A DNA stretch of 64,000 nucleotides from an uncultured Flavobacteriaceae bacterium (GTDB taxonomy: Bacteria; Bacteroidota; Bacteroidia; Flavobacteriales; Flavobacteriaceae), in contig CANLXN010000001.1 of assembly GCA_947495135.1 (NCBI GenBank), positions 248,001-312,000 of the forward strand, written 5' to 3'. Below, piece after piece: positions 1-64,000 of this stretch. The notes under the pieces are model-generated. The model was not told the origin of the DNA and ran no database searches. It was given only the letters and a program-made list of their open reading frames with translations. How positions within the stretch are numbered: the stretch's first letter is position 1; every line of letters starts with the position of its first letter. Both the position numbers and the translations under genes were made by a program.

Positions 1-96
1 AACATCGATACGTAAAGTTAACTAAATTCTGTGTCAATGTTAACCTTTTCCATGAAGTTGCATAGAGGGTTAAATAATCAATTAAACTCTCTTGTA

Positions 97-1677
97 ATGA
101 AATATTTATTACTAACTCTGTTTGCTTTAATTACATTAGTCGAAACTAATGCACAGGCAACATTTTTTAAAAATTTAGACAATACATCTGCTACCAATAT
201 TGGGATAGGAGCTGGTATCGAATTTAATGGTTATCATTATTTCACGTCTAGTTTCAATTTTAGTCAGGATGCACTTTGGAGAACCGATGGTACTTCTGTA
301 AATACGGAGCTAGTGGCTCAGTACGAAACGTTCTCATTTTTTGTTCCCCTAACTGTTTACAATAACGAATTGTACTACACAGCCGTTGTGGATCCAAACG
401 TGGGAGGTGTATTGGTAAAAACCGATGGTAATTCTCCTGGGACGGTAGTGATCGACTTAGACACTCAGTCTGCGGGTATTGCTAATACTCCCGCAGCGAC
501 GATATCTTCAGGTATTATTCTACCTATTTTGGATGATGTAGGATCCGAACTTTACATAACCGATGGAACCGCTGCAGGAACTTCGCTCATTAAGGATATT
601 AATCCAGGAATCAATTCCAGTCAGCCAAGTTTTCTTCAAAAATTAAATGACAAAGTAATTTTCAGGGCAGACGATGGTGCAAATGGTAGGGAGCCTTGGG
701 TTACAGACGGTACTGAGGCTGGTACGTTTATGCTCAAAGATATCAACCCTAATGGTAATAGCTTTATCAGTTCTTTCATCACTTTAGGAGACCTCGTTCT
801 TTTTAATGTAAATGGTGATTTATGGAAAACCGATGGAACTGAAGCAGGAACTGAACTAGTGATGGATCTGTTAATTTCCAGTGAAATGATGTACAAATAC
901 GATGGGGCCGTATATTTTAGTAGTTATGATACAGCTTCAGATTCTGACGCACTTTATAAAACCGACGGCTCGACCAGTGGAACCGTAATTCTCAAAACGG
1001 GTTTTGGGGATAGAATAAACGATTTTCAGAAGACGAATAATCTTTTATTTTTTGTTGGTTACACAGATGATTTGGGCAGCGAATTATGGAAAAGTGATGG
1101 CACTCAAACGGGAACACAACTAGTAGCGGATCTCTTTCCCGGAGCGGAAGGTGCTTTTGGCTCGTCGCCCGAGCTAGGAAACGGTGGAGACCGTCTATTC
1201 TTCACGGGCTACTTTACCGACGACCCGGAGCTTGACGACGATTGGAACGATGAGTTATGGTCTTCAGACGGTACAACTGCTGGGACGGGTCTAAATACAA
1301 CTATTAATGACAACGGATTTGATGCCGATATTAGTGACTTTTTTAATATAAATGGAAAACTATTGTTTAAGGCTGATGAGACCACAAATACTGGAATTAA
1401 CCTTTGGCAGGTAGATGCTACCTTATTATCGGTTTCTACGATTGAAGCACCAGATTTTGTGGTAGCTCCTAATCCCGTCAAGGATCGAATAGAGTTAAGC
1501 GGAATTCCTAATCGGAATTTAAGCTACTCAATTTTTTCTAGCGACGGTCGATTACTAGAATCTTTTGAGAATACTTCGACGAGTATAGAAGTGGCTCATT
1601 TAGCCACGGGAATTTATTTCATTCAGCTAATTTCCACAGAAGGTTGGAAGGAAACAAAGCAATTTATTAAGAATTAG
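97..1677 (+). CDS. Secreted ELWxxDGT-repeat protein with T9SS sorting domain
   Basis: I placed the start at the ATG at base 97 because it gives a clean signal peptide (MKYLLLTLFALITL, then NAQA). An upstream in-frame ATG at base 31 would add 22 residues with no signal character. The mature part carries many repeats of the form ELW(K/R)(S/T)DGTxxGTxLVxDINP, for example around bases 540-610, 690-760, 820-870, 1080-1130 and 1250-1290. This is the ELWxxDGT/hyalin-like repeat family, which probably forms a beta-propeller. The last 85 or so residues contain APNPVKD and end ETKQFIKN, the signature of a type A T9SS sorting domain, so the protein should be exported and anchored or released at the cell surface. 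Its ligand is unknown. A strong terminator follows. Confidence 0.85.
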   Translation: MKYLLLTLFALITLVETNAQATFFKNLDNTSATNIGIGAGIEFNGYHYFTSSFNFSQDALWRTDGTSVNTELVAQYETFSFFVPLTVYNNELYYTAVVDPNVGGVLVKTDGNSPGTVVIDLDTQSAGIANTPAATISSGIILPILDDVGSELYITDGTAAGTSLIKDINPGINSSQPSFLQKLNDKVIFRADDGANGREPWVTDGTEAGTFMLKDINPNGNSFISSFITLGDLVLFNVNGDLWKTDGTEAGTELVMDLLISSEMMYKYDGAVYFSSYDTASDSDALYKTDGSTSGTVILKTGFGDRINDFQKTNNLLFFVGYTDDLGSELWKSDGTQTGTQLVADLFPGAEGAFGSSPELGNGGDRLFFTGYFTDDPELDDDWNDELWSSDGTTAGTGLNTTINDNGFDADISDFFNINGKLLFKADETTNTGINLWQVDATLLSVSTIEAPDFVVAPNPVKDRIELSGIPNRNLSYSIFSSDGRLLESFENTSTSIEVAHLATGIYFIQLISTEGWKETKQFIKN

Positions 1678-1714
1678 TCTTCTTTCGGGTTCAAGTGAAA
1701 CAACTTGATAAAAG

Positions 1715-1743
1715 AAAAGAGCCACGTGAAGTGGCTCTTTTTA
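1715..1743. terminator. Bidirectional hairpin terminator
   Basis: AAAAGAGCCAC, a short GTGAA loop and GTGGCTCTTTTT form a perfect stem with a T-run on one side and an A-run on the other. It lies between two convergent genes and can serve both. Confidence 0.85.
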
Positions 1744-1744
1744 T

Positions 1745-3526
1745 TTATGCTCTGTCGTAAAGCTTTTCGTAGAGATCTTTGTACATCTCTTTAATGACCT
1801 TTCGTTTCGCTTTCATAGTAGGAGTGAGTTGTCCTCCTTCGATGCTCCAAATGTCAGGAGTAAGTTGAAATGTCTTAATCTTTTCCCATTTTCCAAATCG
1901 TTCGTTGTGTTTATCAACTTCTTTTTGAATTCGTTTGATGAGCTGCGGGTCTTGTGATGCTTCTTTCGGGTCTTTTGAGATACTCTTTCCTTTTTTATCA
2001 GACCAATCTGAAACCCATTCCCAGTTTGGTTGGATAAGTGCAGCCGGCATTTTTTCTCCATCACCTACCACTAAAATTTGCTCGATGAAACTGGACTGTT
2101 TCATTGCATTTTCAATAAGCTGAGGTGCTACATATTTTCCACCACTGGTTTTGAACATCGACTTCTTGCGATCTGTTATTTTTAGGAATCCGTCTTTGTC
2201 GATTTCTCCAATATCTCCGGTGTGGAAATATCCATTTTTTAATACTTCGGCACTTTGCTCTGGATCTTTGTAATATCCTAGCATAACTTGTGGTCCTTTG
2301 ATGAGAATCTCACCGTCATCGGCAATTTTTATCTCGGTATCTGGTAACGCTTTTCCAACTGTTCCAATTCTAAAGCCTCCATTTCTCATGTCGTTTACAC
2401 TAACAACGGGAGATGTTTCTGTGAGTCCGTAGCCTTCCATTACTGGGCATCCAGCTGCATTAAATACTCGTGCAAGTCTAGGTTGTAAAGCTGCACTTCC
2501 CGATGCGATTGCGGTTAGGTTTCCTCCTAGGGCCTCTTGCCATTTGCTAAAGATCAGTTTACGGGCGATTTTTAGTTGAAATTCATACCACGCCCCATTT
2601 TTTCCGTAAGGCTCCCATTTGAGTCCTAGATCAACCGCCCAAAAGAAAAGTTTCTTTTTTACACCAGTTAGATCCGCCCCTTTGGCAATAATTTTATCGT
2701 ATACCTTTTCTAGAAGTCGAGGTACAGCTGTCATTACTTCTGGATGTATCTCTTTTAGATTATCACTTATGGTTTCTAAACTTTCAGCAAAATGAATACT
2801 TACTCCCATGTATTGGTACATGTATAAAAGCATTCGCTCATAAATGTGACAAACGGGTAGAAAGCTGAGAGAAGAGGACTTACCAGCTACAATTGGTAAT
2901 CTACCTTCACTATGCATTGCATTACTGGCAATATTTTTATGAGACAACATCACCCCTTTTGGTCTCCCTGTTGTTCCCGAAGTATATATCAAAGTTGCAA
3001 GATCGTCTTCATGAACTGCGTCTTTTCTTTTTTGAACTTCTTCTTGGAGATCTTGGTTGTCATCACCTAGTTTTATGACTTCTTTCCAACTATCGCAGCC
3101 ATCGATGTCATCAAAAGAATAAACACCTTTGAGGGAAGGTACATTGTCCTTTATTTTATTGATCTTTTCCAGTACATCGGTACAGGATACAAAGCAGTAC
3201 TTAGATTCAGAATGATTCAAAACGTATTCGTAGTCTTGCTCGCTAATGGTAGGATAGATCGGTACATCTTGCGCCCCTACTTGTAAAACACCAATGTCAA
3301 CAATATTCCATTCTGTTCTATTGGTCATAGAGATGATGGCTACTTTATCATTGGCTTGTACGCCTAGTTTAATCAAACCGCGACTAATCGCGTTCGCTTT
3401 ATCTAAGTATTCTTGGGTAGAAGTTTTTATCCAATTTCCATTTACTTTGCTAACTAAAGCCCCCTCGAGTGGGTAATTTTCTAGTTGGTAATACGGAAAG
3501 TCGAATAGTCTTTTTACTTCAGTCAT
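1745..3526 (-). CDS. Long-chain acyl-CoA synthetase (AMP-forming)
   Basis: At 593 residues it has the usual length of bacterial and ACSBG-like long-chain fatty acid CoA ligases. The adenylate-forming P-loop reads LIYTSGTTGRPKGVML (about residues 180-195). GYGLTETSP and YFHTGDIGEIDKDGFL give the ATP/adenylate-binding core, and ITDRKKSMFKTSGGKYVAP gives the hinge region; TPTMKAKRKVI near the C terminus supplies the catalytic-lysine region. It activates free fatty acids to acyl-CoA in two steps (acyl-AMP, then the thioester) for beta-oxidation or lipid synthesis, at the cytoplasmic membrane face. No neighbouring beta-oxidation genes are visible. It follows the small membrane-protein gene at 3582-3950 on the same strand by 55 bases, so co-transcription is possible. 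The precise chain-length preference cannot be read from sequence. Confidence 0.9.
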   Translation of the reverse strand: MTEVKRLFDFPYYQLENYPLEGALVSKVNGNWIKTSTQEYLDKANAISRGLIKLGVQANDKVAIISMTNRTEWNIVDIGVLQVGAQDVPIYPTISEQDYEYVLNHSESKYCFVSCTDVLEKINKIKDNVPSLKGVYSFDDIDGCDSWKEVIKLGDDNQDLQEEVQKRKDAVHEDDLATLIYTSGTTGRPKGVMLSHKNIASNAMHSEGRLPIVAGKSSSLSFLPVCHIYERMLLYMYQYMGVSIHFAESLETISDNLKEIHPEVMTAVPRLLEKVYDKIIAKGADLTGVKKKLFFWAVDLGLKWEPYGKNGAWYEFQLKIARKLIFSKWQEALGGNLTAIASGSAALQPRLARVFNAAGCPVMEGYGLTETSPVVSVNDMRNGGFRIGTVGKALPDTEIKIADDGEILIKGPQVMLGYYKDPEQSAEVLKNGYFHTGDIGEIDKDGFLKITDRKKSMFKTSGGKYVAPQLIENAMKQSSFIEQILVVGDGEKMPAALIQPNWEWVSDWSDKKGKSISKDPKEASQDPQLIKRIQKEVDKHNERFGKWEKIKTFQLTPDIWSIEGGQLTPTMKAKRKVIKEMYKDLYEKLYDRA

Positions 3527-3581
3527 AATTTTGTAAGTTATTGTAACGCAAAATAGGGAATATTTTTCATTTCCTACAGTT

Positions 3582-3950
3582 CTAGTTTCTGTTAAAGTGA
3601 GGGGATTCTTCTTCTATCACTTCCGTAATAAAGTGTTTGGTATCTCCCCAGAAGAAAAATGTACCAAATCTTTCGACGTAAGTCACTTTAACATAGCGTC
3701 CTTGAAATTCCTGCAATTTTTTTATTGCTTCATCTTCCGAGTCTAATACCGAAAATTCGAATATTTGAGCTCCGCTAATACCCTGGCTAATTTCCCCTTC
3801 CCACGTTTTTGCGATTACTCCTTTCCGGCTAAATTTTATGAGCTCTCCAGATCGGGTTCCTTCGCTGTAGGGGACGTAATAGATGAAGGCGACATAAATA
3901 AAGTAGATAGCCAAAATAGCTCCAATGAGGAGAAAAAGAACTTTTTTCAT
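3582..3950 (-). CDS. Small conserved membrane-anchored protein
   Basis: This 122-residue protein has one N-terminal membrane segment (VLFLLIGAILAIYFIYVAFIYY). A soluble periplasmic or extracytoplasmic domain of about 90 residues follows, beginning YSEGTRSGELIKFSRKG and containing KTWEGE and GRYVKVTYVERFG. Similar flavobacterial proteins exist and are often misnamed '6-phosphogluconate dehydrogenase' in annotations, but there is no nucleotide-binding motif here. I therefore assign no enzymatic function. It lies 55 bases upstream of the acyl-CoA synthetase on the same strand. The role is unknown. Confidence 0.75.
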   Translation of the reverse strand: MKKVLFLLIGAILAIYFIYVAFIYYVPYSEGTRSGELIKFSRKGVIAKTWEGEISQGISGAQIFEFSVLDSEDEAIKKLQEFQGRYVKVTYVERFGTFFFWGDTKHFITEVIEEESPHFNRN

Positions 3951-4015
3951 AGATAAGTGAGGAAAACGATTAAGTTTAATTAAGTTTTTTAATTCAACGA
4001 AGAAGTAAGATACAA

Positions 4016-4046
4016 AAAAAGGAGCTCATATTTGAACTCCTTTTGT
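4016..4046. terminator. Hairpin terminator downstream of the M14 peptidase gene
   Basis: AAAGGAG and CTCCTTTT pair around a TCATATTTGA interior, flanked by an A-run on the plus strand (a U-run for minus-strand transcripts). It sits just beyond the stop of the minus-strand gene at 4077-6476. Confidence 0.75.
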
Positions 4047-4076
4047 TTACTAATTCTGAAATATTCATGGTTTGAT

Positions 4077-6476
4077 TTATTGCTTCACAATGCGAACAGT
4101 CTGTGTAGCCGTTTCCGAAGAAAGTTTTAATAAATATATTCCGGTAGCTAAATTACTATAGTCAACACTCTGGGAACCTTCGTTACCAGCAGACTCGCTA
4201 ATAAGTTGCCCTTGTAAGTTGTAAAGTGCAACGCTATAATTGGTTAAAGGGGTCGTAATGTTTAAGATGTTTTTTACAGGATTAGGGTAGACTACAAATT
4301 GAGACGCCTCTGCGTCTGAAACACTGAGTTGTCCATCGTCAACAATGTTAATTTCTAAGTCGTCGAAATAGAATCCGTCGCCCCTAACTCCTCCGTCTGA
4401 ACGGAATTCAAAGCGCACTAAAATGGTTTCCCCAAGGTATTCGCTGAGATTGATTTGTTCCTGAACCCAATCCATCTGAGTTCCGTCGTACAAGGGTTCT
4501 CCCTGCGGTTGAAATCCGTTATTACTTCCTGCATTTGTGAAATTTCCACATTGTGGTTCCCAAGAAGATCCTCCATCAGTGGACACTTCAAACTGAGCAT
4601 AATCCCAGTTGTTTTCTATTTCCCACTTCGCATAGAACGTTACATTTGCTCCTAACGCATCTGTTAGGTCAATTGGATCGCTAAGTGTAATTCTTTCATT
4701 GGTGTTATTCTGGTAATCACCTCCCGCAGATTCTGTAAGGGAAGTAGACGGTGAAACAAAAGTAGCTCCGGTAGTATCCCAACCTTCATTAACGAAATTA
4801 TCTGTGGTGCTGTCTCCAGAATCACTGAATACGTTGGTAAGTCCGCCAAACTTCTTATTAATCAAAATAGCAGAGTCGTAAGCTCCATTATTTACAATAA
4901 GTTCATAAACAATATCGTCTCCTGCTTGCGTGCCTGCGGCTACTGTATAAGCAATAGTTCCTGTTTCGGTGGTTAAAATATCCATGCCAGTAAAATTTAC
5001 GGCGGTGCCAGATGAGGTAATGTTTGCCGATATAGGGTTTAAACTAACCGTAAAATCTCCCGAGCCATTAATGCCTAAGCGCCTAACGTTGAATGTCGCA
5101 TCTCCACTTCCAGTATCTCCAATATAAAGGGGAGAAATCTCCGAGATGGCCGCATAGTTATTGACCATCTTAGCGGCTGTGATGTTGAGGTACATCATCG
5201 TTTTGCAAATGGCATCTATCTGGCTAGAAGGAGGCCAAAAGGATGGTCCAATCTCTGGAGTCATGGAATAAATTTTATCATGTGTTCCTACTGTGCCATA
5301 CATAAAGTCGTCACTGTTTCCAGCGGCAGGATATAATCCAGTAGAGATCATGTTGCTAAACCCATTGCGGGAAACTAGCTCGGTAGAAATTCCTTCAAAC
5401 AAGTCGTTTTCAGGGGTTGGGACATCATCGGCGTACCCGTAAGGATATAATAATAAATCACCAGAGGTGTGGTTATTGAATGACATCACAAAATCGTGCT
5501 GTTCAACAAACCATTTGATGGCTTGGGTCTCCACTTCTGAGAAAGGAGAAGGTCCATGGTAAATATCGCTACTGGTATCGCTAGAAGTTCCTTCACCTCC
5601 CCAAACACCGTTGTTTGGATCTCCATTGATGTAATAGTCGTAGTTTCTATTTAGGTCGGTTCCGTAACCGTTCTTTCTATTTTTACGCCAAAATCCGCCC
5701 CCGTTAGGATCTGTTTTTTGATTGTACAGATATCCGTCAGGGTTTAAAACCGGTACAAAATAGATTTCAGTGTTATCCACGATACTTTGTACTTCTGGAT
5801 CAGAATCATAGTTTTCCAATAAGTACCACATATAGTAAATGAGTTGAGACAAACTAGCTGGTTCTCTTGCATGGTGTAATGAAGTATGTAAAATCTGTGG
5901 TTCACCTTCTGTTGATACATCTGGATTATCACTAATCCTCATCCACTTAATTCCGTTCCCTCCAATAGGTGGAGTAGTAGAATTGTCTGGTTCTCCTTCG
6001 GTAATAAAAGACCCAATGTTTTGGGGTGCAGAAATTAAGTCTGGGTATAAGGCCCTCATTTGGTCAAATTGATCTAGAGCTTCCTGATAGGTGAAAAAAC
6101 CGCCCATTGTACCTAAGTTGAAATTGTCTGGCGTTGGATAAACATCTGCTTCGCTATCACAACTTGGGTTAGATGGCCGAATAGGAGTAGGATTGCTGTT
6201 TTGCTCTAAAAAATAGGCCTTGGCATCGGCTATTAATACTTCAACTTGATACCCGCTGTTACGAGCACGATCCAATTCAGAAATCGAAAATTCTGAGATT
6301 ACGAAATGCCCTTTTTTGTGAATTCCGTGTTCTACAGGGATATCTAGTGCAGCTAGTTTAGAAACATCTTGTCCTTGTGAATAAGAAATTTTAGCCCTTT
6401 GGTAAATCTCCTGTTGTTCTTGAGCGGCAGAGATAATAGAGACTAGTAAAAATGCCGAAAGTAAAAGTTGTTTCAT
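4077..6476 (-). CDS. Secreted M14 zinc carboxypeptidase with T9SS sorting domain
   Basis: This 799-residue protein starts with a signal peptide (MKQLLLSAFLLVSIISAAQ). The M14 domain shows the zinc motif HHAREP near residues 201-206 (H..E), the substrate-binding segment DLNRNYDYY, the third zinc histidine in NNHTSGDLLLYPYGY, and the catalytic glutamate in MTPEIGPSFWPP. Beta-rich modules follow, including a MAM/jelly-roll-like segment (WDYAQFEVSTDGG ... VRFEFRSDGG). The end is a type A T9SS domain (VYPNPVKNILNIT ... TATQTVRIVKQ). It should remove C-terminal residues from peptides outside the cell, as part of the protein-degrading equipment of a marine flavobacterium. A terminator lies downstream, and purL lies upstream on the same strand with a 119-base gap. 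Confidence 0.93.
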   Translation of the reverse strand: MKQLLLSAFLLVSIISAAQEQQEIYQRAKISYSQGQDVSKLAALDIPVEHGIHKKGHFVISEFSISELDRARNSGYQVEVLIADAKAYFLEQNSNPTPIRPSNPSCDSEADVYPTPDNFNLGTMGGFFTYQEALDQFDQMRALYPDLISAPQNIGSFITEGEPDNSTTPPIGGNGIKWMRISDNPDVSTEGEPQILHTSLHHAREPASLSQLIYYMWYLLENYDSDPEVQSIVDNTEIYFVPVLNPDGYLYNQKTDPNGGGFWRKNRKNGYGTDLNRNYDYYINGDPNNGVWGGEGTSSDTSSDIYHGPSPFSEVETQAIKWFVEQHDFVMSFNNHTSGDLLLYPYGYADDVPTPENDLFEGISTELVSRNGFSNMISTGLYPAAGNSDDFMYGTVGTHDKIYSMTPEIGPSFWPPSSQIDAICKTMMYLNITAAKMVNNYAAISEISPLYIGDTGSGDATFNVRRLGINGSGDFTVSLNPISANITSSGTAVNFTGMDILTTETGTIAYTVAAGTQAGDDIVYELIVNNGAYDSAILINKKFGGLTNVFSDSGDSTTDNFVNEGWDTTGATFVSPSTSLTESAGGDYQNNTNERITLSDPIDLTDALGANVTFYAKWEIENNWDYAQFEVSTDGGSSWEPQCGNFTNAGSNNGFQPQGEPLYDGTQMDWVQEQINLSEYLGETILVRFEFRSDGGVRGDGFYFDDLEINIVDDGQLSVSDAEASQFVVYPNPVKNILNITTPLTNYSVALYNLQGQLISESAGNEGSQSVDYSNLATGIYLLKLSSETATQTVRIVKQ

Positions 6477-6595
6477 CGCGATGTATTTAAATGAATGATG
6501 TATTAGTCTTCAAACGTAAAGATAACTCCCATATTGCTGAAATGATCGCGATATGAGATTTTTGTGACATTATGAGATTTAGTGAGATATTCCCT

Positions 6596-9500
6596 TTACT
6601 TTTCAAGAGATTCGAGCCACTTTCTAGCGTTTACAAATCCTTCGAGCCAAGGAGAAACTTCATCCGTTCTATCGCCTGGATAGTTTGCCCAATTCCATTG
6701 AAACATGGATCGTTCAATGTGAGGCATCATAACTAAATGCCTTCCCGTATCGTCGCACATCATAGCGGTATTGAAATCACTGCCGTTGGGATTCGATGGA
6801 TACTTTTCGTACCCATATTTAGCCACAATATTGTACTGATCTTCTCCCATTGGTAAGTTAAATTTACCTTCACCATGACTTATCCAAACTCCTAGCGTAG
6901 ATCCTGCAAGGGAAGATAACATCACGCTGTTATTCTCTTCAACAGTAACACTTGTAAACGAACTTTCATGCTTATGAGAATTGTTATGGTGCATTTTCGC
7001 TAGGTGCTCATGATCAGGATTAATAAGATCTAATTCTAAAAATAACTGACAACCATTACATATTCCAACAGATAAAGTGTCTTCTCTTTTAAAGAAGTTC
7101 TTAAGCGCAGTATTTGCCTTTTCGTTGTAAAGAAAAGCTCCAGCCCAACCTTTGGCCGAGCCTAGTACGTCGCTGTTAGAAAAGCCTCCCACAGCACCAA
7201 TAAATTGAATGTCCTCTAAATTTTCACGACCTTCAATTAGGTCGGTCATATGGACATCCTTAACATCAAAACCAGCAAGGTACATGGCATGAGCCATCTC
7301 GCGTTCACTGTTGCTTCCTTTTTCTCTAATAATCGCTGCCTTCAGTTTGCGTTGGCTTTGCGGAATAGTAGCTGAAGCGGGTAATTTTCCGTCGAAATGA
7401 GATGGAAATTTGAATGTTAGGGGCTGCGCCTTATAATTGTTGTATCGCTCTTTAGCCAGATCACCTGCCGTTTGCTTTTGATCTAATAGGTACGACGTTT
7501 TATACCAGGTGTCTCTTACTTCTGAAATACTCCAGCTCAAGTTGTCGTCATGATTTTTAAGCTGAAATGTATCGCCTTCAGTAACTGTTCCTATTTTTTC
7601 AAAGACTATCTCACTAGTTTTGAGCGTGGCTTCAACTGAAGCATCGTCCAACGCTTGAATGACGATTCCACAATTTTCAGAAAACAGTAGTTGAGTCGTA
7701 TCCTTTTCCGCTAAACCAGAAAGATCAAGATTCGCCGATAAATTAACATCTGCGAAGCACATTTCTAATAGCGTGGTAATAAGTCCGCCAGAAGCAACAT
7801 CATGACCTGCAGCGATTTCATTTTGGGCAATTAACTTCTGAATAGTATTGAAGACATTTGCCAAATAACTTGCGCTTTTAACAGTAGGAGCAGTGTTTCC
7901 TATGGCGTTTAAAACTTGAGCAAAAGAGGAGCCTCCTAATTTGAAATCGTCTTGTGAAATATTGATATAGTAAATACTACCAGCGTTTTTCTGGAGCGTT
8001 GGCTCCACGACTTTACGAACATCGTTACAATGCCCTGTAGCAGAAATAATAACCGTTCCGGGAGCAATTACTTCTTCATCCTTGTATTTCTGTTTCATGG
8101 AAAGTGAATCCTTTCCAGTAGGAACATTGATTCCCAATTCGATCGAAAAGTCGCTAATAGCTTCAACAGCTTTATACAAACGCGCATCTTCTCCAGGATT
8201 GTTACATGGCCACATCCAGTTAGCAGAAAGTGAGACGCTCTTTATGCCTTCTTCTAAGGGAGCCCACATAATATTGGTAAGTGATTCGGTAATCGAATTT
8301 CTAGATCCGGCAACTGGGTCGATAAGCCCAGAAATAGGGGAGTGGCCAATAGAAGTGGCAATCCCTTCTTTTCCATTGTAGTCCAAGGCCATAACTCCAC
8401 AATTATTAAGAGGTAATTGTAATGGACCAGTACATTGTTGTTTTGCAACTAATCCACCCACACAACGGTCTACTTTATTTGTTAACCAATCTTTACAAGC
8501 AACTGCTTCCAATTGTAAGACTTGGTTGAGGTATGTTTTTAATTCTGAAATGTTATAACTCAAAGACTTGTAATTTCTAACAACTGTGCGGTCTTTCATG
8601 ATGGTTTTAGGAGAGCTGCCGAACATGTCCTCTAGAGCAAAGTCCATGGGCTTTAATCCAGTTGTTGCGCTTTCAAAAGTGAAGCGATGAGAGCCGGTCA
8701 CTTCACCCACCTCATACATAGGTGAACGTTCTCTGTCTGCAATTCGTTGAAGGGTGTCTAGGTCTTTTTCTCCAATCACAAGCCCCATTCGTTCCTGAGA
8801 CTCGTTTCCGATAATCTCTTTGGCCGAAAGCGTAGGGTCTCCAACTGGGAGTTTGTCCAAGTCAATAAGTCCCCCAGTTTCCTCTACGAGTTCACTTAAA
8901 CAATTGAGGTGTCCACCAGCTCCATGATCGTGAATAGAAACAATGGGGTTATTTTCACTTTCTACCATGCCTCTAATGGCATTGGCAGCTCGTTTTTGCA
9001 TCTCTGGGTTAGAACGTTGAATAGCGTTCAGTTCAATTCCACTTGAGAATTCTCCAGTGTCTGCAGACGATACAGCGGCACCTCCCATTCCTATTCGATA
9101 GTTTTCACCACCTAATAGAACAACCTTGTCCCCACTTTTGGGTATTTGTTTTATGGCTTGGTCTTCCTTCCCATAACCAATTCCACCTGCAAGCATGATT
9201 ACTTTATCGAATCCAAGTTTACGTGCATCTGCATCAGCGGAAAACTCTTCTTGATGTTCAAAAGTTAATACGGATCCTGTAATGAGTGGTTGGCCAAACT
9301 TGTTTCCAAAATCGGATGCCCCGTTACTTGCTTTAATTAAAATCTCAAGAGGAGATTGGTAGAGCCAGTTGCGTTCTTTCATCCCTTTTTCCCATGGGCG
9401 ATTTTCTTTTAGACGCGAATAGGAGGTCATATAAACTGCAGTACCAGCAAGTGGTAATGAGCCTTGTCCGCCTGCCAAACGATCTCTAATTTCTCCACCG

Positions 9501-10294
9501 CTTCCTGTAGCAGCACCGTTGAAGGGCTCCACGGTAGTTGGAAAGTTATGCGTTTCGGCTTTTAACGAAATCACACTATCATAGGACGTTTTTTGATAAT
9601 AATCTGGCTTGTCTGCTGTTTTCGGTGCAAACTGAGTAGCCGTAGGCCCTTTTACGAAGGCAACATTGTCCTTGTACGCAGAAACAATTGTATTGGGATG
9701 TTCTTGGGATGTTTTTTTGATTAGTTTAAAAAGAGAGCTTGGCATTTCTTCTCCGTCGATCACAAACGTACCATTAAAAATTTTGTGTCTACAGTGTTCA
9801 CTATTTACTTGGCTAAAGCCGAATACTTCGCTATCGGTAAGTTTCCGATTCAGTTTTTTTGAAAGGTTTTCTAGGTATTCAATTTCCTCTGTATTTAACG
9901 CTAATCCTTCTTGCGTATTGTAGGCTGAAATATCGTCAATTTCTAGAATAGATTCTGGTTCAATATTGATGCTGAAAATTTCTTGATGAAGAGAGGTGTA
10001 CTTCTGAGATAGCATGGGGTCGTAATTGGAGAAACTTTCGGATGCATGATAAAACTCCTCAATCCGAATAATTCCTTTGATCCCCATGTTCTGGGTGATT
10101 TCCACGGCATTGGTACTCCAAGGCGTAATCATGGCAGCACGTGGGCCAATAAAAAAATCCGCTATTGCGGACTGCTCTATCTTGGGCTGGTTGCCAAATA
10201 ACCATTGTAATTTTTGATTGTTTTTATCTGAAATATCGCCGGAGGTTTGGACTGCAAAAACGGTGTTTTTAACGTCTCCAAAAAAGTGAATCAT
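6596..10294 (-). CDS. purL: Phosphoribosylformylglycinamidine synthase
   Basis: At 1232 residues this is the large single-chain form of FGAM synthase, with the N-terminal PurS-like domain, the tandem ATP-grasp-like PurM-type synthetase core and the C-terminal glutaminase fused. Recognisable segments are SEHCRHKIFNG (N-terminal linker), KAETHNFPTTVEPFNGAATG, DHGAGGHLNC, and in the second half VPTGKDSLSMKQKY. The glutaminase shows the nucleophile cysteine in GICNGCQLFLEL and a distal histidine in PHIERSMFQW. It converts FGAR, glutamine and ATP to FGAM in de novo purine synthesis in the cytoplasm. It stands alone, without other pur genes. A candidate promoter lies just upstream. Confidence 0.97.
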   Translation of the reverse strand: MIHFFGDVKNTVFAVQTSGDISDKNNQKLQWLFGNQPKIEQSAIADFFIGPRAAMITPWSTNAVEITQNMGIKGIIRIEEFYHASESFSNYDPMLSQKYTSLHQEIFSINIEPESILEIDDISAYNTQEGLALNTEEIEYLENLSKKLNRKLTDSEVFGFSQVNSEHCRHKIFNGTFVIDGEEMPSSLFKLIKKTSQEHPNTIVSAYKDNVAFVKGPTATQFAPKTADKPDYYQKTSYDSVISLKAETHNFPTTVEPFNGAATGSGGEIRDRLAGGQGSLPLAGTAVYMTSYSRLKENRPWEKGMKERNWLYQSPLEILIKASNGASDFGNKFGQPLITGSVLTFEHQEEFSADADARKLGFDKVIMLAGGIGYGKEDQAIKQIPKSGDKVVLLGGENYRIGMGGAAVSSADTGEFSSGIELNAIQRSNPEMQKRAANAIRGMVESENNPIVSIHDHGAGGHLNCLSELVEETGGLIDLDKLPVGDPTLSAKEIIGNESQERMGLVIGEKDLDTLQRIADRERSPMYEVGEVTGSHRFTFESATTGLKPMDFALEDMFGSSPKTIMKDRTVVRNYKSLSYNISELKTYLNQVLQLEAVACKDWLTNKVDRCVGGLVAKQQCTGPLQLPLNNCGVMALDYNGKEGIATSIGHSPISGLIDPVAGSRNSITESLTNIMWAPLEEGIKSVSLSANWMWPCNNPGEDARLYKAVEAISDFSIELGINVPTGKDSLSMKQKYKDEEVIAPGTVIISATGHCNDVRKVVEPTLQKNAGSIYYINISQDDFKLGGSSFAQVLNAIGNTAPTVKSASYLANVFNTIQKLIAQNEIAAGHDVASGGLITTLLEMCFADVNLSANLDLSGLAEKDTTQLLFSENCGIVIQALDDASVEATLKTSEIVFEKIGTVTEGDTFQLKNHDDNLSWSISEVRDTWYKTSYLLDQKQTAGDLAKERYNNYKAQPLTFKFPSHFDGKLPASATIPQSQRKLKAAIIREKGSNSEREMAHAMYLAGFDVKDVHMTDLIEGRENLEDIQFIGAVGGFSNSDVLGSAKGWAGAFLYNEKANTALKNFFKREDTLSVGICNGCQLFLELDLINPDHEHLAKMHHNNSHKHESSFTSVTVEENNSVMLSSLAGSTLGVWISHGEGKFNLPMGEDQYNIVAKYGYEKYPSNPNGSDFNTAMMCDDTGRHLVMMPHIERSMFQWNWANYPGDRTDEVSPWLEGFVNARKWLESLEK

Positions 10295-10611
10295 TCGCCT
10301 GTAAATTAAAACGGTTTTTAAAAAGACAAATGTATTAAATTATAAGGGAACAAAGAAGTCCATATTCTATAGATTTGAGGGTGGGATGGAGGAAAATAGT
10401 TGTGCGCATATTTGTTTTGGGTAACTTCCTTTTGCCGAGTAAAATTTCAGAAGAAATTATAAAACAATCTTTCTGCGAGTATTAATCTACGTAATCGTAG
10501 GTACTTATTGATGTTTATATGATTAATATGAATTGTATTCCAATTATTATCAAGGATTTATTATTACTTTTAGCTCTCGTTATAAAAAACAAATCATCTA
10601 ATTTATTTATT
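10295..10611. other. Divergent intergenic region, purL / T9SS paralogue 1
   Basis: This stretch of 317 bases has no gene. It holds the candidate purL promoter and a small perfect inverted repeat, CTACG-TAAT-CGTAG, at 10487-10500. The in-frame extension of the downstream T9SS gene into this region (from 10519) was not accepted, because the signal peptide begins at 10612. Confidence 0.5.
10327..10353 (-). promoter_or_regulatory. Candidate promoter for purL
   Basis: On the minus strand a perfect Bacteroidota -7 element TACATTTG (plus strand 10327-10334) is preceded by TTG (10351-10353) with a 16-base spacer. This is slightly shorter than usual for this promoter class. It would start transcription about 25 bases before the purL ATG. 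Confidence 0.45.
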
Positions 10612-13530
10612 ATGAAATTAAAACAACTATTTGTTGCATTCGCTTTCCTTTTTTGTGGAAGTCTGTTTGCACAGGAAAAATTTCCACCAACGGAAGTTAT
10701 TACTGGTACGTTTATAGGTAAGACCATTCCGCTAAGGGATTTTCCTACTTCGGTACCTGGAGATTTTAGTGATCCGCGATCGCAGACAATGGTGCCAAAT
10801 GAGTCTACCACTGCTCAGGAACCAAATAATACAACAACTATTATACACAATCTTCAAACAGAGCAAGGAGGAATTCAAGCGTTGCCGTTAGAGCAAAATT
10901 TTGTGGGAGCTTCTGCGTCTGAGTCGGGTTTTTTTCCGCCAGATCCTACGGGAGCCGTTGGACCTGATCATTACGTACATTCTGTAAATTCGATCGTTAA
11001 GATTTTTGATAAGACGGGAGGCCTATTAGTAGGACCGGTTGATTTGGCCGATTTCTTAGGAATTCCATCCAATAATGGAGATCCCATTGTACTGTACGAT
11101 CAACTAGCCGATCGTTGGGTTGTAAGTGAGTTTGGTTCGCTTAACAACTCTCTAGCTATTGGTGTTTCTGAAACCAATGACCCAACTGGAGCTTACAATG
11201 TTTGGCAATATCAGTTTACTGCATTACCAGATTATCCTAAATACGGAGTTTGGCACGATGGTTATTATGGAACCATTAATTTAGGTGGATTCGACACACA
11301 AGGATTTGTAATGGAGAGAGATGTGATGCTCGCGGGTGGAACAGATCCTCAGATACTTATTTTCAACCTGCCAGATGTGGTGGTGAACCCTAATCAAGTG
11401 AAGAGTCCAGGAGCGGTTAACCTTTTAGGGACTAGCATTGACCCATCAACACCGGGTTACATTACCTATCTTCAAGATGATGCTTGGGCCGGAGTAGCAG
11501 TAGATCACTTAAAAGTTTGGGAAATTGAAATGGATTGGACTACTATTGGGAACTCAACTATTTCCTCACCTTTAGAAATTATTACAGATCCTTTCGATGC
11601 GGGTGAGTTATTTGGTAATGGAAACGGGGCTATTAGACAACCAGGAACTACACAACGACTTGCAGGTCATGGTGGAATTATTTCGTTTGGTGCAAACTAC
11701 AGAGAATTCACTGGACACAATTCATGGTTAATTACCTTCAATACTTTTATTGATGCGAATGAAACAGGAGGAATTCGTTGGATCGAATTGCGAAATGACG
11801 GAACCAACCCATGGACTATATTTCAAGAAGGAACGTATTCTATTGCAGATGGACACAGTCGTTTGATGAGTAGTTCTGCAATGGACGCGGCTGGTAATAT
11901 TGGATTAGCATATACTACTGCTAGTGAAAATTTAGCGGTATCATTGAGATATACAGGTCGTTTTGACGGGGATCCTGCGGGAGAAATGACATTGGCCGAA
12001 ACTACTATCATTGATGGACCTGGAGTTAGAACCAACAGTAACAGATATGGAGATTACTCTCATATCACAATGGATCCAGATAACTTCACTTTTTGGTATA
12101 CAGGAGATTATTTTTCTTCAAATAACCAATGGAGAACGCAAATTGCTTCCTTTTCTTTAAGTGGAGGGTTTGCAGCAGATGTTGGTGTAAGTGCAATTGT
12201 AACTCCAGAAAACGGAATTTTAACCAATGCCGAAACGGTGGAGGTGAATGTAAGAAATTTTGGTTCTGCAGATCAAACAGGGATTCCATTAGAATTACGA
12301 GTGGATGGTACTTTGGTTGCTTCTGAAACGTTCACAGGAACTGTTCTAGCTGGTGAAGTTCAAACATATACTTTTGCTCAAACAGTAGATTTATCTACTC
12401 CAGGACAAACCTATTCAATTGAGGTAAGTACTGGTTTAGCCGGTGATGAGTTTAACGGGAACGATGCATTTACCAAAGAAGTTACGCACTTATTGGCAGA
12501 CGATGTGGGAGCTTTAGAAATTACTGCTCCTACAACTGGATCTGGTCTTGGAGTAGAAACCATTTCTGTAAATATTAAAAACTTTGGAGCCTCTCCACAG
12601 TCTGGATTTGACGTTCAGTATGCGGTAGACGGAGGAACGCCTGTTGTTGAGTCTTTCACAGGAACTATCAATGCTGAAGAAGAAGTAGTTTACAATTTTG
12701 GAACTCAATTCGATTTTAGTGCTTTGGGTTCTTATACCATTGTAGCATCTACTTCTCTTACAGGAGATCAAGAAAATACGAATGACGAAGCTACGGTAAC
12801 TATTGAGAATGTGCTTTGTCAGCCAACGGGTGACTGTTCGTTTGGAGATGGATTCCAACTAGTGCAAATTGCAGAAATCAACAATCCGTCTGGATGTGAA
12901 GGTTACGGAGATTTTACTAGTCAGATAGCGAACTTGGACGATGGAAGCACTAACAGTATTACGTTTACAACTGGATACGGTGATCAAAACATAACGGTTT
13001 GGATCGATTTTAATGACGATTCTACTTTTACAGCTGATGAGATTGTGGTTCCTAATTTCGTGGTTGCGGAAGGACAGGCTGGAGGCTCTTATACGGAGAC
13101 CGTGGATTTAATTATCCCAGCTGGTGCGGCTGTTGGAGAACACAGAATGCGAGTGAAGAGTAATTGGCAAGGACCTGTACCAACCGATGCTTGTGAAGAA
13201 ACTCAATACGGAGAAACGGAAGATTACACAGCGAATATTACTTCATTAAGTGTTAACGACAATCTAATTTCGCAGTCGGACTTAATCGTTACTTCTTTAT
13301 CAAATAACCAATTTGAAGTTGCGCTACAAACCAGTTTTGACGGTGGTGTTTTTATGGGTGTTTACAATATCTTAGGACAAGAAGTTGGATTTAACAAGAA
13401 AGTTCCTCAAATCGATAATGCTTATAAATTGAATTTGGACATGTCTAATATGTCTGCGGGTGTTTATCTCATTAAAATAGGAGGTCAAACCACTACAACT
13501 TATAAAACAGCAAGAATTATTGTGAAGTAA
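10612..13530 (+). CDS. T9SS surface protein with two CARDB domains and a GEVED domain (paralogue 1)
   Basis: I placed the start at 10612 because it yields the signal peptide MKLKQLFVAFAFLFCGSLFAQ. The protein is 972 residues. The N-terminal half (about 1-510) is a conserved secreted domain with PPDPTGAVGPDHYVHSVN and DPIVLYDQLADRWVVSEF, probably a beta-propeller-like fold. Two CARDB-type adhesion repeats follow (DVGVSAIVTPENGIL... and DVGALEITAPTTGSG...). Then comes a GEVED domain (CQPTGDCSFGDGF ... WIDFNDD ... YGETEDYTANI). The C terminus (GVYLIKIGGQTTTTYKTARIIVK) is a T9SS sorting region. It is the first of three tandem paralogues. No catalytic residues are evident, so an adhesive or structural surface role is an inference. 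Confidence 0.85.
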   Translation: MKLKQLFVAFAFLFCGSLFAQEKFPPTEVITGTFIGKTIPLRDFPTSVPGDFSDPRSQTMVPNESTTAQEPNNTTTIIHNLQTEQGGIQALPLEQNFVGASASESGFFPPDPTGAVGPDHYVHSVNSIVKIFDKTGGLLVGPVDLADFLGIPSNNGDPIVLYDQLADRWVVSEFGSLNNSLAIGVSETNDPTGAYNVWQYQFTALPDYPKYGVWHDGYYGTINLGGFDTQGFVMERDVMLAGGTDPQILIFNLPDVVVNPNQVKSPGAVNLLGTSIDPSTPGYITYLQDDAWAGVAVDHLKVWEIEMDWTTIGNSTISSPLEIITDPFDAGELFGNGNGAIRQPGTTQRLAGHGGIISFGANYREFTGHNSWLITFNTFIDANETGGIRWIELRNDGTNPWTIFQEGTYSIADGHSRLMSSSAMDAAGNIGLAYTTASENLAVSLRYTGRFDGDPAGEMTLAETTIIDGPGVRTNSNRYGDYSHITMDPDNFTFWYTGDYFSSNNQWRTQIASFSLSGGFAADVGVSAIVTPENGILTNAETVEVNVRNFGSADQTGIPLELRVDGTLVASETFTGTVLAGEVQTYTFAQTVDLSTPGQTYSIEVSTGLAGDEFNGNDAFTKEVTHLLADDVGALEITAPTTGSGLGVETISVNIKNFGASPQSGFDVQYAVDGGTPVVESFTGTINAEEEVVYNFGTQFDFSALGSYTIVASTSLTGDQENTNDEATVTIENVLCQPTGDCSFGDGFQLVQIAEINNPSGCEGYGDFTSQIANLDDGSTNSITFTTGYGDQNITVWIDFNDDSTFTADEIVVPNFVVAEGQAGGSYTETVDLIIPAGAAVGEHRMRVKSNWQGPVPTDACEETQYGETEDYTANITSLSVNDNLISQSDLIVTSLSNNQFEVALQTSFDGGVFMGVYNILGQEVGFNKKVPQIDNAYKLNLDMSNMSAGVYLIKIGGQTTTTYKTARIIVK

Positions 13531-13549
13531 TTTTTTGATTATTTATCTG

Positions 13550-13581
13550 AAAAGAGCGGGTTTATTCCCGCTCTTTTTTTT
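13550..13581 (+). terminator. Rho-independent terminator after T9SS paralogue 1
   Basis: AAAGAGCGGG, loop TTTATT, CCCGCTC and a run of eight T form a classic terminator 20 bases after the stop codon. Confidence 0.9.
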
Positions 13582-13799
13582 GGAATTATCTTAAAGTTTT
13601 TTAATCCCGACAGACGCGATTAGGGGGTTGTAAAATTTCAGAATTGAGGTTAGGAAATCAAATTATGGAACGAGAGAGTATGATAATGAACTGTTTAAGG
13701 TAGAACTATGAGTTTTATATGAGTTTTATAGGATTTTATGTTTGGTTAAAATCCGTACCTTTCAGGTTCAATAAAAGCTAAAAATTTAATTTACTTCTT

Positions 13800-16733
13800 A
13801 TGAATTTAAAACAACTATTTGTTGCATTTGCAGTCCTCGTTTGTGGAGGAATGTTTGCACAAGACAATTTTGGACCAAGTACGGTAGTGCAGGGTACCTA
13901 TGTAATGAAAACAATGCCTCTTAGGGATTTCCCTACTATCGATGTGTCTGCACAAGATTTTAAGGTGAATGAGATCAAGATCATTGAAAACAACTTACGG
14001 GCAAACAGTAAGGTGAATCAAAATGCATTTCCTCAAGATGGAAAAGATGGATTACGTCAATCTGCTATTGGTGGAGTGAGCTCATTTCCATTAGAAGAAA
14101 ATTTCGACGGTCTTTCAGGTGCGGAAGGTGGAGGATTTACTCCTCCAGATCCATCTGGAGCAGCTGGACCTAATCACTACGTAAATGCGGTCAATGTAGC
14201 CCTGAAAATTTTTGATAAAACAGGTGGACTACTTGCTGGACCAACCGATCTAGGTTCTTTTTTAGGATCTGGAAATAACAGTGGGGATCCCATTATTATG
14301 TACGATCAATTAGCAGACCGTTTCTTTGTGAGTCAGTTTGGTGCTGCAGCTAACTCTTTGGTTTTAGGTGTTTCTGAAACTTCAGATCCAACCGGAGCTT
14401 ATTTCGTTTATGAGTTTGCACTGGATGCTTTTCCAGACTATCCGCACTATAGTATTTGGCACGATGGATATTATTTAACGGCGAATAAGTTCTCTGGAAA
14501 TACTACCTATGTAATGGAAAGAGATGTAATTCTTGCTGGTGGACCAAGTCCTCAAATTGTAGGTTTTGATTTACCAGGTGTTGTAAACAATACAAATACG
14601 GTATTTAGTCCAGAGCCGGCTAATCTTTTAGGAACAACATTTCCTGCGGATGCGCCAGGATATATTACCTACCTTCAGGATGATGGTTGGGGTGGAGGAA
14701 TCGCTAACGATCACTTAAAAGTATGGGAGATAGAAATGGATTGGGTAACCGTAGCTAATTCTACTATTTCTGCTCCGTTAGAAATTCCTTTAGATCCTTT
14801 CGATTCTGTATTCGCTCCGTTTGGTTCTGGTGACGTTGAACAACCAGGAACGAATCAAAAAATTGATATGATTGGTGGTATAATCTCTTATGCTGCTAAT
14901 TACAGAAGCTTCGGTACTCATAATTCATGGGTAATTACTTTTAATGTAGATGTTGATGGTTCAGACACTTCTGGAATTAGATGGGTAGAATTACGTAATG
15001 ATGCAACCAATCCTTGGTCTTTATTCCAAGAAGGAACCTATGCACCTGCAGATGGTTTAAGTAGATTTATGGGAAGTGCTGCTATGGATGCCGCTGGAAA
15101 TATCGGAATGGGATTCAATGTTGCGAATGCTGATACGCCAGCTGGAATTCGCTATACGGGTCGTTTTGATGGAGATGCTTTAGGAACTATGACCGTTGCG
15201 GAAACTACAATTGTGGATGGAATAGGAGTTCAAACATTTAGTAATCGATTTGGAGATTACTCTCATTTAACAATGGATCCAGATAACTTTACCTTTTGGC
15301 ATACTGCTGAATATTTCACAGCGAACAACAACTGGAGCTCACGTGTAGCCTCGTTTACCCTCTCTGGCGGTTTTGCAAATGATGTAGGAGCTAACAATAT
15401 TTTAACTCCGGAGAATGGAATTCTTACCGCGGCAGAAACTGTTGAAATAAGTATTAGAAACTACGGTTTAGATGATCAGTCCAATATTCCTTTAGAATTA
15501 AGAGTAGATGGTACCTTAATTGCTTCAGAAACTTTCACGGGGACTATTGCTGCAGGTGATACTGGTACATACACATTTGCGGCCACTGTGGATCTTTCTA
15601 CTTCTGGTCAAACCTATAACATTGAAGTTTCTACTGCGCTAGGTGCAGATGAATTTAACGCTAACGATACGTTCTCTAAGGAAGTTACTCATCTATTAGC
15701 CGATGATACTGGGGCCATTGAAATCACTTCACCTCAATCTGGTTCTGGTCTTGGTGTACAATCCATTTCCGTGAATATCAGAAACTTTGGAGCAAGTGCT
15801 CAATCGGGATTTGATGTAGAATATTCAGTAGATGGAGGAACTCCTGTTGTAGAAACGTTTACCGGAACTATCAATTCTGAAGAAGAGGTAGTTTATACCT
15901 TCGCAACTACGTTCGATTTTACTGCATTGGGAACATATAGCATTACAGCTTCCACTTCTCTGGCAGGAGATCAGGAATCGTCTAACGATTCGGTGACCGC
16001 CGAAGTGACCAATCAAAACTGTCAGCCACTTGGAGACTGTTCTTTCGGGGATGGGTTCCAGTTAGTTTCTGTAACAGATATAAATAATCCTTCTGGATGC
16101 GAAGGTTATGCAGATTTCACTAATTTAATTGCAACTATGTCCCCAGATAGTACCAACGACCTTACAATTACCACAGGATATGGAGATCAATTTGTAAGTG
16201 TTTGGATCGATTTTAACGATGACTTCAACTTTTCTATTGATGAGTTGGTTGTAGATAACTTCGAGATTGCAGATGGACAAGCAGGTGGTTCTTATACAGA
16301 AACGATGGATTTAGTAATTCCAGCTGGAGCAGCTACTGGAGAGCACATCATGAGAGCTAAAACAAATTGGAATGGACCTGTTCCAACCGATGCTTGTGAG
16401 GAAACTCAGTATGGAGAAACGGAAGACTACACTGCCAATATCAGTAGTTTAGGAGTAGAGGATGTAGCTTTTGCAGCGTCTGATCTTGTAATAACAAGTC
16501 TTCCAAACAATCAGTTTGAAGTCGTAATGACCACCGATTACGATGGCGGAGCTTATGCGGCTATCTACAACTTGTTAGGACAGCAATTAAAGTTTAAGAC
16601 TTTATCAAAGACTACAAATAACTCTTATGTTATTAAATTGGATATGGCTCAAGCAGCTGAAGGAGTTTATTTAGTAAAAGTAGGAGCACCTGATTTGAAA
16701 ACAACACGAACAGGAAAAATTATTGTGAAGTAA
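13800..16733 (+). CDS. T9SS surface protein with two CARDB domains and a GEVED domain (paralogue 2)
   Basis: This 977-residue protein has the signal peptide MNLKQLFVAFAVLVCGGMFAQ, nearly identical to that of paralogue 1. It has the same layout: an N-terminal domain (PPDPSGAAGPNHYVNAVNVA, DPIIMYDQLADRFFVSQF), two CARDB repeats (DVGANNILTPENGIL..., DTGAIEITSPQSGSG...), a GEVED domain (CQPLGDCSFGDGFQLVSV ... WIDFNDDFNF ... YGETEDYTANI), and a T9SS C terminus ending KTTRTGKIIVK. Each paralogue has its own terminator, so they are probably separate transcripts. High similarity over the full length points to a recent tandem duplication. Function beyond surface display is unknown. Confidence 0.85.
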   Translation: MNLKQLFVAFAVLVCGGMFAQDNFGPSTVVQGTYVMKTMPLRDFPTIDVSAQDFKVNEIKIIENNLRANSKVNQNAFPQDGKDGLRQSAIGGVSSFPLEENFDGLSGAEGGGFTPPDPSGAAGPNHYVNAVNVALKIFDKTGGLLAGPTDLGSFLGSGNNSGDPIIMYDQLADRFFVSQFGAAANSLVLGVSETSDPTGAYFVYEFALDAFPDYPHYSIWHDGYYLTANKFSGNTTYVMERDVILAGGPSPQIVGFDLPGVVNNTNTVFSPEPANLLGTTFPADAPGYITYLQDDGWGGGIANDHLKVWEIEMDWVTVANSTISAPLEIPLDPFDSVFAPFGSGDVEQPGTNQKIDMIGGIISYAANYRSFGTHNSWVITFNVDVDGSDTSGIRWVELRNDATNPWSLFQEGTYAPADGLSRFMGSAAMDAAGNIGMGFNVANADTPAGIRYTGRFDGDALGTMTVAETTIVDGIGVQTFSNRFGDYSHLTMDPDNFTFWHTAEYFTANNNWSSRVASFTLSGGFANDVGANNILTPENGILTAAETVEISIRNYGLDDQSNIPLELRVDGTLIASETFTGTIAAGDTGTYTFAATVDLSTSGQTYNIEVSTALGADEFNANDTFSKEVTHLLADDTGAIEITSPQSGSGLGVQSISVNIRNFGASAQSGFDVEYSVDGGTPVVETFTGTINSEEEVVYTFATTFDFTALGTYSITASTSLAGDQESSNDSVTAEVTNQNCQPLGDCSFGDGFQLVSVTDINNPSGCEGYADFTNLIATMSPDSTNDLTITTGYGDQFVSVWIDFNDDFNFSIDELVVDNFEIADGQAGGSYTETMDLVIPAGAATGEHIMRAKTNWNGPVPTDACEETQYGETEDYTANISSLGVEDVAFAASDLVITSLPNNQFEVVMTTDYDGGAYAAIYNLLGQQLKFKTLSKTTNNSYVIKLDMAQAAEGVYLVKVGAPDLKTTRTGKIIVK

Positions 16734-16757
16734 TTATTTGCCCTCAATTTATATATG

Positions 16758-16785
16758 AAACGGCGGCTTGATGTCGCCGTTTTTA
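16758..16785 (+). terminator. Rho-independent terminator after T9SS paralogue 2
   Basis: AAACGGCG, a loop of about nine bases and CGCCGTTTTT form a stem with a T-run about 25 bases after the stop codon. Confidence 0.85.
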
Positions 16786-16861
16786 TTGAATTAACGGATG
16801 ATTAGCGAGGTAAATATCTCAATTATCAATATATTTATGCATTATTTAAAAAAATAACAAA

Positions 16862-19027
16862 ATGAAAAAACTAGTTACAACGCTCGTATTCGGATTGGTA
16901 CTATCTGCCACGAGTTTCGCACAGGACAAATTTCCTCCTGTGGTCATTTCGGAAGGGGTCTTTTTAGGAGAGACTATTCCGTTAAGAGATATGCCAACCT
17001 CACCAGAATGGAATGGAGGTATAGGAGATATCAAAGTGGTACCTAACAATATGCTGAATGCAGGAAAAGTAAGATCTAATGCACTACCTATTGGACCAGA
17101 TCCACTAGTGCAAACTGAACCTGGATACAGAGAAGCGAGTAACCTTATTTTGGATTTCGTTGGAGCAAATATTAATGAGTCTGGAGGATTTTTACCACCA
17201 GATGTTACGGGTGCTGTAGGACCTAACCATTATGTGCATGGAATCAATGTTAGAATTAAGATTTTTGCGAAAGACGGAAGTCTTTTGGCAGGACCTATTG
17301 CTCTTTCTACCTTCTTAGGAAGTGGAAACAACGATGGAGATCCTATTGTAATGTATGATCAATTGGCTGATAGATTTTTCGTAAGTCAGTTTAGAGTTTC
17401 AGACAACGCGCTAATTATTGGGGTGTCGAGTACGCCAGATCCAACAGGTACATTCTTTGTATACGAGTATCCGTTGAGCTCATTCCCAGATTATCCGCAC
17501 TACAGTGTATGGCCTGATGGTTATTACTTAACGGCAAATAAGGCCGGATTAGCGACATATGCTTTTGAGCGTGATGTAATGTTAGCCGGTGGTCCAAGTC
17601 CTGGATTAAGAGGATTTAATCTTGGAGGAGTTGTAAGAAACCCCGGAGCGGTATTTAGCCCAGAGCCAGCAAATTTATTGGGACAGGATTTCCCAGAAGA
17701 TGCACCTGGATATATTGTTTATTTACAAGATGATGCATGGCCTGGAATTACAACAGACCATATCAAGGTATGGGAGATTGACTTGGATTGGGAAGGTTCT
17801 AGTACCATCTCGGCTCCGTTGGAAATTCCAACAGAACCGTTTGACGCTAACTTCCAACCATTTGGAACAGGAAACGTTAATCAGCCAGGAACTAATCAAA
17901 GAATTGATGCTATTGGTGGAGTAATCTCTTATATGGCTAATTATCGAAGTTTTGAAGATCACAACTCATTTTTAATCAATTTCAATGTGGATATTGATGG
18001 AAATGATACAGTGGGAATTAGATGGATAGAATTGAGAAACTCTTCAGGAACAGAGCCGTTCTCTATCTACCAAGAATCGACGTATACTATTGCAGATGGA
18101 GATAGCCGTTTTATGGGAAGTATGGGGATTGACGACGAAGGAAACATTGCCTTAGCTTACAACGTAGGTAGTGCAGTTACTAGAGCGGGAATCCGATATA
18201 CTGGACGTATGGAGAATGATCCTCTTGGACAGATGACATTCCCAGAAACTTCTATCATTGAAGGAAATGGAGTGCAAACCTTCTCTAATCGTTTTGGAGA
18301 TTACGCACAAATGACCATCGATTTAGATAATAGAACTTTTTGGCATACTGCTCAGTATTTTCAAAGTAACAATACTTGGACCACTCGTATTGCTGCTTTA
18401 AAGTTACAAGACGATCTTACCAACGATGTTGGAGTTTACAATGTATTTGGACCTGCATTTGAAGGACCTTACAGTGCTACTGAATCTATTACAGCGGCTT
18501 TAAGTAACTACGGAACTGCTACTCAAACTAATTTCCCTTTAGAGCTTTATGTAAATGAAACCTTAGTTGCAACCGAAACCTTTACTGGATCGCTTGCTGC
18601 AGGGGATGCTGCCGACTTTACTTTTGCGCAAACTGTGGATATGTCTTCGGAAGGTGTTATATATAAGGTAGAAGTTAGAACTGCGTTGAGTGGTGATGAA
18701 GCTCCTTCTAACGATGAGTCGAATGAGTGTTACTTATTTGGTGAAGTTCTTGGAACTACTGATGTAGCATTAGAGCAGTCTAATTTATTGATCTATCCAT
18801 TGGAGAACAGAGTATATGAAATTAACTTTGCTACTCAGGAAGATTTTGGAAATATGTCTTATAAGGTTGTGAATATGTTAGGTCAAGAAATCTCTAGAGG
18901 AGATCTACCTGTACAGAGCAACGGTTATAAAACTTCGGTTAACTTAGGAACTTCTGCAAATGGCGTTTATGTTGTAGAAGTAAGTAATGGAACCCAAAGT
19001 GTAAGCAAGCAGATCTTAGTAAACTAA
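16862..19027 (+). CDS. Shorter T9SS surface protein (paralogue 3, one CARDB, no GEVED)
   Basis: This 721-residue protein has the signal peptide MKKLVTTLVFGLVLSATSFAQ. The N-terminal domain is homologous to paralogues 1 and 2 (PPDVTGAVGPNHYVHGINVR, DPIVMYDQLADRFFVSQF, YLQDDAWPGITTDHIKVWEI). It keeps only one CARDB-like repeat (DVGVYNVFGPAFEGPYSATE...) and lacks the second CARDB and the GEVED module. It ends with its own T9SS region (VNMLGQEISRG ... SVSKQILVN). The shorter tail suggests either loss or an ancestral form with later module gain in the other two copies. A terminator follows. Role unknown; surface display is likely. Confidence 0.85.
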   Translation: MKKLVTTLVFGLVLSATSFAQDKFPPVVISEGVFLGETIPLRDMPTSPEWNGGIGDIKVVPNNMLNAGKVRSNALPIGPDPLVQTEPGYREASNLILDFVGANINESGGFLPPDVTGAVGPNHYVHGINVRIKIFAKDGSLLAGPIALSTFLGSGNNDGDPIVMYDQLADRFFVSQFRVSDNALIIGVSSTPDPTGTFFVYEYPLSSFPDYPHYSVWPDGYYLTANKAGLATYAFERDVMLAGGPSPGLRGFNLGGVVRNPGAVFSPEPANLLGQDFPEDAPGYIVYLQDDAWPGITTDHIKVWEIDLDWEGSSTISAPLEIPTEPFDANFQPFGTGNVNQPGTNQRIDAIGGVISYMANYRSFEDHNSFLINFNVDIDGNDTVGIRWIELRNSSGTEPFSIYQESTYTIADGDSRFMGSMGIDDEGNIALAYNVGSAVTRAGIRYTGRMENDPLGQMTFPETSIIEGNGVQTFSNRFGDYAQMTIDLDNRTFWHTAQYFQSNNTWTTRIAALKLQDDLTNDVGVYNVFGPAFEGPYSATESITAALSNYGTATQTNFPLELYVNETLVATETFTGSLAAGDAADFTFAQTVDMSSEGVIYKVEVRTALSGDEAPSNDESNECYLFGEVLGTTDVALEQSNLLIYPLENRVYEINFATQEDFGNMSYKVVNMLGQEISRGDLPVQSNGYKTSVNLGTSANGVYVVEVSNGTQSVSKQILVN

Positions 19028-19054
19028 GCTCTCTTGTTTTAGTAACATAAAATG

Positions 19055-19092
19055 AATCGCCTAAACTGTGAATAGTTTAGGCGATTTTTTTT
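19055..19092 (+). terminator. Rho-independent terminator after T9SS paralogue 3
   Basis: AATCGCCTAAACT, loop GTGAAT, AGTTTAGGCGATT then T-rich sequence. The perfect stem of about 13 bp lies 28 bases after the stop. Confidence 0.9.
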
Positions 19093-19102
19093 ATTCTTAT
19101 TT

Positions 19103-19247
19103 GCGTTAGGGATAGCAACGGCATCCTTTTTTAAACGTCTACGCATTAGGTCGAATCGTGACCATATAGAAGTAAAGGTTAAAAAAGATATAGTGAATAG
19201 CCCGACCCTTCGCAGTTAGAGGCACGCAGAACGAAGGAGGGTAACGC
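19103..19247 (+). ncRNA. Candidate structured RNA element
   Basis: This non-coding stretch of about 145 bases is rich in paired segments. GCGTTA (19103-19108) pairs with TAACGC (19242-19247), closing the element. CTTTTTTAA (19126-19134) pairs with TTAAAAAAG (19179-19187). CCTTCG (19207-19212) pairs with CGAAGG (19232-19237). Conserved-looking single-strand blocks GGGATAGCAACGGCATCC and GAATAGCCCGACCC sit at the junctions. From memory it resembles an intergenic element that recurs in flavobacterial genomes, but I cannot name an Rfam family. The strand is assigned by the motif orientation I remember and could be wrong. Confidence 0.5.
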
Positions 19248-19276
19248 CCGAGCCAGTCTAATGTATTGTAAACTGA

Positions 19277-19302
19277 ATAGAATGAAATAGTCTTCATTCT
19301 AT
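19277..19302. repeat. Perfect 10-bp inverted repeat
   Basis: ATAGAATGAA, six-base loop ATAGTC, TTCATTCTAT. It lacks a T-run directly after the stem, so it is not an obvious terminator. It may belong to the adjacent RNA element or be a regulatory hairpin. Confidence 0.6.
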
Positions 19303-19326
19303 GTTTAATAAGTTCTCTATTCGAAA

Positions 19327-19361
19327 AAAAAGAGCGCCTTACATTGGTAAAGCGCTCTTTT
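19327..19361 (-). terminator. Hairpin terminator for the M28 peptidase gene
   Basis: AAAGAGCGC and GCGCTCTTTT pair around an inner TTAC-ATTG-GTAA stem. It lies 21 bases beyond the stop codon of the minus-strand gene, with an A-run on the plus strand that reads as U on the transcript. Confidence 0.85.
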
Positions 19362-19381
19362 CAATTACTGAAGAATATCTC

Positions 19382-20392
19382 TTAAAGTTTATCTGCTGTA
19401 ATACGAACTTCCCTATTTGCAACTTCCCAAGCCGTTTGGAATATGAGTTGTGCTCTTTTGGCCATTAATTCGTATTCAATTTTGTCTGGCGTATCGGTGG
19501 CTTTGTGATAATCTTCGTGCACACCATTGAAATAAAAGATGATAGGCACGTTATTCTTAGCAAAGTTATAATGATCGCTTCGGTAGTAGAACCTGTTTGG
19601 GTCGTTTTCGTCGTTGTATTTATAATCCAATTCTAGATCACTGTATTCTTTGGCAACAGCTTCTGATACATCGTGTAATTCCTGACTTAGCTTATCGCTT
19701 CCAATAAGGTATAAATAGTTTGGATTATCCGCTTTGTCTGGATCGATTCTACCAATCATGTCGGTATTTAGATTACATACAGTGTTTTGTAAAGGATAAA
19801 TTGGATTTTCGGTATAGTATCTAGAACCGTATAAACCAATTTCTTCTCCTGTAACATGAAGAAATAAAATAGATCGTTTTGGTCCATTGCCATTTTTAAC
19901 GGCTTTTTGAAAAGCTTCGGCAATTTCAAGCATACTTACCGTACCACTTCCATCGTCATCGGCTCCATTGAAAACTTCTCCATTTTCCATTCCTACGTGA
20001 TCGTAATGTGCAGAAAGTACAATAACCTCTTCTGGTTTTTCACTTCCTTCAATAAAGGCGACTACATTTTCAGAATCCATCATGTCTTGTGATCTACCAA
20101 AATAAGCAGCCGGAATAGGTTGATAATAGTTATTGTTATTTGCAGCTGGTGCAGAGATACCTTGTGACTTGTAAAAATCTTTTAGGTATTCCGCTGCCAT
20201 TTTTTGTCCGCTAGTTCCCGTCATTCGCCCTTCCATCTTGTCGCTGGCAAAGGTATATAAGTGTTTACTCAGGTCTTCGGCGGTAATGGTATTCATATAA
20301 TCGCTTCGAGACATCTTCGTCTTAGAAGAAGATTGAGCGGAGTTACACGAAATGGTAAGCACTGTAATTAGGGAAAGAAGCAAATATCGCAT
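19382..20392 (-). CDS. M28 family metallopeptidase, lipoprotein
   Basis: This 336-residue protein has a lipoprotein signal peptide (MRYLLLSLITVLTISC, lipobox TISC). Its M28 zinc-aminopeptidase core shows the metal ligands in order: HYDHVGM (His), GADDDGSGTVSMLEIAEAF (bridging Asp), TGEEIGLYGSRYY (catalytic and ligand Glu), NTDMIGR (Asp) and RSDHYNFAKNNVPIIFYF (His). The HxD...DDxxG...EE...D...H pattern is complete, so it should be active. It probably trims N-terminal residues from peptides at the outer membrane or in the periplasm. It stands alone, with a terminator downstream. Confidence 0.93.
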   Translation of the reverse strand: MRYLLLSLITVLTISCNSAQSSSKTKMSRSDYMNTITAEDLSKHLYTFASDKMEGRMTGTSGQKMAAEYLKDFYKSQGISAPAANNNNYYQPIPAAYFGRSQDMMDSENVVAFIEGSEKPEEVIVLSAHYDHVGMENGEVFNGADDDGSGTVSMLEIAEAFQKAVKNGNGPKRSILFLHVTGEEIGLYGSRYYTENPIYPLQNTVCNLNTDMIGRIDPDKADNPNYLYLIGSDKLSQELHDVSEAVAKEYSDLELDYKYNDENDPNRFYYRSDHYNFAKNNVPIIFYFNGVHEDYHKATDTPDKIEYELMAKRAQLIFQTAWEVANREVRITADKL

Positions 20393-20693
20393 TGAGAATG
20401 TTTTAGGCGATAAAGATACATATACTAGATAATGGTATTGTGAAAATTATGTGAAAATTGAGGTTAATTTACTAGTTGTTTATGAATTCATTCTGAAATT
20501 TTCATGATTTAAAATCCTGCTTATTTCAACAACAATCCCTTTGTTTACAGTAGTTTGTTTTTGTTTAAAGTGAAGGGGTAACCTTTAGACAAAAAGTTAA
20601 AATATTCCCAAAGACACAATATGGGGTAGTAGTTTAGATTTCGACATTGTTTAATTAATAGATCATTAAGTTAAACCAAAAAAAACAACAATT
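20393..20693. other. Divergent intergenic region without a gene
   Basis: These 301 AT-rich bases separate the divergent M28 peptidase and DUF4397 protein genes. Visible features are a direct repeat GTGAAAATT (twice near 20440-20460) and T-rich segments around 20535-20575. I see no RNA gene and no convincing promoter pair, although a TATCTTTA-like -7 element for the M28 gene lies near 20412-20420. Confidence 0.4.
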
Positions 20694-23600
20694 ATGAAAA
20701 AAACAATCCTTTCCGTACTTACGGTTTTGTTAATTCAAACTGTTGTTGCTCAAACCGCACGTGTACAAATTATACACAACTCGGCAGATGCAGCAGCTAG
20801 TGAAGTAGATGTCTACGTAGATGGCGCATTGGCGTTAGACGATTTTGCTTTCAGAACCGCAACACCTTTTATTGATCTTCCAGCTGGAGTAAATGTGGAC
20901 GTGGCGATCGCCCCGAGCACGAGTACTGGTGTTGGAGATGCAATTGCAACTTTCTCTTACACGCTAACGGCAGATGAAACCTATATTATCGTCGCCGACG
21001 GAATTGTAAGTGGTAGTGGTTACAATCCTGCACCAGGCTTCAATTTAGAAGTTTATGATATGGGACAAGAGGCAGCAATGAATGCTGGAAATACAGATGT
21101 ATTAGTACACCACGGTTCTACAGACGCACCTGTAGTTGACATTGTACAAGCAGCCCCTGGTACGGGAACACTTGTAGATGATATGGCTTACACAGAATTT
21201 AGAGGTTATTTCGAATTACCCACTACAGATTACTCTATTGAAGTAACAGACGAAACGGGTAGCGTTGTAGTGGCTTCTTACGAGGCACCTTTAGCTACTT
21301 TAGGATTAACAGATGCTGCTTTGGTAGCTGTGGCTTCAGGATTTTTAGATCCTTCTATGAATAGCGGAGGACCGGCTTTCGGAATTTGGGTTGCATTACC
21401 AGCCGGAGGACCAATGATTGAATTACCTTCATCGAATGCAAGAGTACAAATAATTCACAATTCTGCAGATGCTGCAGCTGAAACTGTAGATATTTATTTA
21501 GGAGCAGATCTTGCTGTAGACGATTTAATGTTTAGAACAGCAACGCCTTACTTAGATATTCCTGCAGGAGTTGATATTGAAATTTCAGTAGCACCAGGAA
21601 ATAGTACAGGAGTAGGAGATGCAATTGCAACGTTCCCATTAACGCTTGATGCTAACGAAACTTACTCGGTGGTTGCAGACGGAATCGTAAGCCCAACAGG
21701 ATACGATCCAGCACCAGCGTTTGGATTAGAAATTTATGCTTCGGCAAGAGAAACTGCAAACAATAGTAGTAACGTAGATGTGTTAGTACACCATGGAGCT
21801 ACAGATGCGCCAACGGTTGATATTTACGAAACGGGTATTGGCATAGGACTTATTGCGAACAACCTTGAGTACACCGACTTTAGAAGTACATACTTAGAGT
21901 TGCCTGCGATCAATTACTCAATTGAAGTAAGAGATGAAACAGGTACAGTAAGTGTAGCTGGTTACGAATTACCCTTAGGTGATTTAGGAATTGCTGGAAC
22001 AGGCGTTACAGCAGTAGCTTCAGGATTTTTAGATCCTTCAATGAATAGTGGAGGAGCAGCCTTCGGAATTTGGGTTGCACTACCTACTGGTGGTCCATTG
22101 GTAGAATTACCAGGATCTACTGCTAGAGCTCAGATTATTCACAATTCTGCTGATCTTGCTGCAGAACAAGTAGATGTTTACATTAATGATGCATTGGCTT
22201 TAGACGATTTTACCTTTAGAACGGCTACACCATTTATCGACTTGCCAGCAGGTTCTACTTTAGACATTGCAGTAGCACCGTCTAACAGTACAAGTTCTGG
22301 TGATGCCATTGCTAACTTTCCAGTAGTTTTAACTGCGAATGAGACTTATGTGGTAGTTGCAGACGGAATTGTAAGTCCAACAGGATATGATCCGGCACAG
22401 CCATTTGGATTGGAAGTATATGCTATGGGACAAGAAGCAGCGGGAAGCGGAACTAATACAGACGTTTTAGTACACCACGGTTCTACTGATGCACCAACAG
22501 TTGATATTGTTGAAGTAGGAGTAGGGGCTGGAACTATTGTTGATGATATTTCATACACAGAGTTCCAAGGATATCTAGAATTACCTACTGCAGACTATGT
22601 TCTAGATGTAAGAGATGAGACAGGTACGGTAACCGTAGCAACTTATGGAGCACCTTTAAGCACCTTAAGTTTAGATGGAGCAGCTATTGTGGCACTTGCT
22701 TCAGGGTTTTTAGATCCTACAGTAAACAGTGACGGAGCGGAATTCGGATTATGGGTTGCCCTTCCAGCTGGTGGAGATTTAATTCCATTACCTTTAATAG
22801 AACAGGAATTTGCAAGAGTACAAGTGATTCACAACTCAGCAGATTTAGCTGCGGCGGAAGTAGATATTTACATTGGTGACGATCTTGCCATTGATAACTT
22901 TGCTTTTAGAACTGCAACTCCGTTTATTGACTTCCCTGCAGGAGTAGAGACTGTTATTTCTGTAGCTCCTCCAACGAGCACAGGAGTGGGAGATGCTATT
23001 GCGTCTTTCCCAGTAACATTAGCAGCAGACGAAACTTATATTGTTGTTGCAGATGGAATTGTAAGTCCGACAGGATACGATCCGGCTCCAGCATTTGGTT
23101 TAGAAGTATTTCCTTTAGGACGAGAAGCAGCAACTGTAAGCACTAATACAGATGTATTAGTACACCACGGTTCTACCGACGCACCAACAGTGGACATCGT
23201 GGAAACTGGTGCAGGAGCAGGAACTGTAGTTGATGATATTTCGTACACAGAATTCCAAGGGTATCTAGAACTTCCGACAGCAGACTACGTGATTGATGTT
23301 CGTGATGAGACCGGTACTGTAACCGTAGCGACGTACGGAGCACCTCTAAGCACATTAGGATTAGAAGGAGCAGCGATTGTAACTGTAGCTTCAGGATTCT
23401 TAGACCCTTCAGTAAATAGCGATGGAGCTGCATTTGGATTATGGGTTGCCTTACCAGCTGGTGGAGATTTAATTCCACTACCACAGGTATCATTATCTGT
23501 AAATGATTTTAACGGAGCAAACGTAGCTTTATATCCTAACCCTACTACCAATACCATTAACATTCAAGGCTTAGAGCAAGGTGAATACGGAGTTAGTGTA

Positions 23601-23750
23601 GTGGATATGCAAGGAAGAGTACTGAGTACTTCAGAAATAGCAGGTAGTGCTACATCGGTTGATGTAAGTTCACTATCGGCTGGAATTTATTTCTTAACCG
23701 TTTCAGAGGAAAATACAATTATTGGAAGCAAGAGATTTGTTAAGAATTAA
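20694..23750 (+). CDS. T9SS surface protein built from four DUF4397 repeats
   Basis: This 1018-residue protein has the signal peptide MKKTILSVLTVLLIQTVVAQ. Almost the whole mature chain is four tandem repeats of 227-230 residues starting at residues 22, 249, 477 and 707. Each begins AR(V/A)Q(I/V)IHNSAD and contains RTATP(F/Y), ETY, VADGIVS and, halfway through, DVLVHHG(S/A)TDAP. The two halves of each repeat look like related beta-sandwich units, so the chain may be eight small domains. This matches the DUF4397 family. The C terminus (LYPNPTTNTINIQ ... IIGSKRFVKN) is a type A T9SS sorting domain. No enzyme residues are seen. A long fibrous adhesin or stalk is a reasonable inference. A strong terminator follows. 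Confidence 0.9.
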   Translation: MKKTILSVLTVLLIQTVVAQTARVQIIHNSADAAASEVDVYVDGALALDDFAFRTATPFIDLPAGVNVDVAIAPSTSTGVGDAIATFSYTLTADETYIIVADGIVSGSGYNPAPGFNLEVYDMGQEAAMNAGNTDVLVHHGSTDAPVVDIVQAAPGTGTLVDDMAYTEFRGYFELPTTDYSIEVTDETGSVVVASYEAPLATLGLTDAALVAVASGFLDPSMNSGGPAFGIWVALPAGGPMIELPSSNARVQIIHNSADAAAETVDIYLGADLAVDDLMFRTATPYLDIPAGVDIEISVAPGNSTGVGDAIATFPLTLDANETYSVVADGIVSPTGYDPAPAFGLEIYASARETANNSSNVDVLVHHGATDAPTVDIYETGIGIGLIANNLEYTDFRSTYLELPAINYSIEVRDETGTVSVAGYELPLGDLGIAGTGVTAVASGFLDPSMNSGGAAFGIWVALPTGGPLVELPGSTARAQIIHNSADLAAEQVDVYINDALALDDFTFRTATPFIDLPAGSTLDIAVAPSNSTSSGDAIANFPVVLTANETYVVVADGIVSPTGYDPAQPFGLEVYAMGQEAAGSGTNTDVLVHHGSTDAPTVDIVEVGVGAGTIVDDISYTEFQGYLELPTADYVLDVRDETGTVTVATYGAPLSTLSLDGAAIVALASGFLDPTVNSDGAEFGLWVALPAGGDLIPLPLIEQEFARVQVIHNSADLAAAEVDIYIGDDLAIDNFAFRTATPFIDFPAGVETVISVAPPTSTGVGDAIASFPVTLAADETYIVVADGIVSPTGYDPAPAFGLEVFPLGREAATVSTNTDVLVHHGSTDAPTVDIVETGAGAGTVVDDISYTEFQGYLELPTADYVIDVRDETGTVTVATYGAPLSTLGLEGAAIVTVASGFLDPSVNSDGAAFGLWVALPAGGDLIPLPQVSLSVNDFNGANVALYPNPTTNTINIQGLEQGEYGVSVVDMQGRVLSTSEIAGSATSVDVSSLSAGIYFLTVSEENTIIGSKRFVKN
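20757..23484 (+). repeat. Four tandem coding repeats of about 680-690 bases
   Basis: Repeat units begin at 20757, 21438, 22122 and 22812. DNA identity is high between units, especially units 3 and 4, for example the shared GTACACCACGGTTCTAC and CAGGATACGATCC-type blocks. Such a structure can change copy number by recombination and could be mis-assembled from short reads. Confidence 0.85.
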
Positions 23751-23776
23751 TTGAGTTAGTTATTTTTATGAGAAGG

Positions 23777-23804
23777 AAGCCCGCTTTAAAGCGGGCTTTT
23801 TTGT
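23777..23804 (+). terminator. Rho-independent terminator
   Basis: AAGCCCGCTTTAAAGCGGGCTT is a perfect palindrome followed by a T-run, 27 bases after the stop of the DUF4397 gene. Confidence 0.9.
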
Positions 23805-23931
23805 ATTTTATATGTTTCTGAAGAAAAAAGAATAAATAAAGTGTCACACTTTTATTAAAAATGACTCTATTATATAGATCAACATAAAGCGAACAAATCA
23901 TCAAACCCATATTTTATTTAAAAAAAACGTT

Positions 23932-24675
23932 ATGAAAAAACAATTCTTTCTCGGTTTATCCATAGTACTGCTAACCATGTCAGCGGCAACTGCCCAAAAA
24001 ACAGTTACAGTAGAGTCTTTTGAAAAGGTAATTATTAGTCCACACATTGAAGTGAATTTTGTAGCAGGAGATACCGAATCTGTAGTAGTGGAGAGCTGCA
24101 GTGTAAGTGACGATAAATTGAACATTGAAGTAGACGGAAAGACCCTTCGAGTTTATTTGGACGGAGCCAAAAACATTCCGAAAAACAAGAAAGTATACGT
24201 AGATGGTCATAAAATGAAAAAGTCGCTATACGAAGGAACGATCGTTACGGCAACGGTTAATTACAAGTTCATTAACGACTTGTCTTTACGAGGAGAGGAG
24301 CAAATTAACTTTCAAAGCGAATTTGATCAAGATGAATTGGCGCTAACTATTTATGGAGAGTCTGAGGTATCTTTTGAAAGTTTAAAACTTGAAAAACTCA
24401 AAACAGTAATTTACGGCGAGAGTCTGCTTGAAATTAAGTCGGGTTCAGTTGGTCAGCAAAAAATTACCGCCTATGGCGAAAGTAGAATAAACATGCAAGC
24501 CATGGACAATAGTAAAACTAAACTCACGGCCTATGGCGAGAGTGAGTTTCTTTTAAATACTTCAGATCAGATTAGGATTACGGCTTATGGGGAAGCCACC
24601 GTTGGATATAGAGGAAATCCCGATGTGAAAACTGGGTTGACCATAGGAGATGTAAAAATTTATGAAATCGATTAA
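23932..24675 (+). CDS. GIN-domain (DUF2807) adhesin-like secreted protein
   Basis: This 247-residue protein has a signal peptide (MKKQFFLGLSIVLLTMSAATAQ). The body is a right-handed beta-helix-like domain with the recurring ladder (A/I)YGES, at least five times (LTIYGESEVSF, VIYGESLLEI, TAYGESRINM, TAYGESEFLL, TAYGEATVGY). This is the putative autotransporter-adhesin head GIN domain, DUF2807. There is no T9SS tail, so it is probably periplasmic or released by another route. It ends VKIYEID and is followed by a terminator shared with the convergent photolyase operon. Function in flavobacteria is not established. Confidence 0.87.
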   Translation: MKKQFFLGLSIVLLTMSAATAQKTVTVESFEKVIISPHIEVNFVAGDTESVVVESCSVSDDKLNIEVDGKTLRVYLDGAKNIPKNKKVYVDGHKMKKSLYEGTIVTATVNYKFINDLSLRGEEQINFQSEFDQDELALTIYGESEVSFESLKLEKLKTVIYGESLLEIKSGSVGQQKITAYGESRINMQAMDNSKTKLTAYGESEFLLNTSDQIRITAYGEATVGYRGNPDVKTGLTIGDVKIYEID

Positions 24676-24695
24676 AGCCCGATTCTAATAAAATA

Positions 24696-24730
24696 AAAAA
24701 TGCCTCAAAACTATATTTGAGGCATTTTTC
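24696..24730. terminator. Bidirectional terminator between convergent genes
   Basis: AAAAATGCCTCAAA, loop ACTATA, TTTGAGGCATTTTT: a symmetric stem with A- and T-runs. It ends both the GIN-domain gene and the minus-strand photolyase operon. Confidence 0.9.
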
Positions 24731-24743
24731 ATTTCTGTTAGGA

Positions 24744-26228
24744 CTAGTTTTCTAATTCATTTAAATAAGTCTCTGCATTATTTAAATGCGTTGCTTTTTT
24801 ATCCTCTGACATTTTATCGAACATAGTTACCAACATTCCTAGACGGGGGTTTTGCTTAAAAAAGGAACGATGTTTATCCATAAATCGCCAAAATAGACCA
24901 TCCCATATGCCTTGCCATTCTCCTTTCGGATAATTGCTCATCTTCATTAAGTAGTTGCTACCACTTATATACGGTTTTGTAGCCATTAGACCACCATCCG
25001 CAAATTGGCTCATTCCATACACATTGGGCACCATTACCCAATCGTATGAATCTATAAATAACTCCATAAACCATCTATAGACTTCGTCTGGATCGAATTC
25101 GCAAAGAAGCATAAAGTTTGCCAACACCATAAGTCGTTCGATATGATGACAATAGCCAGTTTTCAAAAGTTTTTTGATGGTTTGATCTATCGGATAAATG
25201 CCTGTAGTACCATCGTAAAAGGAAGATGGAATTTTCTTTTTAAAACCCCAGAAATTTTTAGTCCGCTCATAACTACCTCGCGCTTCGTAGATACCGCGAA
25301 TAAATTCTCGCCAGCCAATTATTTGGCGCACAAAACCTTCGGTCGAATTGATTGGAATATTGTAGGCTTCGGCATAGGCCAAACTTTCTGTTATAATCTG
25401 CTGAGGAGTAATGAGACCAACGTTGAGCATTGGGGTTAAAACACTATGGTTGAGAATGGAGTTTTCAGCCACAATTGCATCTTCATAGGTGCCAAATTCG
25501 GCGAACCTATATTCGAAGAATTGCTGAAGCCATTGAGTGGTGGTTTTAAAATTTGTTGGATAGAGCGAATGGTCTGTTAGACTTCCCAAGTGATCTGCGA
25601 AGTTAGTTTGCACATATCTTTTTGCTTCTTCATAATAGGAGTCCACATCGGGAAACTGAACTGGCGGAGGTGTTTTTTTTGCAGGATATTTTTTTCGATT
25701 TTCGGCATCAAATGTCCATTTTCCACCTGTTGGTTTCCCATCTTCTTCCATGAGGATATTTCGCTTCTTACGTTGTTCCGTATAGAAAGTGGTTTGATGG
25801 AATTTCTTTTTATCTTTTCTGAAAAAGGATTCAAGTTCTGCTTTTGTATTCAAAAATAAGGGGGATGGCAGTTGGGTAGCTTCTATCTGGAATTCTTTGC
25901 AGGTCTCTTCAATTCTTTTTTCCAACCAAAAATCTGTTGGATCTATATAAGAAATGTGCGAGACGTGATCACTTTTTAGCTTTGGAATGAGTTTTCTTAT
26001 GTCTGAATAATCCTGAGTAGATGCTACGTATTGCACCTCAAAACCTGAAGATTTCAGAAACGACTCATAGCATTTCATAGATGCTCTATGAAATGCTAAT
26101 TTCTGCTTATGAAAGGGAAATTGTTTGAAAAAAAGAAACTCTTCAACCAGGTATATGGGAGCGTTCACCTCCAAATGTGGAACGTTTTTGAATAACTGAT
26201 GCGGAAATATTAGGTGTATACTCTTCAT
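24744..26228 (-). CDS. PhrB-like cryptochrome/photolyase family protein lacking the iron-sulfur cysteines
   Basis: This 494-residue protein has the start (MKSIHLIFPHQLF) and layout of the prokaryotic (6-4) photolyase / FeS-BCP (PhrB, CryB) family. FAD-binding-domain segments are visible: IIGWREFIRGIY, YCHHIERLMVLANFMLL, IDSYDWVMVPNVYGMSQFADGG and TKPYISGSNYLMKMSNY. In PhrB four cysteines bind a [4Fe-4S] cluster; here the equivalent positions appear to read GIYPIDQ, NYPKGEW and WDGLFW, with no cysteine. The only nearby Cys, in YCHH, replaces a non-ligand alanine. Flavin-based repair or light sensing is still likely. It is the last gene of the compact operon, directly abutting DUF2256. Confidence 0.88.
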   Translation of the reverse strand: MKSIHLIFPHQLFKNVPHLEVNAPIYLVEEFLFFKQFPFHKQKLAFHRASMKCYESFLKSSGFEVQYVASTQDYSDIRKLIPKLKSDHVSHISYIDPTDFWLEKRIEETCKEFQIEATQLPSPLFLNTKAELESFFRKDKKKFHQTTFYTEQRKKRNILMEEDGKPTGGKWTFDAENRKKYPAKKTPPPVQFPDVDSYYEEAKRYVQTNFADHLGSLTDHSLYPTNFKTTTQWLQQFFEYRFAEFGTYEDAIVAENSILNHSVLTPMLNVGLITPQQIITESLAYAEAYNIPINSTEGFVRQIIGWREFIRGIYEARGSYERTKNFWGFKKKIPSSFYDGTTGIYPIDQTIKKLLKTGYCHHIERLMVLANFMLLCEFDPDEVYRWFMELFIDSYDWVMVPNVYGMSQFADGGLMATKPYISGSNYLMKMSNYPKGEWQGIWDGLFWRFMDKHRSFFKQNPRLGMLVTMFDKMSEDKKATHLNNAETYLNELEN

Positions 26229-26360
26229 TTATGGTTTGTTCTTTCTACAACGTTCACTGCAATATTTTACTTCCTCCCAATTCTTTGCCCATTTCTTACG
26301 CCAGTTAAATGGTCGCATGCAAACTAAACAGATTTTCTGTGGAAGGTGTTGTTTTTTCAT
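26229..26360 (-). CDS. DUF2256 zinc-ribbon-like small protein
   Basis: This 43-residue protein ([20 protein letters not shown] ... [13 protein letters not shown]) carries two CxxC-type pairs, ICLVC and YCSERC, with the RPFxWRKKW core of the DUF2256 family. The four cysteines probably bind zinc. DUF2256 proteins are regularly found beside cryptochrome/photolyase genes in bacteria. Its ATG overlaps the flavin reductase stop (ATGA), and its TAA directly abuts the photolyase ATG, which shows translational coupling. The biochemical role is unknown. Confidence 0.88.
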
Positions 26361-26992
26361 CTTTTAAAACTTGGAACATCTTTTAGTCTGGCATAAGGAT
26401 GTTCTTCAATTTTTTTTAACGAATAATAGCTATTTAAACCCGAAATCCCGACGCTGTCACTGGCTTCTAAATCAATATTACCTTCAACGATGGCATTTTC
26501 TGGTACTACGAGATGTTCAATTTCACCAATAATAAGAATAGTACCGTTAACGGTTATATCTATGGCTTCTTTAAAGCGAAGTCCCATCTTAAAAGTACTT
26601 TCTTTTACGAAGGGGGCCTTAAAATCTCTTAAATACTCTTCTGTTAAATTACAGCTATCAAATTCGGATACGCTTTCATCAAACTTAGCTGAAGTATAAT
26701 GGGCATTTTTTGTGAATGCTGGATGAATATGGTTGATGGTATAAAAACCATTCTGCTTGATGTTATTATAGGTGTGTCTAGGTACATCTCCAGCAGGTCT
26801 CATGATAAAGCCTAGTAAGGCAGGATTACTTCCCAAATGAAATACAGAACTAAAAATTGCGACGTTGGTTGCACAGCTACGGTCGTCAATAGTGCCAATA
26901 AGATTTGCAGGCTTAATGCCCGTTACAGAATTAATAATTTTAAGACGTTCTACTCTTTCTAAGTTTTCAATGTCTTCTTTGGTATAATGCAT
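26357..26992 (-). CDS. Flavin reductase-like (FMN-binding split barrel) protein
   Basis: I chose the ATG at 26992 ([19 protein letters not shown]). The longer form from 27049 would overlap the photolyase-like gene by 50 bases and adds a low-complexity leader. The resulting 211-residue protein has features of the flavin reductase/split-barrel family: [52 protein letters not shown] and [15 protein letters not shown]. It may supply reduced flavin or bind FMN in support of the neighbouring flavin photoreceptors. It lies 7 bases after the upstream photolyase-like gene and overlaps DUF2256 by 4 bases. Confidence 0.85.
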
Positions 26993-26999
26993 GGGCAGT

Positions 27000-28133
27000 T
27001 TATTTTGTTTTAAAGGGAGGTTGCTTTTTACACTTTTTCCAAAATCCAAAGAAGGAGCGATAATATCCAGTTACCTCGAACATCCAATCTCTGGATTCTT
27101 CAATTCCTTTATATCCTTTATTTAGCGGGTGTTCTTTGTAATGAATGGTCTCTGTCTCTAATTGAAAACTGGAAACAAGTTCATCAAACTCGCCTGTATA
27201 CACTTTAATTCCTTTTATATTTTGAGAAAGGTCGAGCATGAAGTTCACAGACTGTTCAGAAATTGGGTATCGTTCGAAATGCGAAGGTTCTAAAAGTAGG
27301 ATTCGGTTGGCGTCCATTTCCTTGTTCCAATTTGGATCTAGATTGTAGTAATTATAAACAAGTGTTGGTTTGCTTTTTTCTACTGAAATGCGCTTGTTGG
27401 TAGGGAGAGGAGTTGTTAAATTAGGAGTCACTATCCCTTTTAGAATCTCAGGAATGTTCAGATCGGAAAAACGATCATATCCCACATCTAAAAAAGTATT
27501 CGTTTGCTCCGTATGACAATATCTATTGATGTTTTCCTGATTAGCATAATATTTTTTATTGCTATTGGCACCAGCTACCCATTGCCAACTAAGCGCATTA
27601 CTCGCCCAATCTGCGTCGAGTAAATGATAATACATCCATTTCGCTGGCAGTTTCCAATGACTCTGGGCTATGTTGCACGCAATAGCAGCAATGTACATTC
27701 GCAGGTGGTTATGAAGATAGCCAGTTTCATAGAACTTCCTTATGGAATTGTCTATAGCCTCAATACCGGTGTTTGCATTTACCAGAGCCGTTGAGATGGC
27801 CGTATTTGAAATTGGCGTTTGTGTATTCCTTAAATCCTTATTGATCTCTTCTCCTTTGGAAATCCAAACTTGTTGCCAATAATCTCGCCACGCAAGTTCC
27901 TGAATAAATTTTTCGATGGACGTAGGGGCGTATCCTTTTTTTAATAATTCTTCGAGTACAAATTTGGTAGAAATAACGCCTCTAGAGATGTATGGAGACA
28001 GGTAAGACACGTCTCCATCTATGTAATTTCGGGTGGAGCCGTATTTAACGGGATTTACATTTTGAACCCGCTCGAGTATTTCATTGTATGTATGAGGAAA
28101 CAATTGTATGTCATTTTCCAGGTGAAAGGCCAT
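27000..28133 (-). CDS. Short photolyase-like protein: FAD-binding domain first, extra C-terminal domain
   Basis: This 377-residue protein begins directly with the photolyase FAD-binding domain: YLSPYISRGVISTKFVLEEL, FIQELAWRDYWQQVW, IEAIDNSIRKFYETGYLHNH and SNALSWQWVAGANSNKKYYA. The usual N-terminal alpha/beta antenna domain is absent. Instead about 110 residues follow the FAD domain (NRILLLEPSHFERYPIS ... IKGIKVYTGEFDELV), which look like an alpha/beta unit and could be the antenna domain in swapped order. It could be a repair enzyme or a light sensor. Its ATG overlaps the upstream DUF2805 stop (TAATG). Confidence 0.85.
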   Translation of the reverse strand: MAFHLENDIQLFPHTYNEILERVQNVNPVKYGSTRNYIDGDVSYLSPYISRGVISTKFVLEELLKKGYAPTSIEKFIQELAWRDYWQQVWISKGEEINKDLRNTQTPISNTAISTALVNANTGIEAIDNSIRKFYETGYLHNHLRMYIAAIACNIAQSHWKLPAKWMYYHLLDADWASNALSWQWVAGANSNKKYYANQENINRYCHTEQTNTFLDVGYDRFSDLNIPEILKGIVTPNLTTPLPTNKRISVEKSKPTLVYNYYNLDPNWNKEMDANRILLLEPSHFERYPISEQSVNFMLDLSQNIKGIKVYTGEFDELVSSFQLETETIHYKEHPLNKGYKGIEESRDWMFEVTGYYRSFFGFWKKCKKQPPFKTK

Positions 28134-28423
28134 TATCTCTTACTTATCTTATTACCAGAGATGGCTCTTTGTCTGGAACATTTAAACCGCGTAATATCTG
28201 GATTTCTTTTTTTGAGATGCTTCTTGCTCACACCACTGTTGACGCGTTTCCTCCATCGCTTAAAACTAGATTCCTTCAAATTTCCCCTCATTACTTTGAT
28301 CACCTCTTTTTCAGGCAAGCCAAATTGAAATAGGATTGCTTCAAAAGGAGTACGATCTTCCCACGCCATTTCAATAATGCGATCGAGTTCTCTTTCGGTG
28401 AATTCTTTTACAGTAGCTGTCAT
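28133..28423 (-). CDS. DUF2805 / TIGR03643 family protein
   Basis: This 96-residue basic protein matches the remembered TIGR03643 (DUF2805) pattern: ELDRIIEMAWEDRTPFEAIL, FGLPEKEVIKVMR and FKRWRKRVN. The helical, arginine- and lysine-rich composition suggests a small nucleic-acid-associated protein, but no function is established. The family is commonly encoded next to photolyase/cryptochrome genes, as here. Its stop codon overlaps the start of the photolyase-like gene. Confidence 0.87.
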   Translation of the reverse strand: MTATVKEFTERELDRIIEMAWEDRTPFEAILFQFGLPEKEVIKVMRGNLKESSFKRWRKRVNSGVSKKHLKKRNPDITRFKCSRQRAISGNKISKR

Positions 28424-28432
28424 ATAAATTTC

Positions 28433-28597
28433 CTAACCTAAGCTTTCAATTTGTTGCATTACTTCTTCTGCTTCAAATGCCTTTTGATCGCTTAATTTTC
28501 TATTAGTGGTAGAAAGCTGATGCGATTCTTTCAAGAGCTGTTTATATTTTTCGTGCAAGCGGTCTTTTTCTGATTTCTTTTTGAATAGTCCGAACAT
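28433..28597 (-). CDS. Lacal_2735 family small protein
   Basis: This 54-residue protein begins MFGLFKKKSEKDRLHEKYKQ and ends VMQQIESLG. It matches my memory of the flavobacterial Lacal_2735 family (MFGLFKKKSEKE..., ..LSTTNRKLSD.., ..AEEVMQQIE..). It is highly charged and probably a helical hairpin or coiled coil. It is the first gene of the photolyase operon, 9 bases before DUF2805. Function unknown. Confidence 0.85.
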   Translation of the reverse strand: MFGLFKKKSEKDRLHEKYKQLLKESHQLSTTNRKLSDQKAFEAEEVMQQIESLG

Positions 28598-28664
28598 TTT
28601 TTTCGATTTTTAGAATCCAGTACAACTGGAATGAATGCTTTAGGTTTTGATTTCTATACGGCTT

Positions 28665-28672
28665 TAAAGATA
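28665..28672 (-). promoter_or_regulatory. Candidate -7 element of the photolyase operon
   Basis: On the minus strand TATCTTTA (TAnnTTTG-like) lies about 70 bases upstream of the first gene. It is immediately preceded by GTTAAACATTTTG and lacks a TTG at the normal -33 distance, so activator dependence is possible. TGTTTAA-type words also occur at the 44.9-45.0 kb divergent promoter. Confidence 0.35.
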
Positions 28673-28795
28673 CAAAATGTTTAACTATTTAGCCTTTAAT
28701 ATAAACACTTTAAGGAAAGATTAAGGTTTGTCTTGGAACCGTAATTTTATAAGATATGCAGAAAATTGTATAAGTGAATCTAAGAAATAGAACAA

Positions 28796-28803
28796 TATCT
28801 TTG
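28796..28803 (+). promoter_or_regulatory. Candidate -7 element for the AI-2E family permease gene
   Basis: TATCTTTG is a perfect TAnnTTTG element 61 bases upstream of the ATG at 28865. The nearest TTG (28766-28768) is 27 bases away, longer than usual, so the -33 box is uncertain. Confidence 0.4.
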
Positions 28804-28864
28804 TAGGGCATAAATCCGTGTTTTCTATAAATACAACACGAATCGAATCGCTAACATCATTTCA

Positions 28865-29986
28865 ATGAATTCAACAAAAGACGCCATACGTACAATTCCC
28901 AATGTGATTAACTTCATAGGGGTTATTTTAATTTTGTATGTGCTGAAACCCTTAATTATGCCCTTACTACTCGCCGCTATATTTGGGGTTATGATTTTTC
29001 CAGTACAAAAGTTTTTTGAACGTAAATTGAAGTTTAATAGACTTTTTGCCACCATATGTTCTATAGTGATTGTCTTTTCGTTAACAATCGCTCTGATCTT
29101 TATTATTGCCAGTCAGTTGCAAATATTTATGGACAATGGCGATTCTTATATAAACAAAATTACGGAGGTCTACACTAAACTAATGGCGGTTCTTGTAGAA
29201 TCGTTTAACATTAATACACGTACGCTCAGTTTTTCAGATGATATGAATTTAGGAGAACTTCTAAGAGGGAACTTCGATAAAGTTTTTACGTTTATTTTCG
29301 AATCTGGAACACTCTTTACCGATTTAGTTTTGATACCAATCTATCTCTTCTTCTTTTTATATTATCGTCGGTTTTTAAGAAATTTCGCATATAGACTATT
29401 CAATAAACAGTCAAAATCGTTTGTAAATATGATCATCAAACGCATTTATAATATTCAGCAATCGTATCTTTTAGGATTAACAAAGGTGATTATTATAGTA
29501 GGAATACTCAACAGTATTGGATTACTTATTTTGGGTATCGAAAATGCGCTATTCTTTGGTTTTTTTGCAGCCATTTTACTTGTAATACCTTATGTTGGAG
29601 TGCTTATTGGTTCTCTTTTGCCCGCTCTAGTTGCATTGGCCACAAAGGATAGTTATTGGTATGCCTTTGGAGTAATTGCAGTTTTTGGGATTATTCAGTT
29701 TATAGAAGGTTATTTTATTACTCCAAAGGTAACAGGCTCTAATGTGAGCATAAATTCGTTTGTAGCCATAGTTGCGCTAATAGCATTCGCAATGCTTTGG
29801 GGAATTAGTGGAATGGTAGTTGCCTTGCCAGTAACTGCGTCATTAAAAATAATATTTGATAACTCTCCTAAATACAGTGCCTACGGATTTCTAATCGGAG
29901 AGCCAGAAGATCAGTTTTTACGAAGCAAAGCTCGGGCACGCTTAAAAAATTGGAAATTTAGGCGAAAACTTAATTCTAGGAACTAA
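28865..29986 (+). CDS. AI-2E family (PF01594) transmembrane permease
   Basis: This 373-residue integral membrane protein has about eight hydrophobic segments in the family arrangement: two N-terminal helices, a cytoplasmic or periplasmic loop around residues 80-150, then a cluster of helices. The signature regions LGIENALFFGFFAAILLVIPYVG and YFITPKVTGSNVSINSFVAI are present. Members of the family have been linked to autoinducer-2 export, Na+/H+ antiport or unknown fluxes, so the substrate is not predictable. It opens the stress and sensory block. Confidence 0.88.
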   Translation: MNSTKDAIRTIPNVINFIGVILILYVLKPLIMPLLLAAIFGVMIFPVQKFFERKLKFNRLFATICSIVIVFSLTIALIFIIASQLQIFMDNGDSYINKITEVYTKLMAVLVESFNINTRTLSFSDDMNLGELLRGNFDKVFTFIFESGTLFTDLVLIPIYLFFFLYYRRFLRNFAYRLFNKQSKSFVNMIIKRIYNIQQSYLLGLTKVIIIVGILNSIGLLILGIENALFFGFFAAILLVIPYVGVLIGSLLPALVALATKDSYWYAFGVIAVFGIIQFIEGYFITPKVTGSNVSINSFVAIVALIAFAMLWGISGMVVALPVTASLKIIFDNSPKYSAYGFLIGEPEDQFLRSKARARLKNWKFRRKLNSRN

Positions 29987-30053
29987 ACAAAATTGTTTTG
30001 AGCACTTCCGCATTAAAAATATCTTCTATTTTTACTAGATAATTTATAGAGGT

Positions 30054-30608
30054 ATGAAGCTTTTTATAAAGTTCGATTTTCAGGCGGTTTGCAATTCAGT
30101 ATTGGAAGAACGACTTCAAGCACTCGGGATCGCTTATAAAATTGTGGGCTTTGGCGAGGTGGAGTTCTTACAGAAACTTTCAGAAGAAAAAAAACATGAA
30201 TTTGTGGAGGCTCTTCAACCATATCACATCGAGATAGTGGAAGACCAAAAAAGTATTTTGGTGCAAAAGATGAAAGACGTTATAATAGATATGGTTTATA
30301 ATGCAGATACGGAAGTGCATGTGAAAAGCTCGGTTTATCTTTCAGAAAAACTAGGCCACAGCTACGGATATTTGGCAAACTTATTTTCGGAAGTGACCTA
30401 TACGTCTATAGAAAATTTCATTATTCTTCAAAAAATAGAGTACACTAAACATTTAATTATACATGAAAACTTAAGTCTCACAGAAATCGCTTTTAAGCTA
30501 AATTATTCTAGTGTGGCTCATTTGAGTACTCAATTCAAGAAAACCACTGGCATCACACCTTCGGCTTTTCAGAGAATTATAGAGAAGAGAAGACAACAAC
30601 AAAACTAG
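30054..30608 (+). CDS. AraC-type helix-turn-helix regulator
   Basis: At 184 residues it has a small N-terminal domain (MKLFIKFDFQAVCNSVLEERLQ) and a C-terminal AraC/XylS DNA-binding domain. The two helix-turn-helices lie around LSEKLGHSYGYLANLFSE and LTEIAFKLNYSSVAHLSTQF, with the conserved FKKTTGITPSAFQRI end. Proteins of this form are common next to receiver/histidine-kinase genes in flavobacteria. It lies 22 bases before the receiver protein gene and is probably co-transcribed with it. Confidence 0.88.
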   Translation: MKLFIKFDFQAVCNSVLEERLQALGIAYKIVGFGEVEFLQKLSEEKKHEFVEALQPYHIEIVEDQKSILVQKMKDVIIDMVYNADTEVHVKSSVYLSEKLGHSYGYLANLFSEVTYTSIENFIILQKIEYTKHLIIHENLSLTEIAFKLNYSSVAHLSTQFKKTTGITPSAFQRIIEKRRQQQN

Positions 30609-30630
30609 TAGAATTAACTACCCAGCGGTT

Positions 30631-31077
30631 ATGGCAGACGATTACACTCATATTATTTTGGCCGATGATGACGAAGACGATAGAATGTTTTTTACGGAAG
30701 CCTTCGAGGAACTAAAAATGAACACCAGTGTGCGTACCTTTAACGACGGTGTCTATCTCTTAGATCATCTTATGAAAAACGAGGTTGTTATTCCGCATAT
30801 TTTATTTCTTGACCTAAATATGCCTCGAATGTCTGGAATAGAGTGTTTGGTCGAAATTAGACAAAATAGTCGATTTAAGGATATGGCCATTGCGATATAT
30901 TCTACTTCTGCTTCCGAAGAAGATATTGAGAGTACTTTTATAAAAGGAGCGAATATTTACATTAAGAAGCCAAGCGACTTTAAAAAGCTGAAGAAGATGC
31001 TTTCTAATGTAGTGACCATTAATTGGCAGTATCAGACCAATGGCCTCAACCGAGATAATTTCCTTTTAAGATTATAG
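30631..31077 (+). CDS. Single-domain response regulator (CheY-like)
   Basis: This 148-residue protein is one receiver domain. The acidic pocket is ILADDDEDDR, the phospho-acceptor aspartate is in ILFLDLNMPRMSG, the switch region is IYSTSASEED, and the conserved lysine is in YIKKPSDFKKL. With no output domain it probably relays phosphate or acts by protein contact. It is separated by only three bases from the histidine kinase that follows, its likely partner. Confidence 0.92.
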   Translation: MADDYTHIILADDDEDDRMFFTEAFEELKMNTSVRTFNDGVYLLDHLMKNEVVIPHILFLDLNMPRMSGIECLVEIRQNSRFKDMAIAIYSTSASEEDIESTFIKGANIYIKKPSDFKKLKKMLSNVVTINWQYQTNGLNRDNFLLRL

Positions 31078-31080
31078 TCC

Positions 31081-32868
31081 ATGCCTTTAAAATCTATATA
31101 TAGAGCACCGTGGTTTGTGAAAGTTGTATTTGTAGTGAGTTTGTTCATCGTTTTCTTCATTGCAGGTGTTTCTTATAAGCATATAACAGATTTGTCCAAA
31201 TCTCAAGAATTGGTGGTTCAAACTTATAAGGTAAATGTAGAGCTGGAGCAGATTCTTTCTTATTTGAAAGATGCTGAAACTGGACAAAGAGGATACTTTA
31301 TCACTCAGGATTCGTTGTACCTACAGCCTTTTCTTGAAAGCAGGAGTAAAATCAACAATAGTTTTGCCGAATTAAAGTCGCTTACGAAGGACAACCCCGT
31401 TCAACAAAAAAACTTGAAAGAACTAAACGTACTCATAGAGAATCGGTTGGAAAATTTTGATTTGGTGAGTGCTTACACTGCCAACGACGAACATACGGAA
31501 CTTCAGTTTAAAATGATTTTTCTGAATGGAAAGAATATTATGGATTCTATAAGGGTTAAGTTGAATGGTATGATCGCTTTAGAGGAAAAAATACTGAAGG
31601 AACGTCAAGATGTTTACAAGAGTGATATGAAGTTTACCCCTGTATTTTTATATAGTCTCATTGTTCTTACTTTACTTTTAATGTATGCGGCTTACGCTAA
31701 AATTAGTTCTAATGTAGATAAACTAAAACGATCGAACCAGCGATTAGAGATTTTCAAAGAGGCCACAAAGCAGTCTGAAATCATCAATAAACACGGTAGT
31801 TGGCGATGGGAAGTTGAAGAAGATAAGTTTCATTTTTCCGATAATCTTTTTCGCTTGTTAGGGGAGAAACCGCAATCTTTTGATCATACTTTGGAAAATT
31901 TTATGCGGTATGTGCATCCAGAAGACATTGATAAACTTAGTGCTCAAGTTGAACAGATGAAAGAAGACCAGGAGTTGCCTTTTATTTATTACCGAGTAGT
32001 TCATGCTGACGGTTCGGTTCATTACTTAAAGGCATATGGAAGGAGTACTGTGAATGCTGAAGGAAGAGTACAACTTCTAGGTACTACTACCGATATTACC
32101 GATGAAATAGACCATTTCAATACCCTTGAACAGCGCAATCAGGAATTAGAGTTGAATAACAAGGAACTAGCAGCTTTTAATTATGTTGCTAGCCACGATT
32201 TGCAAGAGCCTTTGCGAAAAATACAAACGTTTTTGTCTCGTCTTGAAGAAAAGGAGCTAGAGAAATTTTCTGAATCGGGTAAAACATATATGGCGCGTAT
32301 CAATGTAGCGGCCACCAGAATGCGTTCCTTAATTGACGATTTGCTTCAATATTCTCGAACTAATAAGAGCGACGAAGTATTGGTAGAGACAACTATTGAT
32401 TCTCTTATCGAGGACGCACAACAAGATCTTGCAGAATCAATAGTAGCTGAAGACGCATCGATTAAAGTAGATCGGTTACCCCAGATGAAGGTAATTCCAT
32501 TCCAGATCCAACAATTGTTTTCTAACCTTATTAGTAACTCTCTTAAATACCGGTCCAAAGGTCGAAAACCCGAGATACACATTTCTTATTTGAAGGTTCT
32601 GGCAAGTGCAGATGAACGTTTGAATAATGCACAAAGCGACTTTTATCACAGAATAACCTTTTCCGATAATGGAATTGGTTTTGATCAAGAATACGCCGAG
32701 AAGATCTTTGTTTTGTTTAGCCGACTTCATAATAAAGATGAATATTCTGGAACTGGTATCGGTCTTTCCATCTGTAGAAAAATAGTGGATAACCATGGTG
32801 GTTTTATCTTCGCAGCGGGGGTTCCAAATAAAGGCGCCACGTTCACTATCTATCTCCCAGTGAGCTAA
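31081..32868 (+). CDS. CHASE3-PAS sensor histidine kinase
   Basis: This 595-residue protein has, in order: TM1 at about 12-32 (VVFVVSLFIVFFIAGVSY); a CHASE3-like periplasmic domain with QRGYFITQD; TM2 at about 185-205 (VFLYSLIVLTLLLMYAAYA); a PAS_3 domain (about 225-345, SWRWEVEEDKFHFSDNLFRL); a short coiled coil; a HisKA domain with the H-box FNYVASHDLQEPLRKI; and a HATPase with N-box FSNLISNSLKYRS, G1 DNGIGFDQ and G2 YSGTGIGLSICRKIV. All catalytic boxes are intact. It senses an unknown envelope signal and probably phosphorylates the adjacent receiver protein. Confidence 0.93.
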   Translation: MPLKSIYRAPWFVKVVFVVSLFIVFFIAGVSYKHITDLSKSQELVVQTYKVNVELEQILSYLKDAETGQRGYFITQDSLYLQPFLESRSKINNSFAELKSLTKDNPVQQKNLKELNVLIENRLENFDLVSAYTANDEHTELQFKMIFLNGKNIMDSIRVKLNGMIALEEKILKERQDVYKSDMKFTPVFLYSLIVLTLLLMYAAYAKISSNVDKLKRSNQRLEIFKEATKQSEIINKHGSWRWEVEEDKFHFSDNLFRLLGEKPQSFDHTLENFMRYVHPEDIDKLSAQVEQMKEDQELPFIYYRVVHADGSVHYLKAYGRSTVNAEGRVQLLGTTTDITDEIDHFNTLEQRNQELELNNKELAAFNYVASHDLQEPLRKIQTFLSRLEEKELEKFSESGKTYMARINVAATRMRSLIDDLLQYSRTNKSDEVLVETTIDSLIEDAQQDLAESIVAEDASIKVDRLPQMKVIPFQIQQLFSNLISNSLKYRSKGRKPEIHISYLKVLASADERLNNAQSDFYHRITFSDNGIGFDQEYAEKIFVLFSRLHNKDEYSGTGIGLSICRKIVDNHGGFIFAAGVPNKGATFTIYLPVS

Positions 32869-33059
32869 TGTTCCCTTCGCACCATTTTTTAATAATGATC
32901 TCAATTTCTATGTAGAAGCTTCTTTTCCGTTTTACTGAAATGTGCATAACAATTCATTTCTACAGTTCAATATTCTGTATTGCGTTTAAGGCTTTATGAT
33001 AGCTTTTGTCTTGAAAACTAGGATTTATAGCTGTTGAATGCAAATTATATAAGGATTGT

Positions 33060-33105
33060 CCAAAATGCTGTAACACCAAACCTCTAGAACCGAGCGATAT
33101 TTGTA
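33060..33105 (+). promoter_or_regulatory. Candidate alternative promoter motif, copy 1
   Basis: CCAAAATGCTGTAACAC (33060-33076), a 23-base spacer, then TTTGTA (33100-33105), ending 15 bases before the ATG at 33121. The same blocks with identical spacing occur at 36421-36466. Confidence 0.5.
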
Positions 33106-33120
33106 GTAACGAAAGAAACT

Positions 33121-33672
33121 ATGAAAATCACAAAAAATACATACTTAACAATAGGGTTTTTAGCATTGCTATCGACCGCTTCGTGTGATTTTATTTTTGT
33201 AGATAAAAGTGAAAAGGGCCAACAAGCTAATGTTGTAGAAACCGCTAAAATAGAGGCAGATCTTTTGTTGATCGCGGCAGAAAAAAATCTAAGCTGCATT
33301 TCTTGGTGCGAGACTATTGAAAAAGCTACCCTTGACGAAGATTTAAAAACAGCTGCTCAAACTATTAAACAGAGTCAGTTAGAGATTGCGAAGCATCTGC
33401 AAACTACAGCCCAAGAGCATATGGTTCTAGTAGCAAATAAATTGCCTTTAAATGTTCCAAGAAGTAAGCAGATAGAGGAACTAGAAAACTACCAAGTGCA
33501 GTCTTTTAAAAAATTACGCGACAATTTAAAATTTCAGCGTCATGTGATGGATTCTTTGCTGAGGCAGTCGGACGATACAACCATCAGGGGAATGGCTCAG
33601 GCAAGTATCATTGAAATTAAATCGAATATAGAAATTACACAGCATACTTTAGAAAGACTAGGGTATCATTAA
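33121..33672 (+). CDS. Helical lipoprotein of the stress block
   Basis: This 183-residue protein has a lipoprotein signal peptide (lipobox TASC at about residues 18-21). The mature part is almost entirely amphipathic helix, for example AKIEADLLLIAAEKNLSC and IKQSQLEIAKHLQ, with one Cys pair motif CISWCE. The four-helix, ferritin-like character is reminiscent of DUF4142-type envelope stress proteins, but the match is weak. It is preceded by the GTAACAC-type motif shared with the gene at 36531. Function unknown. Confidence 0.7.
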   Translation: MKITKNTYLTIGFLALLSTASCDFIFVDKSEKGQQANVVETAKIEADLLLIAAEKNLSCISWCETIEKATLDEDLKTAAQTIKQSQLEIAKHLQTTAQEHMVLVANKLPLNVPRSKQIEELENYQVQSFKKLRDNLKFQRHVMDSLLRQSDDTTIRGMAQASIIEIKSNIEITQHTLERLGYH

Positions 33673-33690
33673 CATATAAATAAACACATC

Positions 33691-33843
33691 ATGAGAGGAT
33701 TATTATACTTAGTAGCAGTAATACTGGTAATTGGATGGGCATTAGGATTTTTTGTCTACAGCGCTGGAGGATTAATTCACATTTTATTAGTGATTGCAGT
33801 GATCGCAGTATTATTAAGATTAATAGGGGGAAAGAGGGTCTAG
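33691..33843 (+). CDS. Lmo0937-family small membrane protein
   Basis: This 50-residue protein begins MRGLLYLVAVILVIGW and ends LLRLIGGKRV, with two hydrophobic helices. It fits the Lmo0937/DUF5670 small membrane protein family, which is often stress induced. It lies 18 bases after the lipoprotein gene and 48 bases before the YtxH gene, so the run is probably one transcript. Confidence 0.85.
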   Translation: MRGLLYLVAVILVIGWALGFFVYSAGGLIHILLVIAVIAVLLRLIGGKRV

Positions 33844-33891
33844 ATAGGCCATTTTGAACAAGGATTTATTAACAATTTAAACATAAAAATT

Positions 33892-34161
33892 ATGAGTACG
33901 AATAACACAATTTTAGGATTATTAAGTGGATTGGCCATAGGAGCCATAGCAGGTATATTATTAGCTCCAGATAGTGGAGAAAATACACGTGCCAAGATTA
34001 AAGACAAGTCTAAAGAGGCAAAAGACGGATTAACAGAAAACTTGAATGACCTTTTAGAGAACATGTCCGAGAAATACGATGTAGTAAAGAAGGCGGGATC
34101 TGAAATAGTAAGCACCAGTAAGGCAGAGTTGTCTAAAGTGAAGAGAGAAGTAGGATCATAA
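33892..34161 (+). CDS. YtxH domain-containing protein
   Basis: This 89-residue protein has one N-terminal membrane segment (ILGLLSGLAIGAIAGILLAPDSGE) containing the YtxH signature GxxxGxLxAPxSG. A charged helical tail follows (AKIKDKSKEAKDGLTENL). In Gram-positive bacteria YtxH belongs to the general stress regulon. Its place among Lmo0937, holin-like, DUF2383 and Dps genes fits a similar envelope-stress role here. Confidence 0.9.
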   Translation: MSTNNTILGLLSGLAIGAIAGILLAPDSGENTRAKIKDKSKEAKDGLTENLNDLLENMSEKYDVVKKAGSEIVSTSKAELSKVKREVGS

Positions 34162-34171
34162 TACAATAAAA

Positions 34172-34570
34172 ATGGATACGACAGAACACATAGAACAGCT
34201 TTATCACAAGGCTAAGAATTATTCAGAGACGAGTATAGAGTTATATAAACTTGAAGCCATAGACACTACGGCAGATGTAGTTTCATCGATTGCCGGAAAG
34301 GCCATACTCGTCTTGGTTCTGGCGATATTTTCATTATTCTTGAATGTAGGAATTAGCCTTTACCTCGGAAAATTAGTAGGCGATTATTATTTAGGCTTTT
34401 TAATAGTTTCTAGTTTTTATTTGATACTTGGAGTTCTTCTCTATGCCTTTAATAAGAAATGGGTAATGAACCCGATAAGTAATTTAATTATTGAAAAGTT
34501 AATGGCGAGATCATCAAAATCGCCTGATCAGGCAATTAAAAAAGTAGAAGCAAATGAAATCATATACTAA
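34172..34570 (+). CDS. Phage-holin-superfamily / DUF1469-like membrane protein
   Basis: This 132-residue protein has an amphipathic N terminus (YSETSIELYKLEAIDTTADVV) and two central membrane segments (AILVLVLAIFSLFLNVGISLYLG and YYLGFLIVSSFYLILGVLLYAF). This resembles YqjE-like/DUF1469 proteins, which are often annotated 'phage holin family'. No phage genes are nearby. It starts 10 bases after the YtxH gene, and its end overlaps the next gene by 17 bases. Confidence 0.8.
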   Translation: MDTTEHIEQLYHKAKNYSETSIELYKLEAIDTTADVVSSIAGKAILVLVLAIFSLFLNVGISLYLGKLVGDYYLGFLIVSSFYLILGVLLYAFNKKWVMNPISNLIIEKLMARSSKSPDQAIKKVEANEIIY

Positions 34571-34886
34571 GCCAAGAGAACGATTAGATGCAGCCAAAAT
34601 TTTGTTGCAAAATAGAAGGCAACATCAGCTCATCGAATTGCAGCAACAGGCGGCTGATACCTTTGAGTATGTGAAGCCAGTAAATTTGGTGACGCGGTTC
34701 GTATCAAGCTTAAAAAAAGAGCCAAAAGTCCGCGGATCTCTTAAAGATACTTTTATTAGTGTCGGCCTAGGATACCTTTCCAAACGCCTAGTGGTAGGGA
34801 AGTCTAATTCGATGCTAAAAACACTTGCTGGATATGCAGTTCAGCTTATTGCAACCAAGTTAGTTGCGAAGAAAATGACCGATTAG
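34554..34886 (+). CDS. Small basic protein of the stress operon
   Basis: This 110-residue lysine- and arginine-rich protein (MKSYTKPRERLDAAKILLQN ... ATKLVAKKMTD) has a central amphipathic region and a weakly hydrophobic C terminus. It overlaps the preceding holin-like gene by 17 bases and lies 17 bases before the DUF2383 gene. The position after a YqjE-like gene recalls the YqjE/YqjK pairing in proteobacteria, but I see no clear homology. Function unknown. Confidence 0.75.
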   Translation: MKSYTKPRERLDAAKILLQNRRQHQLIELQQQAADTFEYVKPVNLVTRFVSSLKKEPKVRGSLKDTFISVGLGYLSKRLVVGKSNSMLKTLAGYAVQLIATKLVAKKMTD

Positions 34887-34903
34887 TTCAAATTGACATA
34901 CCT

Positions 34904-35362
34904 ATGAACATTTCAGAAGAAGACAAAAAGCAGATAGTTGCACTTCAAGAGTTGTTGCAGAAAACATGCGACGCCCTAGCAGGATACAAGTTGGTGAAGG
35001 AAAAGGCCACTATTGGCACGTTAAAAGAGTGGTTAGACCAGAAGATGAAGAGGAGAGCTCACTTTGCAACGGAGCTGGGCGATTTGATACGGAAATTAGA
35101 TGGTACTCCGGTTGCGGATGTTTCGGCACTTGGATTGGCTCATCGCGGATGGATTGATTTGAAATCTGCTCTGAATACTAATACAGACCTGGCACTTATG
35201 GAAGAATGTTTGAGAGGTGAAGAAACATCATTGGAGGAGTATCAAATCCAATTATCTCAGGTCAACTTTAATGCAGAGACGAAATCGGTGCTGTACGGAC
35301 AAAAAGAAAGCATCCAATATGCTATTCAGAAAATAGCTTCGATTGAAGATCTATTACAATAA
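34904..35362 (+). CDS. DUF2383 (PA2169-family) four-helix-bundle protein
   Basis: This 152-residue all-helical protein begins ISEEDKKQIVALQELLQKTC, the typical opening of the PA2169/DUF2383 ferritin-like family. It contains ELGDLIRKLDGTP and AHRGWIDLKSALN, and later CLRGEETSLEEYQ, in which glutamates stand where a metal-binding bundle would have ligands. Family members are small cytoplasmic or envelope stress proteins without a settled activity. It is part of the same gene run as YtxH. Confidence 0.88.
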   Translation: MNISEEDKKQIVALQELLQKTCDALAGYKLVKEKATIGTLKEWLDQKMKRRAHFATELGDLIRKLDGTPVADVSALGLAHRGWIDLKSALNTNTDLALMEECLRGEETSLEEYQIQLSQVNFNAETKSVLYGQKESIQYAIQKIASIEDLLQ

Positions 35363-35391
35363 ATTATTAACACTAAACCATTAAATACATT

Positions 35392-35622
35392 ATGAAAAAT
35401 TTAATCATTATATCAGTTTTAACAATATTCATCGGATTGTCTTTTACTTCCTGCAGAGAGAAAACTGAAAAGGAAGTTCTAATTGAAAAGATGGAAGAAG
35501 AAGGAGCAGAGATTAAAGTGAAGGACGGTGGCGATAAAATTAAGATGGAGACAGAAGACACCAAAGTAAAGATCAAGGAGGATGATGGAGAAACGAAGAT
35601 TAAAGTTAAAAAAGACAACTAA
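35392..35622 (+). CDS. Small highly charged lipoprotein
   Basis: This 76-residue protein has a lipoprotein signal peptide (MKNLIIISVLTIFIGLSFTSC). The mature part consists almost entirely of alternating Lys/Glu/Asp stretches with the recurring K-(V/I/M)-K-x-(D/E) pattern (AEIKVKDGGDKIKMETEDTK). The alternation suggests beta strands carrying charged faces. It lies 29 bases after the DUF2383 gene. No family is recognised. Confidence 0.75.
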   Translation: MKNLIIISVLTIFIGLSFTSCREKTEKEVLIEKMEEEGAEIKVKDGGDKIKMETEDTKVKIKEDDGETKIKVKKDN

Positions 35623-35787
35623 AAAGCGCTTTTAATCGGCCGCATTTGGTTTTAAAAGATGCAATGAAATAGATACATGAAGTCGTCTAAGGACATTTTT
35701 TTAGGAGACTTTAAGAATGAATTATTTTACAAGAACATATAACACTGGTCCAAAATAATATAGAGGACCCAATTAAAAACGAGAAAA

Positions 35788-36291
35788 ATGAATTATTTAA
35801 ATATAGACCCAAAAAAAGTAGAGCCAGTGGTGAATGAGTTAAACATTCTGTTGGCAGATTATCATATTTACTATCAAAATCTTAGAACGTTTCATTGGAA
35901 TATACTAGGAAAAAACTTCTTTGATCTTCATGTGAAATTTGAAAATCTATACAATGAAGCACGTGTCAAAATTGATGAATTGGCCGAGCGTATTCTTACA
36001 CTCCGTTACCATCCACTAAGTAAGTCTAGTCAATATTTAGCAGTTACTTCCCTGAAGGAAGCAGAAATACTGGTAGACGATACCGAAATGGTACAGCACA
36101 TATTGGAAAATCATAAAGCAATACTCAATCAGATGTCGAAGGTGTTCAACGCTGCTCAAGCTTCTGGGGATGAAGGAACATCGGACCTCATTGGTGGCTA
36201 CATAGGTGCTTTGGAAAAAGAAAGTTGGATGCTCAGCGCTTGGAGTAAAAACACCAATGATGAGTTGCTCACTAGTAACTTAAACGCATAG
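35788..36291 (+). CDS. dps: Dps family DNA-binding / ferritin-like protein
   Basis: At 167 residues it matches the length of Dps. The ferroxidase-centre motif of the family is visible: NLRTFHWNILGKNFFDLHVKFENLY (His and Asp/Glu ligands), followed by DELAERILTLRYHPL. Dps forms dodecamers that oxidise and store iron and shield DNA during starvation or peroxide stress. It ends the stress block and has its own terminator. A hairpin-forming GGTCC...GGACC pair lies directly upstream (35748-35768). Confidence 0.95.
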   Translation: MNYLNIDPKKVEPVVNELNILLADYHIYYQNLRTFHWNILGKNFFDLHVKFENLYNEARVKIDELAERILTLRYHPLSKSSQYLAVTSLKEAEILVDDTEMVQHILENHKAILNQMSKVFNAAQASGDEGTSDLIGGYIGALEKESWMLSAWSKNTNDELLTSNLNA

Positions 36292-36318
36292 AAAAATAGC
36301 AAACTTAGCTTAAGAAAC

Positions 36319-36352
36319 GCCCCATATAACTGATTGGATTATATGGGGCATT
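36319..36352 (+). terminator. Terminator after dps
   Basis: GCCCCATATAA, loop CTGATTGGA, TTATATGGGGC then TTT. A perfect 11-bp stem beginning 28 bases after the stop. Confidence 0.85.
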
Positions 36353-36420
36353 TCCATTTGGGAAAACGTGAAAACTCCTGTTTTTATTGAGTTTATTGGT
36401 GTAAATAATACAAACATCTT

Positions 36421-36466
36421 CCAAAATTATGTAACACGAAAAGCCCTCATCTTTTGCATCTTTGTA
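36421..36466 (+). promoter_or_regulatory. Candidate alternative promoter motif, copy 2
   Basis: CCAAAATTATGTAACAC (36421-36437), a 23-base spacer and TTTGTA (36461-36466), 65 bases upstream of the ATG at 36531. 15 of 17 bases of the first block match copy 1 at 33060, and the spacing is identical. Confidence 0.5.
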
Positions 36467-36530
36467 CTGTAGAAAAGGAGTGGTAATAGCTTCTATTACA
36501 TAAACCATATTATTAATTTAAAAAACACAT

Positions 36531-37001
36531 ATGAAAACTACAATGAAGACATCATTTTTCGCTTTACTAATAGCAACAACCACTGGCATCTCAGCACAGG
36601 TTAACATGAACGAGGTAGAAAGCACAGAGATAAAAACGGTTGAGCTAAACGAAAAAGAGGCTTTCACTGTTAAAACTGTCACAGAAGAAGTAAAAGCCTT
36701 GCGATTTGAACGCGCAGATATAGGAAAAGAGGAAAAGAATTTGCGTCCTACCCCAATTTTGGTAACTAAAACGATTTGGATCGATAATGACAAAGACGAT
36801 CTATTCGATAAAAAAATTAGAATGTTTTACAGTAAGGACGATAATGCCAAATTAAACTATATCGCCACGGAGGATGGAGTATTGGTCAAGGATGGAAAAG
36901 GGATTTCAAAATTGGTTTCTGAAGAAGGTATTTATCAACTAAATTCAGACGATACCGAAAGTGTGATTATTAGTTTCGACAATTTGGAAGCAAGTAAATA
37001 A
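36531..37001 (+). CDS. Secreted protein of unknown function
   Basis: This 156-residue protein has a signal peptide (MKTTMKTSFFALLIATTTGISAQ). The mature part is acidic and ends SFDNLEASK. It contains the segment TKTIWIDNDKDDLFDKKIRMFY, whose D-rich run may bind calcium. No T9SS domain is present. It shares the GTAACAC-type upstream motif with the lipoprotein gene at 33121, so co-regulation is an inference. It is followed by a strong terminator. No family is recognised. Confidence 0.75.
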   Translation: MKTTMKTSFFALLIATTTGISAQVNMNEVESTEIKTVELNEKEAFTVKTVTEEVKALRFERADIGKEEKNLRPTPILVTKTIWIDNDKDDLFDKKIRMFYSKDDNAKLNYIATEDGVLVKDGKGISKLVSEEGIYQLNSDDTESVIISFDNLEASK

Positions 37002-37008
37002 TACTATT

Positions 37009-37046
37009 TAAAAAAAGCCCCGAAGTTCAGCTTTGGGGCTTTTTTT
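37009..37046 (+). terminator. Rho-independent terminator
   Basis: AAAAAAGCCCCGAAG, loop TTCAG, CTTTGGGGCTTTTTTT. Strong stem and T-run right after the gene ending at 37001. Confidence 0.92.
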
Positions 37047-37180
37047 GTTTTTAATCATTTCGTTTTGGGCATTAGTGTCTCTATAATGGGATGATATTTT
37101 ACTCTGTGTTTATTTCGTACGATTACTTTATAAAGGATTTCTTAATTTATGTTATATTCACAAGCGAAAATTAATATGAG

Positions 37181-37336
37181 CTACATCAAACCGTAAATGG
37201 AGGATTTGATGAGAAATTGGGAAGCGTCTTTTTTGGTAAAAGGAAGTATTGAAATGATTTGTTTAAGACGGTTCTTAAAACTCTTCAAATCGTTGAATTC
37301 ACGGCCTTTTCTGTCATTAGTTTGCTCGATGCGCAC
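37181..37336 (-). pseudogene. Possible small or decayed gene
   Basis: Within a 413-base gap (37002-37414), the minus strand is open for 51 codons from GTG at 37336 to TAG at 37181 and reads like real protein: VRIEQTNDRKGREFNDLKSF ... SILPFTKKDASQFLIKSSIYG. The frame continues upstream without an ATG (it opens after a TGA near 37364), so this may be a remnant or a small gene with a rare start. No family is recognised. Confidence 0.3.
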
Positions 37337-37360
37337 ATAAGAATGATCAATTAAATAAAC

Positions 37361-37391
37361 TTGGAAAAACAGAATTGTTCAAGTACCTTTA
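37361..37391 (+). promoter_or_regulatory. Candidate promoter of the 74-residue protein gene
   Basis: TTG (37361-37363), a 20-base spacer, TACCTTTA (37384-37391, TAnnTTTG with one mismatch), 23 bases before the ATG at 37415. Confidence 0.45.
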
Positions 37392-37414
37392 TGTATCCTT
37401 AAACAGAATTAACA

Positions 37415-37639
37415 ATGGACATTTTAACAGAAGCATTAGCATTTGAAAAAGCCAAGATGAGCAATATGTCAACCAGTGATCGGGTAGTGGCATCAAGAGA
37501 AGCTAAACGTCTTATACTAGCGCTTAATGAAATATATAAGAGTAATAATGATGCAGATATAATGGACGTAATGAAACGCCTTACTGCGAAAAAAAGAAAA
37601 ATTGAAAAAAGATTGAATGGTAGACCGCCGGAAGCGTAG
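37415..37639 (+). CDS. Small basic helical protein
   Basis: This 74-residue protein (MDILTEALAFEKAKMSNMST ... KKRKIEKRLNGRPPEA) is predicted to be mostly helix, with a strongly basic C terminus. A plausible promoter lies upstream. It resembles short flavobacterial hypothetical proteins, but I recognise no family. The basic tail might contact nucleic acid, which is only a suggestion. Confidence 0.65.
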   Translation: MDILTEALAFEKAKMSNMSTSDRVVASREAKRLILALNEIYKSNNDADIMDVMKRLTAKKRKIEKRLNGRPPEA

Positions 37640-37674
37640 CCATTACTTCGGCCTTCTCAATGGAAAACAATAGT

Positions 37675-37986
37675 TTATCCGTTGGCCTTTGGCAATGACA
37701 TTACAAATTCTATCAATTCTGTGTCAGCATCTACGCCATATGCACTGGTTAGACACCCTTTAATTCCGTCATTACAAGCAATTAAAAATAGGATAGAACT
37801 ATCGCTAGGATCGTTCATTCCCTCATGTCTGCAATATTCAATAAGCGTACAGTCCTCTGCAGTGTAATCTTTATTATTGGTTCTGCAGGTTAACCTTCCA
37901 TTGCGAAACATAAAATCACTCGTAAATCCTTCCTTACGTGCGGCTGTAATATCCTCTGTGAGCGTGTTTTTTTGTGATAGTATCAT
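37675..37986 (-). CDS. Conserved small cytoplasmic protein
   Basis: This 103-residue protein (MILSQKNTLTEDITAARKEG ... ADTELIEFVMSLPKANG) contains SDFMFRNGRLTCRTNNKDYTA and SILFLIACNDGIKGCLTSAYG. Similar flavobacterial proteins are sometimes labelled phosphoribosylpyrophosphate synthetase, but it is far too short for that enzyme and lacks its motifs. It follows the TolC-like gene by three bases on the same strand, so it appears to be the last gene of the export operon. Function unknown. Confidence 0.7.
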   Translation of the reverse strand: MILSQKNTLTEDITAARKEGFTSDFMFRNGRLTCRTNNKDYTAEDCTLIEYCRHEGMNDPSDSSILFLIACNDGIKGCLTSAYGVDADTELIEFVMSLPKANG

Positions 37987-37989
37987 GTG

Positions 37990-39417
37990 TTAATTATTTA
38001 AGTTATAGACCGATGTTCCCAAGACATTGTATAGTTGAGCTATGGCGCTAAGGCGTTTCACTTGCAAGGTATTTTCCTTGAGCCTTACATCAATTAACTT
38101 CTGCTCTCGCGAATTGATAAGGAATAGCGAACTTTCACCAAGGAAAAACTTGCGTTCTTCCGCCTCCACGAGGGTTACATAATCTTCCACAATATCCCTA
38201 ATCATAGTGTTTTGCGTTTTTAAGGACGCGATCTCTGTACGTTTTTCTGTAATTTTATTGAGTAGGCTCAATGAAGTTGAGGTCCTTTCGAACTGTGCTC
38301 CTTGTAATTTTAGATTGGCCAATCTTAAGTCTCCACGCTCTTTACGTAAGAATATAGGTAAACTAAAGTTTACAAACGCTTTGTAATTAGCGGTATTGAA
38401 ATTGGTAACTGGATCAAACTCTGGTGTTAAAAAGTTGTATTGAATATCTAGTTTAGGCAGCAGTTTATTGCGCTTCAATGATCGATCAACCTCTAGACTA
38501 TTTATTTTTGCATCCATACTCAACAATTTTGGATGATTCGATATTTCATCCAAGGTTTCAGAATTATTTTCTAAAACTAAAGAAGCCTCTAGCATTTCAG
38601 CACTTGGTAATTCTGGAACTACATTATCCTGAATTTCCAAAGGAGTACTGTTTAGCCATAAATAGTTACTAGCTACCAAAGCGGCTTTTCTTCTCTTTAA
38701 GTTTGCAGCCTCCAAATCTAATAACCGGTTTTCGAATACAATGCGTGCTTCGGTGATGTCGATCGCGGCGGTTTCTCCTACTTCTACACTACGCTCTACG
38801 GCTTTTAAACGGACTTCTGCATTTGATCTAAAAGTTTCATAAATTTCTAATTCGTTAGTAGCCTCTATCCAATCAAAATAGGCACTGCTTGCTTCATATA
38901 GAAGGTTGCTTACCAAAAGTTCGCGATCTTGTTTTGTTTGATCGCGGAAAAATTTAGCCTGTTTTAAGGACGCCATTCGTTCATTAATTAAAAAACCTTG
39001 CGCCAATGAAAAAGAAATACCAGCACCATATAATCCACCTTCGGGAACTGTTAGGTTGGGGTTTAAAAATTCGCCAGTATTGTCTTCAAAATTTGCTTTC
39101 AGTTCGATACCGTACCAGGTAGGAATCTTGAAAGTGGCGTTTAATTGGTCGTAATATTCCGAGTTTTTAAACTTCTTTCGATCGTAGTCCACTTCAATTT
39201 TAGGATCAAACGCTCCACGAGCTTTCATGGTTTCAGCTTCCCCCATGCTCAGTGTAAGTTCCGCCTGTTTCATCAATGGGTGATGCGTTTTTACATAGCC
39301 CAGATATTCCTCAAACGATAGAACATTTTTTAGGGTTTCTGAGGTGGTTTGGGCCGATAAAATTTCGGCGAAGGCCAAAGAGAAAAACAGAACAATATAT
39401 TTACAATAGATATTCAT
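37990..39417 (-). CDS. TolC family outer-membrane efflux protein
   Basis: This 475-residue protein has a signal peptide (YIVLFFSLAFAEILSAQ). Long alpha-helical hairpins repeat internally in two halves, as in outer-membrane efflux proteins (VKTHHPLMKQAELTLSMGEA, VERSVEVGETAAIDITEARI, then SNHPKLLSMDAKINSLEV). It would form the outer-membrane channel of the exporter encoded with HlyD and ABC upstream. The stop of hlyD and this start share one base (TAATG), which shows translational coupling. Confidence 0.9.
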   Translation of the reverse strand: MNIYCKYIVLFFSLAFAEILSAQTTSETLKNVLSFEEYLGYVKTHHPLMKQAELTLSMGEAETMKARGAFDPKIEVDYDRKKFKNSEYYDQLNATFKIPTWYGIELKANFEDNTGEFLNPNLTVPEGGLYGAGISFSLAQGFLINERMASLKQAKFFRDQTKQDRELLVSNLLYEASSAYFDWIEATNELEIYETFRSNAEVRLKAVERSVEVGETAAIDITEARIVFENRLLDLEAANLKRRKAALVASNYLWLNSTPLEIQDNVVPELPSAEMLEASLVLENNSETLDEISNHPKLLSMDAKINSLEVDRSLKRNKLLPKLDIQYNFLTPEFDPVTNFNTANYKAFVNFSLPIFLRKERGDLRLANLKLQGAQFERTSTSLSLLNKITEKRTEIASLKTQNTMIRDIVEDYVTLVEAEERKFFLGESSLFLINSREQKLIDVRLKENTLQVKRLSAIAQLYNVLGTSVYNLNN

Positions 39418-40769
39418 TATTTTTCTTTTTTAGTTTTTTCTTTACCATCTGGTGTGTAATAATTTGGAGGGAAACCATTGAGTTGACGCCAAATCTCATA
39501 CCAAATAGGTACATCTTCTAAAAGCGCAATGGTATATGCTCCCGAGCCAACTCGTATGTTTTCAGGCCAAGGATTATCTTCTACATCTGGTGCTATCAAG
39601 ATTCTGAATTTACCATTATCGCTAATGAAGGTTTCTATGGCAACCACCTTTCCTCCATAAGTTCCAAAAGACGCGTTAGGCCATCCACTAAAGAAAATAG
39701 CAGGCCATCCATCGAACTGAATTCGGACGTGCTCTCCTAAATGCATAAGTGGCAAATCGATCGGACTCACAAAAGTCTCCACTGCTAAATCATAATTGGA
39801 GGGCATGATCCCAACTAACTTCTCACCTTCTTTGAATGTCTCTCCCAGTCCGCCTATAATTGCTTTGTTGATATATCCATTTTGCGGAGCCGTGACATAA
39901 TACATGGCATTTCGCATTTCGTAATTGGTAGACTGGTTTTCGAGTTTAGTTACCTGTGCTTCTGCTTCAAACTGACTCGATTCTGCCGTAAAACGATCAC
40001 TTCTGGATTTCGCAATTTTATCTGCGTATTCTGCAGTAACCCTGCTGGTTTCCAGCCGAGCATTCAACACCTCATTTTTGCTTGCCAATAACTTGTTCTC
40101 TTGAGAAATTAATTTTGCCTGTGTTTCTTGAAGTTTAAGTCGCTTCGCTTCCACATCGGCCATGGATTTTAAACCTTCAGCTTGTAGGGTAGAGGTACGA
40201 TCGTATTGTCTTTGAGCAATTTGAAGATTGGTTTGAGCCGCTTCAAAATCGATGCTGTCACTCTTCACTTTAAACTTCGCTTGCTTCAGTTTATTTTCTG
40301 CCTGTGAGAGTTTCAACTGTCGCTCGCTGTTTAAGGCAGAGACTTGATTTTCCAGTGCTTTTATCTTTTCCTGATATGAAACTACCGAACGACTCTTAGC
40401 ATCTTTTTGCTGATTGGTACGCTCTACCAGACGTGGATCCTGATACTCATTTTTAATTTCAGAAATAAACAGAATAGTATCGCCTTTTTTCACAAAATCT
40501 CCTTCCCTTACAAACCATTTTTCGATTCTACCTGGAATAGGTGACTGAATAGTTTGCGGACGTTGGTCTGGAGTAAGCGTAGTTACAAAGCCATTTCCAG
40601 TAACATTTTGCGTCCAAGGCAGAAACAGGATAAGGAACGCGACTAAGGCAAATACCATTAAAAATTTGTCGAATATTTTATAGTATCGCGACTCGAAGGC
40701 TCTACCGTGCGCTGTATATCCTTCAAGTGTAACTTTTTTATTGACTTGGTTATTAGATATATTAAGCAT
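39417..40769 (-). CDS. HlyD family periplasmic adaptor
   Basis: This 450-residue protein has one N-terminal membrane anchor (LMVFALVAFLILFLPW). A lipoyl half (SPIPGRIEKWFVREGDFVKKGD) is followed by about 180 residues of coiled coil (KIKALENQVSALNSERQLKL ... LISQENKLLASKNEVLNARL). The second lipoyl half (VTAPQNGYINKAIIGGLGE) and the beta-barrel domain come next. It is the membrane-fusion protein linking the ABC component to the TolC-like channel. It overlaps the ABC gene by 8 bases. Confidence 0.92.
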   Translation of the reverse strand: MLNISNNQVNKKVTLEGYTAHGRAFESRYYKIFDKFLMVFALVAFLILFLPWTQNVTGNGFVTTLTPDQRPQTIQSPIPGRIEKWFVREGDFVKKGDTILFISEIKNEYQDPRLVERTNQQKDAKSRSVVSYQEKIKALENQVSALNSERQLKLSQAENKLKQAKFKVKSDSIDFEAAQTNLQIAQRQYDRTSTLQAEGLKSMADVEAKRLKLQETQAKLISQENKLLASKNEVLNARLETSRVTAEYADKIAKSRSDRFTAESSQFEAEAQVTKLENQSTNYEMRNAMYYVTAPQNGYINKAIIGGLGETFKEGEKLVGIMPSNYDLAVETFVSPIDLPLMHLGEHVRIQFDGWPAIFFSGWPNASFGTYGGKVVAIETFISDNGKFRILIAPDVEDNPWPENIRVGSGAYTIALLEDVPIWYEIWRQLNGFPPNYYTPDGKEKTKKEK

Positions 40770-42429
40770 TGTTCTCTGTTTTTATAGTTCCTTCACTTAG
40801 TTTTAGATTTCGGGTACAAGCCGTTTTCCAATATGGATTTCTGGATGATACAATCACTGCCCAAGGTCTATCAGGATGTATTAGGTAATCGACAATTTGC
40901 TTTGCTTCCTCCACTTCAAAATACTCGAGAGGGTCCTTAAGCAGGAGCAATTTAGGCTCGTTTACAATGGCTCTAGCCAATACAATTTTCTTGGCCGTAG
41001 TATATGGAATTTGCTGCCCTTCTGGATACAACATGGTGTTAATACCATTGGGTTGTTCCTTTATAAACGACAACAGTCCCAAGTTTTTTAAAACCTCATT
41101 TAGTCGGTCGTTTTCTATGTTAGGGTCTCCAAAAGTTATGTTCTCTAAAATGGATCCCTCAAAAGGATATTGTTGTGGCAGTACTTGTCCAATATTTGAA
41201 CGGTATTTATTGGGCCAAATTCCAGCAATCGATGTGTCGTTCACATAGAAGGATCCCGATGTTGGAGTTATGAGCGACGACAGCAACTTTAATAAAGTAG
41301 TTTTTCCAGAACCTGAGGCACCTTCTAAAATTATTCGGTCTTTTTGTTCTACCGTAAATGTTATGTTTTTAAGAACCTCTTGTCCCTCTGGAGTTGTATA
41401 ATTAATTTCATCCAATTGAACTCGTATTGGTTGTGCTTTTTCAAAAGGATTAATTCCTTCTTGTGCTTCTAAATCCTTATCTACCACCTGGCCAATCTTT
41501 TCTAATGAGGTCAATACATCGTAAAAGGTCTCCAATCCGCGTATAAGTTTTTCAACAGAACTAATAATTAATAAAATGATGATTTCTGCTGCTACAAACT
41601 GTCCAATGTTCATTTGTTGATTTAATACTAAGAGGCCACCTATAATTAAAAGTCCGGCAGTTACGAGAATCTTAAATCCGATCATCTGAATAAATTGGAC
41701 AACCAGGACCTTAAAATGCCCTTCTCTTGCCTCCAAATAACCCGTTGTAAGTTCATCGTTTCGCTGCATCGCGAGTTTGGTTTTTCCTGAAAGTTTAAAA
41801 CTGATCAACGATCGCGCTATTTCCTGAATCCAATGCGCTACTTGGTACTTGTTCTTAGACTCTTTTAAACTAGTTTCCAATCCTTTTTTTGCGGTGAACT
41901 TAAACACTACGTAAATAAGTAAAATTAGAAAGAGACCGTAAATAATAAAAAACGGATGATAGAAGGACAGAAGCATTATACCGAAGATAATTTGTAGCGC
42001 TGCTGCCGGAAAATCGATTAAAATTTTCGAAAGCCCCTTTTGAACAGTAAGAGTATCAAAAAACCTATTGGCCAGTTCTGGTGGATAATAATTTCTCAAT
42101 TCACTCGATTTTATTTTTGGAAAACGGTATGCGAATTCAAAAGAAGATCGCGTAAATATTTTTTGTTGAATATTTTCTAAAATTCGAATTTGCATTAATT
42201 GCAGGGCTCCTTGAAAAGCGACGCCAAGAGTTACAAGTACCACTAAAACGATCCAAGAGGAAGAAATTTGAGCCCCTTGAATAAGATTAATAATGGCCTG
42301 TATACCAAGCGGTAGCGATAGTGCTACTAAACCTGCAAATACCGCATAGTAAAAGATTTGCTTTAAATCTCGTTTATCAAGTTGTAGAAGGCCTATAAAG
42401 CGTTGCCACGATGTCATTGTTTTTTTCAT
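40762..42429 (-). CDS. ABC transporter (fused permease-ATPase) with degenerate ATPase motifs
   Basis: This 555-residue protein has a six-helix permease domain (about 1-320) fused to a nucleotide-binding domain, as in type 1 secretion exporters. Walker A is intact (LEGASGSGKTTLLKLLSS). The Q-loop region reads NIGQVLPQQYPFEGSILENI. The signature LSGGQ is replaced by GQQIPYTTAKKI, Walker B reads LLLLKDPLEYF (K-D instead of D-E), and the H-loop reads IVSSRNP (no His). ATP hydrolysis is therefore doubtful. No C39 peptidase domain is present. It is co-transcribed with HlyD and TolC partners. The substrate is unknown. Confidence 0.9.
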   Translation of the reverse strand: MKKTMTSWQRFIGLLQLDKRDLKQIFYYAVFAGLVALSLPLGIQAIINLIQGAQISSSWIVLVVLVTLGVAFQGALQLMQIRILENIQQKIFTRSSFEFAYRFPKIKSSELRNYYPPELANRFFDTLTVQKGLSKILIDFPAAALQIIFGIMLLSFYHPFFIIYGLFLILLIYVVFKFTAKKGLETSLKESKNKYQVAHWIQEIARSLISFKLSGKTKLAMQRNDELTTGYLEAREGHFKVLVVQFIQMIGFKILVTAGLLIIGGLLVLNQQMNIGQFVAAEIIILLIISSVEKLIRGLETFYDVLTSLEKIGQVVDKDLEAQEGINPFEKAQPIRVQLDEINYTTPEGQEVLKNITFTVEQKDRIILEGASGSGKTTLLKLLSSLITPTSGSFYVNDTSIAGIWPNKYRSNIGQVLPQQYPFEGSILENITFGDPNIENDRLNEVLKNLGLLSFIKEQPNGINTMLYPEGQQIPYTTAKKIVLARAIVNEPKLLLLKDPLEYFEVEEAKQIVDYLIHPDRPWAVIVSSRNPYWKTACTRNLKLSEGTIKTENNA

Positions 42430-42547
42430 TTAATTGGTAATTAAACTTACTTATGGTTTCAATAAAAAAGTGAAACCGATGAATGTGATTTTGTGGTAGC
42501 AGGTTCCCCTGTTAGGTTTAGAAACAGCGGAGTGTGCCAGCGTATGA

Positions 42548-42877
42548 TTAGGTAAAATCTGGCGGTGGAATTAGAATTTCGGGAGGAAAAACCCAAGCTG
42601 CCGAAACACGATAACTAGCGATTAACTTTGGATACTTCGTTAGGGTTACTTGTAAATTGTCAAGGTCCTTATATTCGATTTTTTCGTCGGTACTGTTTTC
42701 TTCGATCTTTTCTTCTTCAGCAGATTCTTCACCATCTGTAAGTGTTAATTCAGCGGCAATCTCATCCTCTAAAAGGAGTGTTTTGGTCACTGGTTGCAGT
42801 AGAATAACACCTAAAACGCCCATGAATGCAACCAATTTCGTTAGTTCGGGCAAATTTTTGATCCAGGAACGCTTCAT
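42548..42877 (-). CDS. Small membrane-anchored acidic protein of the export operon
   Basis: This 109-residue protein has one membrane segment (LVAFMGVLGVILLQPVTKTLL). A very acidic stretch follows (DGEESAEEEKIEENSTDEKI), and the short C-terminal part ends FPPEILIPPPDFT. Its ATG overlaps the TetR stop (ATGA), which places it in the TetR transcript. A gap of 118 bases separates it from the ABC gene. I recognise no family. An accessory role in the exporter is an inference from position only. Confidence 0.7.
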   Translation of the reverse strand: MKRSWIKNLPELTKLVAFMGVLGVILLQPVTKTLLLEDEIAAELTLTDGEESAEEEKIEENSTDEKIEYKDLDNLQVTLTKYPKLIASYRVSAAWVFPPEILIPPPDFT

Positions 42878-43545
42878 AATGTGATAGCCTTTAGAACTAA
42901 GTCGTTGTAAAAACGAACAATATTATTTTTACCCTCTTCTACATTGGTCAATGATGGTAGATGTTTTGAAAAATATCTTTGATGGTGTGCTCCTTCTATT
43001 ACTGTGGATATAAGCATATTTGGAAATTCAAACTTCGGATTCACCTCCAAAACAATAGCACTTACTCGCTGTACAACTCTCTTGTAAGTTTTGTAGAACC
43101 CTTTTGCGTTTTCCTCGTCAATGTCTTTTGTGTAATAGGCTTTAGCCGATTCTGAAATAATAATTTTATTCAAGAGCACCTCATTAATGTAGGAGATAGA
43201 ATTGTCTTCTTTTACCTCCCTTGTAAGCAAATCGATGGCGTTTTTTAATTTCTCTTCGGAAGAAGGCACGTTGGTAGTAGCAAAGACCAAGTTATATTCG
43301 ATCCAACTCCAATACCAATTAATTAAGTACACTAAAAGTGCATGCTTGCTTTCAAAATACCTGTAAATCGAACTTTCATTCGAACCAATGGCAACACCTA
43401 GTTTACGAAACGTGAAACTTTCGAAGCCCAACTGATCGATCATTTCGATGCTCTTACTAACTATTTTCCTTCCTAGGTCTGAAGACTCCGGGTTTTTGGT
43501 GTACAGCTGTGGGTTAATTGTAATATGTATTGGTAGACTTTCCAT
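42874..43545 (-). CDS. TetR/AcrR family transcriptional regulator
   Basis: This 223-residue protein has an N-terminal TetR helix-turn-helix (IVSKSIEMIDQLGFESFTFR, then LGVAIGSNESSIYRYFESKHALLVYL). A divergent all-helical ligand-binding domain follows, with the pattern IDLLTREVKEDNSISYINEV. It heads the operon encoding the ABC/HlyD/TolC exporter and presumably represses it, with release by an exporter substrate. A perfect palindrome covers its own promoter, which suggests autoregulation. Confidence 0.9.
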   Translation of the reverse strand: MESLPIHITINPQLYTKNPESSDLGRKIVSKSIEMIDQLGFESFTFRKLGVAIGSNESSIYRYFESKHALLVYLINWYWSWIEYNLVFATTNVPSSEEKLKNAIDLLTREVKEDNSISYINEVLLNKIIISESAKAYYTKDIDEENAKGFYKTYKRVVQRVSAIVLEVNPKFEFPNMLISTVIEGAHHQRYFSKHLPSLTNVEEGKNNIVRFYNDLVLKAITL

Positions 43546-43552
43546 ATATCCG

Positions 43553-43575
43553 CAAATATATGATAGTAATACTAT
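43553..43575 (-). promoter_or_regulatory. Promoter and probable TetR operator
   Basis: On the minus strand TATATTTG (plus 43553-43560) is a perfect -7 element only 8 bases from the TetR ATG, so the transcript would be nearly leaderless. Directly upstream, within the spacer, ATAGTA-A-TACTAT (43563-43575) is a perfect 13-base inverted repeat. That is a good operator candidate for the adjacent repressor. Confidence 0.55.
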
Positions 43576-43657
43576 TAATTTATAATAGTTTAACTAATTT
43601 TTATGAAAGTACTACCTTCTTTACAGCTAAAGTTAAGTATAACAGGATATTACAAAT

Positions 43658-44926
43658 TTAGATTCCAATAGTTGAAGAGAAAGTACCTCCAATAGTTTCT
43701 ATCACCCCCATTGCAGCGCGTTCACCTGCAATCATCGCAGCATTGAGCGATCCGTTGAGTTGGGTGTCTCCAGCCATAAATAGGGTACTAGTTAAGCGTG
43801 TTTCGGAAGGAAGCATTTCGTATTGAAGATCTTCCAGTTGTGGCAACGCTAACGGAATTTGATAGCGCTTTATAAATTGAAGTGTTTCAATCGAGCAATG
43901 AAGTTTTAATTCCTTTACCACCTGTTCGATGAGTTCCTTTTCAGATAAATTATGCTCCTTCACCACCGTCACAGAAAGCAGTTGTTGAGGGGATTTGCTT
44001 TGTGTTTTCAAACTGGTGTGGTAGAAAATATTATTAATGAGCAGATCTCCTTTTGGGAGAAGGCCAATGAGAGCTTTGCTAATGATCTGGTCTTTGGTTT
44101 CGAAATAGAGCGTGTCACACGATTTCCAGGATATCGCTTGGTTTTTTAGATTTGGAACTAGCTTAGATGCATCGGTGGCGATAATGGTAAAATCGCTTTC
44201 TATTATTTTATTATCGGAGAGTTGTATTTGCGCGTCTTGTACGGCAGCAACCTTGGTGTTGTAGTGAAAAGTAGATGTTTGAAGCTTTTGGGCCAGTTGC
44301 TTGGGAATAGCTTCAATTCCAGATTTTGGGAGGGCCGCGTATCCTTCTCCAAACATTTTATAGACAAATTCGAACATCCTACTCGAGGTGCTCAAGTGTT
44401 GCTCAAGGAAAATTCCGCTAAAAAAGGGTTGAAAGAACTGTTCAATCATTTCGGTTGAAAACCCTGTGTCTTTTAAATATTGAAGAGTCGTTTTTTCTTC
44501 TTCGGAAAATATCTCTGAAATCGACTTGTTCTTTAGCATAGTATTCAGTTTCAGAATCTTTAATTTATCTCCAAAACTTCCAATGCCAGAAAATAGGGTA
44601 GGAAGCAATAATGAAAAGTCTCTCAAAGGATCTCCAAGTACTATTTGTTTTCCATTTTTGAAAATAGCTGCACCGGGAACAAACTTTTGAAGGTCTAAGG
44701 CATCAAAGTCTAAATACTTCTGGGCAGCAGGATAGGCGGTTAATAGCACCTGAAATCCATGGTCCAATTGATATCCGTCCACTACATCGGTTTTTACTCT
44801 TCCTCCTGGACGGTCTGTAGCTTCGATGATGACCGGACGAAACCCATGATCTTCTAAAACCCTTGCCGCCACTAAGCCGCTAACACCTGCACCTATAATA
44901 TGAATACTGTGATCTTGTCTTTCCAT
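43658..44926 (-). CDS. NAD(P)/FAD-dependent oxidoreductase (amine-oxidase fold)
   Basis: This 422-residue protein has the dinucleotide-binding motif HIIGAGVSGLVAARVLEDHG at the N terminus, the GG-doublet RPGGRVKTD and HGFQVLLTAYP. The C-terminal FAD contact is MAGDTQLNGSLNAAMIAGERA. This is the protoporphyrinogen-oxidase/phytoene-desaturase-like flavoprotein superfamily; the substrate cannot be named. It is transcribed divergently from the tetrahydropterin genes, with a well-formed promoter upstream. In flavobacteria such genes often travel with photolyase and folE genes. Confidence 0.88.
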   Translation of the reverse strand: MERQDHSIHIIGAGVSGLVAARVLEDHGFRPVIIEATDRPGGRVKTDVVDGYQLDHGFQVLLTAYPAAQKYLDFDALDLQKFVPGAAIFKNGKQIVLGDPLRDFSLLLPTLFSGIGSFGDKLKILKLNTMLKNKSISEIFSEEEKTTLQYLKDTGFSTEMIEQFFQPFFSGIFLEQHLSTSSRMFEFVYKMFGEGYAALPKSGIEAIPKQLAQKLQTSTFHYNTKVAAVQDAQIQLSDNKIIESDFTIIATDASKLVPNLKNQAISWKSCDTLYFETKDQIISKALIGLLPKGDLLINNIFYHTSLKTQSKSPQQLLSVTVVKEHNLSEKELIEQVVKELKLHCSIETLQFIKRYQIPLALPQLEDLQYEMLPSETRLTSTLFMAGDTQLNGSLNAAMIAGERAAMGVIETIGGTFSSTIGI

Positions 44927-44955
44927 GATGAACCTACTGTTAACTTTAGTGATAC

Positions 44956-44986
44956 AAATTTAGAGTTTTAGTTTTTGTTTAACAAT
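44956..44986 (-). promoter_or_regulatory. Promoter of the FAD oxidoreductase gene
   Basis: On the minus strand TTG (plus 44984-44986), a 20-base spacer and TAAATTTG (plus 44956-44963) match the Bacteroidota consensus exactly. The -7 box lies 29 bases before the ATG. Confidence 0.65.
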
Positions 44987-45016
44987 TTAAATTTATGTTT
45001 AAACAAGATTTGAAAT

Positions 45017-45024
45017 ATATTTGA
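45017..45024 (+). promoter_or_regulatory. -7 element of the tetrahydropterin operon
   Basis: TATATTTG is a perfect -7 box 37 bases upstream of the ATG at 45062. There is no TTG at the normal distance. Instead TGTTTAAACA (about 44997-45006) and a second TTGTTTAAC (44977-44985) lie upstream, possible sites for an activator. Confidence 0.5.
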
Positions 45025-45061
45025 ATCGCCAAGAGGTCTAAATCTAAAGTATATCGTAAAA

Positions 45062-45472
45062 ATGAATAAAACTGCCATCGTTCGATGCGAGCACTTCAAC
45101 GCAGCTCACAGATTGCACAATGAGAATTGGAGTGATGAAAAGAACCGAGAAATCTTCGGAAAGTGTAACAACCCTAACTTTCACGGTCATAATTACGATC
45201 TGGAAGTAAAAGTAATAGGTGTCTGTGATCCTGAAACCGGCTATGTTATTGATACTAAAATTCTTTCAGATTTAATAAAAAGAAAGGTGTTGGACCGATT
45301 TGATCATAAAAACCTAAACTTAGACACCGAAGAGTTTGCACACCTAAATCCCACTGCCGAAAACATTGCAATCGTTATATACGATTTGCTGAAATCGGAG
45401 TTGGCATCTCACTTAGATTTAAAAATAAAGCTTTATGAAACAGCAAGAAACTATGTTGAATACCCTTATTAA
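45062..45472 (+). CDS. 6-pyruvoyl-tetrahydropterin synthase / QueD-like protein
   Basis: This 136-residue protein has the three zinc histidines in HFNAAHRLH and FHGHNYDLEV, and the catalytic-site cysteine segment FGKCNNPN. The C-terminal ETARNYVEYPY is closer to pterin-type PTPS than to classical QueD. It acts on 7,8-dihydroneopterin triphosphate, giving 6-pyruvoyl- or 6-carboxy-tetrahydropterin. The next gene, folE, makes exactly that substrate and overlaps it. The choice between tetrahydrobiopterin-like and queuosine pathways is not settled by sequence alone. Confidence 0.88.
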   Translation: MNKTAIVRCEHFNAAHRLHNENWSDEKNREIFGKCNNPNFHGHNYDLEVKVIGVCDPETGYVIDTKILSDLIKRKVLDRFDHKNLNLDTEEFAHLNPTAENIAIVIYDLLKSELASHLDLKIKLYETARNYVEYPY

Positions 45473-46136
45473 AGAAAATGGCCTCACAGGCTTTACGGAA
45501 GAAGAAATAGGTGATGATCATATTTATACGGGTCTTGAAACACCCATGAAAGCCAATGCATTTCAACTTACAGATGATGAAAAGAAAGAGAAGATTTCCG
45601 ATCTTTTTGCTCAAATAATGGACGTAATGGGCTTGGATTTAACAGACGATTCTCTTAAGGGAACCCCTAACAGAGTAGCGAAAATGTACATTGAAGAAAT
45701 CTTTTCGGGTCTTAATCCTGCCAATAAACCAAAAGTGGCACTCTTTGACAATAAGTATCAATACAACCAAATGCTGGTGGAAAAGAATATTACCTTTTAT
45801 TCCAATTGTGAACATCATTTTGTACCCATCATAGGGAAAGCGCACATAGCATATATCTCATCTGGGAAGGTGATCGGATTGTCAAAGTTGAACAGAATTG
45901 TTCAGTACTACGCAAAAAGACCACAGGTACAAGAGCGTTTAACTAACCAGATTGCAGTAGATCTTGCGAAAATATTAGAGACAGAAGACATTGCCGTTAT
46001 TATTGATGCTAAGCATTTATGTGTTTCCTCCCGTGGAATTAAAGATGATACCTCGGCAACCGTAACTTCATATTACGGAGGAGTGTTTAATACGTCTGCC
46101 AAGATAGCCGAGCTGCAGAATTATTTAAATAGTTAG
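45435..46136 (+). CDS. folE: GTP cyclohydrolase I
   Basis: This 233-residue protein has the GTP cyclohydrolase I core: DSLKGTPNRVAKMYIEEIFS, NITFYSNCEHHFVPIIGKAH (zinc Cys and His), GLSKLNRIVQYYAKRPQVQE and IIDAKHLCVSSRGIKDDTSA (second zinc Cys). It converts GTP to 7,8-dihydroneopterin triphosphate for folate or pterin cofactors. The start at 45435 overlaps the upstream gene by 38 bases. A second ATG at 45453 (MLNTLIKENG) is equally possible. The overlap shows coupled expression with the PTPS-like protein. Confidence 0.95.
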   Translation: MKQQETMLNTLIKENGLTGFTEEEIGDDHIYTGLETPMKANAFQLTDDEKKEKISDLFAQIMDVMGLDLTDDSLKGTPNRVAKMYIEEIFSGLNPANKPKVALFDNKYQYNQMLVEKNITFYSNCEHHFVPIIGKAHIAYISSGKVIGLSKLNRIVQYYAKRPQVQERLTNQIAVDLAKILETEDIAVIIDAKHLCVSSRGIKDDTSATVTSYYGGVFNTSAKIAELQNYLNS

Positions 46137-46192
46137 ATCTCTTGAAAGGAAATTGGAAGTTATTTAGTTTCTTGCCAGTCAAATAGCTCTCT

Positions 46193-46603
46193 ATGTCCAT
46201 TGCCCTTACAAGATTATTGGTCGATTTTGGTCTGGTTGTATTGATTTGGATGATTCAATTAGTGGTTTATCCTAGTTTTCGTTTTTTCCAAAAAGAAGAT
46301 CTAATGCGTTGGCATGGTAAATACACCAGTGCACTCGCTGTTATTGTAATCCCATTGATGTTCCTGCAACTTGGTTTGTCTATCTACGATTTGATTGGTG
46401 TGTTTAGCGTATTTAATACGCTCAGTTTTGCCATTATTATAGCACTTTGGTTTTCTACTTTTCTACAGTTTGTTCCTATGCATGGAGCAATTTCCGATGG
46501 AATAGCTAACGAAAAGTTACTCTATTCCTTGGTTAAGAAAAACTGGCTCCGTACTTTTCTTTGGAGTAGTTTGTTTATTTATAATCTATTTAATTATCTA
46601 TAG
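46193..46603 (+). CDS. Four-helix membrane protein
   Basis: This 136-residue protein has about four hydrophobic segments (LVDFGLVVLIWMIQLVVYPS, ALAVIVIPLMFLQLGL, LSFAIIIALWFSTFLQF, FLWSSLFIYNLFNY) and conserved-looking polar residues (DLMRWHGKYT, VPMHGAISDG). It follows folE by 56 bases and may be in the same transcript. No family name is certain. A light- or pterin-regulon membership is an inference from position. Confidence 0.75.
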   Translation: MSIALTRLLVDFGLVVLIWMIQLVVYPSFRFFQKEDLMRWHGKYTSALAVIVIPLMFLQLGLSIYDLIGVFSVFNTLSFAIIIALWFSTFLQFVPMHGAISDGIANEKLLYSLVKKNWLRTFLWSSLFIYNLFNYL

Positions 46604-46765
46604 GATGCTATAGTTTACTTCTTTTCCCTTCAAAATAAATTCATAAATAAGTGAATGAATTAGAAGAGGCTTTAAAATATTATGTACTTTTAATATAGCC
46701 AATGGAAATCTTGGCGCAACCCTCCCCAAATTTTAATAGATACAATAACTTATAAAGCACAATTT

Positions 46766-47002
46766 ATGAGAATGGTTCACAAGTATGAAGAATTTTGCCA
46801 ATTAGACGCCCAGGGAAAGGTGAAACCAGATGTTTTAACTCATCTTGGTTCTAAAAGTGTTGATTTTTTGCGGGAGCAAGGTTGGGAAATAAGTAGACGT
46901 AAGACGGCCAAGGATTTATTGGCATTGTGTAGGTTATCTCCAGAGAACTTTGCGTTAGCCTATTTACAAGCAGGAATTGATTTCTGGGTCCAAGACGATT
47001 AA
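46766..47002 (+). CDS. Small hypothetical protein
   Basis: This 78-residue protein (MRMVHKYEEFCQLDAQGKVK ... QAGIDFWVQDD) is probably helical and soluble. The segment SVDFLREQGWEISRRKTAKD resembles a helix-turn-helix but is too short to be certain. It is separated from neighbours by 162 and 80 bases. I recognise no family. Confidence 0.6.
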   Translation: MRMVHKYEEFCQLDAQGKVKPDVLTHLGSKSVDFLREQGWEISRRKTAKDLLALCRLSPENFALAYLQAGIDFWVQDD

Positions 47003-47082
47003 GATCACGCTTGTATAAATGTATTCATAAGATACTTTTAATAAACATCCTCCTATATATTCACCCATAAAAATGAAACAAT

Positions 47083-47493
47083 ATGCCATCAAAAGTTTGC
47101 GATAAATGTTATGGGAGTGGTCAGATATCACACGTAATGGGTTCAGGAACCAGTTATCAGCATTGTTATCAGTGCGACGGAGCAGGAACCATTTATTATT
47201 CAGAGCCACCACCACCGCCGTCAGTAGGAGGTCAGGGAGGAAGAGGAGGTAACCCAGGAGGAAGAAGGGGGACAAAAGTTCGTGGTAGCAATGCCAAAGG
47301 GTTAAAAACAATTTTAGGACTAGCTGCTGGGGCAGGAGCCTACTTTTTGTCGGTTGTCTATATCACCGATAATCTTATTATTGCCGGAATAATTGGTATA
47401 GTGGCCCTCGCGATTACCTTTAAATGGCACAAACAAATTTTGACTATGGCCATATTAGGTGGACTTGCTTATTATTTCTTTTTTAGGGGGTGA
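47083..47493 (+). CDS. DnaJ-type zinc-ribbon membrane protein
   Basis: This 136-residue protein begins with two CxxCxGxG elements (VCDKCYGSGQIS and HCYQCDGAGTIY), as in the DnaJ central zinc domain. A proline run (PPPPPS) and a Gly/Arg-rich linker (GGQGGRGGNPGGRRGT) follow. Two to three C-terminal membrane helices complete it (ILGLAAGAGAYFLSVVYI, LIIAGIIGIVALAITF, MAILGGLAYYFFF). There is no J domain, so it is not a DnaJ co-chaperone. A membrane-tethered zinc protein of unknown role is the best description. Confidence 0.78.
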   Translation: MPSKVCDKCYGSGQISHVMGSGTSYQHCYQCDGAGTIYYSEPPPPPSVGGQGGRGGNPGGRRGTKVRGSNAKGLKTILGLAAGAGAYFLSVVYITDNLIIAGIIGIVALAITFKWHKQILTMAILGGLAYYFFFRG

Positions 47494-47743
47494 TATGTTA
47501 TCTCAGAAACCCTTTCCTAAATATGTTCCGGGTTCTATGATTTGTTTTCTAATCAAGTATTTGTTGAAAACATAAATGCAATTGTACTTTGGAAATTCTC
47601 GGTTATACATAATCTAGGACCTAATGCCTCCTTTGGATTATCTTTTTTCCGTATTTTAGAAATGTCTTTATTTCAAAAATAACGGACTTCAAATCTATAC
47701 CTAAATAACACTAAAAAGGGTTCTAAATTTAAGCTACTATAGA

Positions 47744-49651
47744 ATGAGTAATTACCATATCAAACATTTAGAAGAATATTACCAAGTGTATCGCAAATCG
47801 GTTGAGAATCCTGAGGGATTTTGGGAGGAAATAGCCGAAGAGCATTTTCTTTGGCGAAAGAAGTGGGACGATGTCTTGAGATGGGATTTCAAGAAACCAG
47901 AAGTAAAATGGTTTGAAGGGGCTCAATTAAATATTACAGAGAACTGCATTGATAGACACTTGGCCACTAGAGGTGATAAGACGGCGATTTTGTTCGAGCC
48001 TAATAGTCCGAGTGAGGCTGCTCAGCATATTACCTATCAGCAATTGTATCACCGTGTAAACAAGTTTGCCAATGTTCTAAAGGACATGGGGATTAAAAAG
48101 GGGGATCGCATTTGTATTTATTTACCCATGATTCCAGAGCTAGCAATTTCGGTATTGGCCTGCGCTCGTATTGGAGCAATTCATTCGGTTGTTTTCGCGG
48201 GATTTTCTTCTACGGCACTTTCAACTAGAATAAACGACTCCAATTGTAAAATGGTGATCACCAGCGACGGATCCTATCGCGGAGCAAAGACAATTGATCT
48301 TAAAGGGATTGTGGATGAGGCGTTAGAAGATTGTAAGTGTGTAGAAAATGTCTTGGTGGTGAAGCGCATAAAATCGGATATTACTATAGAAGAAGGACGC
48401 GATCACTGGCTTCAGCCATTATTGGATAATGCGTCTGGCGAATTGGTTGCAACGGTAATGGATGCAGAAGACCCTCTGTTCATACTATATACCTCTGGTT
48501 CCACCGGCATGCCAAAGGGAATGGTACACACCACCGCCGGATATATGGTTTACAGTGCGTATACCTTTAAAAATGTATTTCAGTATAAAGAACATGATGT
48601 CTATTGGTGTACCGCAGATATAGGGTGGATTACAGGGCATAGTTATATTGTTTATGGTCCCTTAGCAAATGGGGCCACTACGGTGATGTTCGAGGGTGTA
48701 CCCAGTTACCCAGATTACGGGCGCTTTTGGGAGATTGTGGAGAAACATAAAATTACTCAATTCTATACAGCGCCTACGGCCATTAGAGCACTGGCGAAAG
48801 AAGGAGTAGCGCACGTTAACAAATACGATTTGTCCTCCCTTAAAGTATTGGGAACGGTAGGCGAACCTATTAATGAAGAAGCATGGCATTGGTATGACGA
48901 TAATATAGGAAAGAAAAAATCTCCTATTGTAGATACTTGGTGGCAAACTGAAACTGGAGGTATAATGATTACACCTATTCCTTTTTGCACTCCTACCAAA
49001 CCTACCTATGCTACTTTGCCGTTTATTGGAATTCAGCCAGCTTTAATGGATGAGCACGGAGACGAAATTATTGGAAACCAGGCTAATGGTAGATTATGTA
49101 TCAAATTTCCGTGGCCAAGTATCGCTCGAACCATATGGGGAAATCACCAAAGGTATAAAGACACTTATTTTTCGGCTTTTGAGGATAAGTACTTTACAGG
49201 AGATGGCGCCTTAAGAGATGAAGTGGGTTATTACAGAATTACGGGACGTGTAGATGACGTAATTATTGTTTCAGGACATAATCTTGGTACGGCACCTATA
49301 GAGGATGCTATTAATGAACATCCTGCGGTAGCAGAAAGTGCGATTGTTGGTTTCCCGCACGATGTGAAAGGAAATGCCTTGTATGGCTATGTAACCCTCA
49401 AGGAAACAGGTGAAGGTAGAAACCATGATAATTTAAGGAAGGAAATTAATCAAATCATTACTGAACAGATAGGTCCTATTGCTAAGTTGGACAAAATTCA
49501 ATTCACCAACGGACTACCTAAAACACGATCTGGAAAAATTATGCGACGTATACTAAGAAAGATTGCAGGTAAGGATACCAGTAATTTGGGAGATACCAGC
49601 ACACTTCTTAATCCAGAATGTGTTCAAGAAATTATGGATCATGCCCTGTAG
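47744..49651 (+). CDS. acs: Acetyl-CoA synthetase
   Basis: This 635-residue protein has the N-terminal ACAS_N region (FWEEIAEEHFLWRKKWDDVL). The adenylation P-loop is ILYTSGSTGMPKGMVHT, followed by DTWWQTETGGIMITP, YFTGDGALRDEVGYYRITGR and VDDVIIVSGHN. The catalytic lysine is in LPKTRSGKIMRRILRK, the site usually acetylated for control. It converts acetate, ATP and CoA to acetyl-CoA. It is a single gene with a strong terminator. Confidence 0.96.
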   Translation: MSNYHIKHLEEYYQVYRKSVENPEGFWEEIAEEHFLWRKKWDDVLRWDFKKPEVKWFEGAQLNITENCIDRHLATRGDKTAILFEPNSPSEAAQHITYQQLYHRVNKFANVLKDMGIKKGDRICIYLPMIPELAISVLACARIGAIHSVVFAGFSSTALSTRINDSNCKMVITSDGSYRGAKTIDLKGIVDEALEDCKCVENVLVVKRIKSDITIEEGRDHWLQPLLDNASGELVATVMDAEDPLFILYTSGSTGMPKGMVHTTAGYMVYSAYTFKNVFQYKEHDVYWCTADIGWITGHSYIVYGPLANGATTVMFEGVPSYPDYGRFWEIVEKHKITQFYTAPTAIRALAKEGVAHVNKYDLSSLKVLGTVGEPINEEAWHWYDDNIGKKKSPIVDTWWQTETGGIMITPIPFCTPTKPTYATLPFIGIQPALMDEHGDEIIGNQANGRLCIKFPWPSIARTIWGNHQRYKDTYFSAFEDKYFTGDGALRDEVGYYRITGRVDDVIIVSGHNLGTAPIEDAINEHPAVAESAIVGFPHDVKGNALYGYVTLKETGEGRNHDNLRKEINQIITEQIGPIAKLDKIQFTNGLPKTRSGKIMRRILRKIAGKDTSNLGDTSTLLNPECVQEIMDHAL

Positions 49652-49680
49652 CCATAATTAAACACAACTTTATTTATCGA

Positions 49681-49717
49681 GCCCGGATGCTTAGCCAAAA
49701 GTATCCGGGCTTTTTTT
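49681..49717 (+). terminator. Terminator after acs
   Basis: GCCCGGATGCTT, short loop, AAAGTATCCGGGC followed by seven T; 29 bases after the stop. Confidence 0.92.
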
Positions 49718-50031
49718 ATGCAGTCATGATGGTCTTCGAACTTAGTTGTAATGAAGACTGTTAAACGGTGAACAGATTTCACTCCTATATTAAGGTAGTT
49801 AAGAATAATTATAATTTATTTCACAGCAAGTTGTGAAAATAGCTAGTTCATACTCTTTTTTTTAAATATTTTCTAAAATTATGTTTTTAACATAGAAAAA
49901 TTAAGTTAAAACCATTGAAATAGAAATTAATACGAATTTATAAGGATATATCCTTAGTTATAGTATCCAATATCCATACCTCGACATCGGTATTATTAGA
50001 TAATTTTACTATGTAATTAAAACACAACGGA
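49718..50031. other. Intergenic region upstream of the LytTR regulator
   Basis: Together with the acs terminator, a 380-base gap separates acs from the next gene. It is very AT-rich and holds the palindrome at 49941-49956. I see no RNA gene or clear TTG/TAnnTTTG promoter. Confidence 0.45.
49941..49956. promoter_or_regulatory. Perfect 16-base palindrome
   Basis: TAAGGATATATCCTTA lies 76 bases upstream of the LytTR regulator start. It shares the TAAGG...CCTTA arms with the two inverted repeats at 54507-54523 and 54728-54744, though with a six- rather than five-base centre. Confidence 0.55.
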
Positions 50032-50757
50032 TTGAAGAATTGTTTTATCATAGAAAATTGTCAAGAATCAATACAGCGTATTGAATCGATGCTTGGCGAT
50101 TTCCCTGATATTTCTTTAATCGGTTCTTCATCAGATCGTCTTGACGCGATGAATATTATTTTAAAGGAAAATCCAAGTCTGGTATTCCTTAATATGGATG
50201 GTACTATTGAAAGACCTTTCGAATTTGCTTCAGAAATAATGCGTTACACTAGTAATCCGCCATTATTTATTGCGATTTCAGAAACTACAGACCATGCTTA
50301 TCAAGTGATCAAGCATGAATTCATTGATTATCTATTGAAGCCTTTAGCCGACTTAGATATTAGAAAGAGTCTGCTGTCTTTTCAGAATAAAGTAGTGGAC
50401 GCAGATTCTTCTACAATATGCTTGAAATCGTATAAAGACTTTCAGTATTTAAATACAGATGACATTTTGTTTTTAAAGGCAGATAACAACACAACCGATT
50501 TCTATATGAAGGATGGTTCTGTTATTGGAGCGTTTAAAACCTTACGCACATTTCAGGATGTATTACCAAAAAACTTCCTACGTATTCATAAGAGCTACAT
50601 TATTAATAGCGATTATGTATCTAGAATTCAGTATGGAAAATGCTTGTGTACTATAAGTGAAAATGATTTCCGTATTCCTTTTACCAAAACCTTTATTGAA
50701 AATGTGGAGAAAATGAACAATGCTCTTTACGATTCTTCGGTTTTATCTCTTAACTAG
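50032..50757 (+). CDS. LytTR-type regulator with degenerate receiver domain
   Basis: This 241-residue protein starts at TTG (50032), because an in-frame TAA lies 18 bases upstream and the first ATG would cut into the receiver. The receiver keeps the fold (IISLL-like strands, AISET switch, LLKPL lysine). However, the acidic pair is Glu-Asn (FIIENCQ) and the phospho-acceptor Asp is Asn (LVFLNMDGT). The C-terminal LytTR DNA-binding domain is complete (ILFLKADNNTTDFYMKDGS ... FLRIHKSYIINSDYVSRI). No kinase of the LytS/YehU type is adjacent. Phosphorylation-independent control is inferred. Confidence 0.87.
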   Translation: MKNCFIIENCQESIQRIESMLGDFPDISLIGSSSDRLDAMNIILKENPSLVFLNMDGTIERPFEFASEIMRYTSNPPLFIAISETTDHAYQVIKHEFIDYLLKPLADLDIRKSLLSFQNKVVDADSSTICLKSYKDFQYLNTDDILFLKADNNTTDFYMKDGSVIGAFKTLRTFQDVLPKNFLRIHKSYIINSDYVSRIQYGKCLCTISENDFRIPFTKTFIENVEKMNNALYDSSVLSLN

Positions 50758-51489
50758 ATTCCCTCTTTTTATTTCTAAATCGTTTATTTCTTCATGGGTA
50801 TTTCTAAACCCGTAATTGAAATTATTCAGTTTAGATTTTCTTCTTTTTTTCGTTCTGAATGACTTGGTGCTTCTTTTAGAGAATCTACAAAGCGTAAAAT
50901 AACTTATTCCTTTCTAGACGTTTCTTTTTTATATGTGGATTGAATTATAGATCAATGGAATTATTATAGATGTACCCATGCTAATTTGGGTAATATTGGT
51001 TTTATTTCTGAACAAATTCGTTTTTTTCTGGGTGATTCTACAATGTCACATCGAAATCGCTAGAGTTGAAAATGTACACTTCCTAATCTTCATTTATACA
51101 AAAATCACCTTTTCACCCTCCAAAAAGGGTATTTCACTCGAATTGTACTTACTATTTACTCGCTTTTGGATATTTAAAAATAACGTAAGCCCTTTATTTT
51201 ACTGGGTTTTTCGTGTTTTATTGAATGATTATTCGCATTTATACAACCTGCTAAAAAGCATTTCCCTCTCAAAATAGGTGGTTTCACTAGCAGACCTTGT
51301 CACTTCACTATACATCAGGTTTTTAGCATTGTTAAACTCCTAAGTCACTGTAAATTAGCTAAAGAATTTAGAAGCTTCTACAGCATTAATGAAAATCATG
51401 ATGCTACCAATTTCTTAAGAAATCAATTTTTATTTCATGCGCGATTCGGCATGACAACCAAAAATTTTTAACTCTTAAATTTCTAAATT
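50758..51489. other. Long T-rich intergenic region
   Basis: These 732 bases hold no convincing gene. A 99-codon open frame at 50978-51277 is hydrophobic low-complexity translation of T-rich DNA and was rejected. Visible elements are GGGT-ATTTCTAA-ACCC near 50799, ACCCTCCAAAAAGGGT near 51116, TAGAAGCTTCTA (51369-51380), the 14-base palindrome ATTTCTTAAGAAAT (51410-51423) and a CATGC...GCATG hairpin near 51436. These suggest a regulatory or structured leader for the lipoprotein gene. Confidence 0.45.
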
Positions 51490-51666
51490 ATGAAAACTTT
51501 AAAACGCCTTTTTTTATTCGTAGCAATCGCATCATTCGTAGTTTCTTGTACACCAGAACAACTACTTAACGAAACAACAGATAGTAGTGTGGACACTTTC
51601 GCCACCGGAGATGGAGATGAATCGGGTACCGATGACGATAAGGATGGAGATGGTACTGGTAACTAA
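51490..51666 (+). CDS. 58-residue Asp/Gly-rich lipoprotein
   Basis: This short gene begins MKTLKRLFLFVAIASFVVSC, a lipoprotein signal peptide with lipobox VVSC. After TPEQLLNETTDSS the mature part ends in an acidic glycine-rich tail (DGDESGTDDDKDGDGTGN) that could bind divalent cations. It has its own terminator and lies directly before the TPR histidine kinase. The combination of a tiny secreted peptide and a sensor kinase is suggestive of signalling, but nothing in the sequence proves it. Confidence 0.72.
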   Translation: MKTLKRLFLFVAIASFVVSCTPEQLLNETTDSSVDTFATGDGDESGTDDDKDGDGTGN

Positions 51667-51689
51667 GCGACCAACATTATAAAAATATA

Positions 51690-51725
51690 AAAAAAGCCTT
51701 TGAAATAAATCAAAGGCTTTTTTTA
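51690..51725 (+). terminator. Terminator after the small lipoprotein gene
   Basis: AAAAAGCCTTTGA, AATAAA loop, TCAAAGGCTTTTTTT; 24 bases after the stop codon. Confidence 0.92.
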
Positions 51726-51739
51726 TATCTTTATAAATA

Positions 51740-53800
51740 ATGATTCACTACAAGCCATTGACTAAAATTTCATCTTTCTTTCTCTTCCTTTTAATAGTGG
51801 TGTTAATGCTTGTTGGCTGCGATGCTAAGAAGGAGACAAGCTTGGTTGAACTTAATGAAGAAGATCAACTTTTTGTTGTTTCATTGAAAAAGTCAAAGGA
51901 TAAAGGTTTGGGCTCTAAAATTCAGAAGGAGGCATTGAGTGACGCTTATTTGTTTAATACCCAAACTGATAACGACAGCATACGGGCATTTAACTTAAGA
52001 GCGGTTGCTTTTCAGGCATATAAATTAAATGATTCCACACTATTTAGAAAAGCAAATCTAGAAGCATTCGAGTTATCTGAAGATATAAACGATACTTTAG
52101 GAATTGCAGATACGTATTGGAATTATGGAGCGTTTTACGCGAAAAGGGATATTTACGATAGCGCATATGCTAACTATCAGAACGCTCATCGGTATTACAG
52201 CTTAATTAGAAGCGACTATTATGCAGGTAAGATGCTTTATAATATGGCTTTCATAAAAGGTAGATTAAAAGATTACACGGGTAGCGAAGTATTGACCTTT
52301 CAGGCAATTGCCAAATTCAAACAATTAGATAAGTATAAATCCTTATACACCTCTTATAATCATTTGGCAACGCTCTACAAAGGTTTGGGAGAATTTGATA
52401 AAGCACATTCTTATAATAACGAAGCACTTTCCTTTTTGTCTAACTTGAAAGATAAAAAAACGTTCTATGAAGGAAGTTTAAACAATATAGGCCTGGTGTA
52501 TCATGAGGAGAAGGAATATGACAAAGCGATTGAATATTTTAATAGAGCCCTTGAACGAGATGATTTAAAAAAAGTCAATATAGATTTATATGGACGACTA
52601 ATTGATAATAGAGCTTACAGTAAATTTCTAAATAACGACACTACAGGAATCTATAAGGAATTTATGACTTCTTTACATATTAGAGATAGCGTTAAAAACT
52701 ATGCAGGCATTGTCCATAATAAAATTCATATTGCTCAGTACCATGCAAAATTAGGAGATACTAATAAAGCAATAGATTTGGCCTTACAAGCAAAGAGTTT
52801 AGCTAAAGAAATAAACAATAACAGTGACTATCTTACCGCACTTGATCTCTTAGCCGATATCGATAAGTCTAACTCAGCCGCCTATTTCGAAGAGTTTATT
52901 CACTTAAATGATAGTCTACAAAGTGTAGAACGAAGAATTCGAAATAAATTTACGCGGATTGATTATGAAACAGATAAATATATAGAGGAGACGGAGCGAC
53001 TTTCCAAGGAAAGAGTGCTTATTCTTATTATCGGGTTTGCCGTTGTACTTATATTGTCATTACTTTATTTCGCCAATAGACAATATTCCAAAGGAAAGGA
53101 GTTGCTTTTTGAAAGTGAACAACAAAAGGCGAATGAGCAGATCTATTTATTATCACTTAAACAGCAGGCTAAACTTCAGGAAGGTAAGATTCAGGAACGA
53201 AATAGAATCTCTGAAGAATTGCATGACGGAGTGCTTGGTAAGTTGTTTGGAACTAGGGTCGGACTAGGGTTTTTAATGCCCAAACTTAGTACAGATAAAG
53301 ATGAAAAGTATAAATCACTCATTGGAGAACTACAAATAATTGAAAAAGAAATCCGAGATATTTCACATGAATTAAAAAATCATGATAGTTATGCATCCAG
53401 CGCTGGATTTTTTAACTTAGTAACGAAGCTATTGGATGATTCTAGCGAAGTTGGTAAGTTTAAATATAAACTAGAAAAGGAGGATACCGATGTTTGGGGA
53501 GACTTGGACGAGACAATAAAAGCTAATCTTTACCGAATAATTCAGGAATCACTTCAAAATACGATTAAATATGCAAACGCAACCATGGTGGTGGTGAGTT
53601 TTCTAGAAAATGAAGATAGTTTGGTTTTGTCCATTTCGGACAACGGGAACGGCTTTAAAATAGGTAAGCAAAAATCGGGTATCGGTTTAAAGAATATGCA
53701 ATCTAGAACCAAGAAGTTAAACGGTGAACTAGTAATAGAATCGGTACTTACAAAGGGAACAAACATTAAAATTATCATTCCAATTATAAAGAAAAAATAA
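51740..53800 (+). CDS. TPR-containing sensor histidine kinase (HisKA_3 type)
   Basis: This 686-residue protein has an N-terminal lipoprotein-like signal (FLFLLIVVLMLVGC). About 350 residues of tetratricopeptide repeats follow (YNMAFIKGRLKDYTGSEVLT, LNNIGLVYHEEKEYDKAIEY). A single membrane helix (VLILIIGFAVVLILSLLYF), a coiled coil, the HisKA_3 H-box RISEELHDGVLGKL and a HATPase (IIQESLQNTIKYA, SDNGNGFKIG, GIGLKNMQSR) complete it. This is the NarX/DegS-like class, paired with NarL-type regulators such as the next gene, which starts one base after its stop. The TPR region probably senses a periplasmic protein or peptide. Confidence 0.92.
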   Translation: MIHYKPLTKISSFFLFLLIVVLMLVGCDAKKETSLVELNEEDQLFVVSLKKSKDKGLGSKIQKEALSDAYLFNTQTDNDSIRAFNLRAVAFQAYKLNDSTLFRKANLEAFELSEDINDTLGIADTYWNYGAFYAKRDIYDSAYANYQNAHRYYSLIRSDYYAGKMLYNMAFIKGRLKDYTGSEVLTFQAIAKFKQLDKYKSLYTSYNHLATLYKGLGEFDKAHSYNNEALSFLSNLKDKKTFYEGSLNNIGLVYHEEKEYDKAIEYFNRALERDDLKKVNIDLYGRLIDNRAYSKFLNNDTTGIYKEFMTSLHIRDSVKNYAGIVHNKIHIAQYHAKLGDTNKAIDLALQAKSLAKEINNNSDYLTALDLLADIDKSNSAAYFEEFIHLNDSLQSVERRIRNKFTRIDYETDKYIEETERLSKERVLILIIGFAVVLILSLLYFANRQYSKGKELLFESEQQKANEQIYLLSLKQQAKLQEGKIQERNRISEELHDGVLGKLFGTRVGLGFLMPKLSTDKDEKYKSLIGELQIIEKEIRDISHELKNHDSYASSAGFFNLVTKLLDDSSEVGKFKYKLEKEDTDVWGDLDETIKANLYRIIQESLQNTIKYANATMVVVSFLENEDSLVLSISDNGNGFKIGKQKSGIGLKNMQSRTKKLNGELVIESVLTKGTNIKIIIPIIKKK

Positions 53801-53801
53801 A

Positions 53802-54479
53802 ATGAGGAAAAATTTCAAAGTATTATTAATTGATGACCATCCCCTAATTACTGGAGCTTATAAGAGTGCATTACAATTTGTTAGTGAAGAAAGCGGAGAT
53901 ATCCACTTTTTTATCGACACTGCAAATAATTGTGATGACGGATATCAGAAAATTAAAGATGCTTCAGAAAACAGTCACTTAGATATCATTTTTTTAGATC
54001 TCAGGCTGCCTCCATCTAAAGACAATAAAATATTATCTGGGGAAGATTTAGGCATTATAGTTAATAAGCTTATGCCAGAATCAAAGATTATTATTTCAAC
54101 TACATTTAATGATAACTATAGAATCCATAGTATTTTGAAAAACGTAAACCCAGACGGGTTTCTAATAAAGAATGATATCACTCCAGATGAAATTGTAACG
54201 GCTATTAAGAGTGTTTTGTTCGACCCTCCATATTACAGTAAATCTGTGATTCGATTATTGCGTACCGAAGTATCTAACGATTTTCTTTTGGACAAGATTG
54301 ATAGACGACTTCTATATGAACTTTCTATTGGAACAAAGATGAAAGATCTTCCGGACGTTTTACCCCTGTCCATTGCAGGTATTGAGAAGAGAAAACGCCA
54401 ACTTAAAGAAGTTTTTGATGTTTCAAAACTTGATGATAAAGAACTGATTCTCATTGCTAAAGAGAAGGGTTTTATATAA
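53802..54479 (+). CDS. NarL-like response regulator
   Basis: This 225-residue protein has a receiver domain with acidic pocket LLIDDHPLITG, phospho-acceptor in IIFLDLRLPPSKD, the switch threonine in IISTTFND and the lysine in FLIKNDI. The C-terminal part (LLYELSIGTKMKDLPDVLPL, IEKRKRQLKEVF) is a divergent LuxR-type helix-turn-helix. It is co-transcribed with the TPR kinase, one base apart. It sits directly upstream of the duplicated leader and the NRPS genes, which makes it the best candidate for their transcriptional regulator. Confidence 0.88.
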   Translation: MRKNFKVLLIDDHPLITGAYKSALQFVSEESGDIHFFIDTANNCDDGYQKIKDASENSHLDIIFLDLRLPPSKDNKILSGEDLGIIVNKLMPESKIIISTTFNDNYRIHSILKNVNPDGFLIKNDITPDEIVTAIKSVLFDPPYYSKSVIRLLRTEVSNDFLLDKIDRRLLYELSIGTKMKDLPDVLPLSIAGIEKRKRQLKEVFDVSKLDDKELILIAKEKGFI

Positions 54480-54504
54480 TTAGTCTCTCCTTTAAATTTT
54501 AATA

Positions 54505-54652
54505 GTGTAAGGATTCCCCTTACTTTTTCTACGACGATTGGTTTCCCAAAACTGGGTTAATCCGATACCTTTATTGCATAATAATTTTGTTTTATTCGCT
54601 GCTGAAAAGTGGGACTTGAAGTAGCGAAGCTGTTGCTAAATATTATTAATCA
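54505..54652 (+). repeat. Leader repeat, copy 1
   Basis: First of two imperfect direct repeats about 221 bases apart. It starts GTGTAAGG with the inverted repeat GTAAGG-ATTCC-CCTTAC (54507-54523), has TACCTTTATTG in the middle (54566-54576), and ends with the stem-loop AGTAGC-GAA-GCTGTTGCT (54620-54637) and TTAATCA. The stem pairs with a three-base GUU bulge. Confidence 0.7.
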
Positions 54653-54725
54653 ATAAGGTATTATTCATGTTTCATTTGCCAAATAACGGTGCAGATTCGG
54701 CTTTAAGGTTCCTGCCAATAGAAAA

Positions 54726-54872
54726 GTGTAAGGTTTCTCCTTACTTTCTCTATGTAGCCCGCTTTCTTAATTAGACATAAATCGAATAATTTTATTGTGT
54801 AGCAAATTTCTTTTTTCACGAATACAAACTGTGACTCAAGGTAGCGAAGCTATTGCCAAAATTTAACAATCA
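54726..54872 (+). repeat. Leader repeat, copy 2
   Basis: Second copy, ending 15 bases before the NusG-like ATG. It holds GTAAGG-TTTCT-CCTTAC (54728-54744), TAATTTTATTG in the middle, and GGTAGC-GAA-GCTATTGCC (54840-54857). Relative to copy 1 the outer pair of the second stem changes A-U to G-C and an inner U-G becomes U-A, so pairing is kept while sequence changes. Loop bases differ but stems are conserved. Confidence 0.7.
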
Positions 54873-54887
54873 CTAAAATCTTCGACT

Positions 54888-55418
54888 ATGAAACGTAAAA
54901 CAAGTATTGGGTGGCACGTAATCTACGTTAGATCCCGTTTTGAAAGAAAAGTACAAGAGAGCATCACCGAATTGTCGATAGAAACATTTGTTCCTATGGT
55001 AGAGACGGTAAGCCAGTGGAGCGATAGAAAGAAAGTGGTGATCAAGCCATTATTTCCTTCATATGTTTTTGTAAACATTACGTCTTCGATGGATTTTTAT
55101 AAGGCATTATCTGTTCATGGTGCTTCTGCATATATTAAGGTAGGAACAGATTACGCTACTGTACGGCAAGATGAAATTGATCGTATAAAATTTATGATGG
55201 ATGCTGAGGACCTCGAAGATGTTCAAACTAAACTCGACTTACCCAAGGTTGGAGAAATTAAAACGATCTCTTATGGCGCGCTAACCGATTTAGAGTGCGA
55301 GATACTAAAAGTAAATAATCAAAATAAGATTGTAGTACGATTAAATTCGTTGCAACAAAACATTGTTGCCACTATACCAGCTCACTATCTACGTGAGGAT
55401 GTAAAAGCTACAGCATAA
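54888..55418 (+). CDS. Specialised NusG paralogue (UpxY / LoaP-like antitermination factor)
   Basis: This 176-residue protein has the NGN domain opening WHVIYVRSRFERKVQESI, then FVPMVETVSQWSDRKK and KPLFPSYVFVNI, the typical pattern of UpxY-type NusG paralogues in Bacteroidota. A C-terminal KOW-like region follows (GEIKTISYGALTDLECEIL ... ATIPAHYLRED). Such factors ride on RNA polymerase and let it read through long operons. It lies 14 bases before an NRPS gene and after a duplicated leader, so it probably acts on its own operon. It is not the housekeeping nusG, which is normally beside ribosomal protein genes. Confidence 0.9.
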   Translation: MKRKTSIGWHVIYVRSRFERKVQESITELSIETFVPMVETVSQWSDRKKVVIKPLFPSYVFVNITSSMDFYKALSVHGASAYIKVGTDYATVRQDEIDRIKFMMDAEDLEDVQTKLDLPKVGEIKTISYGALTDLECEILKVNNQNKIVVRLNSLQQNIVATIPAHYLREDVKATA

Positions 55419-55432
55419 TTACCTTCTATATT

Positions 55433-57835
55433 ATGGATTCTATAAAAAATAAAATCGCAGTAGATTACTGGGTTGAAAAGCTTAAGCCGCTTGGATCAAT
55501 TAGACTTGATTGGATTGAGAGATCGGCGGCTAAAGCTTTTACTTTTGGACAAGACGATGCTACTTATTTCTCAAAATTAACGGGAGGGAAGGAAATAGCA
55601 GAAAAAACTATATTTCTTTCTGTTTTTTCAGCATTAATTCAACGTTATTTTGATAATAGCGCTTGGATTGTTTCGAATAACGGTCCAGCCGTTTACGATT
55701 TAGACATAACAAATACAAATTCTCTTAAGGATTACATAGAGGTTGCCAAAAAAGAAGTGCAAGCTGTTTATAAGCATATCAATTTTGACTTCGATATGGT
55801 TGAAAAAGCGCTTGGTAAAGATTCTTTTCTGAATTGTACTCCATTTGCAATCAATTACGGTGAAAATGAATTGGATTTTGGACTCCAAAACAATGCTTTT
55901 ATCTTAAATATTACGAAGATCAAAGATCAAGAATTCGTTTTTTCAATCGATTTTTCAAGCGATTTCGTTGAAGAAGAGGTTGCCAATCACTTTTTACAAA
56001 ATTTCTATGCCTGGATGAAGGGTCTAGCGCATTATATTGATACCGCAGTTACTCAGATTCCGATCATTTCAGAAGAAGAAAAGCAGCAAATACTTCATTT
56101 TAACCCTCTAAAAGACGGTGATATTAAGAATGATACGATTGTTAGTTTATTTGAGGATCAAGCGAAGAAGACACCAAAGAAAAAAGCGATACTTTTCGGA
56201 GAAACCTCGCTCACATATGCACAGCTCAATAAACAAGCAAATCAGCTTGCTAAATATTTAAGATCTCAGCATAATATAATTACAGACGATTTAATTGGTA
56301 TTAAGTTAGAACGAAATGAACGGTTATTGGTGGTAATACTAGGTGTTCTAAAATCTGGGGCGGCTTATGTCCCAATAGATGTAAACTATCCAGAAGATCG
56401 TAAGGCATATATTGAAAAAGACAGCAATACTAGGTTAGTTATCGATGAACAAGAACTGTATAGGTTCAAAAAAGTTCAGGGAGATTTCTCAGGAACTCGT
56501 TTAGATATTTCGATCGAACCAAGTGATTTAGCTTATGTAATCTATACCTCTGGTAGTACTGGAAATCCGAAAGGAGTAATGATTAATCATTCAAACGCTG
56601 CAAGTTTAATTAACTGGGCAAGTACGGAGTTTGATTCTTCTAGTTTTAATATGGTCTATGCCGCAACCTCTCATTGTTTCGATTTATCGATTTTTGAGAT
56701 GTTCTATACATTGGCCATCGGTAAGACTATTAGATTATTTAATACTTCATTCGATATTAGCTCTTATATACGAAAAGATGCAAAGGTGCTATTAAATACT
56801 GTGCCATCGGTGCTAAGAAGGCTAATCGATTCTGGGACAGAAATTCTTAATAATGTCACCAATATCAATTTGGCAGGAGAAGTGTTTCCGATAGATTTGG
56901 CAGCACAGCTTCCTTTGAATACAATTGCGGTTCGAAATTTATACGGGCCTTCTGAAGACACCACATATAGTACTAGTTTTCGTGTAAAAGCTTTAAATGG
57001 TACTGCTATATCTATTGGAAAAGCTATTTCTAATACACAAGCTTATATTTTAGATGAAAACCTTGAAGTACTGCCAGTTGGAATAACTGGTCGTTTATTC
57101 TTATCTGGAGACGGGATTGCTAGCGGTTATTTGAATCAGCCACAATTATCAAAAGAAAAGTTCGTTGACAATCCTTTTTCCGATGGAGTGCAGATGTACG
57201 ATACAGGAGATTTAGCCCAGTGGTTGGCCGATGGAAATATTTCTTTTATGGGGCGTATGGACGATCAAGTAAAATTGAGAGGTTACAGAATTGAGTTAGG
57301 TGAAATAGAATACAAAATAACTCAATATTCTGATGAGATACAAGAAGCGGTAGTTGCCGTAAAGGAAGTAGTTAATGAGCCTACGTTAATAGGCTATATT
57401 GTTAGTGACTATGATATCGACATTTCTCTGTTAAGAGGGTACTTGGCGACTCAATTACCGTCGTATATGATTCCAAGTTACTTCATTGAAATACCAGCTA
57501 TTCCAGTGAATGCAAACGGTAAGACAGATAGAAATGTGTTGCCAACTGCTACAGGAGAAAATACGGTGCGAAGCATTTATGTAGCACCAAAAAATAATAC
57601 AGAAGAAAAACTAGCTGCAATCTGGGAGGAATTACTAAAAGTAGAGCAGGTTGGAGTAACAGACAACTTCTTCGAATTAGGAGGGCATAGCTTAATCGTT
57701 AATCAGGCGATTAATAAAATGTATAAGGAATTGAATTGTGGAGTTAGCTATCAAGATTTTTTTGATGCTCCTACCATTGAAGCAATTGCCGATAAACTAA
57801 CGAAAACAGAAGCATATCTTCCAATACCTAAAGCC
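55433..57835 (+). other. NRPS module 1: C-domain remnant, A1, PCP1
   Basis: Residues 1-235 look like the C-terminal half of a condensation domain (VDYWVEKL ... NFYAWMKGLAHYI) with no HHxxxDG, as found at the start of initiation modules. A1 starts near residue 237 (VSLFEDQAKKTP) and shows YVIYTSGSTGNPKG, FDLSIFEMF, NLYGPSEDTTY, YDTGDLAQW and NGKTDRNVLP. Aligning by eye to GrsA, the ten specificity residues read D-L-F-N-N-A-L-T-Y-K. From memory this string is associated with alanine-activating domains. PCP1 serine is in FFELGGHSL. Confidence 0.75.
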
Positions 57836-60800
57836 GCTGAACAACTCAATTACCCGGCCACCGATGCACAGAAGCGTTTGTGGTTATTGAGCCAGATGGA
57901 TGGTGGTACACAAGCCTATCAAATTGCAGGCGCTCTTGAATTGAGTGGGAATGTCAATATCGAAAATTTTGAATCGGCTTTTAGAAGAGTAGTATCGCGT
58001 CATGAAATTCTAAGAACCTATTTTCAACAAACCCCACAGGAAGATCTAGTTCAGTACATTATTCCTGTAACCGATTTCAATTATGAGATAGAATCGTTAG
58101 ATCTATCTGGATATGTAGATTCTGACGTTCGTTTTCAGGAGTATGTAAAAGACCAACAAGAAAATGCCATTCGATTATCGCAGGCACCGCTCTTTCGGGC
58201 TTCAATTATAAAAGTAGATACTAATAAATATATATTTTTCATATTGCTTCACCATATTATTGGTGACGGCTGGTCTTTGGAGAATCTAACTTCTGAAGTA
58301 GTTGAAAATTATAGAATGATAGAAGCTGGAGAGATTTCTCTAGTAGAACCATTAACTGTTCAGTTTAAAGATTACGCCGTTTGGTTGAAAGATCAATTAG
58401 ATGCGAGTGCAATTGCGAAGGACAAGGCATATTGGATGGATACGTTTAGCGGACCAGTGGTTCCGTTGCAACTTCCAAGTTTTAAGAGCCGCCCTTTGGT
58501 TAAAACTTATAATGGAAATAAAATAAGATTTACATATTCTGAAACAACACTTAACAAGCTTAAGGAGTTTTCAAAACTGAATCAGGTTACTCTATTTATG
58601 ACCTTGTTTTCGGGGGTAAAGTCTTTGTTGGCTCGTTATAGCAATCAGAGTGATATCACCATTGGTACTCCTATAGCTGGAAGATCACATCCAGATTTAG
58701 AGGAACAAATTGGATTATATCTAAACACGTTGGCAGTTCGAAGTGAGATTGATGCAAACGACTCTTTCTTAACCGTGCTCCAACAGGAAAAACAATTACT
58801 ATTAGGCGCATATGCGCATCAAAACTTTCCATTCGATAGTTTAGTAGAGGAGTTAAATATGGAGAGGGATACATCTCGAAGTGCTTTGTTCGATATAATT
58901 GTAGCTCTTCAGAGTCATCAACAACTTTCTAAGTTTCAACATCAACGAGAGGTTAACGATATGGTAATCGCTAATTATGATTTACCGCGAGCTACTGCTC
59001 AGTTCGACATAGCCTTTACTTTTGTTGAAGAAGGATGTCTGTTTCTGGATATTGAATATAATACAGATATATATGAGGCAGACTTTATGGAAACAATGTA
59101 TCTGCATTTAGGGAATTTATTTACTACCGTATTAAAGAATGTAGAAACTAGAATTGGGGATATTGATTTTATTTCTCCAAATGAAAACATCTTATTGTTG
59201 GAAGAGTTCAATGATACTGATGCACCACATAATAAAGATTTAACGATACTAGATTTATTTAGTAAACGAGTTGCGGAAACACCTTCCAATATTGCAGTCG
59301 TTTATGAAGGTACAGAAATTACGTATCAAATATTAGAGGAACAATCTAATAAATTAGCACACTATATTTTACAAAATTATGAAATCTCTAATGAGGATTT
59401 AATCGCTGTTCAATTAGAAAGAAGCGATTGGCTGATAATAGCAATGTTGGCTATTTTAAAGACAGGGGCGGCTTACGTACCTATCGATGTTGATTATCCT
59501 GAAAGTAGAATAGAGTTTATTATTGATGACACCAAGACAAAATTGGTTTTGAATGATCATCTTTTATCTGCCTTCTCTAAAGTAGATGGATTACCTAATC
59601 GACCTCCAATGAAAGAAATTACCGGAGCCAACCTCGCTTATGTAATCTACACTTCTGGATCTACCGGAAAGCCTAAAGGTGTGATGGTGGAACACAGTAG
59701 TCTTGTTAATTTATGTGAATGGCATATTAGAAACTACAACGTAACTGAGCAGAGTAGGGGAACACTATTCGCAGGAATTGCTTTTGACGCCTGTGTATGG
59801 GAAATATATCCATATTTAGTTGCAGGAGCCACATTGTATCCAATTAACAAAAATGAAATTAGATTAGACATTGAAAGATTAAGTTCATTTTTAAGAACTG
59901 AGCAAATAACACACGCTTACTTACCGTCAAAAATTTGCCAGGACATGGTGGAGAAAGGCATATCTAACTTAGATACTGTTATTTTAACTGGAGGGGAAGC
60001 GTTGAAGTACAGTAAGGCAACGGACTTACAGATTTATAATAATTATGGACCCACAGAGAATACCGTGGTTACTACCTATTTTAATTGCAGTGACCATACC
60101 GATGAAAACATTCCAATTGGAAAGCCAATCGATAATACACGTGTATATGTCGTGTCCAAAAATATGAAGTTACAACCCATTGGAGTGATAGGAGAACTAT
60201 GTATTTCAGGGAGTGGATTATCACGAGGTTATTTAAATCAGCCAGAATTAACAGATATTAGTTTCGTTCCTAGCCCTTTTATTGAAGGAGAGCGTTTATA
60301 TAAAACAGGGGATTTGGTACGTTGGTTACCAGATGGTAACATAGAATTTGAGGGTAGAAAGGATAATCAAATTAAGATTAGAGGAAATAGAATTGAGCTA
60401 GGTGAAATTGAATATGCCGTTCTTTCTTATTCTTCAAATATTCATCAAGCTGTCGCCTTATTAGTTGATATAAACAACGAAAAGGATATCGCAATTTATT
60501 ATGTAGCCTCTACAACTATTGATGAAAAACCGTTAAGAGATTATTTAAAATCTCAACTTCCAGTTTATATGGTTCCAGGTTATTTCCTTGAATTGGAGGC
60601 AATACCGTTAACCGTTAACGGAAAAGTGGACATAGTGAAGCTGCCAAATGTGACCGAGAATGATCGCGTGCGAAGCGCTTATGTAGCTCCTTCCAATCAA
60701 GTAGAGGAGAAACTGGTTGTTATTTGGTCGGAAATTCTAGAAAAGGACATCATTAGTGTAAGCGATGACTTTTTTGAGTTAGGTGGACATAGCCTATTGC

Positions 60801-63800
60801 TAATTAAACTTACCAATGAATATTTTAGAGAATTTAACGTAGATCTTGATTTACAAGCAATCTATGCTAATACTACTTTATTGGATCACAGTAAATTAAT
60901 TTTGGAGTCTTCGCCTTCAGATTTCATCAATATTGATCCTATAGTAGAGGGTGAGTTTTATGAAGTTTCGCCTTCACAAATGCGGTTTTGGTTGTTGAAT
61001 AAAATCTATGGTAAATCCAAAGAATTCAACATATACAGTACGCTAGAATTACCAGAAAATTTAAATCTAAGAGCATTTGAATATGCTTTTAATAAACTTA
61101 TAAAAAGACATGAAATTTTAAGAACCGTTTTTGTTGAAAAGAATGGTAATCCAAAACAGGAAGTACTTCCAAATCAGACAATAGAGATTCCACTCGTTAA
61201 CGTCGCGGACACGAGCCACGTCAAAAATCAGGTCTTTAGTTGCGAATTCGATTTGGAAGTCTTTCCTCTTTTTAAAATTGCATTGGTTAAATCTGAGGCA
61301 AAATTTATGTTGTTTTTTAATATACATCATATTCTTTGTGATGGGTTTTCCATTGGTATTATTCAAAAAGAGTTGATGGAGATCTATAATGCCAAGTGCT
61401 CAGATCGATTACCAAAGCTTCCAATTTTGGATGTTCATTATAAAGACTATGCGCATTGGCAAAATGAACTATTGGTTTCTGGAAAGATATCAAAACAACA
61501 AGAATATTGGATGAATCAATTTACGGGAGAGTATCCGTATGTACAATTACCAATAGATTATGTGAATAAAGCTAAAAGCATCACGTCTTCTTCTGCGTTT
61601 TACACAGTCTTTTTAAATGAAGAGTTAAAAAATAAGATTATTACTTTATCTGTAGATATGAAGGTAAGTGTCTTTGCAATTTTTGTCGCGGGATTAAAAA
61701 TATTACTTCATAGACTTACTGGAGAGCAAGATATTATTTTGGGGATTCCCGCTGCAAATAGAAATCACTATCAACTAAAAAATATGGTAGGTTGTTTTCT
61801 TAACACATTAATGTTAAGGGATCATGTAAATCCAGCAATGAGTTTTTCTCAATTCTTGTTGAACGTACAGAAAACATTAACCGGGGCTTTGGCAAATCAA
61901 AGCTATCCTTTCGAGTCCATGTTATCAGATTTGAATGTACCAAATGACCATAGTCGTTTTCCTCTTAGTTCTGTTTTTCTTAATATGTTAGACTTTGCGT
62001 CTAATTCGGTTGAAAGAATCGAGAGTTTTGACATCATTACGGGGAATTTAGAATCCTCGCCTAAATTTGATTTCGAGTGTTATTTGAAAAGCTTCGAGAA
62101 TGGATTTTCTATGAATTGTGTCTATGACAACGGTTTGTTTAAAGAAGAAACTATCGCTCTTTGGATGAATGAATATACTTCTATTATTAATCAAGTAGTA
62201 AGCAATATCTCTACTCCAATCTATGAAATTGAATTATTGGAAACTTTTGTTTTGGAAGAAGAATATCCAAAGCCTACCAACGATTTTAATTTCTTCGAGG
62301 ATGCAGAAGTAGAAAACACCATTGTACAAAGATTTGAAACGCAAGCTGCGAATTACCCGCTTAGAGTTGCAGTTAGGTCTGAGGAAAACGAATTGACGTA
62401 TGCCGATTTAAATAATCGAGCAAATGATTTGGCTGTGAAAATTTCCGAAGTTGTAGGGAATGAGACTCAGCGAATCGCGTTGGTCTTAAATCACGACGAG
62501 ACCTCGGTGATAGGAATGTTAGGTACACTTAAAGCAGGACATACTTATGTGCCAATAGATTATGCCAATCCGCTAACTAGGCTCAAGTACATTGTTGAGG
62601 ATGCTGCTTGCCAGGTAATTGTATGTACAGCCGCTACTCAATCAAAGGTTATTGAGTTGCAAAAGGAACTACCAAATTTGAAAATTGTGGTACTTCCAGT
62701 TGAAGGACCTTTAGAGGACATTCCAAACCTTGAAAATGATATTGATCCATTTCAAGAGGCGTATGTACTATATACTTCAGGATCTACTGGACAGCCGAAA
62801 GGAGTAAGACAGAATCATAGAAATGTCCTTCATTTTATTAGAGTTTATACCAACAATATAAATATCAGTACGGAAGACAACCTCAGTGTATTTTCAACCT
62901 TTACATTCGATGCTTCTGTAAAAGACATTTACGGAGCGATATTAAATGGAGCGACCGTAAGTTTTTATAGCATTGTAGAAAAGGGATTAGCCGGTTTAGC
63001 AGATTGGATGAATACACAGTCTATTACTATTATTCATATGGTTCCTACTATTTATCGACATTTCATGAATCAACTATCTATGAATGAAGTGATCGAAACA
63101 GTAAGAATTATTGATATGGGAGGAGAAGCGTGTGTTAAAACTGATGTAGATCAATTTAAAAATCACTTTAATAGCGATGCCTTATTTATTAACGATTATG
63201 GGCCTACAGAGTCTACAATAGTTTCGCAACGAATTTTGTCTCACGATTCAGAATTAACAAGACATGCGGTTCCATTAGGAAAGCCAGTATTAAATACGGA
63301 AGTTTTTCTATTGACGAAGGATAATAAGAAAGCTAAGATGTATGAAGAAGGAGAAATTGTATTTAAAAGCGATTATTTGTCTTTGGGGTACTTAAACCTG
63401 GAAGAATTAACGAACAAAATGTTTACCATTGATCCAATAGAAAAGAATGGTAGAGTCTATCGATCTGGGGATATAGGGCGAATGCTTCCAAATGGTGAAA
63501 TTGAATTTGTTCAAAGAAAAGACAGTCAGATAAAACTAAACGGAATGCGAATTGAGCTCTCCGAAATCGAATTCCAATTGGAAAAATTGGAAATGGTAGA
63601 AGAAGCAATTGTAATGCTAAAAATGGTAAATAATAATAACCATTTAGTGGCCTATGTCCGAACAGAATATGAAGTTGATAGCAATACAATTAAGCAATCA
63701 CTAAAAAGTAACTTACCTAAACATATGGTACCAACTATTTTCGTGCCGGTAGATATTTTTCCGTTAACTCGGACAGGTAAAATTGACAGAAAGAAATTGC

Positions 63801-64000
63801 CAACTCCTTCGTTATCTCAATTAAATATGGAGGATTTTATCGCTCCTGAAAATGAGATCGAAAAGCAATTGGTGGGAGTTTGGGCTGAAGTACTCAAATT
63901 AGATGACTATGAAATTGGTGTAAAAGATAATTTCTTTGAGCTAGGAGGAAATAGTCTTCAGGCAGTATTGCTTATTAATAAATTAAATAAGGAATTTGAT
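55433..64000 (+). CDS. Non-ribosomal peptide synthetase, at least three modules (continues beyond the window)
   Basis: Open from ATG at 55433 to the window edge: 2856 codons without a stop. Domain order by visible motifs is partial C, A1, PCP1, C2, A2, PCP2, C3, A3, PCP3. The three A-domain P-loops (TSGSTG(N/K/Q)PKG) are at residues 372, 1407 and 2448. The phosphopantetheine serines in (D/N)FFELGG(H/N)S are at residues 753, 1787 and 2841. The condensation motifs HHIIGDG and HHILCDG are at residues 940 and 1965. No epimerisation, methyltransferase or thioesterase domain is seen in the window. It assembles a peptide by thiotemplate chemistry in the cytoplasm. It follows the NusG paralogue by 14 bases, in the same operon. 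The protein end, later modules, release domain and export genes are outside the window. Confidence 0.95.
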   Translation, partial: MDSIKNKIAVDYWVEKLKPLGSIRLDWIERSAAKAFTFGQDDATYFSKLTGGKEIAEKTIFLSVFSALIQRYFDNSAWIVSNNGPAVYDLDITNTNSLKDYIEVAKKEVQAVYKHINFDFDMVEKALGKDSFLNCTPFAINYGENELDFGLQNNAFILNITKIKDQEFVFSIDFSSDFVEEEVANHFLQNFYAWMKGLAHYIDTAVTQIPIISEEEKQQILHFNPLKDGDIKNDTIVSLFEDQAKKTPKKKAILFGETSLTYAQLNKQANQLAKYLRSQHNIITDDLIGIKLERNERLLVVILGVLKSGAAYVPIDVNYPEDRKAYIEKDSNTRLVIDEQELYRFKKVQGDFSGTRLDISIEPSDLAYVIYTSGSTGNPKGVMINHSNAASLINWASTEFDSSSFNMVYAATSHCFDLSIFEMFYTLAIGKTIRLFNTSFDISSYIRKDAKVLLNTVPSVLRRLIDSGTEILNNVTNINLAGEVFPIDLAAQLPLNTIAVRNLYGPSEDTTYSTSFRVKALNGTAISIGKAISNTQAYILDENLEVLPVGITGRLFLSGDGIASGYLNQPQLSKEKFVDNPFSDGVQMYDTGDLAQWLADGNISFMGRMDDQVKLRGYRIELGEIEYKITQYSDEIQEAVVAVKEVVNEPTLIGYIVSDYDIDISLLRGYLATQLPSYMIPSYFIEIPAIPVNANGKTDRNVLPTATGENTVRSIYVAPKNNTEEKLAAIWEELLKVEQVGVTDNFFELGGHSLIVNQAINKMYKELNCGVSYQDFFDAPTIEAIADKLTKTEAYLPIPKAAEQLNYPATDAQKRLWLLSQMDGGTQAYQIAGALELSGNVNIENFESAFRRVVSRHEILRTYFQQTPQEDLVQYIIPVTDFNYEIESLDLSGYVDSDVRFQEYVKDQQENAIRLSQAPLFRASIIKVDTNKYIFFILLHHIIGDGWSLENLTSEVVENYRMIEAGEISLVEPLTVQFKDYAVWLKDQLDASAIAKDKAYWMDTFSGPVVPLQLPSFKSRPLVKTYNGNKIRFTYSETTLNKLKEFSKLNQVTLFMTLFSGVKSLLARYSNQSDITIGTPIAGRSHPDLEEQIGLYLNTLAVRSEIDANDSFLTVLQQEKQLLLGAYAHQNFPFDSLVEELNMERDTSRSALFDIIVALQSHQQLSKFQHQREVNDMVIANYDLPRATAQFDIAFTFVEEGCLFLDIEYNTDIYEADFMETMYLHLGNLFTTVLKNVETRIGDIDFISPNENILLLEEFNDTDAPHNKDLTILDLFSKRVAETPSNIAVVYEGTEITYQILEEQSNKLAHYILQNYEISNEDLIAVQLERSDWLIIAMLAILKTGAAYVPIDVDYPESRIEFIIDDTKTKLVLNDHLLSAFSKVDGLPNRPPMKEITGANLAYVIYTSGSTGKPKGVMVEHSSLVNLCEWHIRNYNVTEQSRGTLFAGIAFDACVWEIYPYLVAGATLYPINKNEIRLDIERLSSFLRTEQITHAYLPSKICQDMVEKGISNLDTVILTGGEALKYSKATDLQIYNNYGPTENTVVTTYFNCSDHTDENIPIGKPIDNTRVYVVSKNMKLQPIGVIGELCISGSGLSRGYLNQPELTDISFVPSPFIEGERLYKTGDLVRWLPDGNIEFEGRKDNQIKIRGNRIELGEIEYAVLSYSSNIHQAVALLVDINNEKDIAIYYVASTTIDEKPLRDYLKSQLPVYMVPGYFLELEAIPLTVNGKVDIVKLPNVTENDRVRSAYVAPSNQVEEKLVVIWSEILEKDIISVSDDFFELGGHSLLLIKLTNEYFREFNVDLDLQAIYANTTLLDHSKLILESSPSDFINIDPIVEGEFYEVSPSQMRFWLLNKIYGKSKEFNIYSTLELPENLNLRAFEYAFNKLIKRHEILRTVFVEKNGNPKQEVLPNQTIEIPLVNVADTSHVKNQVFSCEFDLEVFPLFKIALVKSEAKFMLFFNIHHILCDGFSIGIIQKELMEIYNAKCSDRLPKLPILDVHYKDYAHWQNELLVSGKISKQQEYWMNQFTGEYPYVQLPIDYVNKAKSITSSSAFYTVFLNEELKNKIITLSVDMKVSVFAIFVAGLKILLHRLTGEQDIILGIPAANRNHYQLKNMVGCFLNTLMLRDHVNPAMSFSQFLLNVQKTLTGALANQSYPFESMLSDLNVPNDHSRFPLSSVFLNMLDFASNSVERIESFDIITGNLESSPKFDFECYLKSFENGFSMNCVYDNGLFKEETIALWMNEYTSIINQVVSNISTPIYEIELLETFVLEEEYPKPTNDFNFFEDAEVENTIVQRFETQAANYPLRVAVRSEENELTYADLNNRANDLAVKISEVVGNETQRIALVLNHDETSVIGMLGTLKAGHTYVPIDYANPLTRLKYIVEDAACQVIVCTAATQSKVIELQKELPNLKIVVLPVEGPLEDIPNLENDIDPFQEAYVLYTSGSTGQPKGVRQNHRNVLHFIRVYTNNINISTEDNLSVFSTFTFDASVKDIYGAILNGATVSFYSIVEKGLAGLADWMNTQSITIIHMVPTIYRHFMNQLSMNEVIETVRIIDMGGEACVKTDVDQFKNHFNSDALFINDYGPTESTIVSQRILSHDSELTRHAVPLGKPVLNTEVFLLTKDNKKAKMYEEGEIVFKSDYLSLGYLNLEELTNKMFTIDPIEKNGRVYRSGDIGRMLPNGEIEFVQRKDSQIKLNGMRIELSEIEFQLEKLEMVEEAIVMLKMVNNNNHLVAYVRTEYEVDSNTIKQSLKSNLPKHMVPTIFVPVDIFPLTRTGKIDRKKLPTPSLSQLNMEDFIAPENEIEKQLVGVWAEVLKLDDYEIGVKDNFFELGGNSLQAVLLINKLNKEFD
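57836..60945 (+). other. NRPS module 2: C, A2, PCP2
   Basis: The condensation domain starts at YPATDAQKRLWLLSQMDGG and has an intact HHIIGDGWS at 58250-58276. A2 starts near residue 1271 (TILDLFSKRVAETP), with YVIYTSGSTGKPKG, FDACVWEIY, NNYGPTENTVV and YKTGDLVRWLPDGN. The specificity residues read by eye are D-A-W-Y-L-G-N-V-V-K, one change from the remembered leucine code D-A-W-F-L-G-N-V-V-K, so leucine or a related aliphatic residue is likely. PCP2 serine is in DFFELGGHSLLL. Confidence 0.75.
60946..64000 (+). other. NRPS module 3: C, A3, PCP3 (cut by the window edge)
   Basis: The condensation domain begins YEVSPSQMRFWLLNK and has HHILCDGFS at 61325-61351. A3 starts near residue 2296 (TIVQRFETQAANYP), with YVLYTSGSTGQPKG, FDASVKDIYGA, NDYGPTESTIV and YRSGDIGRMLPNGE. 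The specificity residues read by eye are D-A-K-H-D-G-D-I-V-K, which I cannot assign to a known substrate. PCP3 serine is in NFFELGGNSLQAV, 48 bases before the window ends. Confidence 0.7.

Follow-up and report, generated by a model that had tools for sequence, protein, structure and literature searches.

Is a NusG paralogue whose gene lies directly before a giant NRPS gene dedicated to it, and where would such a factor join the polymerase that has to read so long an operon? The question is raised by the window, a stretch of 64,000 nucleotides from an uncultured Flavobacteriaceae bacterium (G000:C1:248001-312000, G000 being the label of its genome and C1 that of the contig). The answer reached here is that the paralogue is a UpxY from a clade accompanied by NRPS and PKS genes, and that a conserved element, duplicated in its leader, probably acts as an ops-like site at which UpxY is loaded onto paused polymerase to serve the operon that its gene heads.

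The locus and the gene cluster

The order regulator, leader, upxY and NRPS gene is as first described from the ORF list, with a leader of 408 bases (54480-54887) between the regulator end at 54479 and the upxY start, and 14 bases between upxY (54888-55418) and the NRPS start at 55433. The features are as follows.

51490..51666, plus strand: putative small lipoprotein, a 58-aa ORF (ORF list; lipobox by eye; tied to the system by position)
51740..53800, plus strand: TPR sensor histidine kinase (Pfam TPR_12, HisKA_3, HATPase_c)
53802..54479, plus strand: response regulator, probably NarL-type (Pfam and NCBIfam, sub-cut-off)
54507..54523, plus strand: terminator-like hairpin 1, GTAAGG-n5-CCTTAC then a T-rich run (hairpin scan)
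54601..54645, plus strand: ops-like element copy 1, hairpin AGCGAAGCT at 54623-54631 (model R1, 35.2 bits, E 6.0e-5 in its own genome; a training copy)
54667..54774, plus strand: putative 35-aa leader ORF after element copy 1 (read and inferred from the sequence)
54728..54744, plus strand: terminator-like hairpin 2, between element copies 1 and 2 (hairpin scan)
54821..54865, plus strand: ops-like element copy 2, hairpin AGCGAAGCT at 54843-54851, inferred pause T-1 at 54853 (R1, 48.2 bits, E 1.8e-8 in its own genome; a training copy)
54888..55418, plus strand: upxY, UpxY-family NusG paralogue, 176 aa (NF033644, 126.6 bits; Pfam NusG domain; tree)
55433..64000, plus strand: first NRPS gene, open at the window end (Pfam)

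Pfam bears out the kinase with its TPR stretch upstream of the leader. For its partner the receiver part stands on a Response_reg match just under the gathering score (28.5 against 30.2), whereas the NarL type given in the original prediction, with its helix-turn-helix, is at most suggested by sub-cut-off NCBIfam matches (MctR, NarL, NarP). The tiny lipoprotein claimed there exists as an ORF, but no Pfam or NCBIfam family matches it above cut-off, and its lipobox was recognised by eye.

Continued past 64000, as the original prediction had proposed, the same-strand megasynthase genes run on, from upxY at C1:302888 to C1:396781, for about 94 kb. The first NRPS ORF, of which the window holds three A, two C and three PCP stretches by Pfam, is 2899 aa when complete and ends 132 bases past the window. 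Pfam, in a survey that left out several large ORFs, finds in the cluster multi-module NRPS genes, a KS-AT-KR-ACP polyketide synthase gene, an aminotransferase, a TauD-type oxygenase, a TonB-type outer membrane protein, a thioesterase, an ABC exporter and a phosphopantetheinyl transferase. The last of these was taken as the cluster end by judgement, being followed by two plus-strand ORFs up to 399120 and then by a minus-strand gene. The widest gaps in the run are of 441 bases and the 408-base leader, and the genes would form one transcript. A scan by a strict rule, with no positive control and passing over the leader hairpins too, gave no strong intrinsic terminator in the 22 gaps from 302480 to 396909, and because of this absence between genes, the role of UpxY would by analogy be resistance to pausing or Rho, as for RfaH, rather than to intrinsic terminators, as for LoaP.

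A UpxY clade that accompanies NRPS and PKS genes

Which NusG paralogue is it? Half of the earlier label ‘UpxY/LoaP-like’ holds, the NCBIfam UpxY model NF033644 giving 126.6 bits against a cut-off of 100. The other half was dropped, as the LoaP model NF033641 gives 57.3 bits, under its cut-off of 125. RfaH (70.3 against 144.5) and NusG (33.2 against 135.7) are likewise below theirs, and by these sequence scores the protein is UpxY, not LoaP. One further protein of the same genome matches the UpxY model, at 66.1 bits, and is presumably the housekeeping NusG. As to a refolding, autoinhibiting alpha-helical C-terminal domain like that of RfaH, an AlphaFold model has beta strands, at a poor pLDDT of 57; at that low confidence its fold is of NGN type and Foldseek matches it to RfaH and NusG entries, and a profile search of PDB sequences with the paralogue gives NusG-type and RfaH chains. 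The paralogue would act by antitermination.

Is the pair of upxY and NRPS gene kept in relatives? In a search of 397 genomes of the family, 25 matched at E 1e-20, and the scores dropped in a step from 159.7 bits (42% identity) to 103.1 bits (35%). Above this drop lie 15 matches, which together with six loci from another search make up 21 distinct clade loci, L007 and L064 being one Bizionia locus of which L007 is left out of the counts. When megasynthase queries were compared with the downstream same-strand ORFs, NRPS/PKS genes were found to follow upxY in 18 of the 21. The other three are G011, where 1.2 kb of contig is left, G021, with caspase-type genes downstream, and Aquimarina AU474 (L013), with solute-binding and ABC genes and no NRPS within 10 kb. 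Among 27 other UpxY loci there were 20 with polysaccharide matches (labelled with seven query proteins, three of them picked by eye), six with neither and one, L222, with an NRPS; the downstream DNA examined in UpxY loci ran from 1.9 to 17.6 kb. The contrast of 18/21 with 1/27 has a Fisher value of 3e-9. In the tree the 21 loci form one clade (support 96/93) apart from the polysaccharide-associated UpxYs, and L222 is its sister on a long branch (94/85).

Could the factor be a capsule-type UpxY that by chance lies beside an NRPS gene? UpxY is known from capsule operons, on the evidence of those parts of PMC7593976 and PMC7819879 that were available, and L222 is NRPS-linked outside the 21 and on a long branch, both of which speak for chance. 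Nevertheless the association is kept in Aquimarina, Bizionia, Tenacibaculum and further genomes, within a supported clade, and chance, contradicted by the clade-wide counts and the tree, is scarcely tenable. The original prediction of a NusG paralogue dedicated to an NRPS has thus fared well: its phylogenetic placement is in a separate UpxY clade and not with capsule UpxYs, and the pair is conserved in relatives.

A duplicated leader and its conserved element

In the window the leader is duplicated in tandem at a spacing of about 221 nt, and each unit has one terminator-like hairpin and one conserved element. Such a hairpin is present 152-159 nt before upxY in 6/21 clade loci, two of which have a further copy at 372-380 nt. 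The ATG of the 35-aa leader ORF is placed after element copy 1 as the upxY start is after copy 2, judged by eye, and the ORF is possibly a relic of the leader duplication.

The block common to the leaders of relatives is TGTGACTnA-n4-RGCGAAGCY, and the element consensus, of which the window leader has two copies, is TGTGACTnAnnnnRGCGAAGCYRTR. It stands before or just after upxY in 20 of the 21 clade loci, in 18 by the pattern, in G380 as a variant recognised by eye and given a score by R1 (a model built from 21 copies, the window's two included) and in G307 as an untrained R1 match after upxY. The exception, G021 (L075), lacks both element and NRPS. When R1 is run on the window's own genome the two leader copies are alone significant and the next match has an E of 0.82, so that at this sensitivity, with 150 of 1487 first-look candidates scored, no further copies were found there. 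A known riboswitch or leader RNA was considered and dropped: Rfam gave no match above gathering score at the element copies within 50000-64000 of the window (E up to 5), the overlap of an alpha_tmRNA match with copy 1 being of 12 bits against a gathering score of 50, and in 14 other loci the element likewise drew no match (E up to 1).

Downstream of the TGTGACT block is a hairpin with a GNA triloop and three pairs. Two alignments describe it. A1 holds the pattern matches to the hairpin and the G380 copy added by eye (the degenerate first leader copy of G007 being left out), so that its inner pairs are partly by construction, but the T at -1, found in 21/21, and the matching of the closing-pair letters were not selected for. 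A2 adds R1 matches and so is biased to R1; in it the inner G of the hairpin and the T two bases past the hairpin are invariant (41/41), spaced as G-10 and T-1 of the consensus pause, and the closing pair -11:-3 covaries (AU 20, GC 19, GU 1, other 1; n=41). The pause frame is partial, as G is found at -2 in 17/41 and at +1 in 20/41, window copy 2 having T at +1. Folded in silico, the bare 9-nt hairpin would be of marginal stability, at -0.6 (G-C form) and -0.1 (A-T form) kcal/mol as DNA, and -1.3 and 0 kcal/mol respectively as RNA; in two longer pieces the flanks extend the stem, which is then stabler as RNA than as DNA. A second hairpin, upstream and with a GTGAC loop, is paired in 57% of cells, with two-sided changes at 4 of its 5 pairs in part of the clade. 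As a general part of the element it was dropped, since the window copies break it, 43% of A1 cells are unpaired and RNAalifold kept the inner hairpin only.

Is the element transcribed? The promoter pattern TTG-N17-21-TAnnTTTG occurs within 350 nt upstream of 11/90 sites and downstream of 0/90 (shuffled mean 3.1), for which reason the element is probably transcribed leader. For the window's own copies, the 350 nt upstream contain no such pattern.

The element beyond the clade

The genome searches with the models scored a part of the first-look candidates (15 per genome in the family, 45 in the Bacteroidia search with model R2), and weak copies may be missed. Within the 397 family genomes R1 has a match at E 0.05 in at least 53, many of them weak, and its untrained matches include, besides that in G307, some beside capsule-type UpxYs. 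In seven R1 loci that were inspected there is no UpxY within the 15-20 kb examined: at L118 and L119 the element is before NRPS genes by blast, L119 being about 19 kb downstream of the upxY of the same contig, and at L120, L121, L122, L125 and L127 it is before polysaccharide-type genes, mostly as judged from ORF starts, with blast backing for L121 and L125 only. The genes that follow such upxY-free copies are NRPS genes in G225 and G209 and polysaccharide-type genes in G283 and G033; other families have upxY-free copies as well. Among 30 UpxY loci R1 matched three, all from Bacteroidia.

A further test used the 55 best-scoring UpxY loci from protein searches, none of them in the matrix, scanned on both strands with the A2 position matrix from 400 before to 700 after upxY. 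At a score of 12 or more there were 16 sense and 0 antisense matches, and at 8 or 10 there were 16 and 1. By class, 16/31 Bacteroidia loci and 0/24 loci of other classes had the element, two weak sense-strand R2 matches (L156, 17.2 bits; L140, 16.0 bits) being the yield from the latter. Fifteen of the 31 Bacteroidia loci were without it in the matrix scan, about half, so either the element diverges or other signals exist.

At genome level R2 (E 0.05) has a match in at least 26 of 148 Bacteroidia genomes, 24 of these being among the 47 of 149 with a UpxY over cut-off, an association with a Fisher value of 1e-12, or 3e-11 with the three training genomes removed. (At least one genome is not shared by the two sets, which are otherwise taken as equal; neither has the named gut Bacteroides in which UpxY was defined.) The training genomes apart, there are at least 28 R2 matches, 11 within 700 nt of a UpxY gene on the same strand and 17 elsewhere. 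Fifteen of the 17 were inspected, two without a locus being left out, and four (L198, L205, L207, L212) look like chance or are unclear. The first genes after ten of these elsewhere copies are by Pfam two UDP-glucose/GDP-mannose dehydrogenases, one polysaccharide export, one ABC-2 permease, two cytidylyltransferase-like and four with nothing relevant. It could also be that UpxY and the element never meet and that each follows polysaccharide or BGC content.

How might the element be read?

The element is likely a landing site for these NusG-like factors. RNA polymerase in the leader would pause at it, bases exposed in the bubble would fold into the small GNA-loop hairpin, and UpxY would recognise this hairpin, replace housekeeping NusG and remain bound, after which polymerase could cross the NRPS-PKS run without premature release. 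Placed ahead of upxY, shortly behind it or ahead of separate operons, the element would let Bacteroidia UpxY act both in cis and in trans. Pausing, UpxY binding, recognition of DNA over RNA, processivity and the transcript start are what we infer. With somewhat less assurance than for this reading of the locus, we lean to the element being, for the class Bacteroidia, the main UpxY loading site, which arose independently as a counterpart of ops or is a very ancient one, with trans regulons that join capsule and natural-product operons and with the NRPS/PKS-dedicated clade as a specialisation for antibiotic-type clusters.

Is the hairpin read as DNA or RNA? An ops-like DNA signal is favoured, since pause spacing and hairpin match the RfaH mode of recruitment, and the main rival is that UpxY, like LoaP, binds the element in the nascent RNA, folded as a hairpin, and not as a hairpin of the non-template DNA strand within the bubble. 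That LoaP uses a small leader RNA hairpin in two Bacillus antibiotic operons (PMC12691694, in the part available) lends weight to RNA, as do the covariation of the upstream GTGAC-loop hairpin in part of the clade and the greater RNA stability of the flank-extended stem. However, an RNA site has no need of a fixed G-10 to T-1 spacing, G-U is found just once in 41 at the covarying pair and the upstream hairpin fails in the window copies, and we regard RNA recognition as rather unlikely.

An ordinary transcription factor common to polysaccharide and NRPS operons might instead have a promoter-proximal site here, UpxY merely co-occurring. The likeness of TGTGA to half of a CRP-type site was counted in favour of this, along with the upxY-free copies just before operons and some promoter patterns close upstream; but the sense bias near upxY, the promoter patterns being upstream and never downstream, the genome-level association with UpxY and the pause register make it highly unlikely. 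What, finally, of the kinase and regulator? Bearing on whether upxY is the first gene of its operon, upxY is directly before the NRPS gene, and the pair is upstream on the same strand. One could see in the pair the control that is really specific, with UpxY as a generic processivity factor that rides along, if weight were given to the pair's lying immediately upstream in three loci, those of the window, G007 and G380 (the regulators of the first two being 89% identical) and to the absence of the promoter pattern upstream of the window's copies, which makes one transcript starting at the kinase possible. Yet the remaining 18 of the 21 clade loci are without the pair among the nearest upstream ORFs listed, and element and NRPS/PKS genes persist, so that this control is improbable. 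With the pair upstream in three loci, the link to the NRPS drawn from position in the original prediction is weak, and the two-component pair is at most a local input. An ops-like loading site thus remains the preferred reading.

Significance and comparison with known systems

With a candidate site about 25 nt long, UpxY recruitment can be tested directly, regulons can be predicted from sequence, and silent megasynthase clusters in Bacteroidota become more approachable; recruitment by pause plus hairpin would also seem to recur outside Proteobacteria. According to a 2020 study, it was unknown how operon-encoded NusG paralogues are recruited (PMC7593976, in the portion available), and those parts of the open-licence papers to which we had access do not describe such an element or an NRPS-linked UpxY.

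The capsule UpxY of Bacteroides fragilis shares with the present factor a protein family over the curated cut-off, a gene heading a long gene run and a leader upstream, and differs in that here an NRPS/PKS cluster follows, the clade is separate, and there is a candidate loading element with copies away from upxY. UpxZ (PF06603), taken as a route to Bacteroides-type operons, matched 0/395 Bacteroidia genomes, but the control genomes had no match either, which takes the weight from this zero. TaA of Myxococcus xanthus, from another phylum, is also a NusG paralogue tied to a megasynthase operon, of 40 kb and for a polyketide (PMC7819879, available sections). Again devoted to antibiotic-type megasynthase operons, with a leader signal, is LoaP, the NusG paralogue of the Bacillus difficidin and macrolactin operons with a UNCG hairpin as its site (PMC12691694, same part); here the loop is GNA, the LoaP score is far below cut-off and the strict rule found no strong leader terminator.

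Closest in layout is RfaH, recruited at ops by a consensus pause and a non-template DNA hairpin (PMC5995543, in the sections available). Consensus-pause spacing, a small hairpin at the bubble of a pause that is here putative, leader position, copies away from the factor gene and long operons are held in common (PMC5995543, PMC7593976, within the same limits). The protein, well below the RfaH cut-off, the GNA triloop on three pairs and the TGTGACT upstream set the two apart. The literal ops GGCGGTAGCGTG is not in the leader, which has GGTAGCGAAGCTATTG and AGTAGCGAAGCTGTTG at its two elements, and GGCGAAGCYGTG compared by eye with GGCGGTAGCGTG has 7 of 12 bases in common ungapped, or 8 if Y is C: the element is like ops in layout, not in sequence.

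Leader hairpins and an upstream inverted repeat

Preceding upxY, the gene for the UpxY-family NusG paralogue that heads the NRPS gene run, and further upstream, ahead of the kinase gene, the following features are present in the window:

54507-54523, TAAGG-CCTTA hairpin with T run
54728-54744, TAAGG-CCTTA hairpin with T run
51684-51729, long inverted repeat of 20 pairs with T run, terminator-like on the minus strand

Such a TAAGG-CCTTA hairpin and T run lies ~155 nt upstream of upxY in 6 of the 21 loci of the NRPS/PKS-associated clade, and some of these six are without the TPR histidine kinase and response regulator pair. The long inverted repeat is placed after the putative lipoprotein ORF and before the kinase gene.

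Divergent loci and neighbours of the element

The clade's most divergent member (42%), L075 (G021:C19), is without the ops-like leader element, and its UpxY gene is at the head of caspase-domain and leucine-rich-repeat genes. At L222 (G192:C31) a divergent UpxY, 29% identical, has NRPS genes downstream, beginning at 4.6 kb, and is possibly a second origin of the UpxY-NRPS association.

Adjoining element copies at L193, L196, L200 and L204 there recurs a protein of 177-197 aa, its start resembling MLDTLISSKTRLKLLLKFFLN, which at L126 is the upstream ORF; the three members searched gave no Pfam match.

At L073 (2490-3290) leader and element are repeated in tandem, with apparent degenerate upxY starts, as judged by eye, after the first two of the three copies and intact upxY directly 3′ of the third, a style resembling the duplicated leader of the window.
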